Positions 1 to 64,000 of a DNA stretch of 64,000 nt are shown one piece after another (the first letter of the stretch is position 1; every line of letters begins with the position of its first letter). The DNA is from Heligmosomoides polygyrus polygyrus (lineage: Eukaryota; Nematoda; Chromadorea; Rhabditida; Heligmosomidae). Where the stretch lies: contig OX377203.1 of NCBI GenBank assembly GCA_947396885.1, forward strand, positions 29,949,253-30,013,252, in the 5' to 3' direction. The position numbers and the translations under genes were made by a program. The notes under the pieces were generated by a model. The model did not search any database, was not told the origin of the DNA, and saw nothing but the letters and a program-made list of their open reading frames with translations.

Positions 1-1099
1 AACTTTTTGGAATTGTCTCTAGAATATTGCATTGAGGGCATTTCAATGCTTTGTGAACTGCATGAAAAGGGTAGGATAGTGTTGGGCGCATGGATCGCTC
101 TTGCTTGGGAGGAAAGATGAGGCACTTGGTAGAATCCGTAGGAAGTTACGCGTCTGTGAAATTGTGCGAGGGAATTGGGCAACGTAAACTTATCCTTATG
201 AGTCAACGCAAGGAAATGTAGTGCCTTAGATTTTTCATTATTTAAGCCAATAGCTACAATTGTATGTATACGGTAAGAACGCGAAGCTCCTAGAGTGTTT
301 TTGGCTCTCAACAAGGCAAAAAAAATATCGAAAAAAAGGCGAAAAAGGAAAAAGCAGAACGGCACTGGTTTGCAAGGTAGGAACTTTGTGCACGGGAGGA
401 ACTTTTACTAAGCGCCTTCCTGTTTGAATGTAACACCACACCAAGTTTTTTGACAAAGCTGAGTATGAGTGGTTCTTCCGTGTGGCCCACCTATTAACCA
501 ACGCTTCAACTTCAGAATATTCAAGCAATGAGCAGAATAGGCGATCTGCAGCTCTAAGACGGGCTCTGTATTTACATACCTCAAGTCTCGAATTGGTTCG
601 CACCCAACTCAAGTCGGAAGGTCGTGGACATCCCTTCACATTCTGTCAAATACCTCCGAGCAAAAAACTTTGGCATGGACCACACGGAAGAAAAGGAGGG
701 ACCAAAATACGCCGACTAAACACCAGCACAAAAATAAAACGAGGAAGACAAAGCTGCTTTGAGGTCTTCGGTCAACGTCAGCGGTGCAAGCCCTGCGATT
801 GTGTGAACAGATGTGAATTCTTCGCGGCTAATGAAAAAGTGACGACGGACGAATCCGTGTACGTACACACTCTGATTGCAAAGAAGCCTACAAACGGGCT
901 GCGTCACCTAGCGGGGTATTTTTTGTATATTAGTAGGTGCAGCGGTGCGGTGTGTTTGTCTCTTCATGTCAGCAACTATGAAAAGCCTGCCGTTCTATGT
1001 GGTCAGGAAACCCGATTGGCAGGTCCACCCGATGTGGCCGTCTCAAGGAGAGGTTATTCTGCGGCTAACTAATGGAGGAGAGAGAAGAGGCTGGAAACA
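1..1099. other. no gene recognised
   Basis: No open frame here shows a recognisable domain, and the frames that exist overlap on both strands without coding character. The A-rich run near 315-355 and the frame at 482-1072 show no family motif. I treat the stretch as intergenic or intronic DNA. Confidence 0.5.
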
Positions 1100-1525
1100 A
1101 AGCAGTTGGTAAGCGATCACGATGACTCCAAGTCCACTGGTGGTCCTGGGACTTCCACATAGAACGGCCTTGAAGCCTCGTCCTATGTCCCATGGCTTGC
1201 GGCAGGACCACATCGTCTCCTGCACCGCACATAGATCAACTCTTCTACGCTCCAGTGCTTCAAAGAACTCGCACGAGCGGCCCGTCAACGTACCCACATT
1301 CAGCGTTGCCACGCGGGTCCTGCTTACGTTACGGGACTTTTGGATTAGCTCACTTGCCCCCGATGCCGTCCTCGCATTAGGGACGCTCTGCGGGCTCTGC
1401 GAGTGCGCTTCGGCTCCCACGGACGCCGTAGCACTATCTCGATACTCATGTAACGTCATCAAGCATGCGATGTGACATGGGTCTTCGTAGGCCGGCCTGC
1501 CACAAGGGCCCGTAGCCTGCATTCG
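1100..1525 (-). mobile_element. RTE-type LINE, 5' fragment with the start of the APE endonuclease
   Basis: Read on the minus strand, this piece carries the 5' leader and the first part of the apurinic-endonuclease-like domain of an RTE-1-type LINE. Recognisable segments are RVATLNVGTLTGR followed by LERRRVDLCAVQET and a W, then GFKAVLCGSPRTTSG, the usual start of such pol proteins in nematodes. Similarity fades near 1100, so the catalytic part of the endonuclease and all of the RT are missing. The leader (about 1469-1525) is also found in opposite orientation at 1784-1840. The upstream frame is open into the leader, so no start codon can be chosen. Family identity is from motif recall; no alignment was run. 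Confidence 0.7.
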
Positions 1526-1783
1526 AATGTCCGTGATTTGCTTAGCTCACAAAGCGAGCAGTTTCCAGTAGCACCACGTGGAGGCACGGACACCGTCACC
1601 TTTTCAAACATCTAATTGTACAATATTAATCGCTGGGTCCACTAATATATACGGTCAAGATGGTCCATGGGAAACTTCACTGTTTAGTGTTTTATTCATG
1701 TCTAACAAACGACGCCATGAGACACCATTATAAATATGCCGTATAGAGAGTTTTTGATTATTTGTTAGTACAACATTACATAC

Positions 1784-2393
1784 ACGCAGGCGAGAGGCCC
1801 TTGTGACAGGCCGGCCTACGAAGACCCATGTCACATCACATGGTGTATGACAGTTCAGGTATATCGAGATACTGCTACGGCGTCCGCGGGAGACGACGCG
1901 CATTCGCAGAGCCCGGCGAGTGTGGAAAGTATGCGAGGGTTCGGGGTGCGAGGACGGCATCGGAAGGCAACTGAGCTAGTCCGAAAGTCTCGCAACGGAG
2001 CAGGACCCGCGTAGCAACGCTGAATGTGGGCACGTTGAGGGCCGCTCGTACGAGTTGGCTGAAACACTGGAGCGTAGAAGCGATGATTTCTGTGCGGTGT
2101 CGCCTGCGATGGTACGGTCACGTTCTTCGTGGAGAGGAAGACAGCGGTCGCAAGATAGGTCTTAAACTGGAAGTGCTGGAAAGCGTCCTAGAGGGCGCGC
2201 GAAGCAGCGCTGGGCTGAAACCTCACATATGGACTTGAAGATTGCTGGTGTCCACCCTGATCTAGCGCTGGATCGGGAAAGGTGGTGTCATGATACCAGA
2301 AAAGCGGACCCCGACATGAAGCGGGACAGACGATGAAGAAGAAGAAGAGCAAGAAGAAGAAGAAGGAGAAGAAGAAGAAGAAGAAGAAGATAA
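1784..2393 (+). mobile_element. RTE-type LINE deletion derivative: 5' leader/APE start joined to RT tail, (GAA)n end
   Basis: This plus-strand copy starts with the same leader as the minus-strand piece at 1469-1525, runs into the APE start (RKSRN near 1982, the TLNVGT-equivalent near 2015-2035), then jumps near 2045-2095 to the extreme C-terminus of the RT protein: RLRWYGHVLRGEEDS, then a degraded GRPKQRWAD segment and a DLALDRERW-like segment ending near 2335. The whole central pol region (most of APE, all RT motifs) is gone, leaving a roughly 0.6-kb element with both termini. It ends in a GAA/AGA-rich simple repeat, typical for RTE LINEs whose tails are short tandem repeats. It lies 5'-to-5' with the fragment at 1100-1525. 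Non-autonomous. Confidence 0.7.
2333..2393 (+). repeat. (GAA)n simple repeat, RTE tail
   Basis: About 60 bases of GAA/AGA triplets directly follow the RT-tail homology of the RTE derivative. I read them as the 3' tail of that LINE, not an independent microsatellite. Confidence 0.85.
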
Positions 2394-2399
2394 TATTAC

Positions 2400-4845
2400 A
2401 AACAGAATTTGCTGCCTTACCGACTTTTTTGCTTTTGGCTTTACCGAATCTAAACTACGTAGGAGCCCACATAAGTTTTTATCTAACGGCGCACTCCCGA
2501 GGGAGATTTGAATATAGCCGACTTCTGTTTCTAGATGTTGGAGAGCGCCAATGTTGTGTCCTTGAGTCACAGCCTGACTGGTGCTACGTCGTGGACCAAG
2601 AATTGTACGCACGCTTACGCCAGCAATGGCTTGAATTTTATGTATTTGCACTGATAAGGATTTTTCTCCTATAAAAGAGGATTTTCCTTAGAGAAAGTCT
2701 GTGAACCGTTAAGAACACCCAGAAAAAGGGCGGAAAAGAGCGTGACACTTCATAACGTTTCCCGGACATGTTTAAAATGTCAAATGAGTGCTAGCCATAG
2801 GATGAAGGAAGACTCCAAGGGGTGCCTTGGGGTTTAAACACGTGCACTCCACCCCCTCCCCCATACTTAAACACAACTTAAGATGCGAGCGAAGTTTTCA
2901 CAAAACGCACATTCTTTAAGTGGGGCGACTCTGACACGTATTTTCAAAGCTTCACTTTCACCACAGGTCGGGTTTCTAGGCGTCAAATATTTTTTCATGC
3001 GCTATCCATTATTGGGTGAACCGAAAGTTTCCACCGTTTTCGACTTTTCATCTAAAGCTGCCGCAACTTCGTAAGGTATCGAGCGTTGCAAGTAAGGAAA
3101 AAATTATCACATTCAAACACTGGCCTAAAAAAACGCTAATAACAGTTTTGTGGTTGCGAGCATATGGAAACTTGGAGGGCACGGAATGTCGAGGTGCATT
3201 TGTCACATTCTCTCGCACACGATGCGATTTGTTCTTTTAAGGCTTTCCTAGAAACTCAAGACAACTACATTATTAAAGCTAAATACTTGTAGACTAAGCA
3301 GAATGTAGCGTTTAAAGAATACAATATAGCGTTTAAATCTAAATCCAACAGTATGTGCGAATAAATTCAACCATGCGTAATTTGGGTGGGCAGAAACTCT
3401 TCATTTATCAGAGCAGGACACTTCTCCAACCGGCTTTCAAACGTTGATCTTAATTCCTACTCAGCGTATTCTGCACTAGTCCAAGTTTTAGGTACTAAGC
3501 TGTTTGTGTTTTGACTTTCTAGGACTACACACATCACCAATAAATAATCAGCCACCGCAAATGATCCTCTGAGGGCGTAGTGGATGCTTCGCGATAGTTC
3601 CAGGAAGCTAGTTCTTTCCTATTTTTTCGTAAACCTTGTTTTATTAATGGCACCAGATTGCTCTTCTTGCACAACAACTGTTTCCAAAATGCTCATTCTG
3701 TTTCAACTCGAGAAAGAAACAGAGGTTGCCACTAACACACTCCCACGCATTTGAAAGCGTGACAGGCACAGACTGAAACACACTATACAGACTGAAGTTG
3801 CTTCTTTTCCTTATGTGAGGAGGAGAGTCAGCGGGGTACTTTAAGATACTTTAAACCCAGAGCTAAATTACGGAAAAAGAAATTAGGCCTTGGTTCTCTT
3901 TACTCTTCTGGACGATCGTCTAATCTCATCAGCGCTTAAGGCTCTTAAGACTCTTAAGGATTTCTTTTATTTAAGCACTTCATGTCCAGCTCAAATGACC
4001 TCTCGTTAGTGTTTCACTGAGTTCTTAAACTATTCTTTTCAAAAGTTGTAGTTGATTTCTGAATTGTTGAAGAGTTTCCAGGATTCAAGCTATGAATTTC
4101 ACTGAAAAAAAATCAAAAAAGTCGGACTTTTCGACTGTAAACCACAGATTTTCTCTGCTCAGTGGTACCAGCGACCAGCCATGTAGAATAAAAAAAACGA
4201 AGGTGGGAGCTTTCGAGGCGCTAAAACGGTGGAGACTTGTGGTCCGTCCTAATAGTACTTTTCGAAATATCGTGACACGAATGCGTATCTGGCCTCAACT
4301 ACTGGCCTGCCAGTAAACAGGTCAGTAACTTACTTTAAATACTTTACCATACCTTATTTTACTTTTCTCAGAAAACTCTGACACCAATCTGGGAGAAACA
4401 GAAGGCTTGCTTGGGTCGAGAAGGTCTCGATCTAAGAACTTCGGTTGTGTGAAGAAACGAATTTCCTGCTCTCCAATTCAAGGAGCCAAATTAAGAAAAC
4501 GGGCCCAGGCACCGCTACTTCGTCGCTCTTTGTAGTTGTTCGGAGATCTGCTTTTGCAGAGCCTTAATTTTCCATGCACACCTAGGGTGTGGCGTCATAT
4601 GTGCTTTGTCAAGAGATCCCTGAAGTCGAAAAATGAGCATTATGCGCAGTTAGTCCTCGTACGCAGATTCTTCAGAAATAGGCTCAGATAGTCTTCTGTC
4701 TGTGCTTTTCAAAGATAGTGTCGCGTCGCATCAAAGAAGATTGCTCCAAGAGCGCTAACATATTCTCTTTCCTATTCTTCCCTTCTCGGTGCTAAGGCCT
4801 TACATTTTGTACACCTTGTTTTCCATCTTGTACATCTCCTTGGAG
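2400..4845. other. no gene recognised
   Basis: Moderately A+T-rich DNA with only short overlapping frames. Nothing here resembles a domain I know, and no SINE or LINE copy is obvious. Confidence 0.5.
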
Positions 4846-5062
4846 TGTGTGTAGCGCAGTTGGAGGAGGTGCCGGCTGTCGCTTGCATCCGATACCACCT
4901 TCATGGTTGGGATTTCCCGCCCAGGCAACCAAGCCTTCCATCCCTCCGTTGTCGGTGAATTCGTACAAGAGTTGTCTGAGAATGATAAAGACTGGCCAAA
5001 TACGCTTTCAATTCACTTCTTCGCCAATCTGTAAAGTAGAATGCGTGGCGCATCCCAAGGTC
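4846..5062 (+). repeat. tRNA-derived SINE (family 1), partial
   Basis: First of the SINE copies in the window. It has a tRNA-like head with an A-box-like TAGCGCAGTTGGAGG and a B-box-like GGTTGGGATTTCC, then the body block with TACAAGAGTTGTCTGAG and the block GAATGCGTGGCGCATCCC. An internal segment present in the copy at 7293-7603 is missing. The B box is degenerate, so it is probably transcriptionally dead. Confidence 0.8.
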
Positions 5063-6449
5063 GCCACTTCCTCCGCCGCTACGCCGCGAGCGGTATGGCT
5101 GCGCCCACATGGCAATCTTCGAAAACGACGACACCACGGTCAGTCGACATCGAAGACAGCCGCTGGCTGGTCTGTGGCCGACCGCTGCTCTTCCACCGCC
5201 GCTGGAGGCTTGAATGAACCACATCCTGAAGCTCCTAAACAGTTCTGCGCTCGAAGAGACCCCAATCCAGCTTCGCACTTCCGGCTGAGCGACAGCTGAC
5301 AACAGTCTCAGCGCAGCCTGTGCAGCACAGTCTGACCAAAGTGGAGCACAGTGTAAATAGGTGCAACACGAGCTTGAGGGATGTGGACCCTTGGCGATGG
5401 ATCTTTCCTGCCTTTTTTCATACTCGCGATTGCCAAGATGCGTGAGAGCCTGTTCATACTTCGGGAGCGACTGGTTGGTCAGGCAAAACATGCAAATCGA
5501 TTAAAACCAAGCGGTCCCCGTCCATACTCGACGCTGTTGCTGTCGCCTGATCACACTCATCGCTGGCGACTCGAGCGACGGCGGTGACAAGGCTAGCGTT
5601 GGAGGTAGGCGACAGCGCGGCATCTAGCCCCGCTGAAGGTTGGAATACCTCGAAATTCGCACAAGCGCTCGATCAGCTTAATCTATTACCCAATCCTCTC
5701 TCCGGGTTTTAGTTTGTTAGGTAGAGAATGGGATTGCTCACCTGGATGGCGAGACATTTCCAAGGTTCGTTTAGATTTTCAAGCCGATTAAAAGAAAATT
5801 CGGACTGCTTACAGGATGCCTGCGGTCCAAAACCATCACGACTCTCATATACCGAAGACATATCTCCAAACGTTTGCTTGGGACTTCGCCCCAAACTCCG
5901 AAAACAGGACGACTTGGTTTACTGATCTATTAAAGCTCGCTTATTAAAGTAGGGTTCTCAAAGCGATTGACGTGAGTCTGTGCACCATCCAGCGTATTCC
6001 CACTCCGAAGGGTCTAGTCTGCAGAGAATTTGGTAAAGTCGATAGATTTTCTTACACATGAGGCTCTTACAGTTGAGTGGCTGTAAATCATGTCTGAACA
6101 CCATCACATTGGAGTTATTCCAGTGAGCGATAATAATTCGTCCGAAGAAACGGTTGCATGACTCCAACCCCATTGGATCAAACCGAAGCGAAAATAGCCA
6201 ACTTCAACCGAAAAATCGATATAATCTATCGGTATTGGTCGCCCGATTGAACCCTTCAACCTGCTGCGAAGTCTATGAATCAGCCATCAAATTCGGTGAC
6301 GGGTGAAGCCACTCCAATCTAACAAATCTGGGCGAAAACTGATAACTCCGGCAGGAAATCGATAATGTCGATCTTTATTGGTCTATCTCTACCGATCGAA
6401 TCCCTCCACCCTCTTTTTTCACCATCTTCCGGTAATTTTCGTCCATTTT
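5063..6449. other. no gene recognised
   Basis: No domain-bearing frame. Part (5040-5340) is relatively GC-rich, with open frames on both strands that look like shadows of base composition, not genes. Confidence 0.45.
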
Positions 6450-6597
6450 CATCGATTGCACGTGAGGGTAACCGAAGCAAATTTTACATGTACGTACCGT
6501 CGGTTACCTTTACACGTCCGACGCGTTTCAAACGCTTACACAGGTTTGTGACACACATACAGACAGACGGACTAATGCTTTTATATTAGTAGGATTT
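6450..6597 (+). mobile_element. LINE-like 3' end
   Basis: The segment GACACACATACAGACAGACG followed by GACTAATGCT and a TATTAGTAGG end resembles the non-coding 3' ends of RTE-type LINEs in strongylid worms. No pol sequence is joined to it. Recognition is by recall of the tail pattern, so confidence is modest. Confidence 0.4.
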
Positions 6598-7292
6598 TCA
6601 AATCTCCTACTGTAATACTCAATAAGCGCACACTGCGTGGAGTGCATTGGTCATGCAGTTGGTTAGCGGTTTCATTCGGGACTCTCACATGAACATGACA
6701 GCCAAGCTCATAAAGTTCTGGTGCATAGCTTGGGGAATATAAAGCGACATTAAACAAAACGGCATTAACTGAAGCGAGAAAATCCGTAAGCCATGTGAAA
6801 TGTTCAGTGATTAGTCGTTAGAAGTGTTGCCGCAGCAGAAGGAAAGTGCTTCGGCACGGAGCACGATATGGAGTGGCTCTCAAAATGAGAGTGCAATACT
6901 GTCTCAAAAGAGAGAGCTGGAATCATTTGATTGCGCAGTATCAAGTTGCGCTAGGCAATGGTTCAAAACAGGTGACCAATGTGCTCTTCTTCACCTATTC
7001 CTCATCCTCACCAACCAAACTACTATTGGTGTTTTGTAATGCTGTTCTTGTTTTGTTTTGTTTCTCATTTTTTCTAGAAGTTTCTAATCTCACCGAAAAT
7101 CAATTAGCTGTGCTTGTCCTTTTCTGTAGAATTTCCTTTGAGATTTCTTCTTACGCGTTATTTGTCTAATTTGCTGCGTGCTGCTTAGAACAGCAATTTC
7201 GTGCGCATTATTTTGTGCAAATAAAAAATAAATGTCCTGCAGGAAAAGCCCCTTTATTTGTAATAGTAATTGTGAGACACCGAAGAAAAAAG
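6598..7292. other. no gene recognised
   Basis: Short frames only, T-rich toward 7060-7170. No recognisable gene or repeat. Confidence 0.45.
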
Positions 7293-7603
7293 GGCGCGTG
7301 TAGCGCAGTCGGAGGAGGCGTCGGCTGTCGCCTGCACCCGATACCAGCTTCGTGGTTCGGACTTCTTGTCCAGGCAACCAAGCATTCAATCTCTCCGTTG
7401 TCGATGAAATCGTACAAGAGTTGTCTGAGAATGATAAAGCGCTGACTTTTTCATCGGCTGGCCACCGCAAGTCATTGTATGGCCAAATACGCATTCAAAT
7501 CGCCTCCACGATATCCCGTAGAAGTAGAAGTAGAATGCGTGGCGCATCCCAAAAGGGATTGAATAACGCCGTCCTTTATCCTTTTATCCTTTATCCAAGA
7601 AAT
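7293..7603 (+). repeat. tRNA-derived SINE (family 1), best copy
   Basis: The most complete plus-strand SINE. Head: A-box-like TAGCGCAGTCGGAGG (about 7300) and B-box-like GGTTCGGACTTC (about 7353). Body: TACAAGAGTTGTCTGAG, then TGGCCACCGCAAGTCATTG and GTATGGCCAAATACGC, then GAATGCGTGGCGCATCCC. Tail: repeated CCTTTTATC units (7578-7603). The tail unit, seen as AAGGATAAAG in minus-strand copies, suggests mobilisation by a LINE with a similar 3' end; that is inference. Confidence 0.85.
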
Positions 7604-9026
7604 AAAAGAAAAAAGAAATGTAAAGGAAGCTCGAACGGGAAACTTCCGAGAGAAGACGTCAGGGATTGAGATGAGAAAAGGCATCTCAAGCGAAATAGGG
7701 AAAACGGAATCGGAGTGGGTGAAGGAGGACAGGACAGCACAACGCGGCATTAGGCGAAAAAAGCGACATGCCGCAAAAAACGCACCAGTCTTAAGCCAAA
7801 TTCTGCCGCTGACGACAGCAGAACTCTTGGAGGACGACGTATGTAAGTCAAGCCATGGTAAAAAGGAAATGTAGGGCATTAGTCGATTGTAAGAGCAGAA
7901 CATAAAAGCAAAAAAGCAAGCTGAAGGATGTACAGTGAAAGCTGCAGCTCAGAAGCTATGCTTGAGCGAAATCTATGCGAGTGAAGAATGGACTCATTAC
8001 GGCTCGACAAACCTGAACTGAAACTGGCACATGCAGAGGGTAGGACAGCGACAGCCGTTGTCCTCCTTTCAGTTCCAAGTTAAGAGAGAGAGTGTTCCGA
8101 CGCGCTACACTCGGCAGCAGTGGCGCCCATCGGGACGGGCAGTCTCGATTCATGTCTAGGCTCGTTCTGGGAGCGCTTCTGAGGCGGAAGACCCTCGGCC
8201 GGTCCTCGTGTCCAGCGGACTCCTCCGTGATTTCCGCCATTGACAGCGGTTTTTCGAGTGAGCGGCTGGCGTGAGAACGTGGACGAAAGCGACGTCGTAA
8301 TGCGGTTACGTCGTCGCGCATCCGCCTGTGCGGCAAGTACGCGCGCGAAGTCGAATTGGCAATGAAGGAGCTGCCACCCGCTCCGTCTGCCCACGTTCGC
8401 TTCCCGATTGCGCAGAAGACACGCGAAAATTGCCTGCGCATCCCATGGGCCGAGTGGCTGAAGTGTTGGGGACAGAGCTCTAGCTAGAGGCGTCCTGCCC
8501 TCCCGACGGCACTGCTCAGGTTCAATCTTGGCATTTATTTACCATGGCCCGGCTACTGGTGACCATTTGTTCTCCTTGGCGTCCATCTGCATGAAGGTGA
8601 AGTCCCTTCTAATTCCAGTGTCGGATTTTGTTCCCATCTTTCTGCATGAGGAAGTGCTGCGTGGGGAGTAGAGGTGATGCAGATGTACAGCCTCTCGGCC
8701 GCTGTTCTAGAGTTCCACTGTGGAATTAACTGCAATAGAATACGATAAAAGAGGTGGATTGCACTCTGCAAGGGCAAAAAGAATACTCGAGGCGCCGTCG
8801 TGTTGAGGTATTCTGATGAGATGTACAAAAATGCCAAATTTACGACGGCATTTCGAGCTGAGCATTTTGCTGAAAACTAGCTAAGCTAGCTGAACTAAAT
8901 GCTCACTGCTGCATCCCTATATCGTATTCGCACGTTCGTAACCATTGGAGAAGTCCAAATGGTTCGAACTCTGCGACTAATGGGTGCGTCAAAAGCAAGT
9001 GCGCAACTTCTCTGCACAATAAGGGA
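7604..9026. other. no assignable gene; GC-richer block at 8080-8460
   Basis: Most of this stretch is featureless. The block 8080-8460 is GC-richer and open on both strands. The minus-strand frame around 8110-8240 has plausible amino-acid composition, but no splice pattern or family motif lets me choose a strand. It could be an exon of an unknown host gene or a composition effect. Confidence 0.35.
8444..8535 (+). other. tRNA-like (leucine/serine-type) relic
   Basis: GGGCCGAGTGGCTGAAG at about 8447 matches the A-box region of class II tRNAs, and GGTTCAATCTTGGC at about 8520 resembles the B box; the spacing fits a long variable arm. I cannot pair a clean acceptor stem, so I call it a tRNA-derived relic or SINE head, not a working tRNA gene. 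Confidence 0.35.
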
Positions 9027-9284
9027 GGAAGGATAAAGCATCGCGTTAATCAATCGCTTTTGGGATGTCGAGGGGCTTTGTGAGTGCGCATTTGGTCTAT
9101 TCCATGACTCATGGTGGTCATGCGATGGACCAGTTCAGTGTTTTATCCTTCCATGACAAGTCAAGAACCACGGAGAGATGGAATGCTTCGTGGCTGGGGT
9201 GGGAAGCCAGAAGCAAGAACCTGGTATCGGGTGCACGCGACAAGAGTCACGTCCTCCGACTGCCCTTCATGTCTCCCTTCTGCA
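9027..9284 (-). repeat. tRNA-derived SINE (family 1)
   Basis: Minus-strand copy. The tail unit AAGGATAAAGC stands at 9029 and the degraded head near 9255-9284. The middle block with the reverse complement of the TGTCTGAG segment is recognisable but diverged. Confidence 0.7.
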
Positions 9285-9667
9285 AACCAAAATGAAGTGC
9301 ACAGCTTTCTTGAACACTTGGTGTGGTTTCGCAGCCATTCCGTAAGAAGCGGAAAATAATAACTGTAACCCAACCCAAGGATAGAAGGAAAGGCGTGTAA
9401 AATCTCCCGATCAGTAAACAAAGGTGATCAGCGCTCTAAAAATTCCGTACGGTTTTTGGGGCCCTCTGCAGGTCCTATAAAATAGCTCTCTCGTTCCTCA
9501 ATTGCTGCGTCGTCATTTAATGTGTCAGGTAAAATGAGCTTCAAAGCGAAAGAAGACGAAGAGGAGGAGAGTCTACCACAGCAACGCTTCACCTGCTCAT
9601 GGAGGTTTGAACCCGCATAAGCAAACGTGCGTTCTACCACTGAACCACTGATGCTGTGCGGTCGCCT

Positions 9668-10299
9668 TTAACACGTTGACGACCGTGCCTTCTTCGCGTG
9701 TCTGGCGCGTGGGAGCAAACGATTTTTTGCGACGCCGACAACGTGATATGGCATCATGTCGTACGGCCCTACGCGACCGCAAAATTCGGCTCTTGGTGGA
9801 AAGCGATGACGAGGATGGCGAGGTGGACCAGGACGACGTTGATGCTGAGGACGATACCCTTGTACTACCAACTGACGACGATGAAGGCTCAGAAAGTGAA
9901 GTCATAGAATCCGAAGCAGAAGATGAGGATAAGGAAGCTTGAAATAGCGATTTTGAAGCCCCTAATCGGTGGAACTTTGCGACGGAGTCCGGCTTTCATG
10001 ACGATGTGTTCGACTGCGGTAGGCCGACCGATTACTATCGATTATTTTTCAATGACGAATTGTTAGTTGAAGCCACTACTTGACGAGAAGCTCAATAAAT
10101 CAGTAACCGAAACTCGTTTTTGTGGACCACGCGTTTTATAACAATGTCTAAAGATGAAGCACACAGAACGCAAAAAAGTTCTTCGGAAAGATCTGAATCC
10201 AACTAAAAAACAAATTACAAGGCTGTGGCCTGACATCATGTCACACGGTCCCACGCGGCCGAAAGGGTGTGGCCTGACATCAAGTCGTCAACGTGTTAA
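9668..10299 (+). mobile_element. piggyBac-like element, internally deleted, TTAA-flanked
   Basis: The unit is bounded by TTAA at 9668-9671 and 10296-10299, the four-base target that piggyBac transposons duplicate. Directly inside are perfect 12-bp inverted termini, CACGTTGACGAC at 9672-9683 and its complement at 10284-10295. A second internal pair of related sequences (9752-9780 and 10233-10261) shares CATCATGTC and a CGGxCC(T/C)ACGCGxCCG core. The interior encodes an acidic segment (9809-9942, ending in a TGA) followed, in the same frame past that stop, by YYRLFFNDELLVEATT at about 10030-10080, which resembles the start of the piggyBac transposase core. The DDD catalytic region is missing. 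It is a non-autonomous relic. Confidence 0.75.
9748..10085 (+). pseudogene. piggyBac-like transposase N-terminal remnant
   Basis: From an ATG at 9748 the frame gives a short basic lead, then a region rich in D and E (roughly residues 20-65), as in many PGBD-type transposases. A TGA near 9940 interrupts it. Beyond the stop the same frame continues with NRWNFATESGFHDDVF and then DYYRLFFNDELLVEATT, the element most like the family; further stops follow. It lacks all catalytic aspartate motifs, so it cannot encode a transposase. Its position between TTAA-flanked inverted termini supports the assignment. A capped host gene domesticated from piggyBac is unlikely given the stops. Confidence 0.6.
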
Positions 10300-10341
10300 T
10301 TCTTCCTAGAATCTATTTATTTTTTAAGTTTAAGATTAAGA

Positions 10342-10618
10342 ACGGCGGTACTTAATCCATTCTGAGATGCGCCGCGCATTCTACTTCTAAGGGATGTCGT
10401 GGAGGTAACCTGAATGCGTATTTGGCCATACAATGACTGGCGGTGGCCAGCCGATGAACAAGCTAGCGCTTTATCCTTCCCATGCAAGTTTGGTAGCAAT
10501 CCACCGACTCCGGAGAGATGGAGGGTTTGATTGGCCTGGGTGGGAAATCCAAGCCAGGAACCTAGTATCAGCTCCACGCCACAGCCAACACCGCCTCCGA
10601 CTGCGCTATACGCGCCCG
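10342..10618 (-). repeat. tRNA-derived SINE (family 1)
   Basis: Minus-strand copy, close to full length. GATGCGCCGCGCATTCTAC stands at 10367, GTATTTGGCCATACAATGAC near 10418, and the head (TAGCGCAGTCGGAGG in reverse) ends near 10615. It begins about 40 bases after the piggyBac relic. Confidence 0.8.
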
Positions 10619-11348
10619 AACTACTTCTAATTAGGCGTCGATTTCGTTTTTTTTTTTTCATTTTTACACATCATGAGCGCATCGCGACCAATGAATTTAG
10701 AAAACTTGACCAATTTTGCTTAAATAGTAAACACGAAAATCTGCTCTAAGGCGGAAAACGAAATTATGAAGATTCCAAATCCTTCAAACCGAAACTGACC
10801 GTTTACCTAGTGAAGCCGGTTTCCAGGAGAAAACACTGGTATAGTGTCTTTAGCAAAAGCTCCTTGTTACAATTTTTCGGTGTCAAAGCGTATTTGTATA
10901 AAGACATATTTGTTTAATAGTATCAGCCGGAAAATTTGATGATCTTCGTAGTCACTCCGTCACGACAAATCCGATTCAACACAAATTGCGAGAGTTTCCT
11001 GTGTAGAGCGGAAACGTTTATTGATTCGCCAGAAGTTCTCAAATTGAATTCAGACAGAGGATACATTATTCAGCAAATCTCCTTTTTTAGCGGCAGTTTG
11101 ACTGTGCTGAAAACGGGAAGTTCGATAATCATCCCACGTAGCCATCAAAGTTCGAAAACTCCTTTCCACTCGACGCTCCCACCAAGGAACTGAGCGGAGT
11201 GTATTGAAAGATAGGACACCGAAGCCACTAGCACAAACTCTACCCATTACGAACGATAGAAGTAGGACTGGAAAAGGTGCAAGCTGGGAGAAACCATTTA
11301 AACACTTCCGGCAAGCTGCGTTTTTAAGAAGCGGTGCGCATCACTCGT
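10619..11348. other. no gene recognised
   Basis: A+T-rich with short frames only; nothing assignable. Confidence 0.45.
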
Positions 11349-12014
11349 TTACAGCCTGAACGAGAAGAAGCCGTCACATGGATTAGGCGACGAGCCGTGC
11401 GTACGGAAACACGGGCTCCGAAAATAAGCACGTAGGCGTCGTGACAACGGCGCCTCTGAAAGGTCGGAAATCGCATCTAAAATCGGGAACGAGTGCAGGG
11501 AAAACACGCTTCTGGTTGTTGTGAACAGCACAGCAGGGACGGAGAGGCCACACGCTGTCCGGCCCAGAATACGCGAATAATCAAGGAATTGTAGGAAGGA
11601 ATACTGTGGGATGTGCATTCCATGAACTAGAGAGGCGAAGAGGGTACTAGCCCTTTCAACTCGCTGGGAATATTCCTTACGGGATGCGAAACACGAGCTC
11701 CACGAGGTTGTCTTTGGCTGGAGAAAGTGATCCGCCAAGACCTCAAAGGCAGCGGTGGAAGCTGTCATCCGAGCATCGAGCTCCTGCACATCCGCAAAGA
11801 CCTTCTGGCCTGAAGACGTTCGAGCTTGCAGTGGGCACACGGCGTTCCGCTTTTTCCCTCGATGTTGTTCTAGTGCTTGCACTTTGCTGATTAGCAGCTG
11901 CTGTGCCCTGACATTGAGGACAAATGCAGAAGTGGAACGAGCAGGGAGGAAAAGGTGAGCGAAGCAGAGAGAACAAACGGAGCGACCACATGATGGTCGT
12001 CCAGTGAGCTCCAT
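11349..12014 (-). CDS. 221-codon open frame of unknown function
   Basis: I do not recognise this protein. The frame opens with ATG at 12014 and runs uninterrupted to 11349. It contains a leading Cys-rich patch (CGRSVCSLCFAH, residues 10-21), a middle section that could be helical (roughly residues 40-130, with VQALEQH and VQELDARM), and a serine- and arginine-rich end. The length is unusual for random DNA at this base composition, but the opposite strand is also partly open (11684-11958), so it could be chance. No acceptor or SL-type site is obvious just before the ATG. Possibilities are a single-exon host gene, an exon of a larger gene, or a decayed transposon ORF. Confidence 0.3.
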   Translation of the reverse strand: MELTGRPSCGRSVCSLCFAHLFLPARSTSAFVLNVRAQQLLISKVQALEQHRGKKRNAVCPLQARTSSGQKVFADVQELDARMTASTAAFEVLADHFLQPKTTSWSSCFASRKEYSQRVERASTLFASLVHGMHIPQYSFLQFLDYSRILGRTACGLSVPAVLFTTTRSVFSLHSFPILDAISDLSEAPLSRRLRAYFRSPCFRTHGSSPNPCDGFFSFRL

Positions 12015-14629
12015 ATTTCTTACAAATTGAAAGCGTACGGCGCGTCTCTTACAAAAACAATGAACTGGGAGCTTACTGCTCTAATTTATAGGGCTAACGT
12101 TGTACACCGCCTTCTGTCCAGCACAACTGCTCTATTTCTTCGATAAAATGTGTGAAATGATTCTAACGAGAAGCTTGACACTCGAAAGAAACGTGTTCAG
12201 GTAACCCGTCTGGCTGTGAACGCCTATGTTCTAGCCAGGTTAATGGGTGAATATGTGCTATTGTTGCATTACAGATATCGTTTGGATAAAGTCAAGCTTT
12301 CTCAGTTCTCCACTTATGCGCTGATCATCCCACTGGGACCAAATTTGAAAGGATTGTCGTCGCCTTCCGCGGCAAATACTGCAAGTCACACAAAGGGAGG
12401 CATTGCAGATCGCAGTAACGCTTTAAGATAAGATGTACATTAAAAAGCACGTGGTAACGTAGTCGGAGGGGGCGCGAATACTGCGAACTGGTATTCTACC
12501 CCTGTCTGAAGGATGCACGAGCACATCTTGCGGAGCAGTGTGTGTGGAGGCATCAGTGCAGTGAACAAAGCATCGTCAATTCCGGCGAAGTGGAGAGAAC
12601 GAGTTTTAAGGAGATGAGGTCATGTGAAGAAGCAGAACGGTCGCCTAATAGGGTTGACTCTCGAAATCCAGAAAAGCGCAAGGAAAGGGACCACCATCCT
12701 ATAGAAAAGCCGAAAAACGGTATCTATAAGTACGCTTCAAAGAGGCTTCAGCAGTGTCGCCGGCGAAATCGGTGATGTGACAAAGGTTCTACTCGGTAGG
12801 ATGATAGTGCTGAGTAGAACAGCGAAATTTGTGAAGGCGATGAATCCGATGTTCAGAAGGGGAGAAGAAGAAGATGCAGTTCAATATTGGCGTTCAATTC
12901 AAAGCGGGCAAAACAATTCCGCAGGCGGCAGTGCTCCAGAATCCAACGCAGCACTCTTTGGTTGACAGATGCGCCCTGATCCAGCACCAACGCACGAGTC
13001 GAAGCTGCAGTTTGGAGGGGACGCAACACCACTCACCCGACTGCTGTTGTATTGTTCGAGTTCTGCATGAGCTATGCGTTTTTGCGAGATGACCATGAAC
13101 TCTCGATCTGCGCCTAACAAGTGTTAAGCGACACATCGTTAGAGAACTACAGAAATATGGCGGTAGATGTGTGGGCCCTTTCTCCAGAAACCTAGCCACG
13201 TTAGTGTTTCGTTCCTCGGAAGTCGTCCAAGGGACAGAACCAATCTACACTAAATGGAGTATGAAGCTTTTCCTAAGTGCTTGTGGTTCCTAACGCACTA
13301 ACACTTACTTGAACATACATACCTCTTGGCTCGTAGCTCCAGCTCCATATACGACCGACAACGGTCAACTTTCTATCTCATCTTGCTGCATTTTCAAACA
13401 GAGTCCAGGGACCGGATTCATCAACGACTGACCGTTGGGCTCAGCTGTGAAAACATTGCGTGACAGGTCTCATGCGCTTCAGCGGTCACACAGCCAGTTT
13501 AACAGGTAACACGAAGGATACAACTTTGCTTACTCCACGAACTGCACTGATCAAGCCAATCAAGTTCAAGCGTGACACAGCAAACTCCTTCAACTCCCAG
13601 CTTACACCGCGATAGCCTAGTCATTATCTCATTAAGAAGATGAGCTGATAGACCAGACTGATGCTGCAAAGCTGCTGGTAGGAACCTTCTAGCGCATTCG
13701 CTCAGGATACAATACAGGGTGCGTAAAAAGTATTGACGCAGTAAATGACGGTTGTGGAAATAGTAATGCGCAGTAAATTTTCAAATATTCACTTGAGAAA
13801 TATGGAAAATGATTTTGCAAACACGATAGAATAACTCGTAATTGAAATTGGCTCCTTTACTGTGAATACAGGAGCGAAATCGACGGAAAAATTCATGAGC
13901 ACGCGCCGCAAGTACTCGCTTGGATTTCGTCCCGTGCTTTGAACAGGGTAGCCTTCTGCGACTGATCACTTCTGTTGAAAGTAGCCCAGGCCTCATTCTC
14001 CAAAATCGCCTAAAAATAGTAATCCAGCGGATTCTTGTTTAAGCTGTGTTCGTCCGAGAAGCTGTCCACACCTGCGCGCGTTACCTGTTTGCCGTTATCG
14101 GACAGAGATTGAAATTTTGGATTTGAACGTTAACGTGCGTGAACCTCTTGTAATCATCATCTGTTATGACAGAGCCGTGGCTGACGTTTGGGTTGCTGGC
14201 CTCTTTCCTCACCAACCGTCTCGAACAGCGCCTAATTCCCTTGTTAAGGAACTACTAAGCTCTTTGGGAAACAGACAAAAAAGGGCCACCGTAACGATGA
14301 CGATCATGTTTCTTCAGTTTTTCCTGAGTGTTTTTTGAGCACAATACAGACAACAAAAATAACACACAAAAACCTAGAGGGGTACAAAGAGAAGCTGGAG
14401 CTGAATCAAAAAGTAGGTGCGTCAATACCTTTTACGCACCCTGTATACGCAGCTTTTCGTCGAGCAGTGTCGGTGGTGTAATAACGTGCATAGCATCCTT
14501 ACAGGAGATGCGACTCCTGCTCAGCGCTCCACAGCTTTGAAACAGCTTATAGCTATTTCAAAGTACGCTACTTCATTTTTGTTTGGCATTTCTTTGCTTG
14601 AGGCACGCTCTTCCATTCTGCAAATAACC
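12015..14629. other. no gene recognised
   Basis: Short frames only. The segment GTAACGTAGTCGGAGG at 12455 resembles the SINE head, but no body follows it. CCGGATTCATCAACGAC near 13412 resembles the end of the foldback element at 54672. Confidence 0.45.
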
Positions 14630-14890
14630 GGTAGCAGAGCCATAGCCGATCGGGTTAGGGATGTCAGAAGAACACCAGGACGTCCACCAACGCGCTGGTC
14701 GAACTTCTTCGGGAAAGCGCTGAACAAACGATGTGACACTCTTCATGAGCAAGGAGGCTCCATTGGACCACTCTGGCATGCGACAGGGACGAAACAAGGA
14801 ATACAACTCGAGAACAGGTGAAACATATGAGCCACGACCGCCTAGGTGGTAGGACTCATGTCACGACTGAAAGGGCAATGTTCAAACGAT
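14630..14890 (+). mobile_element. RTE-type LINE, C-terminal end
   Basis: The plus frame reads DRVRDVRRTPGRPPTRWSNFF then KALNKRCDTL, and continues to a degraded HWxTLARDRDEW-equivalent and a stop near 14821. This is the extreme C-terminus of RTE-type pol proteins in nematodes (the GRPPTRW block). The RT core is absent, consistent with 5' truncation during target-primed reverse transcription. Same family as 21560-21870 and 56300-56480. Confidence 0.7.
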
Positions 14891-14914
14891 GATGTGAGAA
14901 CATATGCTGAAGTG

Positions 14915-15035
14915 AGTGCGGGAACGCAGTTTCTCTCACCGTAACCGCAGCAGCCAATCCAGACATCGGCTCAGTCGCAGTGGCGGAGCATATGAATGGC
15001 TGCCACCATTACGGTAGGAATTAGTGAGCGTTTTC
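14915..15035. repeat. foldback (MITE-like) element, family F2, copy 1
   Basis: CACCGTAACCGCAGCAGCCA at 14938 and GGCTGCCACCATTACGGTAG near 14997 are imperfect inverted complements around a short centre. The same design with related sequence occurs at 18160-18325. No coding capacity. Confidence 0.6.
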
Positions 15036-17436
15036 ACAATTTCTCGGTGCATCGCGACATGTACCGCTGAAGTTCATTCCATTCTTGTTACCACAAATAA
15101 CGAAGAAATAACAATCGGATGCTGCGCATGCCGTTATTATTGACCTCATAAAATAACAGTTATTTTAATTACAATAGGAAATGGGATGAGGTAATAACAG
15201 ATCAATTAAGAGGGCAGGCAGCACATTATTGCTTTTGATTGAGTAAACTCGGGCCAGGTGAATTTGCCTATGGAGAAGGTCGAGAAGGCAACATCATTTT
15301 GGAACGCTGAGAATGACTTCTCTGAGGGCGTCGGCACATGCCAGAATGCCAGAACTAGGAAAAGCTCAGTGTTAGAGCAGAAGAACAGAACATCGTTAGG
15401 TTGTCGTGACAAGATTGATATCGAAGCTCTATTCAGCTTACGTTTCAGCGCAGCCGCCTTGTTCAGAACCTGAGAAGGACATAGGGAGTTTGAGAGTGAA
15501 GAGTTACCCGTCCAAGGGTCATTCCACGTTTCAGCCTTTTCAAAAGCCACGCAGAGAAAGAGAGAAACCCCACCGTGAGATCCAAACTTGTATAAACAGC
15601 AGAAAGGCTGTTGCATTACCCTTCGGTAGGAGGCAGTCTGTCTTGCGCAACTGGGAGAAGTCCATTGCTATTCCCCAAATTCATTCCGTATCCACCCAGA
15701 CATCCTCATTTCGACTGACTGCTTCACCGTCTCCACGAGGTAAGCGTTTACGGGTTTTACCAGTCCTGCTCTTTCCAATACTACTACAGTACGTTGTTAG
15801 CTACGTCAGGCACAAATGAGGCAGTTGCAGTAATCTAGGATGGGAATGTACGTAGATATACATAGACATGGGACTGGATCCATCAGGACAGCTCTGTAGG
15901 TGAGGATGGCCGGCTATTCATGAAGACAGGGCTGGTCCAGCACCCAGAAATGGAATAGCGCCTCGGTGGTATGAGCAAATCATGAGAACGCAGTGTTATG
16001 CAAATCTGTTGTGGAATGCGCCACGCATGCCACCTCTACAACATATCATGGGGAAAGTTAGAATGTGTTTTCCTTATGCACTAATATGGAACAAATCAAT
16101 GGATACAATAGTGATCTATCATTCATGTACAAGCGGATTCATGACTATTGAAGTGGAAGCAGACTTGGTTGGCCTCGACAGGCCCCGAATGTTGAGCCGA
16201 CTGGAGGTAAACGCGAGTGCCTACGCTCCGCCAACTGCGCTTCAAGTGTCCTTCCTGAGAAGACTATTTGTATTACTTATGATGTCCGCGGTGGTCCGGG
16301 CTTTTCTGAAGCAACCACAAAAATGTTCAAGACTAGATAGGAAATTCTTGGACTTTTTCGTGGTTGCTTCAAAAAGAGAGATTTCGCCAAAGATGGCACT
16401 CAAGCTGAAGGCGCTGTTGGTAGGGCAGGATGGCTGAGAAAAATGCGCTGCGGAAGAAGGCGAAAGCGAGCATGAAGGAAATGAAAAAAGGTAAAAGAAT
16501 CGCCCGACTTTTCTGAAAGTCCGATCATAAGCTAAAGGTGCCACAACTCAAAAAGGCTTTGGTCACCTCGCAAAGCTAGAAAAGCCAAGAACAAAGGCAA
16601 ATGCCGAAAATAGCCCTCGATGATTGCAAGCGCTGCACCGTCCGGGCCCGTGCTGGTCAGTCGGGCCGTGACATGGCCGGCGAGCAGTAATCAGCGCATG
16701 TTGTGGAGACGCGTAATGCATTTGAAGACGCCGATCATCGAATTCGAGCCGTCGACGGCTCGCGGCCAAACAGCCGCGACCTTAGGTCGCCAGACGACAA
16801 CTGTCGGACTACGCGGCCGACACCTCTGACCCCGCTTGGGAAAGCCGAGCTGTTTCCAGCGTGAAGCGATTTCTCAAGCAAGCAGCTGGAACACACACGC
16901 TCCAAAAAGCTGAAAAGCATCACTGTGTCGCCGCAGCAGACTATCAGAGATCAGTGCTGGCACGCAAGCCAGGCCATCCACACGCGAGAGCGGCACGAAC
17001 ACCTTCGTCGGTAGCGAACAGCCGCCAGAGGACTCCGCGAGAGAAGTCTCGCCTCGCAGCCGGCAGGTGTGTTGGGACTCGAAAAAAGGGAGACAAGAAG
17101 CTGCTGGCGATCGGTGACACTGGACAGAACCCTTCCGTTGGTTGACCACTCGACCCAGCGCAGTGCAAGACTCACTGCTTCGGGTCAGGGAGCCCATGGT
17201 AATTTCATTCATTTGAACTGCGGGTGAGATGTCGCTTCCGGTGGCACTTTCCTGCCGCGAGTTCAAAGCAGCAGAGAATGAGCAGTGTGCTTATTCTGCC
17301 CTCAACTCAGCCTATGAGACCAAGAATCACTCTCGCTCTCTTGAAACAAGACCGAGAGTGCCTCTCTATCGCCATTTATCTTGACCGTGCACATTTCATC
17401 TTTGACATTACATTACGCCAATGATTCAGAAGAGTT
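15036..17436. other. no gene recognised; GC-richer block 16600-17150
   Basis: The 16600-17150 block is GC-richer and open in several frames on both strands. I see no domain, no clear exon boundaries and no repeat relationship. The rest is featureless. Confidence 0.4.
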
Positions 17437-17625
17437 TTGCAGCAGATAGCCTACGTCGGAGGCACGTGGAAATGCCGTCAGAGGAGACGTCGACTGTCGG
17501 GTGCACACTGTTCCAGATTTCTGATTCAGGTTCAACGCCTATGCCAACCCAAGCATCCCGGAGTCGGTGAATTGGTGCGCATCACAAAAAGAGATTGGTT
17601 AACGCCGTCCTTTTTTCTTTGAAAA
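17437..17625 (+). repeat. tRNA-derived SINE (family 1), rearranged
   Basis: Contains a head-like CTACGTCGGAGGCACG, a B-box-like GGTTCAACGCC and the 3' block ending in AACGCCGTCCTTTTTTC, but lacks the central body. A deleted family-1 copy. Confidence 0.55.
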
Positions 17626-18159
17626 TGAAGATATGTCATCTAATTCAATGCAAAGATGAAGGCTTTGTAGAAGTGAGAAGGACAGGAACATTTCTTGTGG
17701 AGCTAAGCACTTGAATGTGGAACAAATGAAGACGGCACCCTAGCGAACATCATCATCTGCAACATGTACATCATAAATACATTAAGTTGACGAAATTAGA
17801 AATGCATGCATGAGATCGTTAATAATTCGTACAGCTGTATGAATACCGAATTATCCAGTGAGCTTAAAAACCTGCTTCAAAGAGGTTGGTTGATGTCGAA
17901 GAAAAACCTGCAACACCTAAGTTTTTCTAGGAGAACCTGCTCCACAGTATTCCTGAAAACTACTTGTTTGGGTTGAAGAACCGACACGCGCTCTCTGAAT
18001 ATGGAACAAAAATTTGAAACCTCTCAGAAACCCGGTAATACGACAGCATGTTCAATGTCCCATTGATGGGCCAAACAACAGTCAGAGTACTATAATAGAA
18101 TGACTTCTGAACACTGGATTCAAGTGCTCGTCCTTCCTTAGAATTTTCGGCATATGTCG
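17626..18159. other. no gene recognised
   Basis: No domain-bearing frame or known repeat seen. Confidence 0.45.
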
Positions 18160-18325
18160 CGCAGACGCACAGCATGGAGTGCGAGAACGTGCGGCGAGAG
18201 TGCGGGGACCGTTGCTCCTATCGTAATCGCCGCAGCCAATCCTATGCCCTGCCTATGCGGTTGAGCCGCTGACTGATTGGCTGGCACGATTACGTTAGGA
18301 GTGAAGCGACACGTTCTCGTACCAG
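18160..18325. repeat. foldback (MITE-like) element, family F2, copy 2
   Basis: Inverted arms: GCTCCTATCGTAATCGCCGC with following AGCCAATC (from 18210), against GATTGGCTGGCACGATTACG with following TTAGGAGTG (from 18274). The outer parts GCGAGAACGTG (18180) and CACGTTCTCG (18310) also pair. It shares the CCGTAACCGC/CGTAATCGCCGCAGCCAATC core with 14915-15035. Confidence 0.7.
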
Positions 18326-19325
18326 TGCGGTACACCGTCGCTACATGTGCCGAATTTTCTGATGCGTTCTTGTATGGCCATTGAAGATCTTGTTTTCTCT
18401 TCTGCTATTGGATATTGTTAAGTCTATGATGCGTTGTCTGGTGAGTTTTTGTGGGCGTAATACTTGCTTGTGGAACCAACTCCAACTAGGCAATCCTAAG
18501 GCATCCAGAATGCTACCCTCCCCACTAGCACTCCACTGGAATTACACAAGCGCTCCCACACCATGAGGCAGCCATTGGGCTCTCGAGCGAATTCAAGATA
18601 GGGGAAATGGGGCAAAACACCAACAGTGGTTCCGGCCCACTGAGAAGCTCTTTTGCTCTTCAGCTTCTCTCTGGTGGCTCTGACTGCACAGCACTCATCG
18701 ACGAATAAATAATCGTGGAAGGTGTGAATAAAATATAAAGCACAAGCAGAAAACAACCCAAGGCACCCGACTGAGTAAAGGAATGAGCTGTGCATGGAGG
18801 TGCCTTGAAGCCTCTTGAAGTCGCATCTTCTGCGCGAGTTATTATTCCAGAGCAAGAATCTGGGGAGTTCAGCAAATGAAGAGGACGAGTTCTTTGTATT
18901 AGTTCAGTATGAGCCGATCTCTGTGAGAGAACCATGGAGGGCGGCAGCATTATGTCATGCGAGATCGAAGGGAGTCAGGGAGACTTCTCTGCAGTAATGG
19001 CTTGCGCTACTCCCGTTGGCAATCGAGTTGAGTAGATGTGGCAAGGAGACGTGCTCATGAAAAAGAGCTCCAACGTCTGCGATTAACTGGAGAAGACGAG
19101 GTCTGTTCACTTTCTTGAGCTAGTCTTCGTGCATTCCTGTAATTTTTACAGATTTTTCGCTTCACTTGCTGATCAGAATAAGGCCACGGCGTCACTATTG
19201 TCAGATACCCTAGATCTATGTTGCCTTTCTGAAGCAGCTCAAAGACGCAACGACAGACAAAAGAAAATCAGAAACTCGTGTCCACACTGCATGCGGAGTG
19301 GACAAATGTTTCAGGGGTCAGGGTT
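18326..19325. other. no gene recognised
   Basis: Only short frames. No known repeat was recognised. Confidence 0.4.
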
Positions 19326-20380
19326 CAGGGGTGCACACAAAGTTCTGGGCGTTAAATTTTTTAACGAATTTTTTTAACGGAAATTTTTTATTAAATTTCC
19401 GATAAATCGTTAAATTTTGTTAAACCATACAATTAGCTGTTAATTATTATTTCAAATAAAAAAATCGACAAGGTATGGGCTGTCCTACAAGGATGATCCC
19501 CTCGGAGCCCACTTGCTTCGAATGAATTATTAAAAATACAACTAAAAGCCTATTAGTAGAGCGTCAGCGTTCAGGAAACGTAGCTTTCTAAAAATTTTGT
19601 TGGCAGCGTTTTCCGCTAATCGTCCAGCATCCGAAAACATCCTTTCTGTATCGACTACCAGGTGGCGAGAGAAAGTATTATATTCTGGAATATAGCAGCG
19701 CCAAGTGGGGGTAGACCGACCTTACAATTCCTGTCTTATCAGTATCCATGGTTAGTGGATTCGTTGACCTGCTTGGCGCTTCGGGCGAGGTAACTTTCTA
19801 GCTCCTAAAAGCATTGCTTCTAAAAATTCAAATGCGCCATAGAATGTTTGAAAATTATAATTGGCCGATGTGCCTGACGTCACACGGCTCATAGATCAAA
19901 TCTATAAATATTGACATTGGAGCGCAATATCTCCTCGCCATGACCTGTTCATACTTTGTGGCGGGAGCGACTGAGAGAGCAATCGGCAGGCAAATCACAC
20001 GCCGAGCGATCGCTAAGCAGAAATCGATACGCATGATTTGTGCGACCGTCCAATCGCTCCTATCGCTCACACCGCGATGTATGAACAGGCTCCTACGGCT
20101 GTTCAAGAACGCCTGTTTTTGTTTATTCTTGCTGATTTTAATAGCTTTTCAGGAGCAGCCCTAATCGGGAGGGTGAGGCCTGCAACCTGAGGTTAGCGAA
20201 GACTAAGAACAAAAATGATAAGTTTATTGAGAAAATGACAAACTTATTGAGAAACTCGTTAAAATTTTCGGTAAATTTCTGAAATTTTTAGCTAAGTCGG
20301 TAATCCAGATTTTAACGAAAAACAATATTAATTCGTCAATTTCGTTAAATCGCTAACCGTTAAAAGTGCACCCCCCTCTG
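19326..20380 (-). mobile_element. hAT-like DNA transposon relic
   Basis: Ends CAGGGGTGCAC (19326-19336) and GTGCACCCCCCTCTG (20366-20380) are inverted and of the CAGGGG type common in hAT elements. The A+T-rich subterminal regions are also inverted, with repeated GTTAAATTTTTTAACG-like and CGTTAAATCG-like motifs. On the minus strand, about 19690 to 19550, one frame reads VVDTERMFSDAGRLAENAAN then FRKLRFLNADAL, matching the hAT C-terminal dimerisation block (ERxFSxAG...). The rest of the transposase is not recognisable. I could not find a clear 8-bp target duplication. Confidence 0.65.
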
Positions 20381-20999
20381 GTAAGGACACGTGATTCCCT
20401 GAACTTCCTGAATTCTACGCCTTTAGTGCTCTACTTAAAATTTATTCCAGTTCTACCAATGTTTCTCCTTTTATTCTTGCACTTTCTTATGATCGACTTC
20501 ATCGCTCTTCTAGAACGGCCTGGAATGCGGAAAACACATGTCAGTGCGGAGTGGACAAATCGTTTCGGGGCAAGGAATCGCTGGAATTTGGAAGACAAGT
20601 GCTGGGAGGGCTGGCATCAACAGCCGCCAGCTGCTACCATCAAAAACGAATTAGAACCGCGATATCGCTTCTTGCAGACAGAAATAGGAGAAAGCAGTGA
20701 GAGTTGAAGGAAGAGGCGCACATGGTGGACAGGGCAGTAAAAAAGCCATCGCCTTCCTCATCACTTTTGAGAAGACGATCGAGGAGTGGTCAGAGGGCGC
20801 AATCCAAAAGCATTTAAAAAGTGGTGCTGGTGGGACACCACTCAATCTTGTTTTTCAAGGAGAGGCTTTTCAGCATTCTCTTACTTTATAGAAAAGGCGA
20901 CATGGAATAACTAAAAAGGAAAGTCTTTGGAAGACTTCCATCTTCGAGAGAAGGAGGACACCTCTCAGGCGCCCTGATTGTACATACCTTCAGGCGAAA
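20381..20999. other. no clear gene; flank duplicated beside the hAT relic
   Basis: TGCGGAGTGGACAAAT occurs at 19292 and again at 20547, followed by related GTTTC(A)GGGG sequence. The flank of the hAT relic thus appears to be partly repeated on both sides, about 1.25 kb apart. Confidence 0.45.
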
Positions 21000-21870
21000 G
21001 TAATTATTCAGATGGTTATTCACGACTTCTACTCCGATCTGCTCGATAACCACGTCCATCTTCTGTCACCATGTCATCTTCTTCAGGGTGGATGCGTTGT
21101 CCCTTCTGTCCTCCCTGCCGAGATCCGACACGCCATTCCGTCGGTGAAGAAACGTACAGCACATGGTCCCGACAGGATCAGACCCGAACACCTGAAGAAC
21201 CTCCGACCAGCGCTCAACACCTGGAACGGCTCTCACACGCTACCTGTCGGAGTGCAAGGTTCCATCTCAGTGGAAGACCAGCAGGGCCGTCTTGCTGTAC
21301 AAGAAGGGAGACGTGCACGACATTGGCAATTATCGCCAAATCTGCCTACTGTCCGTAGTCTACAGGCTGTTCACTCGAGTCATCCTGAATAGGACTAGCA
21401 GAACGCTGGACGAAGGACAGCCATGCGAACAAGCAGGATTTCGGAGAGGATTCAGCACGATCACTCACATCCATGCCGGGCCGATGCTCATTGAATGGAC
21501 ATCAGTAAACGAAATGAGGGAGTGATTTTTCCACCGGTAAAAACTTCCTTACGATTAGAGAACGTGTGACAGGTATTCTTATGGCTAGTGTAGGCCCTCT
21601 GGACGAGAGTCGCCACCGGCTGGATTCCGCGGTGTCAAGAGAACCTCGGCACGCCCACCAACGCGTGGTCGGGCTTCTTGTGAAATCCCTGAACGAACGG
21701 TATGACGCTCTTCGCGATCGTCGAGCTAGAAGGATCCATTGGAGCACTCTGGCACGCAGCAGGGACGAATGGGGACGCCGCTGGCGCTCAATCGAGCAAG
21801 TCGATGATCAACGGGAGAACAGATGATAGATGATACTGTGTAGGCCTAAAGCCTCAGACATGACTGAAGA
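21000..21870 (+). mobile_element. RTE-type LINE, deleted RT
   Basis: Plus-strand frames with frameshifts give IHDFYSDLLDNHVHL, VPSVLPAEIRHAIPSVKKRT, GPDRIRPEHLKNLRPAL, then LLYKKGDVHDIGNYRQICLL and LDEGQPCEQAGFRRGFST. These are the thumb-proximal, motif 0-2 and motif A-preceding parts of an RTE-type RT. Near 21520 the copy jumps to the C-terminus (HWSTLARSRDEW and EQVDDQREN, stop near 21826). The catalytic YADD region has been deleted. At least two frameshifts are present, so nothing functional can be made. Confidence 0.8.
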
Positions 21871-22129
21871 CAAGGCACCTCCATCACAGTTGTGGTTTTT
21901 ATCACTTTCCATTTCACATACTTATTTATTTTTAAGCTCCTGATTATTCCTCTTGTCTTCCTTTCCATTTTTTTCTAAACCGTCTGAATTTGCCAGCAAA
22001 AAAGGATCAAATAAAATACATTCAAGGTAATCTGTGGTGGTAAGTCCGTGATATTAAATTAGTAAAACTTTGACGGTCACTGCGCATCAATTATAACCAA
22101 AGGCTTTCGCAGTGTTTATAACCTGCTAC

Positions 22130-22480
22130 GTTTTCAACGTACTTTATACAAGAGAACAAACACCCTGCTTAGAGTTTACAAATTACACACTCGCTCTGTT
22201 CTTGAAGCTAACCCAAGATTTGCATTCCCTATAAGAGAAAGCATACTCTTGCTCTAGAAAGTATCCAAAACGCCTGCACTCGGGAACTACTCCCTCGTTG
22301 CTACAGACTTTCTAATGCTGAAATCCCTAACGCCCGCCTCAGAAACAAATAATTTGTCCTTTCTTCTCCGGAATGGAAAGGAAAAAGACCCGCTCTCTTC
22401 ATTCATGGCATATAAAATGCTCAATGGCCTAAGCCTAAGCTAAGGATATCTGGTTTCCTAATCCTCACTTCCTCTCACAT
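22130..22480 (+). mobile_element. CR1-type LINE RT fragment, decayed
   Basis: With frameshifts the plus strand reads VYKLHTRSVLEANPRFAFP, LLLESIQNACTRELLPRCYR and MAYKMLNGL. This corresponds to the post-RT region of CR1-type pol proteins (YKxxVRxxLEYxSxVW...LExVQxxFTR). The PLE is inserted just after this fragment. I cannot see its continuation to the right of 28041. Confidence 0.5.
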
Positions 22481-22502
22481 ATGAGGCCCAGATGTAGAAC
22501 TT

Positions 22503-22625
22503 ACTGATGAGCCACAGGGGAGGTGCTACAACATAAAATAAGGTTCGTATGAAGAATAATGTGGCGAAACGAACCTTCTTAGGTATTTTTGTTTTCAATT
22601 TTAATATTTCTAATATTTAATATTA
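22503..22625 (+). repeat. left pseudo-LTR of the PLE (123 bp)
   Basis: Identical base for base to 27919-28041. It starts at the A directly preceding CTGATGA (22504-22510), so it lacks the upstream strand that forms stem I and hairpin A in the right copy. The sequence before it (GATGTAGAACTTA) leaves at most U-A, G-U and A-U pairs for stem I. As placed here the left copy should not form the full ribozyme core alone. Confidence 0.9.
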
Positions 22626-22862
22626 TTTATACGTACTGGATAAGTGTGTTTCTACGAGGGTAACCCGAGAACACATTTTATTCAGCACCGATAACGGGTT
22701 TGAGATAAAATACACTTACTTTTTTAAAATATATATAATGAGGACATTAGCCTCAGTCACCAGTGGTGATTATTCTGGACCAGTGGTCTATGTGCGTCTA
22801 GTTGACGCTTAATTATCAATTTCTTATTTTACTAAGATGTTATAAATCATTTATACTAAAAG

Positions 22863-22868
22863 TTTATT
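22863..22868 (-). terminator. polyadenylation signal of the antisense gene
   Basis: AATAAA on the minus strand, about 35 bases beyond the TAA stop (22903-22905) of the spliced antisense gene. Position and sequence fit a normal cleavage and polyadenylation signal. Confidence 0.65.
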
Positions 22869-22902
22869 CAAATAACACTTCTTTTTACTTGAGATGATCT
22901 TT

Positions 22903-24217
22903 TTACTTGAGAGGATCCTTTTCTTCCAAGTTCTTCTTCTCAACTGTTTTCTAAATAACAATTAATTTGCTATAGATAATTTAACATTATTTTCACTTTA
23001 TGTTAATTACCAAACCTTTCCAATACTATTCTGCACAGTGTTTTCCGACCCGTATAATTCTAACAAATTCATTGTATTCCAACGTAAAGTTCCTTCCTAA
23101 AAAGAACACTAATTGTCATCCTTATAAACGTTTCATAACACTATATCATTTACATTTAATGATGATGACTTACATTGAATGATGTTGTATTTTTACACAT
23201 AAATACCTTACTAACCTCCAAATTTCTTCTTTCAGTGGCTGTCATTAAATCGTGTATTGCACTCCCATTCCAGTCTGAATAATCCATTCCCAACCTTACA
23301 GCTAACTCAGTAGCACGATAACGCTGAATATAACTTTTAATGCTCTCAATAATAATGTAAATTATACAAATTATTTATCTTATATAAATAACTTTAAGCA
23401 CTCACAGAAACAACTTGATTAGAAGTACTGGCATTTCGAATTGTCACAAACCCATTCTTTACATTTATCGCAGGTATTGCCAACTGATTATCCTTGAATA
23501 GTTTTACGATCTTCTTTCTCAAGTATAAGCTATAATAACGAATATAATATTAAATTCCCAAAATAAAGGATAACGATATTTCACCCAAGGTTTTCAATGT
23601 CGGAAATCACTAGTGTTTTCTCCCTTATAACACGAATTCTGGCATTGTTTCTCCTGTTGTATTCAAGTAACTTTCTTTTTCCTTCCGAAATGAAAAATGT
23701 CCAGAAAGCCGCACTCATTTTCACCTTAAGCTATTATAATAAAGCATTATAAAAATTTAATGTATAACTTATAACCAACTCTGAAATTGGATATTTTTCC
23801 ATCATAGCCAGTAGAGCTTGCCCAAGATAATGGATAGGGATCCAAGGGATTTTTGTAACTTAAATGAAGAATAAATATATTGTAATTTCATAATACTTCA
23901 AAATATTACTTACTTCATAACGTCTTCCAAAAACAACTTCACTTGATCACGCAAAGGAATTCTCTCAGCAGTAGGCACATTTATCACACGTATGTATTCC
24001 ATTAACACTCGTTTGTTCACGTTTTCCTGGTTTTTGGTTAGACGAGTTGTTTGATCCACGTTAGGTTTCATAAAACCGGGACGCTAAATGAAGTGGAATA
24101 TAGGATTAATGGCTAATGTATTTTATTATTTGATTTAATAAATGTGTAAAAACCGGTGTGTTGATGACTATTAGTTCACATCTATTAACTTACCTCTCCA
24201 TCTTCAACGTTGTTCAT
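22903..24217 (-). CDS. spliced antisense gene inside the PLE, 259 residues, unknown function
   Basis: I do not recognise the protein. Exons on the minus strand: 24217-24194, 24083-23914, 23858-23780, 23730-23585, 23529-23406, 23323-23216, 23096-23016, 22950-22903. Summed length is 780 nt, 260 codons with the TAA stop. All seven introns (49-119 nt) begin GT and end AG. Reading phase is kept at every junction, including two phase-2 junctions, which is hard to explain by chance. Three donors fit GTAAGT or GTGAGT; the third (GTTGGT) and seventh (GTTTGG) are weaker. The protein begins MNNVEDGE, has a basic helical-looking part (FISEGKRKLLEYNRRNNARI in exon 4, LRKKIVKLFKDNQ in exon 5), RYRATELAVRLGMDYSDW in exon 6, and ends lysine- and glutamate-rich. 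No signal peptide or membrane segment. Antisense orientation would protect its introns from removal during retrotransposition. Confidence 0.85.
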
Positions 24218-24633
24218 CTTTACAGTTGAATAAAATGAACTACACTTCTTGATAGCAGGTCATGATAATCACTTATACCGATATCCGGATTTGATAACAA
24301 CTTAACACATCTTATCCTACAAAATTACAATTTTGATTAATAGCTATCATTCCTTAAGAATATATACATGTTACCCCATAAAACACTTTAACTAAATAAC
24401 AAGATTTAATATACACATATTATTTAGACCCATTGTATAACAATTGTTTGCTCCTTATTCTATGTATAATAAATCATAAGTTCTTCCCCCCCCCCTCTTT
24501 TTTTTTTAAATATATTAATAAAAGGGATAATAGACATCCCGTAACAAACTACTCTTATCTATAAAAAAGAGAACCTATCTCTTACTAAAAATAGGGGTTG
24601 GTACTGATGGGGTTTATAAAAGTCAAAATTGTC
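24218..24633. promoter_or_regulatory. putative divergent promoter / 5' leader region
   Basis: This A+T-rich stretch separates the ATG of the antisense gene (24217, minus) from the start of the structured island before the endonuclease-RT frame (plus). It has no open frame of note and holds a C-run followed by T-run (24487-24510). By position it should contain the antisense promoter; a sense promoter may be here or in the left pseudo-LTR. No specific motif can be assigned. Confidence 0.4.
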
Positions 24634-24720
24634 ATGAGCGGTAAAATTTTGGCGCCTCCAGTACTAGCCGTACCTTTAGGTACACAACGGGTTGACAACC
24701 CCGTAGGGCAGCCCCCTTAA
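24634..24720 (+). CDS. 28-codon upstream ORF in the PLE leader
   Basis: ATG at 24634 opens a short frame that ends at CCC CCT TAA (24712-24720). The endonuclease frame is +1 relative to it. A +1 slip on CCC-CCT before the TAA would continue directly into the endonuclease frame with AAA (24719-24721). The sequence is much more GC-rich than the PLE coding region and overlaps hairpins, so it may equally be structured leader with a chance ORF. Three readings remain: a true N-terminus joined by programmed +1 frameshifting, a regulatory uORF, or an indel in this copy. Confidence 0.35.
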   Translation: MSGKILAPPVLAVPLGTQRVDNPVGQPP

Positions 24721-24764
24721 ACCCTTCTGGGATACTGCTCACTGTATCTGGGTCAGACCGCTCA
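24635..24764 (+). ncRNA. GC-rich structured leader island of the PLE
   Basis: The outer helix TGAGCGGT (24635-24642) pairs perfectly with ACCGCTCA (24757-24764). Inside are hairpins GTACC/GGTAC with a 4-nt loop (24670-24683), ACGGG/CCCGT (24687-24704) and GATAC/GTATC (24731-24748). The island stands out as G+C-rich in an otherwise very A+T-rich element, and the endonuclease frame, which lacks an in-frame upstream AUG, begins within it. It could be an internal ribosome entry structure, a packaging or RT-recognition signal, or both. Structure by eye only. Confidence 0.55.
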
Positions 24765-25495
24765 GGTACTTTGATATAAGGTCTAAAGACGAAATCACTA
24801 ATAACATAGCTAACTATTATGACTGTTTAACATTTATTAAATATAAAAACGAGAGCAAACAATATACAATTAGAAATTTCGGTAATAACAACAAAGGGTC
24901 TATATGTAACGATAAATGCACTTATTGTAAAATAATCAATTATGAACATTTTATTACATCAACTGTTACTAATTTTCGTATTAACACCTATAAAAAAGAA
25001 ACAACTAACTGCAAAACACAAAATGTTGTATATTGTATTAATTGTGTTTCCTGTAAAATGCAATATGTTGTAGTTACGACGAGAAGTTTGAAAGATAGAA
25101 TAAGAGAACACTTATATTTTATTAATAATAAAAAGAAATTCACTCCTCTTTATCAACACTTCCATAATTGTAAATCAAATTTAAAATTCACAATTTTAGA
25201 CTCGCTAGAAGAAAATTCAAACAAATCAATTTTATTTAAAAAAGAACTCTTTTGGATTAAACTACTTAATTGTGCTTTTCCGTTTGGATTAAATGATAAT
25301 ATAAAAAACTATGGTAATATATCTAACATTAACAACCCACTTAATTATAAATCAAATCACCCTTTCTTTTCACTTCGAATAATTAAAGATAGAAATAACA
25401 GAGGAAACAAAAAAGAATTAAAAATAAAAAACAAAATAAAATTAGCAATTTTATACAATACATTGCAGATAATAACAATAATAGTCTACCTATAG
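24707..25495 (+). CDS. GIY-YIG endonuclease frame of the PLE (N-terminal domain)
   Basis: The frame is open from 24707 (after TAG 24704-24706) to TAG 25493-25495. It holds a Cys cluster (ICNDKCTYCKII, 24902-24937) with following H residues, then VVYCINCVSCKMQYVVVTTR with SLKDRIREH after it (25025-25111), the GIY...YIG core and its RxxxH helix in PLE form with Cys residues inside the core. The catalytic glutamate candidate is in KKELFWIKLLN (around 25240-25272). In canonical members the second core motif is YIG or YVG; here it reads YVV, so the conserved glycine is replaced. The only in-frame ATG near the domain (25058) lies inside the core, so translation must start upstream, at a non-AUG codon, by frameshift from the ORF at 24634, or after splicing. 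The product would nick target DNA to prime reverse transcription. It is followed by the RT in the -1 frame. Confidence 0.8.
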   Translation, partial: GSPLKPFWDTAHCIWVRPLRYFDIRSKDEITNNIANYYDCLTFIKYKNESKQYTIRNFGNNNKGSICNDKCTYCKIINYEHFITSTVTNFRINTYKKETTNCKTQNVVYCINCVSCKMQYVVVTTRSLKDRIREHLYFINNKKKFTPLYQHFHNCKSNLKFTILDSLEENSNKSILFKKELFWIKLLNCAFPFGLNDNIKNYGNISNINNPLNYKSNHPFFSLRIIKDRNNRGNKKELKIKNKIKLAILYNTLQIITIIVYL

Positions 25496-27651
25496 CCAAA
25501 ATTTATGAACAAGTTAAAAAATTAAATAAACAAGAACAACATAAACTCATAAATCTTAGTCTAAATCCCTCATTTCTTGATAACATTAGACAAGAAACTA
25601 AATATGTTGTATTATGTTTACTAACACATATTAAATATAAACCGGAAAATAAAGAAAGGATATCAAATACAAAAACATTTAAATTAATAAATATGGAATA
25701 CAAGGGTAATATCTTTGACAGAATAAATTTTAATAAAATATTTAACAACATCCAAGTCAAACAACTTATAAATGATAATTGTAGAAAAGAATTTATACCG
25801 TTTAAAGTTGTATATAACTACAAACGTCCCATATCCAATGTCATCTTTAACTATAATAAATTCCTTAAAAATTTAAATTCAGAAGAATGTATTAATATTA
25901 TAAATAATGACTGTATATGTAATCAAGGTCAAGATAAATATAATTTATACATAGATTCCTTTCATAAACACATTATTACAAGCGATATAAGTGTTATAGA
26001 AAATAAACAGTTAATTAAAATTTTATCAAAAGGTACAAAATACAGACCAAAATTAAGATATGATAGAGTTAATATTTATAATACATACATTGAAACAATT
26101 AATAAAATAATAGAATTTATAAAAAAATATTATAAAATACCACATACAAGATTAGTAATTTTAAATAATTTCTTTAAACAACAATACAGAGACAAAATTA
26201 AACCTTTACTTACTGAAAATAATCTAAACAAAAAAGTTTACACTCCTTATAAAACTATTCGGTTACTACAAACGAAATTTATTTTTTGCCCTTTAGATAA
26301 AGCTAATAACAATTATGGAATCATCTGCAAAAAATTTTATTTACTTAATTTAATGAAAGAGATGGGAGTTACTTATAATATTATAAACAATACATTAATA
26401 AACACTAACACAAGTAATACTTATGTTAATATAAATAACGAAAACATTACATCTATTATAAACAAACATAGAAATTTCCTTCTTCAAAATAAACTAAACA
26501 ATAATAATACTGAAGGTAGTTTACCAATAATTTATTCTTTACCTAAACTACACAAAAATCCTATTAAATTCAGATTTATTACAGGAGCCTATAATAGTAG
26601 TATAAAATCTTTAGCGTTAGAACTCTGCAACTTATTTACACATTTTAAAAATCATTTTATCAATTACTCTAATATTATAAATAACAACTGTAGAACAATT
26701 AAAACATATTGGGCTATTAATAATTGTAATATAACACATGAACTAGATAATATTAAAAATGATAAAATCAAATTATACTCAGCGGATTTTACAGATATGT
26801 TCACAAATATACCACATAATGTCATAATAGAAAATATCAAAAATCTTCTGAATATATGTTTTAAAAATGCAGGAAAGCATTATATAGCTAGTAATGGGTA
26901 TAAAACCTTCTATACAGATAATATTAAAGATAACTATAAATACAGATATTATAATATTACAGATATTCTATATTTAGTTAATTATTTACTAATAAACAGT
27001 TACTGTATATTTATTAATAAGATATACAAACAAAACATAGGCGTTCCACAAGGCGGAAATTTCAGTCCACTATTAGCAGATCTTACAATGTCGATGTTTG
27101 AATATGAATATTCTAAGAATACCATTATAAATGGTAATCAATTATTTAAACCATTTAGATATATGGACGATCTACTTATAATTCATAATTATAATGAAGA
27201 ATTTATTGACAATACTTTAAATCTAATTTATAATAATGTAATTGCTTTAAAAAAGACACATGAAAATGAATATAAATGTAATTATTTAGACATGACTATA
27301 AAAATAATTGACAACAAAATAATTACTAATTTATATAATAAAACAGATTCTTTTAATTTTAAAGTTAATAGATTCCCGCACAGGGATTCGGAAATCTCAA
27401 TTAATATAAAAAGTAATACTATTTATACAGAAACTTTAAGGGTTGCAAAAACATGTTCCCAACTAGAATATTTTAATAATAAAATAAAAGAACTTTATGA
27501 TATATTTATACATAATGGTTTTACCAAAAATTTTATAGTTAAGAACATATTAAAATGTATTTACAAAAACCAACAAATTTTTTATAAATATAACTTAATA
27601 GATAATAATGTGAATAATAAAATGATTAATTTTATTAAAAACATTAAATAA
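25399..27651 (+). CDS. Penelope-like reverse transcriptase with CxC linker (Naiad type)
   Basis: The frame opens at 25399; the first ATG is at 25693, giving 652 residues to TAA at 27649-27651. Numbered from that ATG: a CIC motif at residues 74-76 (25912-25920), the CxC linker characteristic of N-terminal-endonuclease PLEs; IYSLPKLHKNPIKFRFITGA, a typical PLE fingers motif, near 283-302; motif A LYSADFTDMFTNIPH with D365; VPQGGNFSPLLADLTMSMFE (motif B) from 451; RYMDDLLII with the catalytic YMDD at 490-493. All catalytic aspartates are present and there are no internal stops, so the RT may be active. The protein is extremely rich in Asn, Ile and Lys, reflecting A+T-rich codons unlike the host-like flanks. 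RTs of this clade are sister to telomerase RT. The endonuclease is supplied from the upstream overlapping frame. Confidence 0.92.
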   Translation, partial: QRKQKRIKNKKQNKISNFIQYIADNNNNSLPIAKIYEQVKKLNKQEQHKLINLSLNPSFLDNIRQETKYVVLCLLTHIKYKPENKERISNTKTFKLINMEYKGNIFDRINFNKIFNNIQVKQLINDNCRKEFIPFKVVYNYKRPISNVIFNYNKFLKNLNSEECINIINNDCICNQGQDKYNLYIDSFHKHIITSDISVIENKQLIKILSKGTKYRPKLRYDRVNIYNTYIETINKIIEFIKKYYKIPHTRLVILNNFFKQQYRDKIKPLLTENNLNKKVYTPYKTIRLLQTKFIFCPLDKANNNYGIICKKFYLLNLMKEMGVTYNIINNTLINTNTSNTYVNINNENITSIINKHRNFLLQNKLNNNNTEGSLPIIYSLPKLHKNPIKFRFITGAYNSSIKSLALELCNLFTHFKNHFINYSNIINNNCRTIKTYWAINNCNITHELDNIKNDKIKLYSADFTDMFTNIPHNVIIENIKNLLNICFKNAGKHYIASNGYKTFYTDNIKDNYKYRYYNITDILYLVNYLLINSYCIFINKIYKQNIGVPQGGNFSPLLADLTMSMFEYEYSKNTIINGNQLFKPFRYMDDLLIIHNYNEEFIDNTLNLIYNNVIALKKTHENEYKCNYLDMTIKIIDNKIITNLYNKTDSFNFKVNRFPHRDSEISINIKSNTIYTETLRVAKTCSQLEYFNNKIKELYDIFIHNGFTKNFIVKNILKCIYKNQQIFYKYNLIDNNVNNKMINFIKNIK
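25426..25432 (+). promoter_or_regulatory. A_AAA_AAC slippery heptamer, putative -1 frameshift site
   Basis: In the endonuclease frame the codons are ATA-AAA-AAC, giving the canonical X_XXY_YYZ heptamer. A -1 slip continues with CAA (25432-25434) in the RT frame, which is open from 25399. The two frames overlap by about 97 bases and the heptamer lies inside that overlap. No strong stem-loop is visible within 15 bases downstream, which weakens the case. The alternative is a simple indel. Confidence 0.5.
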
Positions 27652-27897
27652 TTATTCCAAAACATACTTTACTACTTTTTAAGTTCTATATCCTCTCAAT
27701 TCCTAATATTAATTATATCATGTTTAAACTACCCCAATACACCAACAATCAACACTGAATGCACATTAACCGTAACAATAATATCAATATGTTAATGATA
27801 TACACAACTGTGTAGTTTCTATTTTGGCATACGCTCACTGTGAGCGGTACTGGAGGAAGGAACAAACATACGTGAGTTTAATCAACACTAATTTAGT
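27652..27897 (+). other. PLE 3' untranslated region with a structured motif
   Basis: After the RT stop the sequence stays A+T-rich except for 27832-27856. That part has a perfect hairpin CGCTCA-CTG-TGAGCG (27832-27846), and TGAGCGGTACTGGAGG (27841-27856) is complementary to two parts of the leader island, CCTCCAGTAC (24655-24664) and ACCGCTCA (24757-24764). A long-range 5'-3' contact in the RNA is possible. Confidence 0.5.
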
Positions 27898-27993
27898 TTG
27901 TAGCATCTCCCCCTCTTCACTGATGAGCCACAGGGGAGGTGCTACAACATAAAATAAGGTTCGTATGAAGAATAATGTGGCGAAACGAACCTT
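27898..27993 (+). ncRNA. strand-permuted hammerhead ribozyme (predicted)
   Basis: All hammerhead parts are present. Strand 2: UCUUCA (27914-27919), CUGAUGA (27920-27926), GCCACA (27927-27932). Strand 1: AAGGUUCGU (27956-27964), A27965 as H17, UGAAGA (27966-27971). Strand 3: UGUGGC (27976-27981), GAA (27982-27984), ACGAACCUU (27985-27993). Stem I is 6 bp, stem II 6 bp starting with G-C, stem III 9 bp starting with A15.1-U16.1, all without mismatch. The order is 2-1-3 and not the usual 1-2-3. An extra 15-bp helix (27898-27912 with 27933-27947, one G-U) closes strand 2 in a 20-nt loop, and stem III closes strands 1 and 3 around another 20-nt loop; the core forms by kissing of these loops. Predicted cut: between 27965 and 27966. 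Activity is inference. Confidence 0.85.
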
Positions 27994-28041
27994 CTTAGGT
28001 ATTTTTGTTTTCAATTTTAATATTTCTAATATTTAATATTA
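27919..28041 (+). repeat. right pseudo-LTR of the PLE (123 bp)
   Basis: Identical to 22503-22625. Together with the 21 bases before it, it contains the complete permuted hammerhead. It ends in an A+T-rich stretch (TTTTAATATTTCTAATATTT), after which non-element sequence begins. Confidence 0.9.
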
Positions 28042-28629
28042 ATTACAACTGCATCAGCTAAAACGTAGGTCATGTCAAGGGTTTTCCGTGTTAAAACTCG
28101 TTCCAGCTTTAATCGCGATTTTCGCGCCTATGGTGGTCACTGAGTTATGTCACCTTCAAGAAGCACATTGTTGAACCTGTTGCTTAACTTTACGCTTTAT
28201 TTCATTCACCCGAGATGTGCATGTCGGTTTTTCGGTACGTGATTATTGTTCTTTGTTCTCTTGGAATTTTATCTCTGCGTCGGCTCTACAGTGAGTAAAA
28301 CAAACATGTTGAAGTCTATACATACAATAGGTATTGGAAAGTAGTGAGCAAGTAAAATCGGATGCCTGCAGCGCAGTCGGATAGGGATAAGGCCCGAGAA
28401 ATCAGGATAGATCTCGTTCATGTCAACATGCCCTCCATCAAAATGAGGTCTGTGAATTGACATTGGACTTGTCTTGTAAGAAGAATGGTCTGTCTAAGAA
28501 GACTGACTATTCTTCTTACAATTGGCTTACAATGTCAATTGGCTGGCATCACGCATCGTTTTGAGGCCAAATGTGTGTTCAAGTTACTTCTGCATCTCAC
28601 AAACGACTGGGTCCACACCTATCGCTGTG
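28042..28629. other. no gene; hairpin at 28454-28541
   Basis: No coding feature. Arms 28454-28491 and 28505-28541 are imperfect inverted complements: AATTGACATTG against CAATGTCAATT, and TTGTAAGAAGAAT against ATTCTTCTTACAA. This makes a roughly 90-bp foldback just right of the PLE. A SINE-head-like GCAGCGCAGTCGGA occurs near 28369. Confidence 0.5.
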
Positions 28630-30070
28630 CTTACCTTTAGGTTGAAAAGAAGAGCACAAACTTGGAAATAGGTTTTGGAACGAAGAGGTGGGGGCGCTTT
28701 GGAGGGGAGCAAGAAGAAGGCCTTCAAGCTGTGGGCAGAAGCCGAGAGCGCCTGAGGATCTCACAGCCTACAGCAGCATAAAGAGGCTGTCAAAAACAGC
28801 CTAGCGAAGATAGAGACACGGAGATGGATGTCCTGCTCAAGAAGCTGGACGGGTCACAGGGAGAAACGTTCACCGTCCGGCTGACTAAGCAACGCCATAG
28901 AGCTAGCCTCAACATTTGAGTAACCAAGACTGTGAATAGTGCTGACGGTAGTGTATTGAGGAGGCCAGTCGAGGTCAAAAGCAAATGAGAGGAGCACTTT
29001 AGGAAACAACTGAACGATGAATTTTCCTATTTTTCCTATTGAGGAGGAACACCACCGAAAGGGCCTATTTCACACTGGACGCAGTACAAGGTTCTCCGAG
29101 CCTTAGAGAAGATGACGCTCGGAATGAAGTTGATCGAGTGCCGATAGGAGCGTAGGAGCTCGGTGACTGTGGAGCCATCTGACTGACATAGCTCCTCCTT
29201 GGAGTCACAATAGATCGTAAGATGCTAGGCAGATTGAGAAACAGCACCACGTCTTCATGCTGAAGGGTGAGGCATTCAAGTGCTCCGACTGACGAGGTTC
29301 AAACTGATCTCACGTAAGATGTAGGTCCATAGACGGTTGATTGAGTTGAGGCTAAGAGACTCCTCTCAAGAGCAGTGGAGGGATTCGTGCTCAAAGATAC
29401 CGCCACAGACGCCAACGTCATCTCTAGGCAGGTGACGGTGAAGTGCCGGAAGAAGCGAAGGCGTTCTTAGCATCCTTGGATCTGGAGAAGGCCTACGATA
29501 GGGTACCCCGCGTTGTGCTCTGAAAAGCACTTTGAAAGGAAGCTATTCACAAGCATCCTAAGCACGGTCACAAAGGGCATGTTCGAAAGCTCCCAAGTAT
29601 CATCGTCTGTGATTATCTGAAGCCTTGGCAATTCAGGAGGCATGACGCTGCCGTACAGCGAATCGACGTCAATTCTTGCACCATCTGTACAATAAGCCAG
29701 TGGGCATTATAAGAAACTCTTCTCTCATCTCTTATACTCGGTCCCACATCCATCGAACTACATTATTAGGGCGTACAAGTCTTCGCTGTGTCGCGGTATA
29801 CACGAAGTGGTGATTCGGATTCAGCACGAGTAACTAGAAAGGTGGACACAACACTGGGTGTCCACCAAGGATCTTCTCTGAGTCCATTCCTTTTTGAAGC
29901 TGGAAGATAGCGTGCAGCTGTTGCAGTGAAAGTGAACTGCGGATGAACTTCAAGAAGGCGAACTTATCCGATCTAAACTGGACCAAATAGCAAAGAGGAA
30001 GCCATCGAGAAGCCATCATGTAACCACGGAAGATTGACCTATTCGATGATGAATGTCTTGACCAAGCAGT
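28630..30070 (+). mobile_element. RTE-type LINE, decayed pol
   Basis: Frame-shifted plus-strand pieces read KKKAFKLWAEAES (28713) and a degenerate counterpart of the LDGxxGE...RLxKxRHRASLD segment (28840-28915), then the motif A region SLDLEKAYDRVPRVVL (29478-29525), and the motif B region VDTTLGVHQGSSLSPFLF (29845-29898). These are in the right order for an RTE-type RT of nematodes, with many stops and frameshifts. The YADD region was not recognised. It ends near a partial SINE at 30088. Confidence 0.75.
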
Positions 30071-30087
30071 CAGGGAGGTATCCTGAA

Positions 30088-30165
30088 TGAGTGTAAGTCA
30101 GTGTTTGTCGTTCTCAGACGACTCTGGTATGAGTTCACCAACCCCGAAAAACAAATGCAACCTTT
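30088..30165 (-). repeat. tRNA-derived SINE (family 1), fragment
   Basis: GTCAGTGTTTGTCGTTCTCA and GTTCACCAACCCCGAAA match the same blocks of the SINE copy at 32840-33010. Only the middle is present. Confidence 0.6.
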
Positions 30166-30233
30166 CCCAGTTGAAGCGTGTCCAGGGAATGCTTTGCAAC
30201 CGTTGGTTCTTCAGAACGCTCAACTCAGAAGTA

Positions 30234-30905
30234 TTTATTTATTTATTTATTTATTTATTTGCACTATATAGTGCGCCATGATCAACAGTTAATAAACATG
30301 GACACGGTGAAAACAAGGCAACGATCTTTAGAAAATGAGAACAAAAGCAAACAACTAAACTCCTCATTAACTCAACCTAGCGTTTAGTGATGATAGCTCA
30401 CAAGAAAAAATTGACTAACAGGGGTCGACTTAGAAATAAAGGAAGAGGAAAACGCAGAAACAAAGGTTTATGGAGTGGGCAGTTCAATGGGACACGAGCA
30501 GTGGCCCGCCAACACTGCAAGTCGCAAGGGAGAACGGCTCCGGATACCATCTTAGTAGGTCCGCCGCTCCCATTGAAGCCCACATGACGGCTGCTAGGGG
30601 ACGCAGTGGAAAAGTGGCAAATGAGTTTACAAAGGCATTACGATTGACAAAAAACCAAGGACAGCAAAGAAAAGTGTTGAGGAAATTGAGTAAACAATAA
30701 TGCCAGAAATCAGATAACATTGGGGGAACTAATTAGGCATCAATACAGAAACCAGTTTAGTAACTTAAAGTAAAGTATGAATCAAACAACAAGTGAACAA
30801 AAAACACTTAGCAACACAAAAAAAACCAAAGTAAGTTTTTTTAAAGTAAATAAAAGTAAAACGGAAGTAAAACCTGCCAAAAAAGGAAAGCAATGATGCA
30901 TATAT
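30234..30905 (-). mobile_element. 3' untranslated region and (ATTT)n tail of the CR1 element
   Basis: The minus-strand CR1 pol ends at 30906. The following non-coding 670 bases run to a tandem TATT repeat at 30234-30262. CR1-type LINEs end in short tandem repeats, so I take this microsatellite as the element's 3' end. Similar tails, also in minus orientation, occur at 36178-36197 and 38489-38513. Confidence 0.7.
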
Positions 30906-32670
30906 TCATGAAATGTCCTTTAAATGCAGCGTCGAGAGTAGGTTTATTTTCCTCAACCTACTACGAAAAACATTGGCATTTGGCGATTCTAATAAGCTTG
31001 CAGGCAACATTTGTAGCCAGCGAGCGCCACGGTAAAAAAGCGAATTGAACACTTTATCACGACATCTCTTTTTCACCCTAGGATAGTGAAAACGGTAGTA
31101 ATTACGGTGACCCAGCGTTGGCAAGAACGTCCAATATTTGCTAGCTTTAAGTCTTGATTCGCCTTTTAGTACTTTAAAGCAGAAAACTAGGTCGCTGAAA
31201 ACACGCCTATAAAACAGGCTTTTGAGGTTAAAAAGTCTAAGCCTTTCCTCATAGTTGGGAATCATTCGTGTATCGTTTGGAGTACGTACGCATCTATAAA
31301 ATAGAATTTTTGTGAAGGCCTTTTGCACTTTTTCAATTTTGGTTTGAGACTTTTTGGTAAAAGGACTCCAAACATTAGAACAGTACTCTAGAATAGGAAT
31401 GACAAACGATTTATATAGAGTGATCAGTATAGAGTAGTCATCACACTTAATATTTCTGCAAATCAGGAAAAGTGTGGCAAAAGCTTTTTGCACAACTGTA
31501 TCAATGTGTTTTTCAAATGTTAACCCACGATCTAGAAACACTCCAAGATCCCGTACCTCTGATATGGAGGTTAGAACACAGTTGTTGAAACAGTACTCGT
31601 TACTGTCCGAATTTCCAACATGAAAAACTGATGTTTTCGAAAGATTCACAGGTAGCTCCCAAGCGTTGGCCCACACCATCATATTGTTGATGGACTGAGA
31701 TAAAGCTTGATAGACCTGAGCCTTATTGCCATCATTGTAAGCGCCGTAAATCTTTATATCATCTGCATACACTTGCACCTTCACACAAGGATCTGTAATT
31801 AAACAGGAAGGAAGATCGCAAGTATATACAAGGAACAAAATCGGAGATAATACACCTCCCTGAGGCACTCCACTTGTACAATCATAGCAACTAGAAAAGG
31901 AGTTTCCCACCTTAACACGCATATGTCTCCCACTCAAATAAGAGCGAATCCGTGCTAGAAGAGATCCCCTAATGCCCTCTTGATAAAGTTTGGCTAGAAG
32001 TTTCTTATGACACACCTTGTCGAAAGCTTTGGACAAATCGAAGTAAATGATATCAACAGAATCTCCATTATTTATTGCAAGGTTCCAGTCAAAAATGGAG
32101 TCCGACAGTTGAGTGGCCGTGGAAGCACCGGCAGTGAACCCGTGTTGCTGGACAGGAATAGATCTGTTCTTGAATAGAAGTGAGATCAGCTTCTCTCGCA
32201 GTATTTTTTCCATGACCTTTATTGGGGTAGGAGTTATGCTTATCGGTCGAAACGAAGAAAGTAGCACGGATTTAGGACTCTTTGGAATTGCGGTTATAAT
32301 AGACTCTTTCCAAATTTCGGGAACCTCACCATAAATCAGAGAAACGTTGAAAATCATTGATAAAGGTTTATAAAGCGAACGAGCACATTTCTTGAGGACT
32401 ATTTGCGGAATACCGTCGAATGGTACCGATGTAGAGCATCTTAGCCCCTCCATTACCTTTAGTACATCTCTTGCTCGTATGATGATCTCGTTCATATTAT
32501 CTGCGACCAAATAATCAGTCGTGTCTATTTGCTCCATCGAACTAGAAGAATTTGGTTCCTCTTCAGAACTTGAGGTGAAAACAGAAGCAAAATAGTTCGC
32601 GAGTGCTTCTGCAAGTAGTAAGGAATACTCTCCTCGACGTGTTGTAGTAAGGAATACTCTCCTCGACGTC
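30906..32670 (-). CDS. CR1-type LINE reverse transcriptase, 5'-truncated, otherwise open
   Basis: From ATG 32537 the frame has 543 residues without a stop; it extends upstream of that ATG to about 32670 with a NYFASVFTSSSEE segment, so the true protein start is lost. RT motifs in order: LSSFRPISITPTPIKVMEKI (fingers), QHGFTAGASTATQL, IIYFDLSKAFDKV (motif A), SGVPQGGVLSPILFLVYTCD (motif B), VQVYADDIKIYG (motif C), then the thumb and the SFVIPILEYCSNVWSP / EKVQKAFTKILF region of CR1 proteins. The APE endonuclease and ORF1 are missing, as after incomplete target-primed reverse transcription. The intact frame implies a fairly recent insertion. Right junction: a 26-nt duplication and a 37-bp perfect palindrome. 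Confidence 0.88.
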
Positions 32671-32744
32671 CGTTCCCCTAATTACTCAATGTTGAACACT
32701 GACTTTCGTCAGTGTTCAACATTGAGTAATTAGGGGAACGGACG
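32615..32744. repeat. 26-nt direct repeat plus 37-bp perfect palindrome at the CR1 5' junction
   Basis: GTAGTAAGGAATACTCTCC with CTCGACGT (26 nt in all) occurs at 32615-32640 and 32644-32669. It runs directly into inverted arms 32667-32703 and 32708-32744, 37 bp without mismatch around a TTTC loop. Confidence 0.9.
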
Positions 32745-32839
32745 CCGCATGCTGCAGTCCAGGGGAAAACCGTAGTCAGGTAGCATTTGGAATGATCTTC
32801 GAACAAGCGATAGAGGATAAAAAAACTACATTAATCAAT

Positions 32840-33010
32840 GTCTTTTGTGATGCGCTACGCATTCTGCTTATACAAGATGTTGTGGAGGTGTCCTGAATGC
32901 GACATTGGATAATGGCTTGACCAGCCGTGTATCTCAGTGTTTATCGTTCTCAGACGACTCTGGTACCAATTCACCAACCCCGAAAGATGGGAGGCTTGGT
33001 TTTCCTATTT
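32840..33010 (-). repeat. tRNA-derived SINE (family 1)
   Basis: GATGCGCTACGCATTCTGC (32850), GTGGAGGTGTCCTGAATGCG (32882) and the AATTCACCAACCCCGAAAG block (32968) are family-1 parts. The head beyond 33010 is absent. Confidence 0.7.
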
Positions 33011-33039
33011 GAGAAATCCGAAGACTCGTCGGGACAGAG

Positions 33040-33300
33040 AATGAGGATGCTAGGGTTCGTGATAAAATCAGCTCCGAACCAGAGAAGTTGAGCGAGCACC
33101 GTCGGAGGTGGAAAAGACACATCCTCAGAAGACCGGAGAATCACCTCATAAGATTAGCCCTTGGCTTAACCCAAAAAGCGATCACGAGAAGCCCCAAAGC
33201 AGGTGGAAGACGCTCTCAGGAGCGATCTTGCCAAAGTCGACGGAACGGTGACCCGCTTGATAGGATAAGGTGGCGAACCATAAGAATAGCGGACCTTACG
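33040..33300 (+). mobile_element. LINE C-terminal tail, decayed
   Basis: The plus frame reads LSEHRRRWKRHILRRPENHL then IRLALGL and later DPLDRIRWRTIRIADL. It resembles the RWxGHVLRRPxxxLVRxxL...DRxRWR C-terminus common to LINE pol proteins of nematodes. No RT is attached. Confidence 0.5.
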
Positions 33301-33307
33301 GCCGACC

Positions 33308-34971
33308 CTTTACTAACCAGGGAAGGGTCTCAGGTGGTCTGAACAGGGGAACTGCGAGAATCTCCACACCCTTCATGTAGCAGAAAAACATGTTTCGTTT
33401 CTGCTGAGTCCTTGAACCAAAAGAGCTACGGGCCCTCGAAGGGTGGGGGCGGTACAGTAGCGCACCGTCAGCGCATGCCCATGTGCATGCGGCGCGCGCT
33501 GTTGTATGGGACACGGCGAAAGGCTCTGCGGCAAGCGAATTGGTGGCTAAGGAGGGTGCGGGGCTACTTCGCAGGTGCTAGGTTGGGTGTTCGACTCCCG
33601 TGCTCAGTTTTTGCATTTTTTTCATGATTGCCTCATTTTTTACCAGTTTGCTTCCTAAACATCTCTTACACACTTATTTCACTCTAAATTGCCAAATAAG
33701 GATCAGTTTCGTACTCAACGCGAAGTTTGGGCAAAACTGGTGACCATGACCTTACCATTGGTCACCTTTACCTACTGTAATTTAACATACTCCAGGGTAA
33801 TATGGAAAATGGATGTCAGATTCGTGATCAGCACCCCAAATAACCCCTGGGAGAACTTTGGGCGAAATTGGTGATTATGACTTCAACAGCCCTAGTCACC
33901 CTACCTACTGTAACCTACCGTAATCGGCTGAAAATTGAAAAACGGATGTCATGTTCGTAATCAGCACCCCAAATAACCTCCCTGGGCAAGGTTTAGGCTA
34001 AGTCGGTGATTATGACCTCGACATCTCTAGTCACCCGTTCCTGCTGTAACCCGTACCAGTTGTAAGGTCACTGTTTAACATTCGCTGAAAAAACACAAAA
34101 CTTTGTGAGCTGTCATAACGATGTTTTGTTGCGATCAAAACTTCTAGCGCCAGGCGAGACTCGAACCCGCACCTCCCTCTGACCGGGCGGGAATGCTCTA
34201 CGCCATTACACCACCGACGCCGTTTGATCGAACGCAACACCCACACCTCGTGGGACCGATCAGCACCCACCCGTATCCGGGATGAGCTGGCCGCTGATAC
34301 CAGCATGGAACCAGTTAAGCTGATGGTCTTGATAGAAACGATTCAAATCAGTTTCATGTGTAATGGCGTAGAGCATTCCCGCCCGGTTAGAGGGAGGTGC
34401 GGGTTCGAGTCCCGCCTGGCGCTAGAAGTTTTGATCGCAACAAAACATCGTTATGACAGCTCACAACCTCGATACCAGCCACTTGAGGCTTAATGAAACT
34501 GATTTGAACAAAACATTGCATAAATCAGAAGGTGAGAAAAATGAGTGAAGCACAGCTCACAGAAACCTTTATTTGACAACTTAGAGTGGAATAAATGTGT
34601 AGGAGATGTGTAGGAAGTAAGCTGATTTAGACTGCCATAAGGCACGACTTTCACGACACTACTTTCACGACTCCAGAGGTCGAGGTGAGGTCGAAAAAAG
34701 TTTTCGCTCAAACCTCGCCCAGGAGGGGGTTTGGGAGCGCCGATCACGAATCTGACATCCGTTTTTCAATTTTCGGCCTATTACGGTAGGTTATGGTGGG
34801 TACGGGTGACAGTGCAATACTGTAGCCCCAATTTCGAGGGTTCGTAGCTCTTTGGGTTCAAGGACTCAGCAAAAGCGTAACATGTTTTTCTACTACATGA
34901 AGGGTGGAGATTCTCGCAGCACTATCCATTTCCCCCATTCAGACCTACGCCTGAGGCCCTTTCGTGTAAAG
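33308..34971. mobile_element. long foldback element, family F1, copy A
   Basis: Left end CTTTACTAACCAGGGAAGGG and right end (reverse complement) CTTTACACGAAAGGGCCTCA are related inverted termini. Similarity continues inward for hundreds of bases: CTTCATGTAGCAGAAAAACA, TGCTGAGTCCTTGAACC, AGAGCTACGGGCCCTCGA. The left arm carries a tRNA-like unit (33535-33605, ending GTGTTCGACTCCCGTG). The centre holds repeats of a GATCAGCACCCCAAATAACC block on the left and inverted ones on the right. An inverted tRNA-like pair (34103-34466) sits within it. No coding capacity. Confidence 0.75.
34103..34466. repeat. inverted pair of tRNA-like sequences, family T, copy 1
   Basis: Arms 34103-34208 and 34361-34466 are near-perfect inverted complements of about 106 bp. 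Each contains a tRNA-like part with A-box-like GGTGTAATGGCGTAGAGC and B-box GGGTTCGAGTC(T/C)CGCC, followed by GTTTTGATCGCAACAAAACA and a TGACAGCTCACAA terminus. The anticodon arm would have an oversized loop, so these are not working tRNA genes. The 152-bp spacer shows no feature. A second pair lies at 63681-63903. Confidence 0.75.
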
Positions 34972-37900
34972 TAAGTGCTGAGGAGAAGAGGAAGGAGAAT
35001 AGTGAAGCTCAGTCCGTTGAATGCTATGCGGACGTCGAGAAGCTAGTTAGCTCACAAAGGTCTACCTCAAAAAGCTCGTCTGACACTCTAAACATACTCG
35101 AAAAGCGGCACATCATAAGAACCGACTTTTAGCGTCGAATTCCGAAAAAGAAAAATGGAGAAGTGCAGACACGAGAATTTTCGACTAGCTGAAAAGTAGT
35201 AATTGTTCAACTGGGAGTGCATTTGAAGTGCAAAATGTTCAGCAGAGGTGCCGCTCAGCAAATGGCTTAAATCGCCCGCGGCTGTGGCGGGGATAGCGAA
35301 TTCAGGCAACGAATTAAGAGCGATGAAGATAAACAGAAATAAGCACGGAATTAGATTTGCGCGCTCAAAATTGCGCTTTAACGAGTGTTGGACCGTGGAG
35401 GCCAAGCCAGGAAGACGTCCTCAAAGGGAATTCTGCAGCACTGTACTGATCGAAAGGTTCGAGAAACGGCTCTAGACATTTCATCGAAAGAGTCACGACA
35501 TAAAAAACGGATACTGCTGTCACGGCGGATGGACGGTCACTACATAGACAACCTTTTATGCAGACAATAACTGCAGGATAACATAATAGCCAAGTTTGTA
35601 GCGCGGAACTCTGAACAGGGGTGTAATTGCTCAATCACTGAAGAGTTTAAATCGCAGTGCTGGTTCAGGTGGGTAGCTTTAGAGAACCGCTAACTGTACG
35701 TGCTACAGCGATTCGAACTGACTGTGAATCTCGCTCTGGATTCTCATATCTAAGCTATTTCCTGTCCCTGAAAGCTAGGCTAGGTGTCCCCTTTCATCTG
35801 ACAGTTTTCGAACAACTGAATAGCTGTGTCATCCAACTTTGGTGGATACATGGTTGAAGAAACAGAAGACTTTTTTAAGTGGAAACATAAGCATTCAACT
35901 GAGATTGTTTGAAATTCACCATGCACTTTTATTCTTGTGATCTATGCAATTTTGAGGCGAAGTTCGATATTCGGCATTCTTCACAAGCTTGACGTTCATA
36001 ATCGATATAGGAGAGGCTTAAAAAGAAAGGTTAAATTAAAGCACTCGGACATTATTATTGGAACCGCTTTCATTGACTTACCTGCACACATGAGACGTAT
36101 ACTTGCTTTAATCAATTCCGAAATCGCTTCGCCTTTGAAACCGTGTGGTGAGTATTCTAAAGAAGAGGAAAGGGATAGGTTTATTTATTTATTTATTCTA
36201 GTTCGTAGATCATAGACTAGCGTAAGCGACAAAGGAATGCAAAACGAACAAGCTAGCGAACTTCTGTCTGCCAGTAGTAGTAACAATGACAATTACGCAA
36301 CCGTCACATAGAAGAAGTCAGAAGTCGCTTTATCATATTTCTGGAATTCAACCAACAGCAGGACTTCTAAAAACTTGCATAGACAGCTTCTTCAGTTCTC
36401 CATACTGCAAAGGCAGGAAATACAAATCGGTGAGAATCCTGTATATCAGAAAGTCAAATCTTATTCGCAGTTTTGCAACCGAGACTCGAAGCTAAAGCTT
36501 CCCATGTTCATTTGAATTCTCATTTTTATAGGCTGTATGGTGAAAGTTACAAAGACGAGCACGACAGCTTGCATCCTCAACTTGTGGCTTCTCAATCCTT
36601 TCAAATTATTCTTGCAATTGTTAGAATATATGCGTGAAATATACCCATTTTGAATACCGTGGATGTGCCAGGTGGGATGATATCAACATAAACACGTTAT
36701 AATATAAAAAATAAAAATAAAAGGGTTTGTCTTAAGGGAGGTGTCGGAACAAAACATTGAGGTTTGATATTATTTCTCCATAAATCTCAAGTATATTTAA
36801 ACAGTACATAAGTGACGAATGTCTAACTATGTGTATCCACCGTGGAAGTACTGAGTCGATCACAGTTGTGGCTTTCAAACCCCTTGAGAGGTAAGGTCTC
36901 ACTCATCCTTCTCCTTTTAGAAGTGTACAAATGACTGGTTGAACTATGGTATACACAAAATTCCGTACCTCATACCCAGGAAAAACCCATGATAATCAGG
37001 CAAATTCAGAAGCAAGGTCAACGTTTGTCGCCGTCATCATAATGCATATCGTCGCATCACGGCGAGCAACATCACTCTCTCTCCCTCTAAAAGTGCTCCC
37101 AAAGATTTGAAAAAAGCAATTCTGAAATTTTTTTGTTGTGAATCCACAGGCCTTCAAAATTGTTTGATTGATCATCAACCATGTTGTCCTCACAGCCATT
37201 TGTGTCTTCGACTCAATGATCGTGCCTTCCGCGCCAATATGGCAGGCAGAATTGCAGGAAGATGAGCAGAAGGCTAACCAAATATAGCGTAATTATCTTC
37301 TTCTTATGGCATCGTTTTCGTAGTCTCTTAGCCTATTGGATGGATTCCTGCAGAATGAAATGGCATCTGGGAGGGTAGTTTCTCAGATGACTTCGACTTT
37401 TCCAGGCTCTGAAGAAGGCGACGACGCCGAAACGTAAGCCGCAATAAAGAGTTATACCAATCTTGGTCACGCTGAAGCAAACACTCGTCGACTACAGCGT
37501 GATTATCTTTTATTGGAATATGGAGGATGTTCCAATCAAGAAGCTTCCTTCGTGAGCAGGAGGTAACGTGGCTACGCAATATTTGGTTCACCCCAAAGCA
37601 TGAAATCTCTTTACATGTTTCCATTTGTATTTAAAAAAAGGGTTACTACATGAAAAATTCGTAAAACATTTTATTGAACATCTTTATGTCAGTGATATTA
37701 AGGCCAACAATAAAGTTAATATTGCAAAACTCTAGGTGCGTGGCGCATTCACAGGTACTGGCTCATCATAAGACTTCAGCCTTGTCCCTTTTTGGTTAGC
37801 TGTAGAACATTATGGCAGTCGGAAGACTAGGAATGTTGTGGACAGACATACAGAGAGCATCCCTTTTGATGCGCTTTGTATTTTGCTTTGAGCTCCATCG

Positions 37901-38799
37901 TCAACTATTACTGCCCTAAAGGCAGCAGATCCACCACTTTCAAGGCCTCACCTCACTCTCGCTCGTGCAGGTGCAAAAGTTCTGGAAGTTCCGCTATTGA
38001 AGGCTTAGTTAGAATAGGTAGAAGATTTGTAAAATCGCTAAGCGCCGGAATGGTCTATCCCGACCGGCTGGCTGTGCTCAGCTCCAAGACGGGTTGGGGT
38101 AGCTATGCACCCCTTCATATCTCCTAAAATTTCCTCCTTTTTGACCCACTCAAGTTTTTCGCACTATGTTCTACTCAACTTTCCGGAGTTTTGAGAGTAC
38201 TATAGCACGTTTCAAAAGTATTCGACCGCCCTAAATTCGTCAGTTTCACGTTTCTCCCACGCTTCTTCGTTTTTTTTTTTTGTTCCTAGTTGGAACATGA
38301 TGCACGCGACTGCTATGACGGAAAGTACTCTGTAGTTTAACACGTATAGAAAATAGACTTTAAGTGGCTCCCCAAAGTCTTTCTGAAAACCTTTGGCAGC
38401 AACATAAACGTCTTTTATGCTTATTGGAGCTATTGAGCCTTGATTCTAAATGGAATACACAAGAATCGGTTAAAATGTAAAATACTGCATTTATTTACTT
38501 ATTTATTTATCTATGCACTCATGGGTGCGTCAAAAAGAAGAAAAAACAGCCAGCACTCCACAAAAGAAGACGATATGGTTGGTATGTCAAGAACACAATA
38601 AAAGAACAAGGTAGTAAACAATAATCTAGACAAAAAATAAGTAGGAAACTGAGTCATAATTGCTTTGTCAACGTTGCTGATCAGATTTAGCCAAATCTAC
38701 CTAAAGAAATTCGAAACGCTTAACCAGTTCGATGTGGTCGTATGCAAATACAAAAAAGTAAAAATGAGGCAATTCCTGAAACTTCAACGACACCTAGGA
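34972..38799. other. no gene recognised; two LINE-type tails
   Basis: Short frames only. (TTTA)n-type tails at 36178-36197 and 38489-38513, the latter followed by GCACTCATGGGTGCGTCAAA, look like 3' ends of minus-strand CR1 copies with no pol left. Confidence 0.45.
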
Positions 38800-39070
38800 T
38801 AAAGGGTAAGGGATAAAGTGAATAAGCTAATAAATCCCTTTTGAGATATGCCATGCATTCCACTTCTACGGAATGTAGTGGAGGAAATTTGAATGCGTAT
38901 TTGGCCCATACAATGACTTGCGGTGGGCAGCCGATGAACTTCCTAGACAAGTCCAGCATTCACCGACTCCCAAAGGATGGAAGCTCGGTTGACCTGGGCG
39001 GGAAGACATTGGAATCGGTTTCACCCGACGACCCTCTTCTCCCCTCCGAGGGCGCTACATATTACGCGCC
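38800..39070 (-). repeat. tRNA-derived SINE (family 1)
   Basis: The tail unit AGGATAAAGGG (38798), then GATATGCCATGCATTCCAC, GCGTATTTGGCCCATACAAT, CATTCACCGACTCCCAAAGG, and a head ending near 39065. Internal deletion around 38945. Confidence 0.75.
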
Positions 39071-39919
39071 CAGCTTTGTCACGGCAGCACTAAATCCCCA
39101 TTTTTCAATAAAAAGGCGTATTGATGACGTGATAGATGCCCAGCATATCTAGGCCTCCTTCACTCAGGTTCTGAAATAGTTCAGGAAATGGAACAGGAGG
39201 TTTGGGCGGCCTGAGCCGGACCTGAAGAAATTGTTTCCTCTTCCTGCTGCGCTAGCACACGCCCAGAGAGTCCACAGGAATAGAAACATTTGTAGAAAGT
39301 AGTAAGTCATAAAGCTGTCAGCTGCTCTGAACGCAACATTTTCACGCTCTCAAAAAATGGAAGAATAGAACATTCAAGATTTAGAGCAATGGACTATAAA
39401 TCTCGAGGACATTTTCGCTGTCGTTAGTTACTTCCGAATCTCTTCGGTCTAACCTTTTCCAAAGCTCTTTATGTGCACCAGGAAAAGGTAACGTTCTCCA
39501 CCTTGACAACTGTTGTTATAATAGTGAGGGTGGAATTCGAGGGGTTGTCGATTACACAATGAGCTGGCGAGTAAAGCCATTTCTCACTTAGATACTCCAC
39601 CGCCACTTGCTCTTTCGTCCCCGATTTCACCTGATCAACAGAGAAGAAGCGAGAGTTTTCTTGCAGTTGGAAGAGGGCACATCATCAAATATTAAAGGGA
39701 GGGATCCTTCAATTTTGATGGGAAGAAAAGTAGGGAATTTTTCTCGACGACTGTTCTCGACGACGACGGAAAATCAGGAATGCTCTGTAGGCGTGGCTGT
39801 CTGCCTTTTAACCAGGCAGCTCCGCTGATTAAATATGTTTCAAAATGATTGCGAGCACATGTGGCGTCGTGGGAGAAGGCGCTTCCTGCATGCGAAAGAA
39901 ATCATCTAGCGGTGCTTCG
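39071..39919. other. no gene recognised
   Basis: No domain-bearing frame or repeat seen. Confidence 0.4.
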
Positions 39920-40185
39920 TGTTCAAGGCCAAACAACGCCCGGTTCCGGTAAAACTAACTCGGCCACTATTCCACTACCGATATCACCTGTCCTAAATGC
40001 TAGTTCGTCTTCGTTTACTTCACGTGAGATCCAGCACAGTTCGCATTCCCATTCCCTGCGGGCCACATTAGCCCAGTGAACCCTCCTCGCTAAAATCGAA
40101 ACAATGAGCGTCATAGCTGCCGCTGATGGTTTCCAATATGCCCGAGCAAAGCCCATACCGTGACGAAGCTGTTCATCCATCTGTG
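39920..40185 (-). repeat. LINE-like fragment shared with 50520-50680
   Basis: The minus frame begins DEQLRHGMGFARAYW and later reads RRVHWANVARREWECELCW. A plus-strand counterpart at about 50530 reads DDQLRHGMGFARRIR. Both look like C-terminal pieces of an RTE-like LINE. Assignment is tentative. Confidence 0.4.
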
Positions 40186-41676
40186 CCTCAACGGTGGGCT
40201 GCCTCCTCGTCCGTGAAGGTGGTCTGGTCTATGCGTTCGATTCTGTGCAGGCTATTTTTAAGGAGTGAGTGGAGACAGCGCACCTCCTGCTAGCGAGTAT
40301 CTATAACGTTGTTGAGTAGTTCCGGGAGATGTGGAACCTTTCAAAAATTTGACATTTTCTCTCCAATTGAGCATTCGCTAATATTTATCTCACAATGAGT
40401 TTGACCTAGCTGATGGCAGTCATGGCCGGATTTCATAGCATTCGCGCGGTTTCCCTCGTCAGAAGGCAACATAAACTGGCAGTTATAGTAGAAGGGCAGT
40501 TGCTAAAACTGGAAAGGAATTCTGACACATGTCTATGTGAACGAGATCCATTTCGGAGTTTGCAAAGGCATGGTGCTTTTACAGCTCTGAATCAGCCTGC
40601 AGCATCGTGGTTGTACGAGACAATTCCATGTCTTGTATCCTAGGGAAGTTCGTGCATTAAGCCCACCCCTACGGTAGCGTGAGCGGACGTCGTCTATTAG
40701 AATAGGGTGACCGGCTTATTTTTTTCTTTTTATCCTGCTTTCTCCAACTTTATATACTTTGTATTTCTTTAAGCAAATTCTGTGATGGCATAGAATGAAG
40801 GTCACCGCTTCTCGACTAGGATGGATCTTATTTGTTAATTGGCAGTAGCGTGATACCTGCTACACGGTAGCAGAATGTGCTCGTCTTGCCTCATTCCACC
40901 GTGAAATCTTGTCTGAGATGGGAGCGGCATCCGATCACCCGACCGTAGTGGAGCTCGCCTCTCCGCACCCTGCAGTATAGAGAGACGCCTAACGTAGCGC
41001 ATCCCGGAACTTCTCACAAGAGAATACTCATTTCCCAGCTTCCCTCTTCTCGTAACCTCGACATGGTCAGTTGAACGTTTAGCAGTGTTAAGTCTGTACG
41101 CGAGGTTCTTCGGTACATCCTTGTTCGACCTCATCTCGACGGCTTCGTCCAAAGTTCACGTGGTTTAATGCACAAAATCCCTTGATAGCTCTAGTGGATC
41201 TGAACTAGTCTACCAACACTAGCGCGAAGCCTAAGTGGTGAAGCACCGAAGCAGGTGCGCCAGGTACATAGAAAAAACGTTAGGAACACTAGAGCAGTGG
41301 GCAGGAGAACTTTGCCAGCGAAACTTTGCCAGAGAACTGTGATCACCAGATGGTCCGCTTGGTGAGCATGAACTTGAAGCACGCAGCGCGATAACGACTA
41401 TGGCATGCGGTGCAAATTTTGAATCACTGAACAAGAAATCTCATCAAGGAAGGCGTTAGAGGCGCTCTGGACCTTCAAGAAAGACACAACAATGGACTGC
41501 CGGAATGATTGCTTGCCGACTTCCGATAGCCTAGTGTTAATAAAAATGAATGAGATCTTAAAATTGTAACAATGTAAAGACAATTTTCCCCAACACAGCT
41601 GTTTGGTCGCATGGCTAGTTCTGTTAGGTTTGTCATATCACACGAAGGGCTCCTTCCAGAGACCTAGGCAAATAAG
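40186..41676. other. no gene recognised
   Basis: Only short frames on both strands; nothing assignable. Confidence 0.45.
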
Positions 41677-41952
41677 TGATAAAAAGGATAAAGCACTTCG
41701 TTAATCAATGCGCCACGCTCTCCACTTCTATGGGATGCCCGGAGGTAATTTGAATGGGTATTTGGCATATAGTACTATGAACTGCATGGTCAACCGATGG
41801 ACAAGTCAGTGTTTTATCCTTCCCAAACAAGATATCAATTCACCTACACCGGAGGAACGGCTTAGACGGGAAATCTGAGAAAGGAGCCCGGAATGGAATA
41901 GGGTCTACGCGACAGCCGGCACCTCCTCCGACTGCTCTCCAAGCGCTCCATA
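41677..41952 (-). repeat. tRNA-derived SINE (family 1), first of a tandem pair
   Basis: Tail AAAAAGGATAAAGCAC at 41681, then ATGCGCCACGCTCTCCACTT, TTCACCTACACCGGAGG, and a head ending near 41950 (GCACCTCCTCCGACTGCTC). It is followed head-to-tail by another copy. Confidence 0.8.
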
Positions 41953-42275
41953 GATAAAAGGATAAAAAGGGCGAATACCGACGTTAGTCAATCCCTTTTG
42001 GGATGCGCCACGCATTGTAATTAAACTGGAAATCGCGGAGGCGACATGAATGCGTATTTGGCCATACAATGACTTGCGATGGCCACCCGATGAACAAGAA
42101 ACTGAACTTTGTCCTTCTCAGACGAATCCTGTTCCATTCACCAACCCCGGAGGTATGTTCCATTCACCAACCCCGGAGGCTTGGTTAGCCTGGAGGAGAT
42201 CCTACCAGGAAACTCGTGTCGAGTGTAAGCAACGGCCGTCGCCTCCCCTGACTGCGCTACACGCGGCCTCCGTAG
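41953..42275 (-). repeat. tRNA-derived SINE (family 1), second of a tandem pair
   Basis: Tail AAAAGGATAAAAAGG at 41956, GATGCGCCACGCATTG, GCGTATTTGGCCATACAATG, and a head ending CTGACTGCGCTACACG. TTCCATTCACCAACCCCGGA, with following GG, is duplicated inside it (42131 and 42157). Confidence 0.8.
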
Positions 42276-44337
42276 CTAAAAAACAAATAGATAAAACAAT
42301 AAACATACTCGAATATTATGAAGAAATTAAATCAGTTCAGACTATATATGTCTGTATGTTCTTCTGCCAGTCAGTTCAGAAGTACGTTCCATGATTAGCA
42401 GCTGTTCTTTTTTAAACAGAAATACGTTCTTTAAAAAGCTTCCATATAGAATCTGACTACGTAAAAAACGGACTTGAAGGCTTTAAACGAAGACAAGCCA
42501 CAAAGAAATTTTCTTTTAGCAACAAGTAAATGATGCGGGTTCCAGCTAGTTTGATCCGAAACTCTCGACTATTACTTGAGCGTTTTCAGCCATATCAAGC
42601 AGGTTGAAAGGGAAGCTCGCCAAGAAGCTTCTTATCCGTGACCATTTTATATTTTAGTACGTTGCACAAGTGCAATCCCATAGGCGCTATGGCATAAATC
42701 TATCTTTCGAATCAAAATAATCAGCTATTTTCCGCTTCAAATAGAACACAAAAAAAGAAATCACCACGGTTTGCGGACATTGTTCTCCTCATCCACAACA
42801 TTTTCTTTTCCCTTCTGGATACCCATTCTCTTGTCGGCTCGGTAGGTCACTGTGAGGAAGCTGATACAGAATGTTAACGACAGTCTTATGAAGTTGAGTA
42901 TCATGAAGAAAACATGGCTGGCACATACTAAGAGCTTCGTCATGACAGATGGATGAGTTGGAGGAGTGACATTCCTGTCGGCCGATCTCCGAACGTCAGC
43001 CCTTCCAACTCCAGAGTTGAAGGCGAGAATGTGCAATGCGTGTGAAGGATGGAACACCTGGAGCGATGCTGCATAAACTCATAAATCGCTGATCAGCAGC
43101 TGTGGCTTCGACAGCAGTTTTTTTTCGTTCGCACACAGAAAGCGAGTAACTGGAGTGACGGTTCGCCACTGAAATCGCACACCGCGGGAAATGTGTGAGA
43201 AGGCCACTTGCACGTGTTAGGAGAGCGCAGTGAGCAACTCTCCATATTTCTTAATGCGCCATCGCTCCGGCGACTGGTGTGTCCTACAAGTGCATTTCCA
43301 CAAGCATTGCTGCACATCCGTCTCTGTCGCGTCAAAATGGGGCAGTCCTCTCTGATGAGGGAGCAGATCTCCCTCGATAAGGGATGACTAGCGTGATGAT
43401 TATCTGATAGATGATAAGCGTAACTGTCAGGGTAAGTAAAACGTTTTGCATATTGACGTAGTTCACTATAAGCTGGTGGATCTCATGTGTATTGTTTCTT
43501 GATGGATGATTCATCATGAATTTTTTGATTCAAGTAGGCTGACCTGTTGAGCAATTTCAAAAAAAAACATTTGCCTATCATGTGACAACTTCCTAACATA
43601 CCAGCCGGCTCCGCCTACTTAGCTTGTAGCTCGTAGAAGAAGCCCCGTCAGCTCGAGAGTTATGTTTAATTGCTATATTTTCTCCACTTGTTTTATGAAA
43701 TAAATGTTTAGTTTCCCAACTTTGAGGTACCGTCCGCAGTCCGGCGTGTCCCCATAATATCTCAAACGCTCAACTTTGCAGAGGTCGATAATGTCGACCG
43801 AGATGTGAAGCTCGCTCACAGTTCGGACGGATGGAGAGACGGAAGCACGGAAGGACAGATTGACGCTAGAACAAACGCTACATAGATCTTCTTGCACAGC
43901 ACGATTATTTTAGGAAGAAGCATGATAAGCATATCCGCTACTGGGAAGACGCTTCGGCGCCTTCGAATCCAAGGAGGACCACACGAAAGAGGCATGACAT
44001 GAGAGAGACCGCCGACTCTTGCCTGCAGTACAGAAAGAATTCAGGTGCTTCACCGACGAAAACACGAGCCTCAGCAGACCACCTCATTGATCCATCCTCG
44101 TTCGAAGACTTAGGAAGCGTTTGATCCCAACATCATTACTAGCTCTAGAACTGGTTGACCACAGCGGTGTGTCATAATCAGGGATGGGCGCAATTTTCGT
44201 TTCCGTGCTCCGGATTCCGGTTTCCGGCTGTTTTTCGTCCGTTCGTTCCGTTTCGTGTTCCGCACTCTTTTGGGCCGGAGGACGGAACGACTCATCACTC
44301 ATGGACTATTTTGCACTGCCTTCATTCACTTCTTCAG
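42276..44337. other. no gene recognised
   Basis: Short overlapping frames without domains. No repeat recognised. Confidence 0.4.
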
Positions 44338-45613
44338 CTTACCAGGGAAGGGTCTCAGGCGTAGGTCTGAACAGGGGAACTGGGTAGTACTGCGAGATTC
44401 TCCACCCTTCATATAGTAGAAAAACACTATTCGTTTTTCCTGGGTCCTTGAACCAAAAGAGCTACGGGCCCTCGATAGGCGGGGCTACAGTAGCGCACCG
44501 TAAGCACGTGCCTACGTGCATGGGTGCGCGTGCGATGTTGTATGGGACGCGGCAAAATGCTCTGCAGTGACTGAACTGAATCGGTGGCTCAGCAGGGTAC
44601 GGGGCTGCTTCGAAGCTGCTAGGCTGGGTGTTCGACCCCCGTGGTACGCACTACTTTTGCATTTTTTCATAACCGCTGCCTCCTTCACCAATTTGCTTCC
44701 TTCACATCTCCTACACATTTATTTCACTCAAAATTGTCAAAAGGGCCAGATTCGTGATCAACACCCTGTGACCTCGACAGCCCTAGCCACCCGTACCTGC
44801 TGTAACACACCGTAATCAGCCGAAATTTCAAAAGAAAGCGAGTGTCAGATTCGTGATCAGCACCCCAAATACCCCCCCCCCCCAGGAGAAGTCTGGGCAA
44901 AATCGGAAAATCGGTAATTATGACCTCGACAGCGTACCTGATGTAACACGTACCTGCTGTGGGGTCACTGTTTAACATTCGCTGAAAAACACAAAACGTT
45001 CTATAATTTAGAAACTGGGAAAAGTAAGTGAACAACAGCTCATAGTAAACCCTTACTTGACAATTTGGAGTGAAATAAATGTGCAGGAGATGTGTACGAA
45101 GCAAGCTGATTTAAACCACCATCAAGGCACTATTGTACTTTCACGACTCCAGAGGTCGAGGAGAAATTGAAAATTTTTATGGCCCAAACCTCTCTGAGGA
45201 GGGTTATTTGGGGTGTTGATCACGAATCTGACATCCGTTTTTGAAATTTATGCCGATTACGACAGGTTACAACAGGCACGGGTAACTGATGCTGTCGAGG
45301 TCATGGAGTGTTAATCACGAATCTTGTGTGTTGATCACGAATCTGAGCCTTTTGACATTTTAGAGTGAAATAAATGTGTAGGAAGCGAATTGGTGAAGGA
45401 GGCAGCGGTTATGAAAAATGCAAAAATAGTGCACAGCACGGGAGTAGAACATCTAGTCTAGCACATTCGCCACCTTCGATGGCCCGTAGCTCTTTTGGTT
45501 CAAGGACTCAGCAAAAACGAAACATGTTTTTCTACTATATGAAGGGTGGAGATTCTCGTAGTACTATCCATTTCAGCCGCTCAGACCTACGCCTGAGACC
45601 CTTCCCTGGTTAA
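44338..45613. mobile_element. long foldback element, family F1, copy B
   Basis: Left end TTACCAGGGAAGGGTCTCAG with GCGTAGGTCTGA, right end TCAGACCTACGCCTGAGACC with CTTCCCTGGTTAA: inverted termini over about 32 bp, with similarity continuing inward as in copy A. The left arm has a tRNA-like unit (44580-44655: GGTGGCTCAGCAGGG, then GTGTTCGACCCCCGTGG). The right arm has the same unit shortened (45430-45475). The centre repeats the GATCAGCACCCC block and its inverse. Non-coding. Length about 1.28 kb. Confidence 0.78.
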
Positions 45614-46696
45614 ACGAGAGGCTTAAGAAAGACAACGTCGCCTTTTCTGTGATTGTTTTGCTTTCGATCCGGTGGTACATCCTGATGTCGGAACAATGTG
45701 GTAACCAAATTGGATTCGCTTTTTCCTTGCGAGAAAAAGAAACTGAAAAGACGTACTACCGAATAGTCTAGGGCCACACAGGTTTCATGGGTGTTGGAAT
45801 CAAAAATTAAATTCCTTCTCCGGAGCATGCTTATCTTCCCCTAATCACCTTAATCACCTGGAACACCAATTCTAAATCAGAGTTCTGTAGGCGCTCTTAG
45901 GTTGCTAACATTGCTTGCCATGGGAACATTGGATCTATCCTAGTCAGAGGACGGCATGCGATGTGGCTTGCCTCTCCACCATTACCTTGAGTTTGTTCCA
46001 GCGCTTCAGTTACTGCCAAATGATACTATGGTCCCCGTGCGAACACACCGAGTAGGCGTTGTGTTCTGGGATGCTGAACATACATGGCTGTAATCTTAGT
46101 GCTGCCCTTCCAATTAGGAAAGATTCGGAACACTCGGTAAGACCGGTTAAGTGTCGTGATGCGCGAAATCTCTGGCACCTCACTCGCCAGCTGGATTCTT
46201 TGCGTTTAAAACACTTTCTTCCTACTTACAGAAAGATTTTGCGTAAATTTTGATTTGTTATACTAGTTGTGTTTAAAAATTCATCTCACCAATGATACTA
46301 ATACAAAAATTTCCATTGTTATATGTTGCTGGAAAAGAGGCGCCCGCTGCCTTGCCCGTGTCTTAAATTCGTTAACGGCAATTCATTTACTACCATTATG
46401 GTAATATTTATGAAAAAGTAAGTGAAGTAATGAGATTTTGAATTGATTCCGTTTCCGTGTTTCGTGTTCCGGTTTCCGCTTATTTTAAATACTTCCGTTC
46501 CGTATTCCGTGTTCCGCTTGTCTCAAAAAATTTCCGCACATAACTGGTCATATTGGTCTTTTGCCATACATATATCATACGCGACCAAGCTGTATAGGGC
46601 TTATTAGGCGGGTGTCTGTTGAAAAAAGCAAAAAATTCCGCGTTTTTGCCAACATCGTTGCCTTGTCTCATCGAATATGCCATAGTCTACGTTCTA
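45614..46696. other. no gene recognised
   Basis: No domain-bearing frame. TTTCCG-rich patches (44190-44280 and 46445-46530) resemble each other: both are runs of TTCCGTGTTCCG-type sequence. Confidence 0.4.
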
Positions 46697-47565
46697 CCAG
46701 GCTGTCCAACAATTCTTGTTCGAAAATTTCACCATTTTTAATTTTTTAACTTTTTGAAAAACAAGTCTAATCAACAGTATAATCACCACAGTTATCCCCA
46801 ACAGTGGCCCATCGATTGGGCAGGTCGCCGATGCCCTTCGCCCAGAACTCCGGGGGCTGCGACTCGAAGAATCCGCGATGTCGGATTTGAGGTTGTCGTA
46901 GTTGGCGAATTTTCTTCCGGCCAAACGGTGCTTCAGCGGGCGGAACAAGTGGTTGTCGGAGGGGGCGAGGTCCGGGGAATACGGCGGGTGGGCAACCGTC
47001 TCCTAGCCGAGCGTCGCCAACTTCTGCTGGGTCTCCTTCGCCACCTGGGGGCGCACGTTGTCGTGCAGCAGGTGGACCGAGGCCCGTCGGGGACGCTTTT
47101 CTCGGATGGCGGCGGCTAGTTTCTCGAGCTGGTCGGTGTAGATGGAGGCGGTGACCGTCCTGCCTTGCCTTGTGCCTGCAGCTCGAAGTACAGTATGCCC
47201 TTGGCATCCCAGCAGAGCATGATCTCCAGCGGGTGTTCCCTGTCCTCGAGGCTCGTCTCGAAACGATTGAACCAGCGCCTGACTGTGCGTTGGGACACTG
47301 CATCCTCCTTGCACGCTCTGCAGATGTTGGCGACCGCGGTGCCCGTGTCGTTGCCCACTCGTAGTACACGAACGTACCAAATTCGACCTTGGTCCGTTTT
47401 AGCTTGTACCGGTAGCTAGACGCGGCGACTGCGCCTTATATACCCCTAGCGTGGAACTCTGGAGAACATTCTAGAAGGTTTTTACACTTGCCTGATATTA
47501 TAACACTTCTAAGGAAAATTGTAGAATTTTGAAAATTTTCGGACAGGAATTATTGGACAGCCTGG
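46697..47565 (-). mobile_element. mariner-family transposon, internally deleted, with TIRs and TA target
   Basis: Terminal inverted repeats CCAGGCTGTCCAACAATTCT (46697) and, at the right end, the complement of GAATTATTGGACAGCCTGG (47547-47565) agree except for a C/T difference and a few more inside. Both are flanked by TA (46695-46696, 47566-47567), the mariner target duplication. The interior is clearly GC-richer than its surroundings and carries a broken mariner transposase on the minus strand. At 0.87 kb it is shorter than the usual 1.3 kb. Confidence 0.85.
46767..47358 (-). pseudogene. mariner transposase, deleted and frameshifted
   Basis: In N-to-C order: VANICRACKEDAVSQRTVRR then WFNRFETSLED (second helix-turn-helix and start of the linker), then a direct jump to ILYFELQAQGK (the GIIHxELLPxGxT region), VHLLHDNVRPQVAKETQQKL (second catalytic D) and YSPDLAPSDNHLFRPLKHRL (third D, DD34D spacing), ending near DNCGDYTVD. 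The region with the first catalytic D (the CDEKW motif) is deleted and at least two frameshifts separate the parts, so it cannot make an active enzyme. TIRs are intact, so it could have been moved in trans. Confidence 0.85.
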
Positions 47566-47567
47566 TA

Positions 47568-48049
47568 CATCCAAACAGCTGATAAGGGAAGAGTTCCGAT
47601 CTCGATCTGACTCTAGCAGTTCTTGCACTTTCAATACTCAAATGACACGTGAGTGTGGCTGGTTCGTGCACATTTTTTATATTCCTTTTACACCTTATCA
47701 TTCCCCTGTAGTGCAAAAATGTGTTTCTTTTTGAAATCTTTGAACCAAACGAATGAAGGGCTCCCAAACTTCACTACCCCTAAGGAATCGCGACAAGGAC
47801 ACCTTTTATTTACCATTTTCACGTCGAATTGATCACCACAGTGAGCACTGGCACGTACTGAATTGAGCGAAGACCTCGTGCAGTCGGTTCAGCTGTGCTG
47901 AGGATAGTAATTTCCGATCACGGGAAAGAAGCCGAGAGTTTGGATCTCGACGACTGTGGTGCGTATTTTTCCATTCCACTGCTTGATTGACACATAGGAG
48001 TAGCTGGCTTTTACAAATTTTCTATGCTCCTTCATATGCCGCAAGATAT
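47568..48049. other. no gene recognised
   Basis: No domain-bearing frame seen. ATTTACCATTTTCACGTCGAATTG near 47808 resembles the repeat pair described at 48050. Confidence 0.4.
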
Positions 48050-48220
48050 CTGCTTTATTTACCCTTTTTACGTCGAACTGAACACTTTTGAAGTCAAATT
48101 GGACGCTCTTCTAAGCCAGCATTAATACTTTTGAAGTCAAAGCAAACTCGAAATGACCTTCGGGCAGGTTCAACTACAGCCTCAGTGGGATGGTTAGGAT
48201 AATTTTTGTTCAAAGAAAAG
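48050..48220 (+). repeat. dispersed repeat R1, copy 1
   Basis: TTTACGTCGAACTGAACAC, TCAAATTGGACGCTCTTCTA with AGCC, and TTGAAGTCAAAGCAAACTC match in order the blocks at 51111-51265. Unknown element; no coding capacity. Confidence 0.6.
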
Positions 48221-51110
48221 TTGGAATAACTTTCCAACTTCTCTTTGTTTGCCAGCCCCAATAAGTGTCATAATTTTATAAAATTTTTATTTTCGGAGAA
48301 AAATTAATGATTATCTTAGAGCACACCAAAGAAGCAAGCACATAGCGCATTAAAAGATTAGATCGCGCTATGCACTCAAAAAAAATTATTTTTGTTGATT
48401 GATATCTAGTGTAAATGCCTCTTAGAAAGCAGGTGTGGATGCCGCATGCCATTTATTTACCATTTTCCTTTAAAAATGGGAACGGCATAGATTTCATTGA
48501 AGCAGCTGGTCCATGTGCGCAGGCGTGCGACCGAACTTGCACCCTGATTGTGATCATTGTGAGGCACTACTGAACTTGCTCGAGTTCATAGGTAGGAAGG
48601 AAGTCTTCGCTAAGACTTCGCCGAGGGTATTGTGGATAGCTATAGCTGGTGCTTAAGGTTTCGGTCACCATTATGCCAGGGATCTTTATTACAGTTTGGA
48701 AGGCAAAAAGAGGCTGATAATAAACTCCTCTCCTGAAACCTGTTTTTAAGAGTTTATAGCATGGCAATGCTTGAGGGCACACACAGGAGCCAGGCACTCC
48801 TACGCCTCCAAACAGAAGAACTACAAAGCTGTTCTACTCACCGGAACAGAACTTCTGCGCCCCTGGGGTGATCGGAGACTACACGCGTACTATCCGCTGT
48901 GCCATGAAACCTGCTGCATGAGGTGCCTATGCAATTCGACGCGTACCATCGCTGACAACATCTCATCACCACCGCGGATCCGTACTAAATCATTGTTTGG
49001 ACTAAGTACTCGTCAAAAACGAAGCACACTTTTACACAAAAGAAAGAGCGGAGACCTTTCCCTACACTCCCTTTAGCCACATGTTGAGTCCGTTCCAATA
49101 AGCGGATTCTGAGACCACTGCACCCTCTCAAGCTGATTTTGATTATGCTGTGATGACTGTACATAGCTATTTGAAAAGAACAGAAATCTGGTGATTAATA
49201 AAATGGTAACCGTTTCTTGAGTCGTATACAACAGGATCGCGCGCAGTAGAGACTGACAATTTAGAGGGGTTATCTAGACTGTCAGATGCTGGCACAAACT
49301 TGCCTTTTTCAGTGAAGCAAAAAAGCATGGAAGCTAAGGGTTGAGGTAAGGTAAGTACATATTAGCTGCGGCAAATGTGCAATGTCGGTCGCTCGAGAAG
49401 TATGGGATGGGTCAGCCGACGGCGGGCCTTCACGCAGGGTCAAACTCGTTTCGCGTTCTAGACCGCACTTGGCTGCGGTCTTTCCAAATGCCGTTCATTT
49501 ACTTATCGTGAGGTGGCTTCGCTGATGTATACGTACATCTGCAAGCGTTTGACCTCTGAGAAAAGCAAGCATGGGTTCGCAGTTAAGCAGAAGTGTGGAG
49601 AAAGGCGCAAGGTTTTAAAAGTTCGAGCCCAGTGGATCACAGGAAGGACTTGAGACGGTCCCAGAACCTTCTAGCTCGCGGGTCAAAGGAAATCCCTCCC
49701 TCTGCCAGGAGCGCACGCAGAGTTGACTCGTTTCCTGCTGAATTCCCAAAATTTCTTGTGAACAAGATTCAACACCTTCAACATTTCACGGGAACGCAAG
49801 ATCCTGATTTTCTCTGCGTTATCGAAACCTGGCTTTTTATAAAAAAGTTTCAAGTTTAAGTTATGTGTAACCTTCCCTACTGGACCTATCGAAGTGACAG
49901 AAAAGTCCCAAAGAGGAGACAGCTTGACACGATTAGCTTTGGATCCCGTCCGAGCCAACAAAGCTAGTTTCTATCCTTCTAAGGTCGATGAGAAAAGAAA
50001 TACAAATTCGACCTCATTTACTATGTCCTTTTCCAAGAGTGTGCAAAAGATGACTGAACTTTCCATACAACCTAAAAGGTTACTACAAACTTCCACACTG
50101 CATCAGAGCGTCAGAGCGAACAATGACAGGCGGCCAAAATGGGGCGGATTGTCAAAAATGAGGCGCTTGCAGAGATTCCAATTTCTACACACCCTTCCAG
50201 CATGTTCCTCTGTTCAAGGCCGGCAGACCTTAACCTATCAACAGTACAACTACACTCACTCGGACCAAGTAATTCCAGCACGATTGCACCAGCCAGAGTA
50301 CTAATACCCGTATTTATATAATCATTGAAACAGAATGGATTTTGGCTGTTTTGGAAGGAGTCAAAGCGCCCCATACCTGGGTTTTACGAACCGGACGTTC
50401 CTCACAAGAACGAAAAGTACTAGTTCCGAATCTAGTCGACACAGACGTCACAGTACAGATGCATTAGAAACACCTTCACATATGCGGTAAAGGTAGGATG
50501 TACGGAGTCCATAGTGGACACAAATACGGATGACCAGCTTCGTCACGGTATGGGCTTTGCTAGGCGTATTAGGCAGCAATAGCGGCAGCTGCCACGCTCC
50601 TCGTGCCCATCAGCGAGCAGATCTCACCGGGCTACTGTGCGAGACCGAATGAGGACGCTGCTGGATTTCACTTGAACTAAACGAAGATCAAGGGCAGAGC
50701 CAAGGTAAGGTACTCGATGTATGCCCAAACTCGACGAAAAATCGAAGCCACTGGCTAACGTAGAAGTTACTGCTTTTAGAGGCTGTCTTTCACAATGAAG
50801 AATTGCCTTTTCTTGCGTTTTCAAATGCACTAATAGTTTTTCGAAGTCTCCAAAAACTACTTCAGACCTTCCAACCGTTTAAGTGAAGGCAACGAGTTCT
50901 CTGACTTTGTCCACCGCATGGATGTAAATTTTTCTCTACCTCAAGGACCCAGCATATGATGATAAAATTGTACTCCGCAAAATGTTTGGCTCTCATTATT
51001 ATACAATAAAAAGTCAAGTCTTTTGCTGCAGCGATTTTCGATACATCAGAGTGGTTCGATGTTTGCGTCTATTTTTCTCGCAAAAGATGCAAGATTGCAT
51101 CCATATACAC
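48221..51110. other. no gene recognised
   Basis: Short overlapping frames without recognisable domains. A LINE-like DDQLRHGMGFARRIR piece lies at about 50530-50575 (see 39920-40185). Confidence 0.4.
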
Positions 51111-51265
51111 CATTTTCACCTCGAATTGGGCACTTCCCTGATCAAATTGGACGCCCTTTTAAGCCGCTTAAGATGCTTGAAATCAAAGCGAACTCTCCCA
51201 AATAAGCTTTTTCTAAATTAAACTGCATGTGGACTCAAAGAGGTTAGAATAGTTTTTTGTATTGT
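51111..51265 (+). repeat. dispersed repeat R1, copy 2
   Basis: ATTTTCACCTCGAATTGGGC, TCAAATTGGACGCCCTTTTA with AGCC, and TTGAAATCAAAGCGAACTC match 48050-48220 in order. The copy ends where the mariner transposase homology begins (51268). Confidence 0.6.
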
Positions 51266-52163
51266 AGTGATGTTGATGAGGACAAGCTGAGAGATGTGAT
51301 AGAGGAGGATCCACACAAAGGTACCAGGGAGATAGCGAAGGTTCTTGGCGTCAGTCACAACACAGCTGCCCGGCATCTGAAGGAAATTGGAAAGACCAAA
51401 AAGCTGGAAAGATGGGTGCCTCACGAGCTGTCTGAGGAGCAAAGAAACCGACGATATGAGATCTCGTCCGCACTGCTTCTACGGAACGGAACGGACCCAT
51501 TCCTTGATCGCATCGTAACCTGTGACGAGAAATGGATAATGTACGACAACAGGCGACGATCGGCACAGTGGGTGGACAGCGATGAGAGCCCCAAGGTTTT
51601 TGCGAAGCCGGAATTGCACCAAAAGAAAGTAATGGTGACAGTATGGTGGTGTTCGCTGGGAATTATTCACCACAGCTTCCTCCCTCCCGGTGAATCCATC
51701 ACGGCAGAAAAGTACTGCCTTGAAATTGAAGAAGTGATGAAAAAGTTGAAGGATATCGGGCCGGCTTTGGTAAACCGAAGGCGAGTTCTCCTGCACGACA
51801 ATGCTCGCCCCCAGCACGAATGACGTTGCAGAAATTGAATGAGCTGAGCATTGAAACTCTACCACATCCTCCGTTTTCTCCCGACCACTCCCCAGCAGAC
51901 TACCATTTCTTCAAGCATCTTGGCGACTTCTTGGTAGGGAAAATATTCAAATACCAACAGGATGCCGAAAGTGCCTTCGAAGATTTCGTCAATTCCAGAA
52001 CTTCCGATTTTTATGCTACTGGGATAAAAATGCTTGTGTCACGTTGGCAAAGATGTGTAGAATCAGAAGGTTTTTATTTCGATTAATAAACTTGCCTACA
52101 AGCCGAGATATTAACTGTTTAAATTTAAGTGGTTCGGTGCCATTTATTTCGTTACAACCTAAT
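51266..52163 (+). mobile_element. mariner-family transposon, 5'-truncated
   Basis: Transposase homology starts at about 51268 and runs to a stop at 52086; the non-coding end reaches TTTCGTTACAACCTAA at about 52163, whose complement starts TTAGGTTGTAACG like many mariner termini. No matching left inverted repeat exists, because the left side is occupied by repeat R1. A SINE follows directly. Confidence 0.75.
51268..52086 (+). pseudogene. mariner transposase (DD34D), missing first HTH and frameshifted
   Basis: Begins inside the protein with DVDEDKLRDVIEEDPHKGTR, then the second helix-turn-helix GVSHNTAARHLKEIGK, the WVPHEL linker motif, CDEKWIMYDN with the first catalytic D, and VLLHDNARP with the second D. 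A deletion right after that motif breaks the frame at 51820, creating a TGA. In the next frame it continues TLQKLNELSIETLPHPPFS, DHSPADYHFFKHL with the third D, and ends ...CVESEGFYFD. All three catalytic aspartates are thus visible, but in two frames. The N-terminal 60 or so residues including the first helix-turn-helix are absent. No ATG supports a start. Confidence 0.88.
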
Positions 52164-52164
52164 A

Positions 52165-52400
52165 CTTCTCCGAGATGTCGTGGAGGCGTGTTGAATGCGT
52201 ATTTGGCCATACTTGCGGTGCCAGCCGATATACAAATCAGTGCTTTATCCTTCCCAGACAAGTCCGGTACCAATTCACCGATCCCGGAGGGATGGAAGGC
52301 ATGGTTGGCCTGGGCGAGAAATCCGATCTAGGACCCTGTTATCGGGTGTAGGCGGCAGCCGGCGCCTCCTCCGACTGCGCTCCACGCGCCCACATAGACG
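52165..52400 (-). repeat. tRNA-derived SINE (family 1)
   Basis: GTCGTGGAGGCGTGTTGAAT, GCGTATTTGGCCATACTTGC, CAATTCACCGATCCCGGAGG, and the head ending CTCCTCCGACTGCGCTCC. The tail is missing; the copy abuts the mariner end. Confidence 0.8.
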
Positions 52401-54671
52401 AGTTAGACGTAAAAATTCTGGTGATCCATCTCTACAGATCTTCTGACAGTTAGATAACCACCCTAGTAGCAAGTGTTTCCTTAATCTTATCTAGACTAGT
52501 TAAAAAGAACGAAAGATGAAGTCGCTTTGATAAAAATGTATTTCTGTTAGGCTTTTTGAATTTTATGCTAATGAAATCTCATCATTATGGTTTTTAGGAC
52601 AGGTGTGCATCTAAAGGATCCGAGTTGCCGCGACGTCTAACCATGCCGTTCCTTAGCTAAGATATTGCAAATTAAACGTGGTGGCAAAGATCTGGTAGTG
52701 TATGCGGATCAACCAGCTCTTGAATGGATCCATGTTTCTGAAAAGGCGAATGCTTTCCGTGTGCCAAAAGTAGGGTTTCCACTCGTCAAGCTTCATGATT
52801 TGGCTCAAGTTCGAGTGCTAGTTCGTTATACTTTTCGGCCGGGTGGCAGGTGAGCAGACTGGACCATTAGCGACGTCACCTGACCGTGGTTTTTCCGCCT
52901 CAGATGAGCGAAGAGCGCTTAATCACCTCCGCAGCTGTATTTCGTGGGCGGCGCCTCTGATTTACTGAAAGTCCTCGAAATTGCTCGTTTTCTGCTGCTC
53001 TAGTAAAACGGCGTGGTCCGTATGCCAACCACCATCGCGGAAGCTTTCGCCTTTAAATTGGTCAGTTTTTTCTTCTCATTCTTTCTGAAAACTCGGGCGC
53101 TATCTCTCCATCGTGTTGTAATATAGGCTTCGAGTTACCGAAGATTTTTTCTGAAATTGATGCCAAACCTAGTTCCGTGCTGGCTGCAAGAAGATTTTCT
53201 CAAACTTGTCGGCAGCAATAAACCACAATGCCAACTCCTAACGTTTCTCCCAAGTAGCTTTGTTCGAGTAGCACTTACTCCCTACTGTCTCAGTAAAAAC
53301 TGTTGCTGGCGTGATGGAATTCTGTAGCTGCATAGCATATGAGGTTCTCCTTCACTCAAATTCTGAAATGGCTTGACAGCGAGACACCAATACTGTTCTC
53401 CGCAGCGCTGCAGTTGATCTCGACGTTGCTCGACGGCAGCGAAAAGTGTAGATGATTTCACTGAAAATCATTTGGGGAAGACTTCGTACTTCCATGAAAT
53501 TCTTCCACCGCGGAAGCAGATACAATTCTTGCTGTGGATAACGAATCAAGGAAGAGAACAGGATTGCGAACGTAACAATTCTAGCGGTCCGCTTGGTCAT
53601 CTCATTACGTAACCAATGTATATGTCAGCTGAGCACAATGTAATTCAGCTGTCTACTGCAACGTACTGTAAGCTAGAGTTAGTAAGTGATAGCTGATGGT
53701 AAGTTTTAACGAGTATTCAGGCAGAATCGTGCTGCTCATTCTCCACGCTAAAGATCGGCAAGCTGGCTGCACCACGAGCTGAGTCTCTGCATCCCATTTC
53801 GACATCGATGTCTCCACAAGCTAGTGTAGCGTTTGGTGCAGCCTTCTTGTTCCGACTACTTCCCCGAGATCTACCCTGTTGCAGTTCATTCCGGAACACG
53901 ATCAACACCTGTGTCGCTGACGAAGGTGACAACCCCACCGTTTAACTGAGAAACTCCGTCGTTCCAAAGCACATGAGCATTTTCCCGCTCACATCATGCT
54001 TGATCATGTTCTGCTGTTCGCACTTGGTCAGCACGTGGGCGCACCTTCGAAGGACTTCCGACCTGGTGAGATCATCGAATGGCACACTCATTGCATGGAG
54101 ATCCGCTGCCAGATGACGTTACAGAGCGAGTAAAGTGGGAAGTAAGATCACTTTAGGAAGCTTCTAAAGTGATCTTTAAATGACAATGGTAAAGGATGGG
54201 ATTACTCAATCCCTTCTGGGTGCGCCACGTACTCTATGTAGCGCCCAAAGTGATCTATCGCAAGAAAAAATCCATTGCTCCAAGGGTAGAAGAGTTTATC
54301 TTCCATAAGTTTACGCCGCGAAGTGGAATAGGTATGCCTTAATGCCTAAGGTAGAAGTGGCGTAGGAGTTGCTCGGAGTTGCTTGGGCTCTTTTATAGCC
54401 AACTCCCCTGGAGGAGGTCTTCGAGAAGGAATGACTACGACATGCTGATGATCCCGGCGTTAGGTGTGCAGGAGCTAGCAGCCTCTAGAAAGAAGTTCCC
54501 TGATCTACACAGCTACACGAGCACACTCGAAGAAAGCACGGCTCATAAAGAACGTCCACTGCAAGAGAGCAGCAATCGAAATGGAAGGCTGGAAAAACAT
54601 CCGGATAGGAGGCATGAAGAGCTGCATGGACCACTTTCGGGCCTCCCAAGGAGGCTGCGGACCACCACAGG
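52401..54671. other. no gene recognised; small palindrome and SINE scrap
   Basis: No domain-bearing frame. AGATCACTTTAG-gaagctt-CTAAAGTGATCT (54143-54173) is a perfect 12-bp palindrome. A SINE scrap in minus orientation (GTAAAGGATGGG to GTGCGCCACGTACTC) follows at 54190-54236. Confidence 0.45.
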
Positions 54672-54801
54672 CCAGATTCATCAACCGCTTACCGCCCTCT
54701 AACGGGAAAAACACCACCAAACTTGATGTTAATTGATGTCATATCAAGGCGTTTGGCGGTATTTTCACCGTAAGAGGGCGGTAAGTGGTTGATGAATCTG
54801 G
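54672..54801. repeat. foldback element, about 130 bp
   Basis: CCAGATTCATCAACCGCTTA with CCGCCCTCT at the left end pairs with its complement at the right end (AGAGGGCGGTAAGTGGTTGA with TGAATCTGG), and pairing continues imperfectly to a centre near 54735. Typical of a very short MITE; no coding capacity. Confidence 0.75.
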
Positions 54802-56299
54802 TCTCAGATGAATCCGGGTCGGTCTTTCTGCACTTTATTACGCGGCGGAGACGTGTGCTGGCGTAATTAATGCGTTGAAGACCAGGCACACACAGATTGC
54901 TGAACGGCGTCTTCCGAATCACAACCGGCGAACTCGAAATCCAGCCCACTTCACTGTAGCGGCATGAGATGACTGCCTCATACTCGCAACACAGTGGAAT
55001 TCGTATCAGAGGCAGCAACCCAGATGATCCACTCAAATCTTAAGCAGATGAGACAATCGAGGGGGAGAGAAAACACTGGAATACACTGCAATGAAGACCT
55101 TACCCCGAGGTTAAAATTCCCAGCAAACTAAGCTGATGTTTTCGTCTCACGGAAGGCCTTTCAGCTGTAATCGGCATACCATAAGTGTCCGCACTCAGAC
55201 CGAGCTAAGAGACTGCTGCGTAAGGCAGTCATGCATTTCGTGTTGATTTAAAATTGGAACAATCAAACAACCAGCAGTCAAAGAAGTTGCTCACAGTTCG
55301 CCTCAGAACGATTAATCGGACCGAAACAAAGCGCGGCTCATTCCCCATCTCAACTCACGCCATCAGCAGATCAGAGCTTTCCAAATCATATGCCGTTCGA
55401 TCCTGTCATCGTCCATGTCCTTGAACAGGCACAAAGATCCACATTCCACACTTATGCCAGGCGATGATGCTTGGTACCAGCGCGTAAAACTGCTGGCAGA
55501 CTACAGCGACGGGGAAGACCGCGAGAAGTTACTTGGAGATCGTTCGCATGCAGGTAGCAACTAGACAGAACCCAAAATCAGCATTTATACAGCGTCCGTT
55601 TCGTCTACGCCTTGTATGGGGAGCCACTGGGTTTCCTAGTACAGGTCTCGTTTTCGGCCCAGAGTGTTTTCGTCCAAGTCCTGGCTCAGTCCGTCGAGCC
55701 CTTTTCACACGAGGAACATGGGCACAACAGCTCCTGCAGAAACGTTCATGTGCTTCTCGGTGTTCGCTTAACATTCTCTCACACACATATATGTAGTGCA
55801 CATAATGAACGTTCACCCTAAAGAACTGCAGCATCAAACTTGTCTCAAACTTCCCAGATTTTTCGTAGGAGGCATCACACCTGCCGTGCAGCTCCCTCCC
55901 CAATACACATATTTTAAGGAAGTTCAAATCTTCCTGCAATTTTTCAACTCTTCTGACAACGCGTTCTGGCCTATTGTAAATACAGATTCACTTGAAAATA
56001 TTCTTTCTCGCACAAAAGCACCAAGTCTTAAAAGGAATTAATAATCAGTGTGTCTAAGGGGCCCTACTGAAGTTTTGGAAGCTTTACTAGGTACACTATC
56101 GACCAAATTGATCCTGTCGACGGGTTACAAACTGATCAGTGCTTCCAAGTCGACATTTTTCAAGTGCAGAATGGATAGGTACATATTGAGACTTTCAAAG
56201 TGATTTCTCGGGGAAGCGCCCTGTCAACGAGTGCCACGTCTTGCAGTTGGAAAGGATGTTTTTCATGGCTCTCTTATTTCGGCCTAAATTCACTAAGCG
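54802..56299. other. no gene recognised
   Basis: Frames on both strands, none with a family motif. Confidence 0.4.
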
Positions 56300-56480
56300 A
56301 TACCCACCAACGAGTTGGTCGGACTGCTCGTGAAAGCTCTGAACGAACGATATGACGCTCTTCGTGTCCCTCGAGAGAGCAGGACCCATTGGAACACTCT
56401 GGCACGCGAGAGGGACGAATGGAGACGCTGCAGACGCCAGCTCGAGCAACTCGATGGGCGACAGGTGATACCGGTGAAAA
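56300..56480 (+). mobile_element. RTE-type LINE, C-terminal end
   Basis: The plus frame reads TNELVGLLVKALNERYDAL, SRTHWNTLARERDEWRRCRR and EQLDG: the RTE C-terminus also seen at 14630 and 21560. 5'-truncated; no RT. Confidence 0.75.
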
Positions 56481-56929
56481 AATCTTGTAAACCTTACAAA
56501 AGCACTTCCTTTGCCATTAGCAATTGGTATCGAGGCTTTACAGTATGCAGCTATAGACTCAGATGTCGTCCGTTCTGGTATCGATAAAACTCGTGGCATT
56601 CTGCAAAAATCGACGGAAAATTGAATCCGTCCCAATTGATTGGAAGGCTGCTTCAAGAAATCCTCTATTTTTTAACTGTAGAACAATAAGCATTTGAAAA
56701 ACTATAGGTACTGTAGTTCCACGTCCATAACACCTCCTTCAGCAAACAGAGCTGAACGCGACTTTCTCCATTATCTGCCACACCTTGAAAGGCGGTTTTT
56801 AGAAGATATAAAGACTACATGATCTGCTGAAAAAGTTAGAAGACAATTTAATACGTAAGACCAAGATACAGTACGACCCCACTCCGATTCTCAAGCCTCA
56901 AGCTTGACTCTGAGGAGTCCCGAGCTTCG

Positions 56930-57262
56930 TCGGATAGGGGTGTTCACCAATGCGTTGACCGGATTTCTTCGTTAGAGCCCTGAACGAACACTATAACACT
57001 TTCCCTGCCTGTTGTAGATGTACGTTAGTACTGTGCCAAACACAAGTCAGACATTCATGAATCCGGTCCCGAGACCGCGAAATTAGCGTCATTCGAACCA
57101 TCCAATTACCGATTTTCGACCAGATTCAATGTATGTAGTCCAGTAAGGGCGACTTCTTGCCCCTGAAGCGAGAGGGACCCCTTGGAGCACTTTGGCATGT
57201 GACATGGAGCAATGGAGGCACTGCTGGCAGCCGCTCTCGCAGTAGAGAATCAACTGGATGAC
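56930..57262 (+). mobile_element. RTE-type LINE tail, heavily decayed
   Basis: CACCAATGCGTTGACCGG, with a degenerate KALNE-like part near 56980, and TGGAGCACTTTGGCATGTGA, with following MEQWRHCWQPL-like codons near 57180-57240, fit the same C-terminal block with an insertion between them. It ends where the GC-rich island begins. Confidence 0.5.
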
Positions 57263-57299
57263 AGCCACATCAACGCCCGACCCAGGCTGCACGCAGCCG

Positions 57300-57726
57300 A
57301 ACTTCTGCCGACGATGCCGCCTCTTTAGAAGCGCTGCCAAGGATGCGTCAGGGCACGGGCGACGAAGGCCGCGTGCAACCGCGACCTCACCGCGCCCGGC
57401 GCTTTCTGTGGTCGCGGGCGGCGTCGCGTCTCGTGGAGCGGCGCAGCGACGGCGCATCAGTGCCGCCGCTCCCGGCGGCGGCCGCGCGCGCAACAGCTGT
57501 GTCCGCAGAGCAAAGGTCACGCGCGCGACGGCGGCTGCGTGGCGGCCAGCGCGCGGCGAGAGTGCGCGGCGCGGCCGCAGACGCCGACGGCGCCGCGCCG
57601 CGTCAGCTGATGCGGAGCGGCTGCGCCGAGCCGCACGGCGAACTTCAGCCACGGCCGCCAGCCACGGCCTAAAATCCCCAGCTGGTCGCCGCCCGTCTGC
57701 GCTGCCGGCGCCCCGAAAAACCGCGT
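57300..57726. other. GC-rich, CpG-rich island
   Basis: A sharply G+C-rich stretch full of CG dinucleotides and GCGGC-type repeats. Long frames are open on both strands over the whole island (up to 270 codons), which is expected when stop codons are rare in GC-rich DNA, so neither is accepted as a gene. It could be a promoter-proximal island, a GC-rich exon, or a foreign insertion. Confidence 0.6.
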
Positions 57727-58824
57727 CCTCCTGCGGTTTTCCCCGAATCCCATGCCCCTTTCCCGGCCGACGATCGATGGCTCCCGTGCGTTTGCAGTTG
57801 CAACTCGTTCTTCCCCCGTACAGCTGCTTTGGGCGGCGAAAAACGCCTGCAGCGCCCGTCGCCGGCTCGACCCGGCCGCCCAGCTGGCTCACTCGCCTCA
57901 TATTCCGTTCCTGTGGCCGCTATAATTTAGCCTACCCTCGTGTGTGTCCCTTCGTCTTCCTCACATTCTGACCTCGAACTCTGCTCCATCACTACCGATA
58001 CGGTAGATGTTCCTTCTGATGCCCGAAAATGCTGCTACTTTCTGCCAGATACATATGGAGCGTATAGTCCGCCTAGCGGACGATGGAGTACCGCAATTGT
58101 GTTAAAAACCCAGTCGCTGAAACCATTGTTTCTTCTGCTGACACCTCTCTTGCCAATTTTGCTGAATTCCATTGATTTCCGTCTGTCTCCATTGTCGTTC
58201 GAAGGAAGCAAATGAAGAGCGGCGTAAACAGCTGTTTGCGCTACACGTTCACTCGGTTTGAGCCACGAACTCACCTCTTCACCGCGCCATAAGCGTCATT
58301 TTGAATACGTGTTTGGCGCATAAACGCATCCACACGGACTTCACTATGGGCTTCATGCAAAGCATTGGAACCGGTCCAGTGACGCGATTGGTCAGCCACT
58401 CGTCACGTCTCGCGCTTGACGTTATTGTGCACCCTCTTCTGGGTCATTTCGGCACAAGATCGGATCACTCCGTGTGACACCTTCGATGCACATTGGTGTG
58501 ATACTAAGCGGCTAAGAGCATGCGGGCTCTGGTTTCCCAAGGACTCGATCGGCGTATTGTGTCTGGGCGCAGATAGGCACAGGGGAGGGTGTCACTATTA
58601 GGACATCTCTCTACGTTTTGTACTGTACGAAACTAGAACTTTTTTCAGCGTTCTACCCTTGCGGTGAACGGAGGAAAGCCATTTCTGATGTGATTGGACA
58701 TACACGTACCTTCCTACCAAGGGGATAACCACTGAGTACGAGCTGACTCGCACCCCCCCCCCCCTCCAAACCCATTTGAGTAGGTGTCCGTGTCTAGGGT
58801 TAATTGTCGGTGTGAGTCAATCAG
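57727..58824. other. no gene recognised
   Basis: GC content falls back quickly. There are short frames and a C-run at 58755-58766. Nothing assignable. Confidence 0.4.
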
Positions 58825-59085
58825 CTGGCGGGATGCGCCACGCATTCTACTTCTACTTCGTGGAAGCTGTTCGATTGCGTCTTTGTCCCAAGCAATGACT
58901 TTCCCACGTCCATCCTAGCCACATCTACTGCCAACTCACCGACCCCGGAGGGATGAACGGGTTGCTTGGTCTGCGCGGGAAATTCGAACCAAGAACCTTG
59001 AGTCGGAGTGCAAACGATATGTACGGGCGCGTGGGGCGCAAATCTGTAGGCGCTGGCTGTCGCGTACGCTCCGATTGATCTACGG
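58825..59085 (-). repeat. tRNA-derived SINE (family 1)
   Basis: GGGATGCGCCACGCATTCTA (58831), GCGTCTTTGTCCCAAGCAAT, CAACTCACCGACCCCGGAGG, and a diverged head near 59040-59085 (GGCTGTCGCGTACGCTCCGA). Confidence 0.75.
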
Positions 59086-59194
59086 TTGGAGTCGTGTGAA
59101 CGCCAACAAACCTTTCGGGTCCCAGGTTTATGGGAGGAGGTCAGAACATTGATTGTCCGTCGCTTTGTCGACGACAAAACTAATTGTATTAGCC

Positions 59195-59282
59195 AAATGC
59201 ACATCCAAACCGCTTCGGCGACATCCTATGGAAGCAGAATTCGTAGCACATGGCATAAACGGATTGATTTACGCCAGCCTTT
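59195..59282 (+). repeat. tRNA-derived SINE (family 1), 3' fragment
   Basis: CAAATGCACATCCAAACC, GACATCCTATGGAAGCAGAA, then GTAGCACATGGCATAAACGG. This is the 3' block of the SINE in plus orientation, about 110 bases after the minus copy. Confidence 0.6.
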
Positions 59283-61631
59283 ACTCTGTCATTCTTCGTC
59301 TGGCAAGGTTGGAATGCGGACACTATCCGTGGTCTCCACGTGGAGTACGTAACTGAGCCCTAAGTCTTAACCTTTCCTCATTTATACATCTACTTGCACA
59401 CAGGGTGCATTAAAATATTAAAAGCAACATCAAGGACAACATTACACCCAGAACCATATTCGAACAAAACGAATTGGTCGTTCAATACATCAATGTACTA
59501 CCAACAGAAATTGCAAAGATCACATCAGAGAGCGTTTTACTTCTCGGGTATCATACGGCTATCCTCCATCCTTACGCATTCCGTATTATGCGGGTGTTCG
59601 TAGGCAGTTTAATGGCGCGTACTGAGCACTCCACAGAGAGCGCCGGTCATCACGTGCACTTCTCATCGAGGCCTACTTCGGTTCACCCCTAATCCACGCC
59701 GTCAGACACCACGTTTCGTTCTCAAGTAAATCGGATATTTCATTTCCGACATTCCCCCGCTGTCTGAGTACTCACCAGTAGTGACAAATTGGTCGTTGTT
59801 TCGTACCAGAAACGGTGTAACAAAACCTATTCTGTGGAGAGTTGGCACCCAGCATGTTGTACTCCCAGCAATTGGAAAATTTCAGATCAAGGTCCTGATT
59901 TACTTACAAGCAGTTACTGAGACGCGGCCCTGTGCCCGTAGAAGGATACCTTGGTTGGATTCTGGGTACTTGCTCGCGTCAAGGATGCGTCACATAGGCG
60001 ATATCTTGTAGTTCCTGGTGTGAGTCCGCTAAGGTCTGTTTAAGATGGTGCTACCACTACAATCCTTCGTATCTTGAGATCCGCAGGCAAGTAGGGGATG
60101 TGTGGTCAAGGATAATGGTAGCATTGATGTTTCCTCTGACTACTAGCATTAACCACTGTTGAACCAGCACATCCCACTTTGGATTCTGAAACATGTGCCT
60201 TGTAGAATTGCGCAGTTGTCGCTCTCAACCTTACCTTCTTCTGGTTTTCTAAGTATGGATTTGTCCTCCGTAAGCCAGATATTTTAAATGAAACAGCAGT
60301 GGATGTATTGAGTGCAAACTCAGTATTAGTTCTTTTGGTGAATCGCAACGCTTTGTCCTTTCTGGACGTACTGTAGAATACATGAATTGTGAATTGGTCT
60401 GCATACAGAAAAGTGTAAAAAAACATGGCTCGAAAGAACAGCGATGACTGTCCAAACCATCCGGTGCTCCATTACAGGTCCTGGGAACTTATATTTAAGG
60501 TTGAAAACATCGACCTTTGCATGGCTTCTCGTCAAAGATGGTGTGGATTTCAAATTTTCAACTGCAAGACGAATTGACGTTTTAGAATTCAGTTAAAGCT
60601 AAAAATCCTTCAGACTCTAGTGCTGTTACTGGAAATGGCTAACCAGAACTGTGTGGAGGATCATCCTTTCTCGACGGCTAGGTAGCAATTGTTAAGAGTG
60701 TCGAACAGTTTGTTCCCTTTTACGAGGGACTTCTGTTGGACCATTTCCCTTTGCCTGAAAATCTTAGAAAGTTTGTATTCCTGTCGAAATGTCTTCCGGA
60801 AATACCATCCTCTCTACTGTTCTTTCTCATGCTTATGTATCCAAATGCAGCGCAAACAAAGTGAATACAAATACAAATAAAGTGTAGTGCTTGTAGCTCC
60901 CACAGTGCCTGCTCGAGCCGAATGTAACGCTGCCAAAATGTGTCGAAAAAGCTTATCATGACTGTCGTTGGAGGGATTCTTTTATGTAACGCTCACGGTC
61001 TCTTTTACAACCCTTGCCATTTCGCACTCAGCGAGTGCACTTTCCCTGGAACACATGACTTGGTCCCTTTAATAGTGCACATTTGCCTCCACAGATCGTC
61101 GTGGTCGAAGAAGAAGGCAATGTTTTCACAAAAGTGCTGAAAAATCTTGAAATTAGACATGTGGCCACGCTCATTCCACCCTTTGTTAGATGTGCTGATT
61201 GCTCTTGAAAGGTTGCCCGAAGCAGTTGATCAGGTGCTTTTCATTTGGCCGAGGGCAAGGGGGGGGGGGTCCACTCTGAATGTATTTCTATAACGGGACA
61301 AATGAAGGGGAAGTGCAGGTATGACCACAAATAATGATAAGCGCGTTAAACGTCCAACGATCATTAGGCAGCCATGGCATGGATTCCTTGCACTATTCTG
61401 AAGAAGGGGTGGTGGGGCAAGACGTAGTTTCCTGACTGAAATGAGGTGGAGCCGAGCTGCTTGTTCTAATGTACGGAAGTCGTTAGTCTGTAGTAAAAGC
61501 ACTCGCTGTCAAAGGCATCAGGTTCTCTCCACCTTATCATCCATTGAAATATCTTTCTTATATTTGTCGCTCGTTCCTTTTACTGCTAAAATCACGTGGC
61601 ATAATGACTGTGTATCATGTGGGACGGATGA
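59283..61631. other. no gene recognised
   Basis: Only short frames. A G-run at 61260-61270 is the only conspicuous feature. Confidence 0.4.
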
Positions 61632-61915
61632 TTAGGTTGTCAAATAAGTCATCGGACATTTGGGACACAGAATATTTTATTTCACCATATTTTCACCATA
61701 CTTAACAGCAAGTCATTTGAAATAGACGCCGTCAACCTGCTGGAGGTTATGGATGGTTTTGCTCCAGGGCACGAAGGCTGTGCTGTGGAGAACACGTTGG
61801 GTGCCTCCTCTACTTTTCTTGTCCTCTCCAAGCGCCACCTTCCCTCCAGCAGTCTGCTGGGACAAGAGTGGGAATATGGTGGGTAGTACCTGATAGTGTA
61901 GCCACGCCTCATCAG
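61632..61915 (-). mobile_element. mariner/Tc-like end, tentative
   Basis: The sequence starts TTAGGTTGTCAAATAAGTCA, the pattern of many mariner-group termini. The minus-strand interior reads WSKTIHNLQQVDGVYFK before a stop, resembling the last residues of such transposases. No right inverted repeat or catalytic motif was found. Confidence 0.35.
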
Positions 61916-63000
61916 CTCAGCCTTTGTAGACTTTTCTGTGTACAGAGTAGCGATGTCCTATTGAAAGTATACATTGCTCTTCTCTTCAGTTGTCCAAAGT
62001 GGATCTCTTCAAAGTTGTATTTAGTTTTCTAAAGTCGACATCTGCCGTCATGGTACTTAGCGAGCTGGTGCCCGCTCCGAGAGTGCACATGGTCGTGAAG
62101 CATACGTATAAACACGGTTCCAGGAACTCCGTGGTCTGGCTGAGCTAACCTACCCGTTTTAAGATACCTTGCCGATGTGCAGCGGGCAGGCCCGCTTAGT
62201 ACCGAAAAGTCTATGTCGACTTAGCATTCCGCGATGCTCTGAGTCACTGTGTGGGCCGATGGGCCGAACTTCTGAATCTCACCAGTCGACTTTAGTCCGC
62301 CAACTACAGTTGCCTGGATAATACAAGAAGTAGTTGACAGCACAAGGGAAGCTTGACGAGGATCCGCTTCCACTTTGTCCCGGATTCAAATCCAACTCCA
62401 TCGGGTGGCCAGTCTCGATGGAGCAGTCACCATCGTGAATTTTCACTACAATTATGAGGCTATGCATTAGAACGTAATACGGTTCTCCCTGTTAATCTTT
62501 CCATTGTCGACGCAATTATTTTGGTATGAGGAAGGACATGACCCAAATTGTGGCCACAGGAGTGGAAGCCACATCCCTCCCTCTTCGTTTCTGATGTTAC
62601 CTCTACTCCGCCACTGCATGCTTTCTAAACTTCTCCGTCCAATTTATTATAATCTAGGATTTCTGCCAAGAATTTCTTTACATCGATAGAAAAGATATTA
62701 TGTTGCTGACACTGCGCTCATACTCCATACTACGTCCTTAATTCTCCTCGCTCGGTTGTCACATCTTTAGATGTCAGGTGCGATTAGCTTCAGAGAACGG
62801 TAGTTCAAACCACCGTATCCGAAAACGTGTAATTGTGAGAACACTTGCCCTTGATCTTCAAATTCCTCTGCAGTTGGGTTTTCCATTACACCCTAGAAAG
62901 GCCGGGAAAGTGGCAGTAAAGAAACTGATGCCGTCCTACTCTCACCGACATGATCCACTTCATCAGTGATCGTAAAACTGCTAGCGCTTCTCTTACCTCA
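61916..63000. other. no gene recognised
   Basis: No domain-bearing frame. It may be upstream or intronic DNA of the exon candidate at 63016. Confidence 0.4.
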
Positions 63001-63015
63001 TCGTACATTTTGCAG

Positions 63016-63234
63016 GTAACCCCTTGGGCGGAGGTCCCGTGACGACAACGGCACACGTGAAATGGTACGATCGGAGAGCGCTGACGAAGAGATGGCCGTC
63101 TCGGACAAGTTCGACGTCATCGTCGCCGGTAACGACGACGATGACGACGACTTCTCGCCGCAGCCGATATGGCACAGTGCCAACGGAGGAACACCATCTG
63201 AAGCCGGCAAAGGGAACACGATGCCACCAGCCAG
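63016..63234 (+). CDS. candidate host exon, possibly a trans-spliced first exon
   Basis: ACATTTTGCAG (63005-63015) is a good splice acceptor. The next 46 bases hold no ATG and an in-frame TAA at 63017-63019. ATG 63062 then opens a frame of about 58 codons to a GTATGG donor near 63234. The peptide begins MVRSESADEEMAVSDKF, includes AGNDDDDDDFSPQPIW, and ends GNTMPPAR. I do not recognise it. Acidic, no signal peptide. Because the frame is closed just upstream of the ATG, this fits a first coding exon whose acceptor takes a spliced leader, as in many nematode genes, or an exon with a short 5' UTR. GC-richer than its surroundings. The next exon would lie beyond the donor, and I could not identify it before the window ends. 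Confidence 0.45.
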
Positions 63235-63680
63235 GTATGGACAATTGAAATTCTATTTCAGCATTTTTGTTAACGTTGTGTGCGAGACTTTCAGCGGTTC
63301 TTCTTAAGTCTCTGGTAACTGTAGGAATATTTGCAGTGCTAGAGAATACTGTGGAAAACTATGTGGTGCGTACTTCGGCCTACTGTTAGCGTTTTCCATG
63401 ATATTCTCTCTTTGTTGCTGTTGCTTTGTGGCACTACAGGTTTTCTCCTTTTGACCTGGGGTTGCTGTCCTCTTCTTGCTTGTTGACTTAATTCCGCTGG
63501 TGAGCGATCGAGGGCGGCTTCTGAGCCACCAGGCGCTGTAAGTTCCGTAGAGGGTGGGCATCGTAGATCATGTTCTTCCACTTCACATGATCCAACTTCA
63601 TCTCTTTCGCACGTTTTAAACACCTTACTCGAATGTTTTAACACATTTGTTTAAACCTGAAATGGCTGGTATAGGGGTAC
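63235..63680. other. likely intron or intergenic DNA
   Basis: Follows the donor of the exon candidate. T-rich patches and no coding frame on the plus strand. A minus-strand frame (63339-63644) lacks any recognisable motif. Confidence 0.35.
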
Positions 63681-63903
63681 ATGTTGTTACAAAACTCATG
63701 CGCCAGGTCGGACTCGAATCCGCACCTTCTGCTTTCCTGGCGTCGACGCTACGCCTTACGCCACCGGTACTAATTGACCACACGTAACATCCGCGATGTC
63801 ATCGTGTGGTCAAACAGTCCGGTGGTTTAAGGCGTAGCATCGCAAAGCAGAACGTGCTGGCTCGAGTCCCGCATAGCGCAAGAGTTTTGATCGCAACAAA
63901 ACA
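63681..63903. repeat. inverted pair of tRNA-like sequences, family T, copy 2
   Basis: Left arm about 63681-63788 and right arm about 63799-63903 are inverted complements, tightest at the centre (TTGACCACACG against CGTGTGGTCAA). Each arm carries GGTGG(C/T)(G/T)TAAGGCGTAGC and TCGAGTCC(C/G), and the right arm ends with GTTTTGATCGCAACAAAACA, as in copy 1 (34103-34466). Only about 10 bases separate the arms, so it forms one long hairpin. Confidence 0.7.
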
Positions 63904-64000
63904 TCCTGTAACGACATTTTACTCGAGTTTTCCTCTATCGGCTTCATCCTCGTCTCACTTGGAGCTGCTGGATCTTCTGTCTATTGAGTTGGTTCCTCCA

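Follow-up and report, generated by a model that had tools for sequence, protein, structure and literature searches.

In the window analysed here, a stretch of 64,000 nucleotides from Heligmosomoides polygyrus polygyrus, the 3' untranslated region (UTR) of a Naiad-like Penelope-like element (PLE) very probably carries, once per unit, a non-circularly permuted hammerhead ribozyme of type CSG, whose self-cleavage we infer. Sequence comparison shows the fold, a conserved core, covariation, and a place in the 3' region of the element. The novelty lies in the PLE home of the ribozyme and in the comparative evidence, drawn from several families in one genome, and not in the order of its strands.

A base-by-base check of 27898-27993 confirmed every coordinate given by an earlier sequence-only reading, which had proposed a hammerhead with its core strands in a non-standard order. 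On the forward strand the motif contains the complete set of hammerhead core nucleotides, arranged 5' to 3' as blocks C, S and G. It begins with the 5' half of a 15-bp joining helix (27898-27912), followed by block C, made up of the 5' strand of stem I (TCTTCA, 27914-27919), the catalytic core CUGAUGA (CTGATGA in DNA, 27920-27926), and the 5' strand of stem II (GCCACA, 27927-27932), and then by the 3' half of the joining helix (27933-27947). Block S consists of the 3' strand of stem III, which ends in U16.1 and is followed by H17, here A27965 (27956-27965), and the 3' strand of stem I (TGAAGA, 27966-27971); the predicted cut falls after 27965. A 4-nt linker (27972-27975), variable in length and sequence across families, leads from there to block G, which opens at 27976-27984 with the 3' strand of stem II (TGTGGC, 27976-27981) and GAA (27982-27984) and closes with the 5' strand of stem III (ACGAACCTT, 27985-27993), whose first base is A15.1. 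The stem strands at 27927-27932 and 27966-27971 were recovered by descriptor, in the representatives described below, and in the coordinate check; the 3' half of the joining helix was recovered by folding, in a fitted alignment, and in the same check. Stems I (6 bp), II (6 bp), and III (9 bp) contain no mismatches and all abut the core. The joining helix links stems I and II at their outer ends and closes the first of two hairpin loops of 20 nt each. The motif thus combines the C-S-G order, the CUGAnGA/GAAA/UH core, abutting and covarying stems, and the joining helix of type CSG; neither the descriptor nor Rfam at its gathering thresholds placed it in the order S-C-G, or a circular permutation thereof, that defines canonical types I-III.

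The window was searched on both strands and in all six block orders with a descriptor requiring exact CTGANGA, GAAA, and UH, and core-abutting stems of at least 3 bp each and at least 12 bp in total. Two sites were found in the 64 kb, both C-S-G: the motif described above and, 5,416 bp upstream, at 22504, a repeat truncated at its 5' end, with 3, 6, and 9 bp in stems I, II, and III. The window was shuffled 5,567 times under a first-order Markov model; this yielded 137 matches of CSG order with at least 4 bp in every stem (0.025 per window) and none, in any block order, with stems of 6/6/9 bp. The nested part of the motif folded at -39.3 kcal/mol (z = -4.86). Rfam models applied to the window at gathering thresholds returned tRNA only and no hammerhead call; the expectation that a permuted order would be overlooked by standard models was borne out in that the Rfam models missed the motif in this window. 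A genome search with the canonical type I model (RF00163) gave no matches among the 73 of 115,222 candidates that were scored, and its control was likewise unmatched, so this negative carries little weight. According to the earlier reading, Naiad-type PLEs are reported to lack canonical hammerheads.

The motif belongs to an insertion at 22503-28045 (forward strand) composed of a truncated 5' repeat and one whole unit. The truncated tail copy (22503-22629) retains a ribozyme in which the 5' half of the joining helix and the greater part of stem I's 5' strand are missing. When 360 bp of the 3' UTR were compared with the 656-Mb genome, at least 40 places were found at 91-100% identity (40 scored; 802 candidates), among them a tandem array with units spaced 5,413 bp apart, close to the 5,416 bp seen here. 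An open frame at 24707-25495 (forward strand) encodes a GIY-YIG-like endonuclease domain, the N-terminal part of the protein; its PF01541 match (E = 0.0059, 17.3 bits) fell below the cut-off of 22.6, and it aligned with the N-terminal part of three homologues (P0004, P0009, and P0011), all of which bear PF01541. The open frame at 25399-27651 (forward strand) encodes a PLE reverse transcriptase (RT) with homologues that bear PF00078, and Pfam assigned no family to this frame itself. Since the frames in the window gave a Pfam match below cut-off or none, both assignments follow from the domains carried by 15 homologues, of which nine have PF00078 and three PF01541. The endonuclease and RT parts lie in different frames in the window copy; in sister copies (e.g. 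L028) both are in a single 981-aa ORF, endonuclease part first, an arrangement that we take to be that of Naiad/Chlamys-type PLEs. From this domain content and from the tandem units with pseudo-LTRs, a feature of PLEs, we take the element to be a Penelope-like element, and we call it Naiad-like from its domain order. The ribozyme lies in its 3' UTR, one to each tandem unit.

A second conserved RNA hairpin marks the start of the unit (22636-22685, forward strand), where it immediately follows the tail at junctions between tandem units. Its fold had a z score of -3.26 in the window and -3.90 in L100, and it was present in three families (the window with L027; L076; L096 with L100), including tandem units. 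Three further observations concern the surroundings. Inside the PLE 3' UTR, 27808-27845 on the minus strand matched the 5' end of U6 snRNA at 15.7 bits, below the cut-off of 44. A 591-aa open frame at 30906-32681 (minus strand) adjoins the PLE downstream and resembles a non-LTR retrotransposon RT by eye. A 135-bp tandem repeat at 33806-34220 lies beside a weak minus-strand tRNA match.

Relatives of the element were located in the same genome by protein search with the RT, which yielded 61 matches, including families 57-72% identical, many with long ORFs. Fifty of the 61 (L051-L100) were taken with their flanks; many of these are near-identical copies of the window family and some array members overlap. 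Under a descriptor requiring at least 4, 3, and 4 bp in stems I, II, and III, and at least 12 bp in total, a mechanical C-S-G match was obtained in 35 of the 50 loci. Three of the 35 (L064, L073, and L098) also gave weaker matches in other orders, two of them by reuse of the same C and G blocks. When up to three errors were allowed in a 15-base block C, the motif was found in 13 of the other 15 loci, with an intact core and one stem mismatched or otherwise defective; L063 and L082 had no motif even then. A stem I mismatch was common to several copies in the subfamilies of L070, L071, L072, and L089 and of L083-L086; to judge from the sequences, such mismatches are copied and are not private decay. 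Motif-bearing loci include some with ORFs open over about 960-980 aa.

Further families were listed by a search with a distant relative, P0006, and six 3' stretches were read. The C-S-G motif was present in four of them, found by descriptor in L104 and by eye in L102, L103, and L106; none was present within the 3' stretch read for L101 or L105. The stem II pair next to the core is usually G-C in hammerheads. In L102, L103, and L106 a U.U stands in place of this pair, and for that reason these motifs were found by eye and not by the descriptor. The joining helix, again by eye, measures 14-18 bp in the other families, as against 15 bp in the window. Outside this genome, a collection of viral contigs contained no protein relative and no match to the CSG pattern; a collection of genome contigs contained protein relatives at two loci, L029, considered below, and L030, where the descriptor found no match.

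Within the window's own family no covariation was detected among 12 copies, because these copies are too alike. Between families, pairing was examined on an alignment for which only stem III and the joining helix were fitted (22 rows, of which 20 are distinct, after removal of antisense and weak matches). Pairing was observed in 97.5% of cells, as against 93.9% in shuffles, which in this and the following test do not preserve the relatedness of the rows. Changes on both sides affected 8 pairs and 28 cells (4.2 and 9.0 in shuffles), and none of 500 shuffles reached the observed pairing, both-sided pairs, or both-sided cells; the number of pair types was not raised (415 of 500 shuffles reached it). 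When the alignment was slid, at most 3 both-sided pairs and 17 cells were obtained, the latter at a slide of +3. Of the both-sided pairs, six lay among the 15 of the joining helix, where 99.7% of cells were paired, one in stem II, one in stem III, and none in stem I.

The stems were also compared in 12 hand-picked, core-anchored representatives, two from family B and three from the H-J sub-group (L102, L103, and L106); loci that were nearly identical, decayed, or devoid of the motif were not included. CUGANGA was present in all 12, as were U at position 16.1 and A, C, or U at H17, a constancy that is due in part to selection, since all were chosen as motif-bearing, by way of the core itself. 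Stem I (pairs 1-5) was 95% paired, as against 80% in shuffles, and none of 2,000 shuffles reached this value; 11 both-sided cells fell in four of the five pairs, where the fitted alignment of closer copies had none. Stem II (pairs 1-5) was likewise 95% paired, a value reached by 6 of 2,000 shuffles, with three both-sided cells in one pair. Stem III (pairs 1-7) was 98.8% paired (83% in shuffles; 0 of 2,000), with 15 both-sided cells in five of the seven pairs. The counts of both-sided pairs were unremarkable in themselves, being reached in stems I, II, and III by 154, 1,222, and 206 of 2,000 shuffles. Most of the covariation in stems I and III came from the H-J sub-group, whose members have identical changes, and the number of independent events is therefore small: H-J and L104 count as one event each, the latter at pair 5 of stem I, and L083 as a partial one, with compensation at pair 4 and a broken pair 3.

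Conservation was concentrated in the ribozyme. Between eight families (28 pairs) its identity was 81%; the 100 nt upstream averaged 32% (single pairs up to 66%), equal to the shuffled baseline of 31.6%, and the 70 nt downstream reached 46%, a figure without a shuffled baseline. The sequence-only reading had named a search of related copies with a C-S-G descriptor, and covariation in all four helices, as the observations that would support it; the search succeeded in 35 of 50 loci, and both-sided changes were found in the four helices, with few independent events. Conservation and covariation between families lend good support to its structural interpretation, a permuted hammerhead core formed by two pairing 20-nt loops.

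Pattern counts over the whole genome gave 755 occurrences of the 12-base block C, as against 27 for its reversed control, and 498 places with the strict S-G module pattern, as against none for the reversed control. On contig C1, an exact block C was located 33-39 nt upstream in 23 of 71 modules and within 100 nt downstream in none; the 71 are the modules listed as far as 93.96 Mb, without two that lie beyond. The 48 C1 modules without an exact 12-base block C upstream may have variant or broken C blocks.

The sequence-only reading knew of no described example of this strand order, but the same order had been published as type-CSG by Eckert et al. 2023 (PMC10085705). According to the text of that paper available to us, type-CSG is known from two similar sequences, CSG-1 and CSG-2, which both cleave in vitro at the expected site, slowly (0.004 and 0.026 per min), and in which a helix connects stems I and II. 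Its discoverers considered the type likely valid and weakly supported, and graded the evidence for its biological relevance as weaker because covariation events were few; beyond one cited title, word searches of the main text revealed no retrotransposon context. Our searches of the literature on permuted types, or non-circularly permuted hammerheads, and retrotransposons found this paper alone, and the later papers seen to carry its DOI were structure-comparison tools. As far as these searches show, therefore, the kind of ribozyme was already known and its location in a PLE is not in print.

The ribozyme of the window has the block order and core of CSG-1 and CSG-2, as they are described there, and a helix that unites stems I and II. 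It differs from them in its placement in a PLE 3' UTR, its occurrence in several families with hundreds of module matches, its 15-bp joining helix, and the U.U that replaces the first pair of stem II in one sub-group. With type-SGC (HRIMA-1 and variants; PMC10085705), a circular permutation of CSG, it has in common the S-G module with its short linker (typically three nucleotides in SGC) and the helix bridging stems I and II; in the published SGC examples, however, block C lies 3' of the module, whereas here it lies 5'.

Hammerhead chemistry and the cleavage of CSG-1 and CSG-2 together predict a cut between A27965 and U27966. The proposed sequence of events is as follows: after transcription, the two 20-nt hairpin loops would pair through stems I and II, rebuilding a normal hammerhead core; the RNA would then cleave itself at A27965/U27966, likely while still being transcribed; and in transcripts of tandem units, cleavage would free unit-length RNAs bearing the 80-nt tail at their 5' end. 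The ends of the genomic insertions bear on this scheme. In 27 other loci, a few of which overlap in an array, homology stops at the equivalent of window positions 28041-28048, which puts the insertion terminus about 80 nt (76-83) past the predicted cut in the window family; in family B, the distance read from alignments is about 80-84 nt. None of nine tallied 5' ends coincided with the predicted cut: the window insertion extends 47 nt upstream of its 5' cut site, and the 5' ends of eight family B copies are scattered. So many copies are truncated at the 5' end that this tally is a weak test. Further truncation points inside the unit (e.g. in L004, L026, and L027) stand outside the nine, and a first attempt on family A, in which 20 stretches were compared with a 1.3-kb tandem-junction reference, produced no match.

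Since the tail, which extends about 80 nt beyond the cut, is where insertions terminate, their template must have had the tail downstream of the ORF and have been uncut at that junction, or else re-joined or circular; cleavage therefore probably competes with reverse transcription there instead of feeding it. This would be in line with the PLE of Anolis carolinensis, PAc, as far as the available text of PMC11167929 describes it. There the hammerhead cut lies at +26 and reverse transcription starts at +111 to +118, an interval of 85-92 nt; unprocessed RNA is the chief substrate in vitro, hammerhead mutants still insert in vitro, cutting occurs only when protein is added, and no RNA reads start or end at the cut. 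PAc is also like the window element in its tandem units with pseudo-LTRs and in its similar distance from cut to RT start (80 nt here), and unlike it in that its ribozyme fits the canonical hammerhead structure and its endonuclease is C-terminal. With modest confidence, we favor a role for cleavage in processing or self-limitation over one in making the insertion template.

The alternative that deserves most attention is that the element's own protein recognizes the conserved, structured tail, as a site of binding or initiation by the endonuclease/RT, and that the hammerhead core is retained for its shape or for protein binding and does not cut in vivo. The Anolis findings just cited (PMC11167929) fit this explanation, as do the nearness of the insertion terminus, only about 80 nt from the predicted cut, and the failure of any tallied 5' end to fall at that cut. 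Against it stands the retention of the catalytic nucleotides, and not the helices alone, while the stems exchange their sequence, even if the representatives were picked by their core; and two RNAs of the same order cleave in vitro, according to the available text of PMC10085705. We consider a purely recognitional tail unlikely.

Much less probability attaches to the idea that the motif is a chance resemblance or a functionless relic. The window copy does show decay, in that its 5' ribozyme is truncated and its protein parts lie in separate frames. Against this stand the absence of stems this long from all 5,567 shuffles, the conservation of the ribozyme beside a diverged upstream flank, the 498 module places with none in the control, and the occurrence of the motif in loci with ORFs of about 960-980 aa, and we regard chance or decay as very improbable. 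Less credible still is a canonical type III hammerhead (S-C-G) with weak stems. It was considered because the sole hammerhead trace in Rfam was a type III alignment over 27891-27991, at 21.8 bits. That score is less than half of the cut-off of 48.5, and the alignment matches well only in stem II and the core, most pairs in stems I and III being non-standard; the C-S-G order, on the other hand, pairs all three stems without a mismatch. The type III assignment was rejected, and we give it next to no weight.

One distant relative allows an exploratory comparison beyond the nematode. Contig JAGXLU010000084.1 (L029), filed under a Great Salt Lake Halanaerobiales metagenome-assembled genome and presumably eukaryotic, encodes an RT at 32% identity. 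Downstream of this RT, at 3310-3400, lies a hammerhead-like motif in S-G-C order with stems of 6, 3, and 4 bp; stem II is thus short, at 3 bp, and no convincing joining helix is seen. When the contig's 657-nt 3' region was shuffled 729,079 times, 3,356 of the shuffles gave a match in some order with at least 13 bp in total. In addition to the canonical block C downstream, a degenerate block C was seen by eye upstream of the same S-G module, which suggests that CSG and SGC could interconvert, the S-G module staying in place while a block C appears or disappears on either flank. We offer a tentative proposal, which we hold to be somewhat less probable than its opposite: permuted hammerheads may be standard in the PLE lineage with the endonuclease before the RT, where they would replace canonical ones, their orders would interconvert, and they would be the source of the orphan CSG and SGC sequences.

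The placement of the ribozyme suggests that a hammerhead rearranged into a pseudoknot can lie about as far from the insertion terminus as the canonical ribozyme of another PLE does. Since the Rfam models missed the motif in the window, more such ribozymes may be hidden. Type-CSG can now be assigned to a host element and a genetic context and is backed by covariation and by hundreds of matches to the module, so that its biological reality and its role become directly testable within one group of retroelements.
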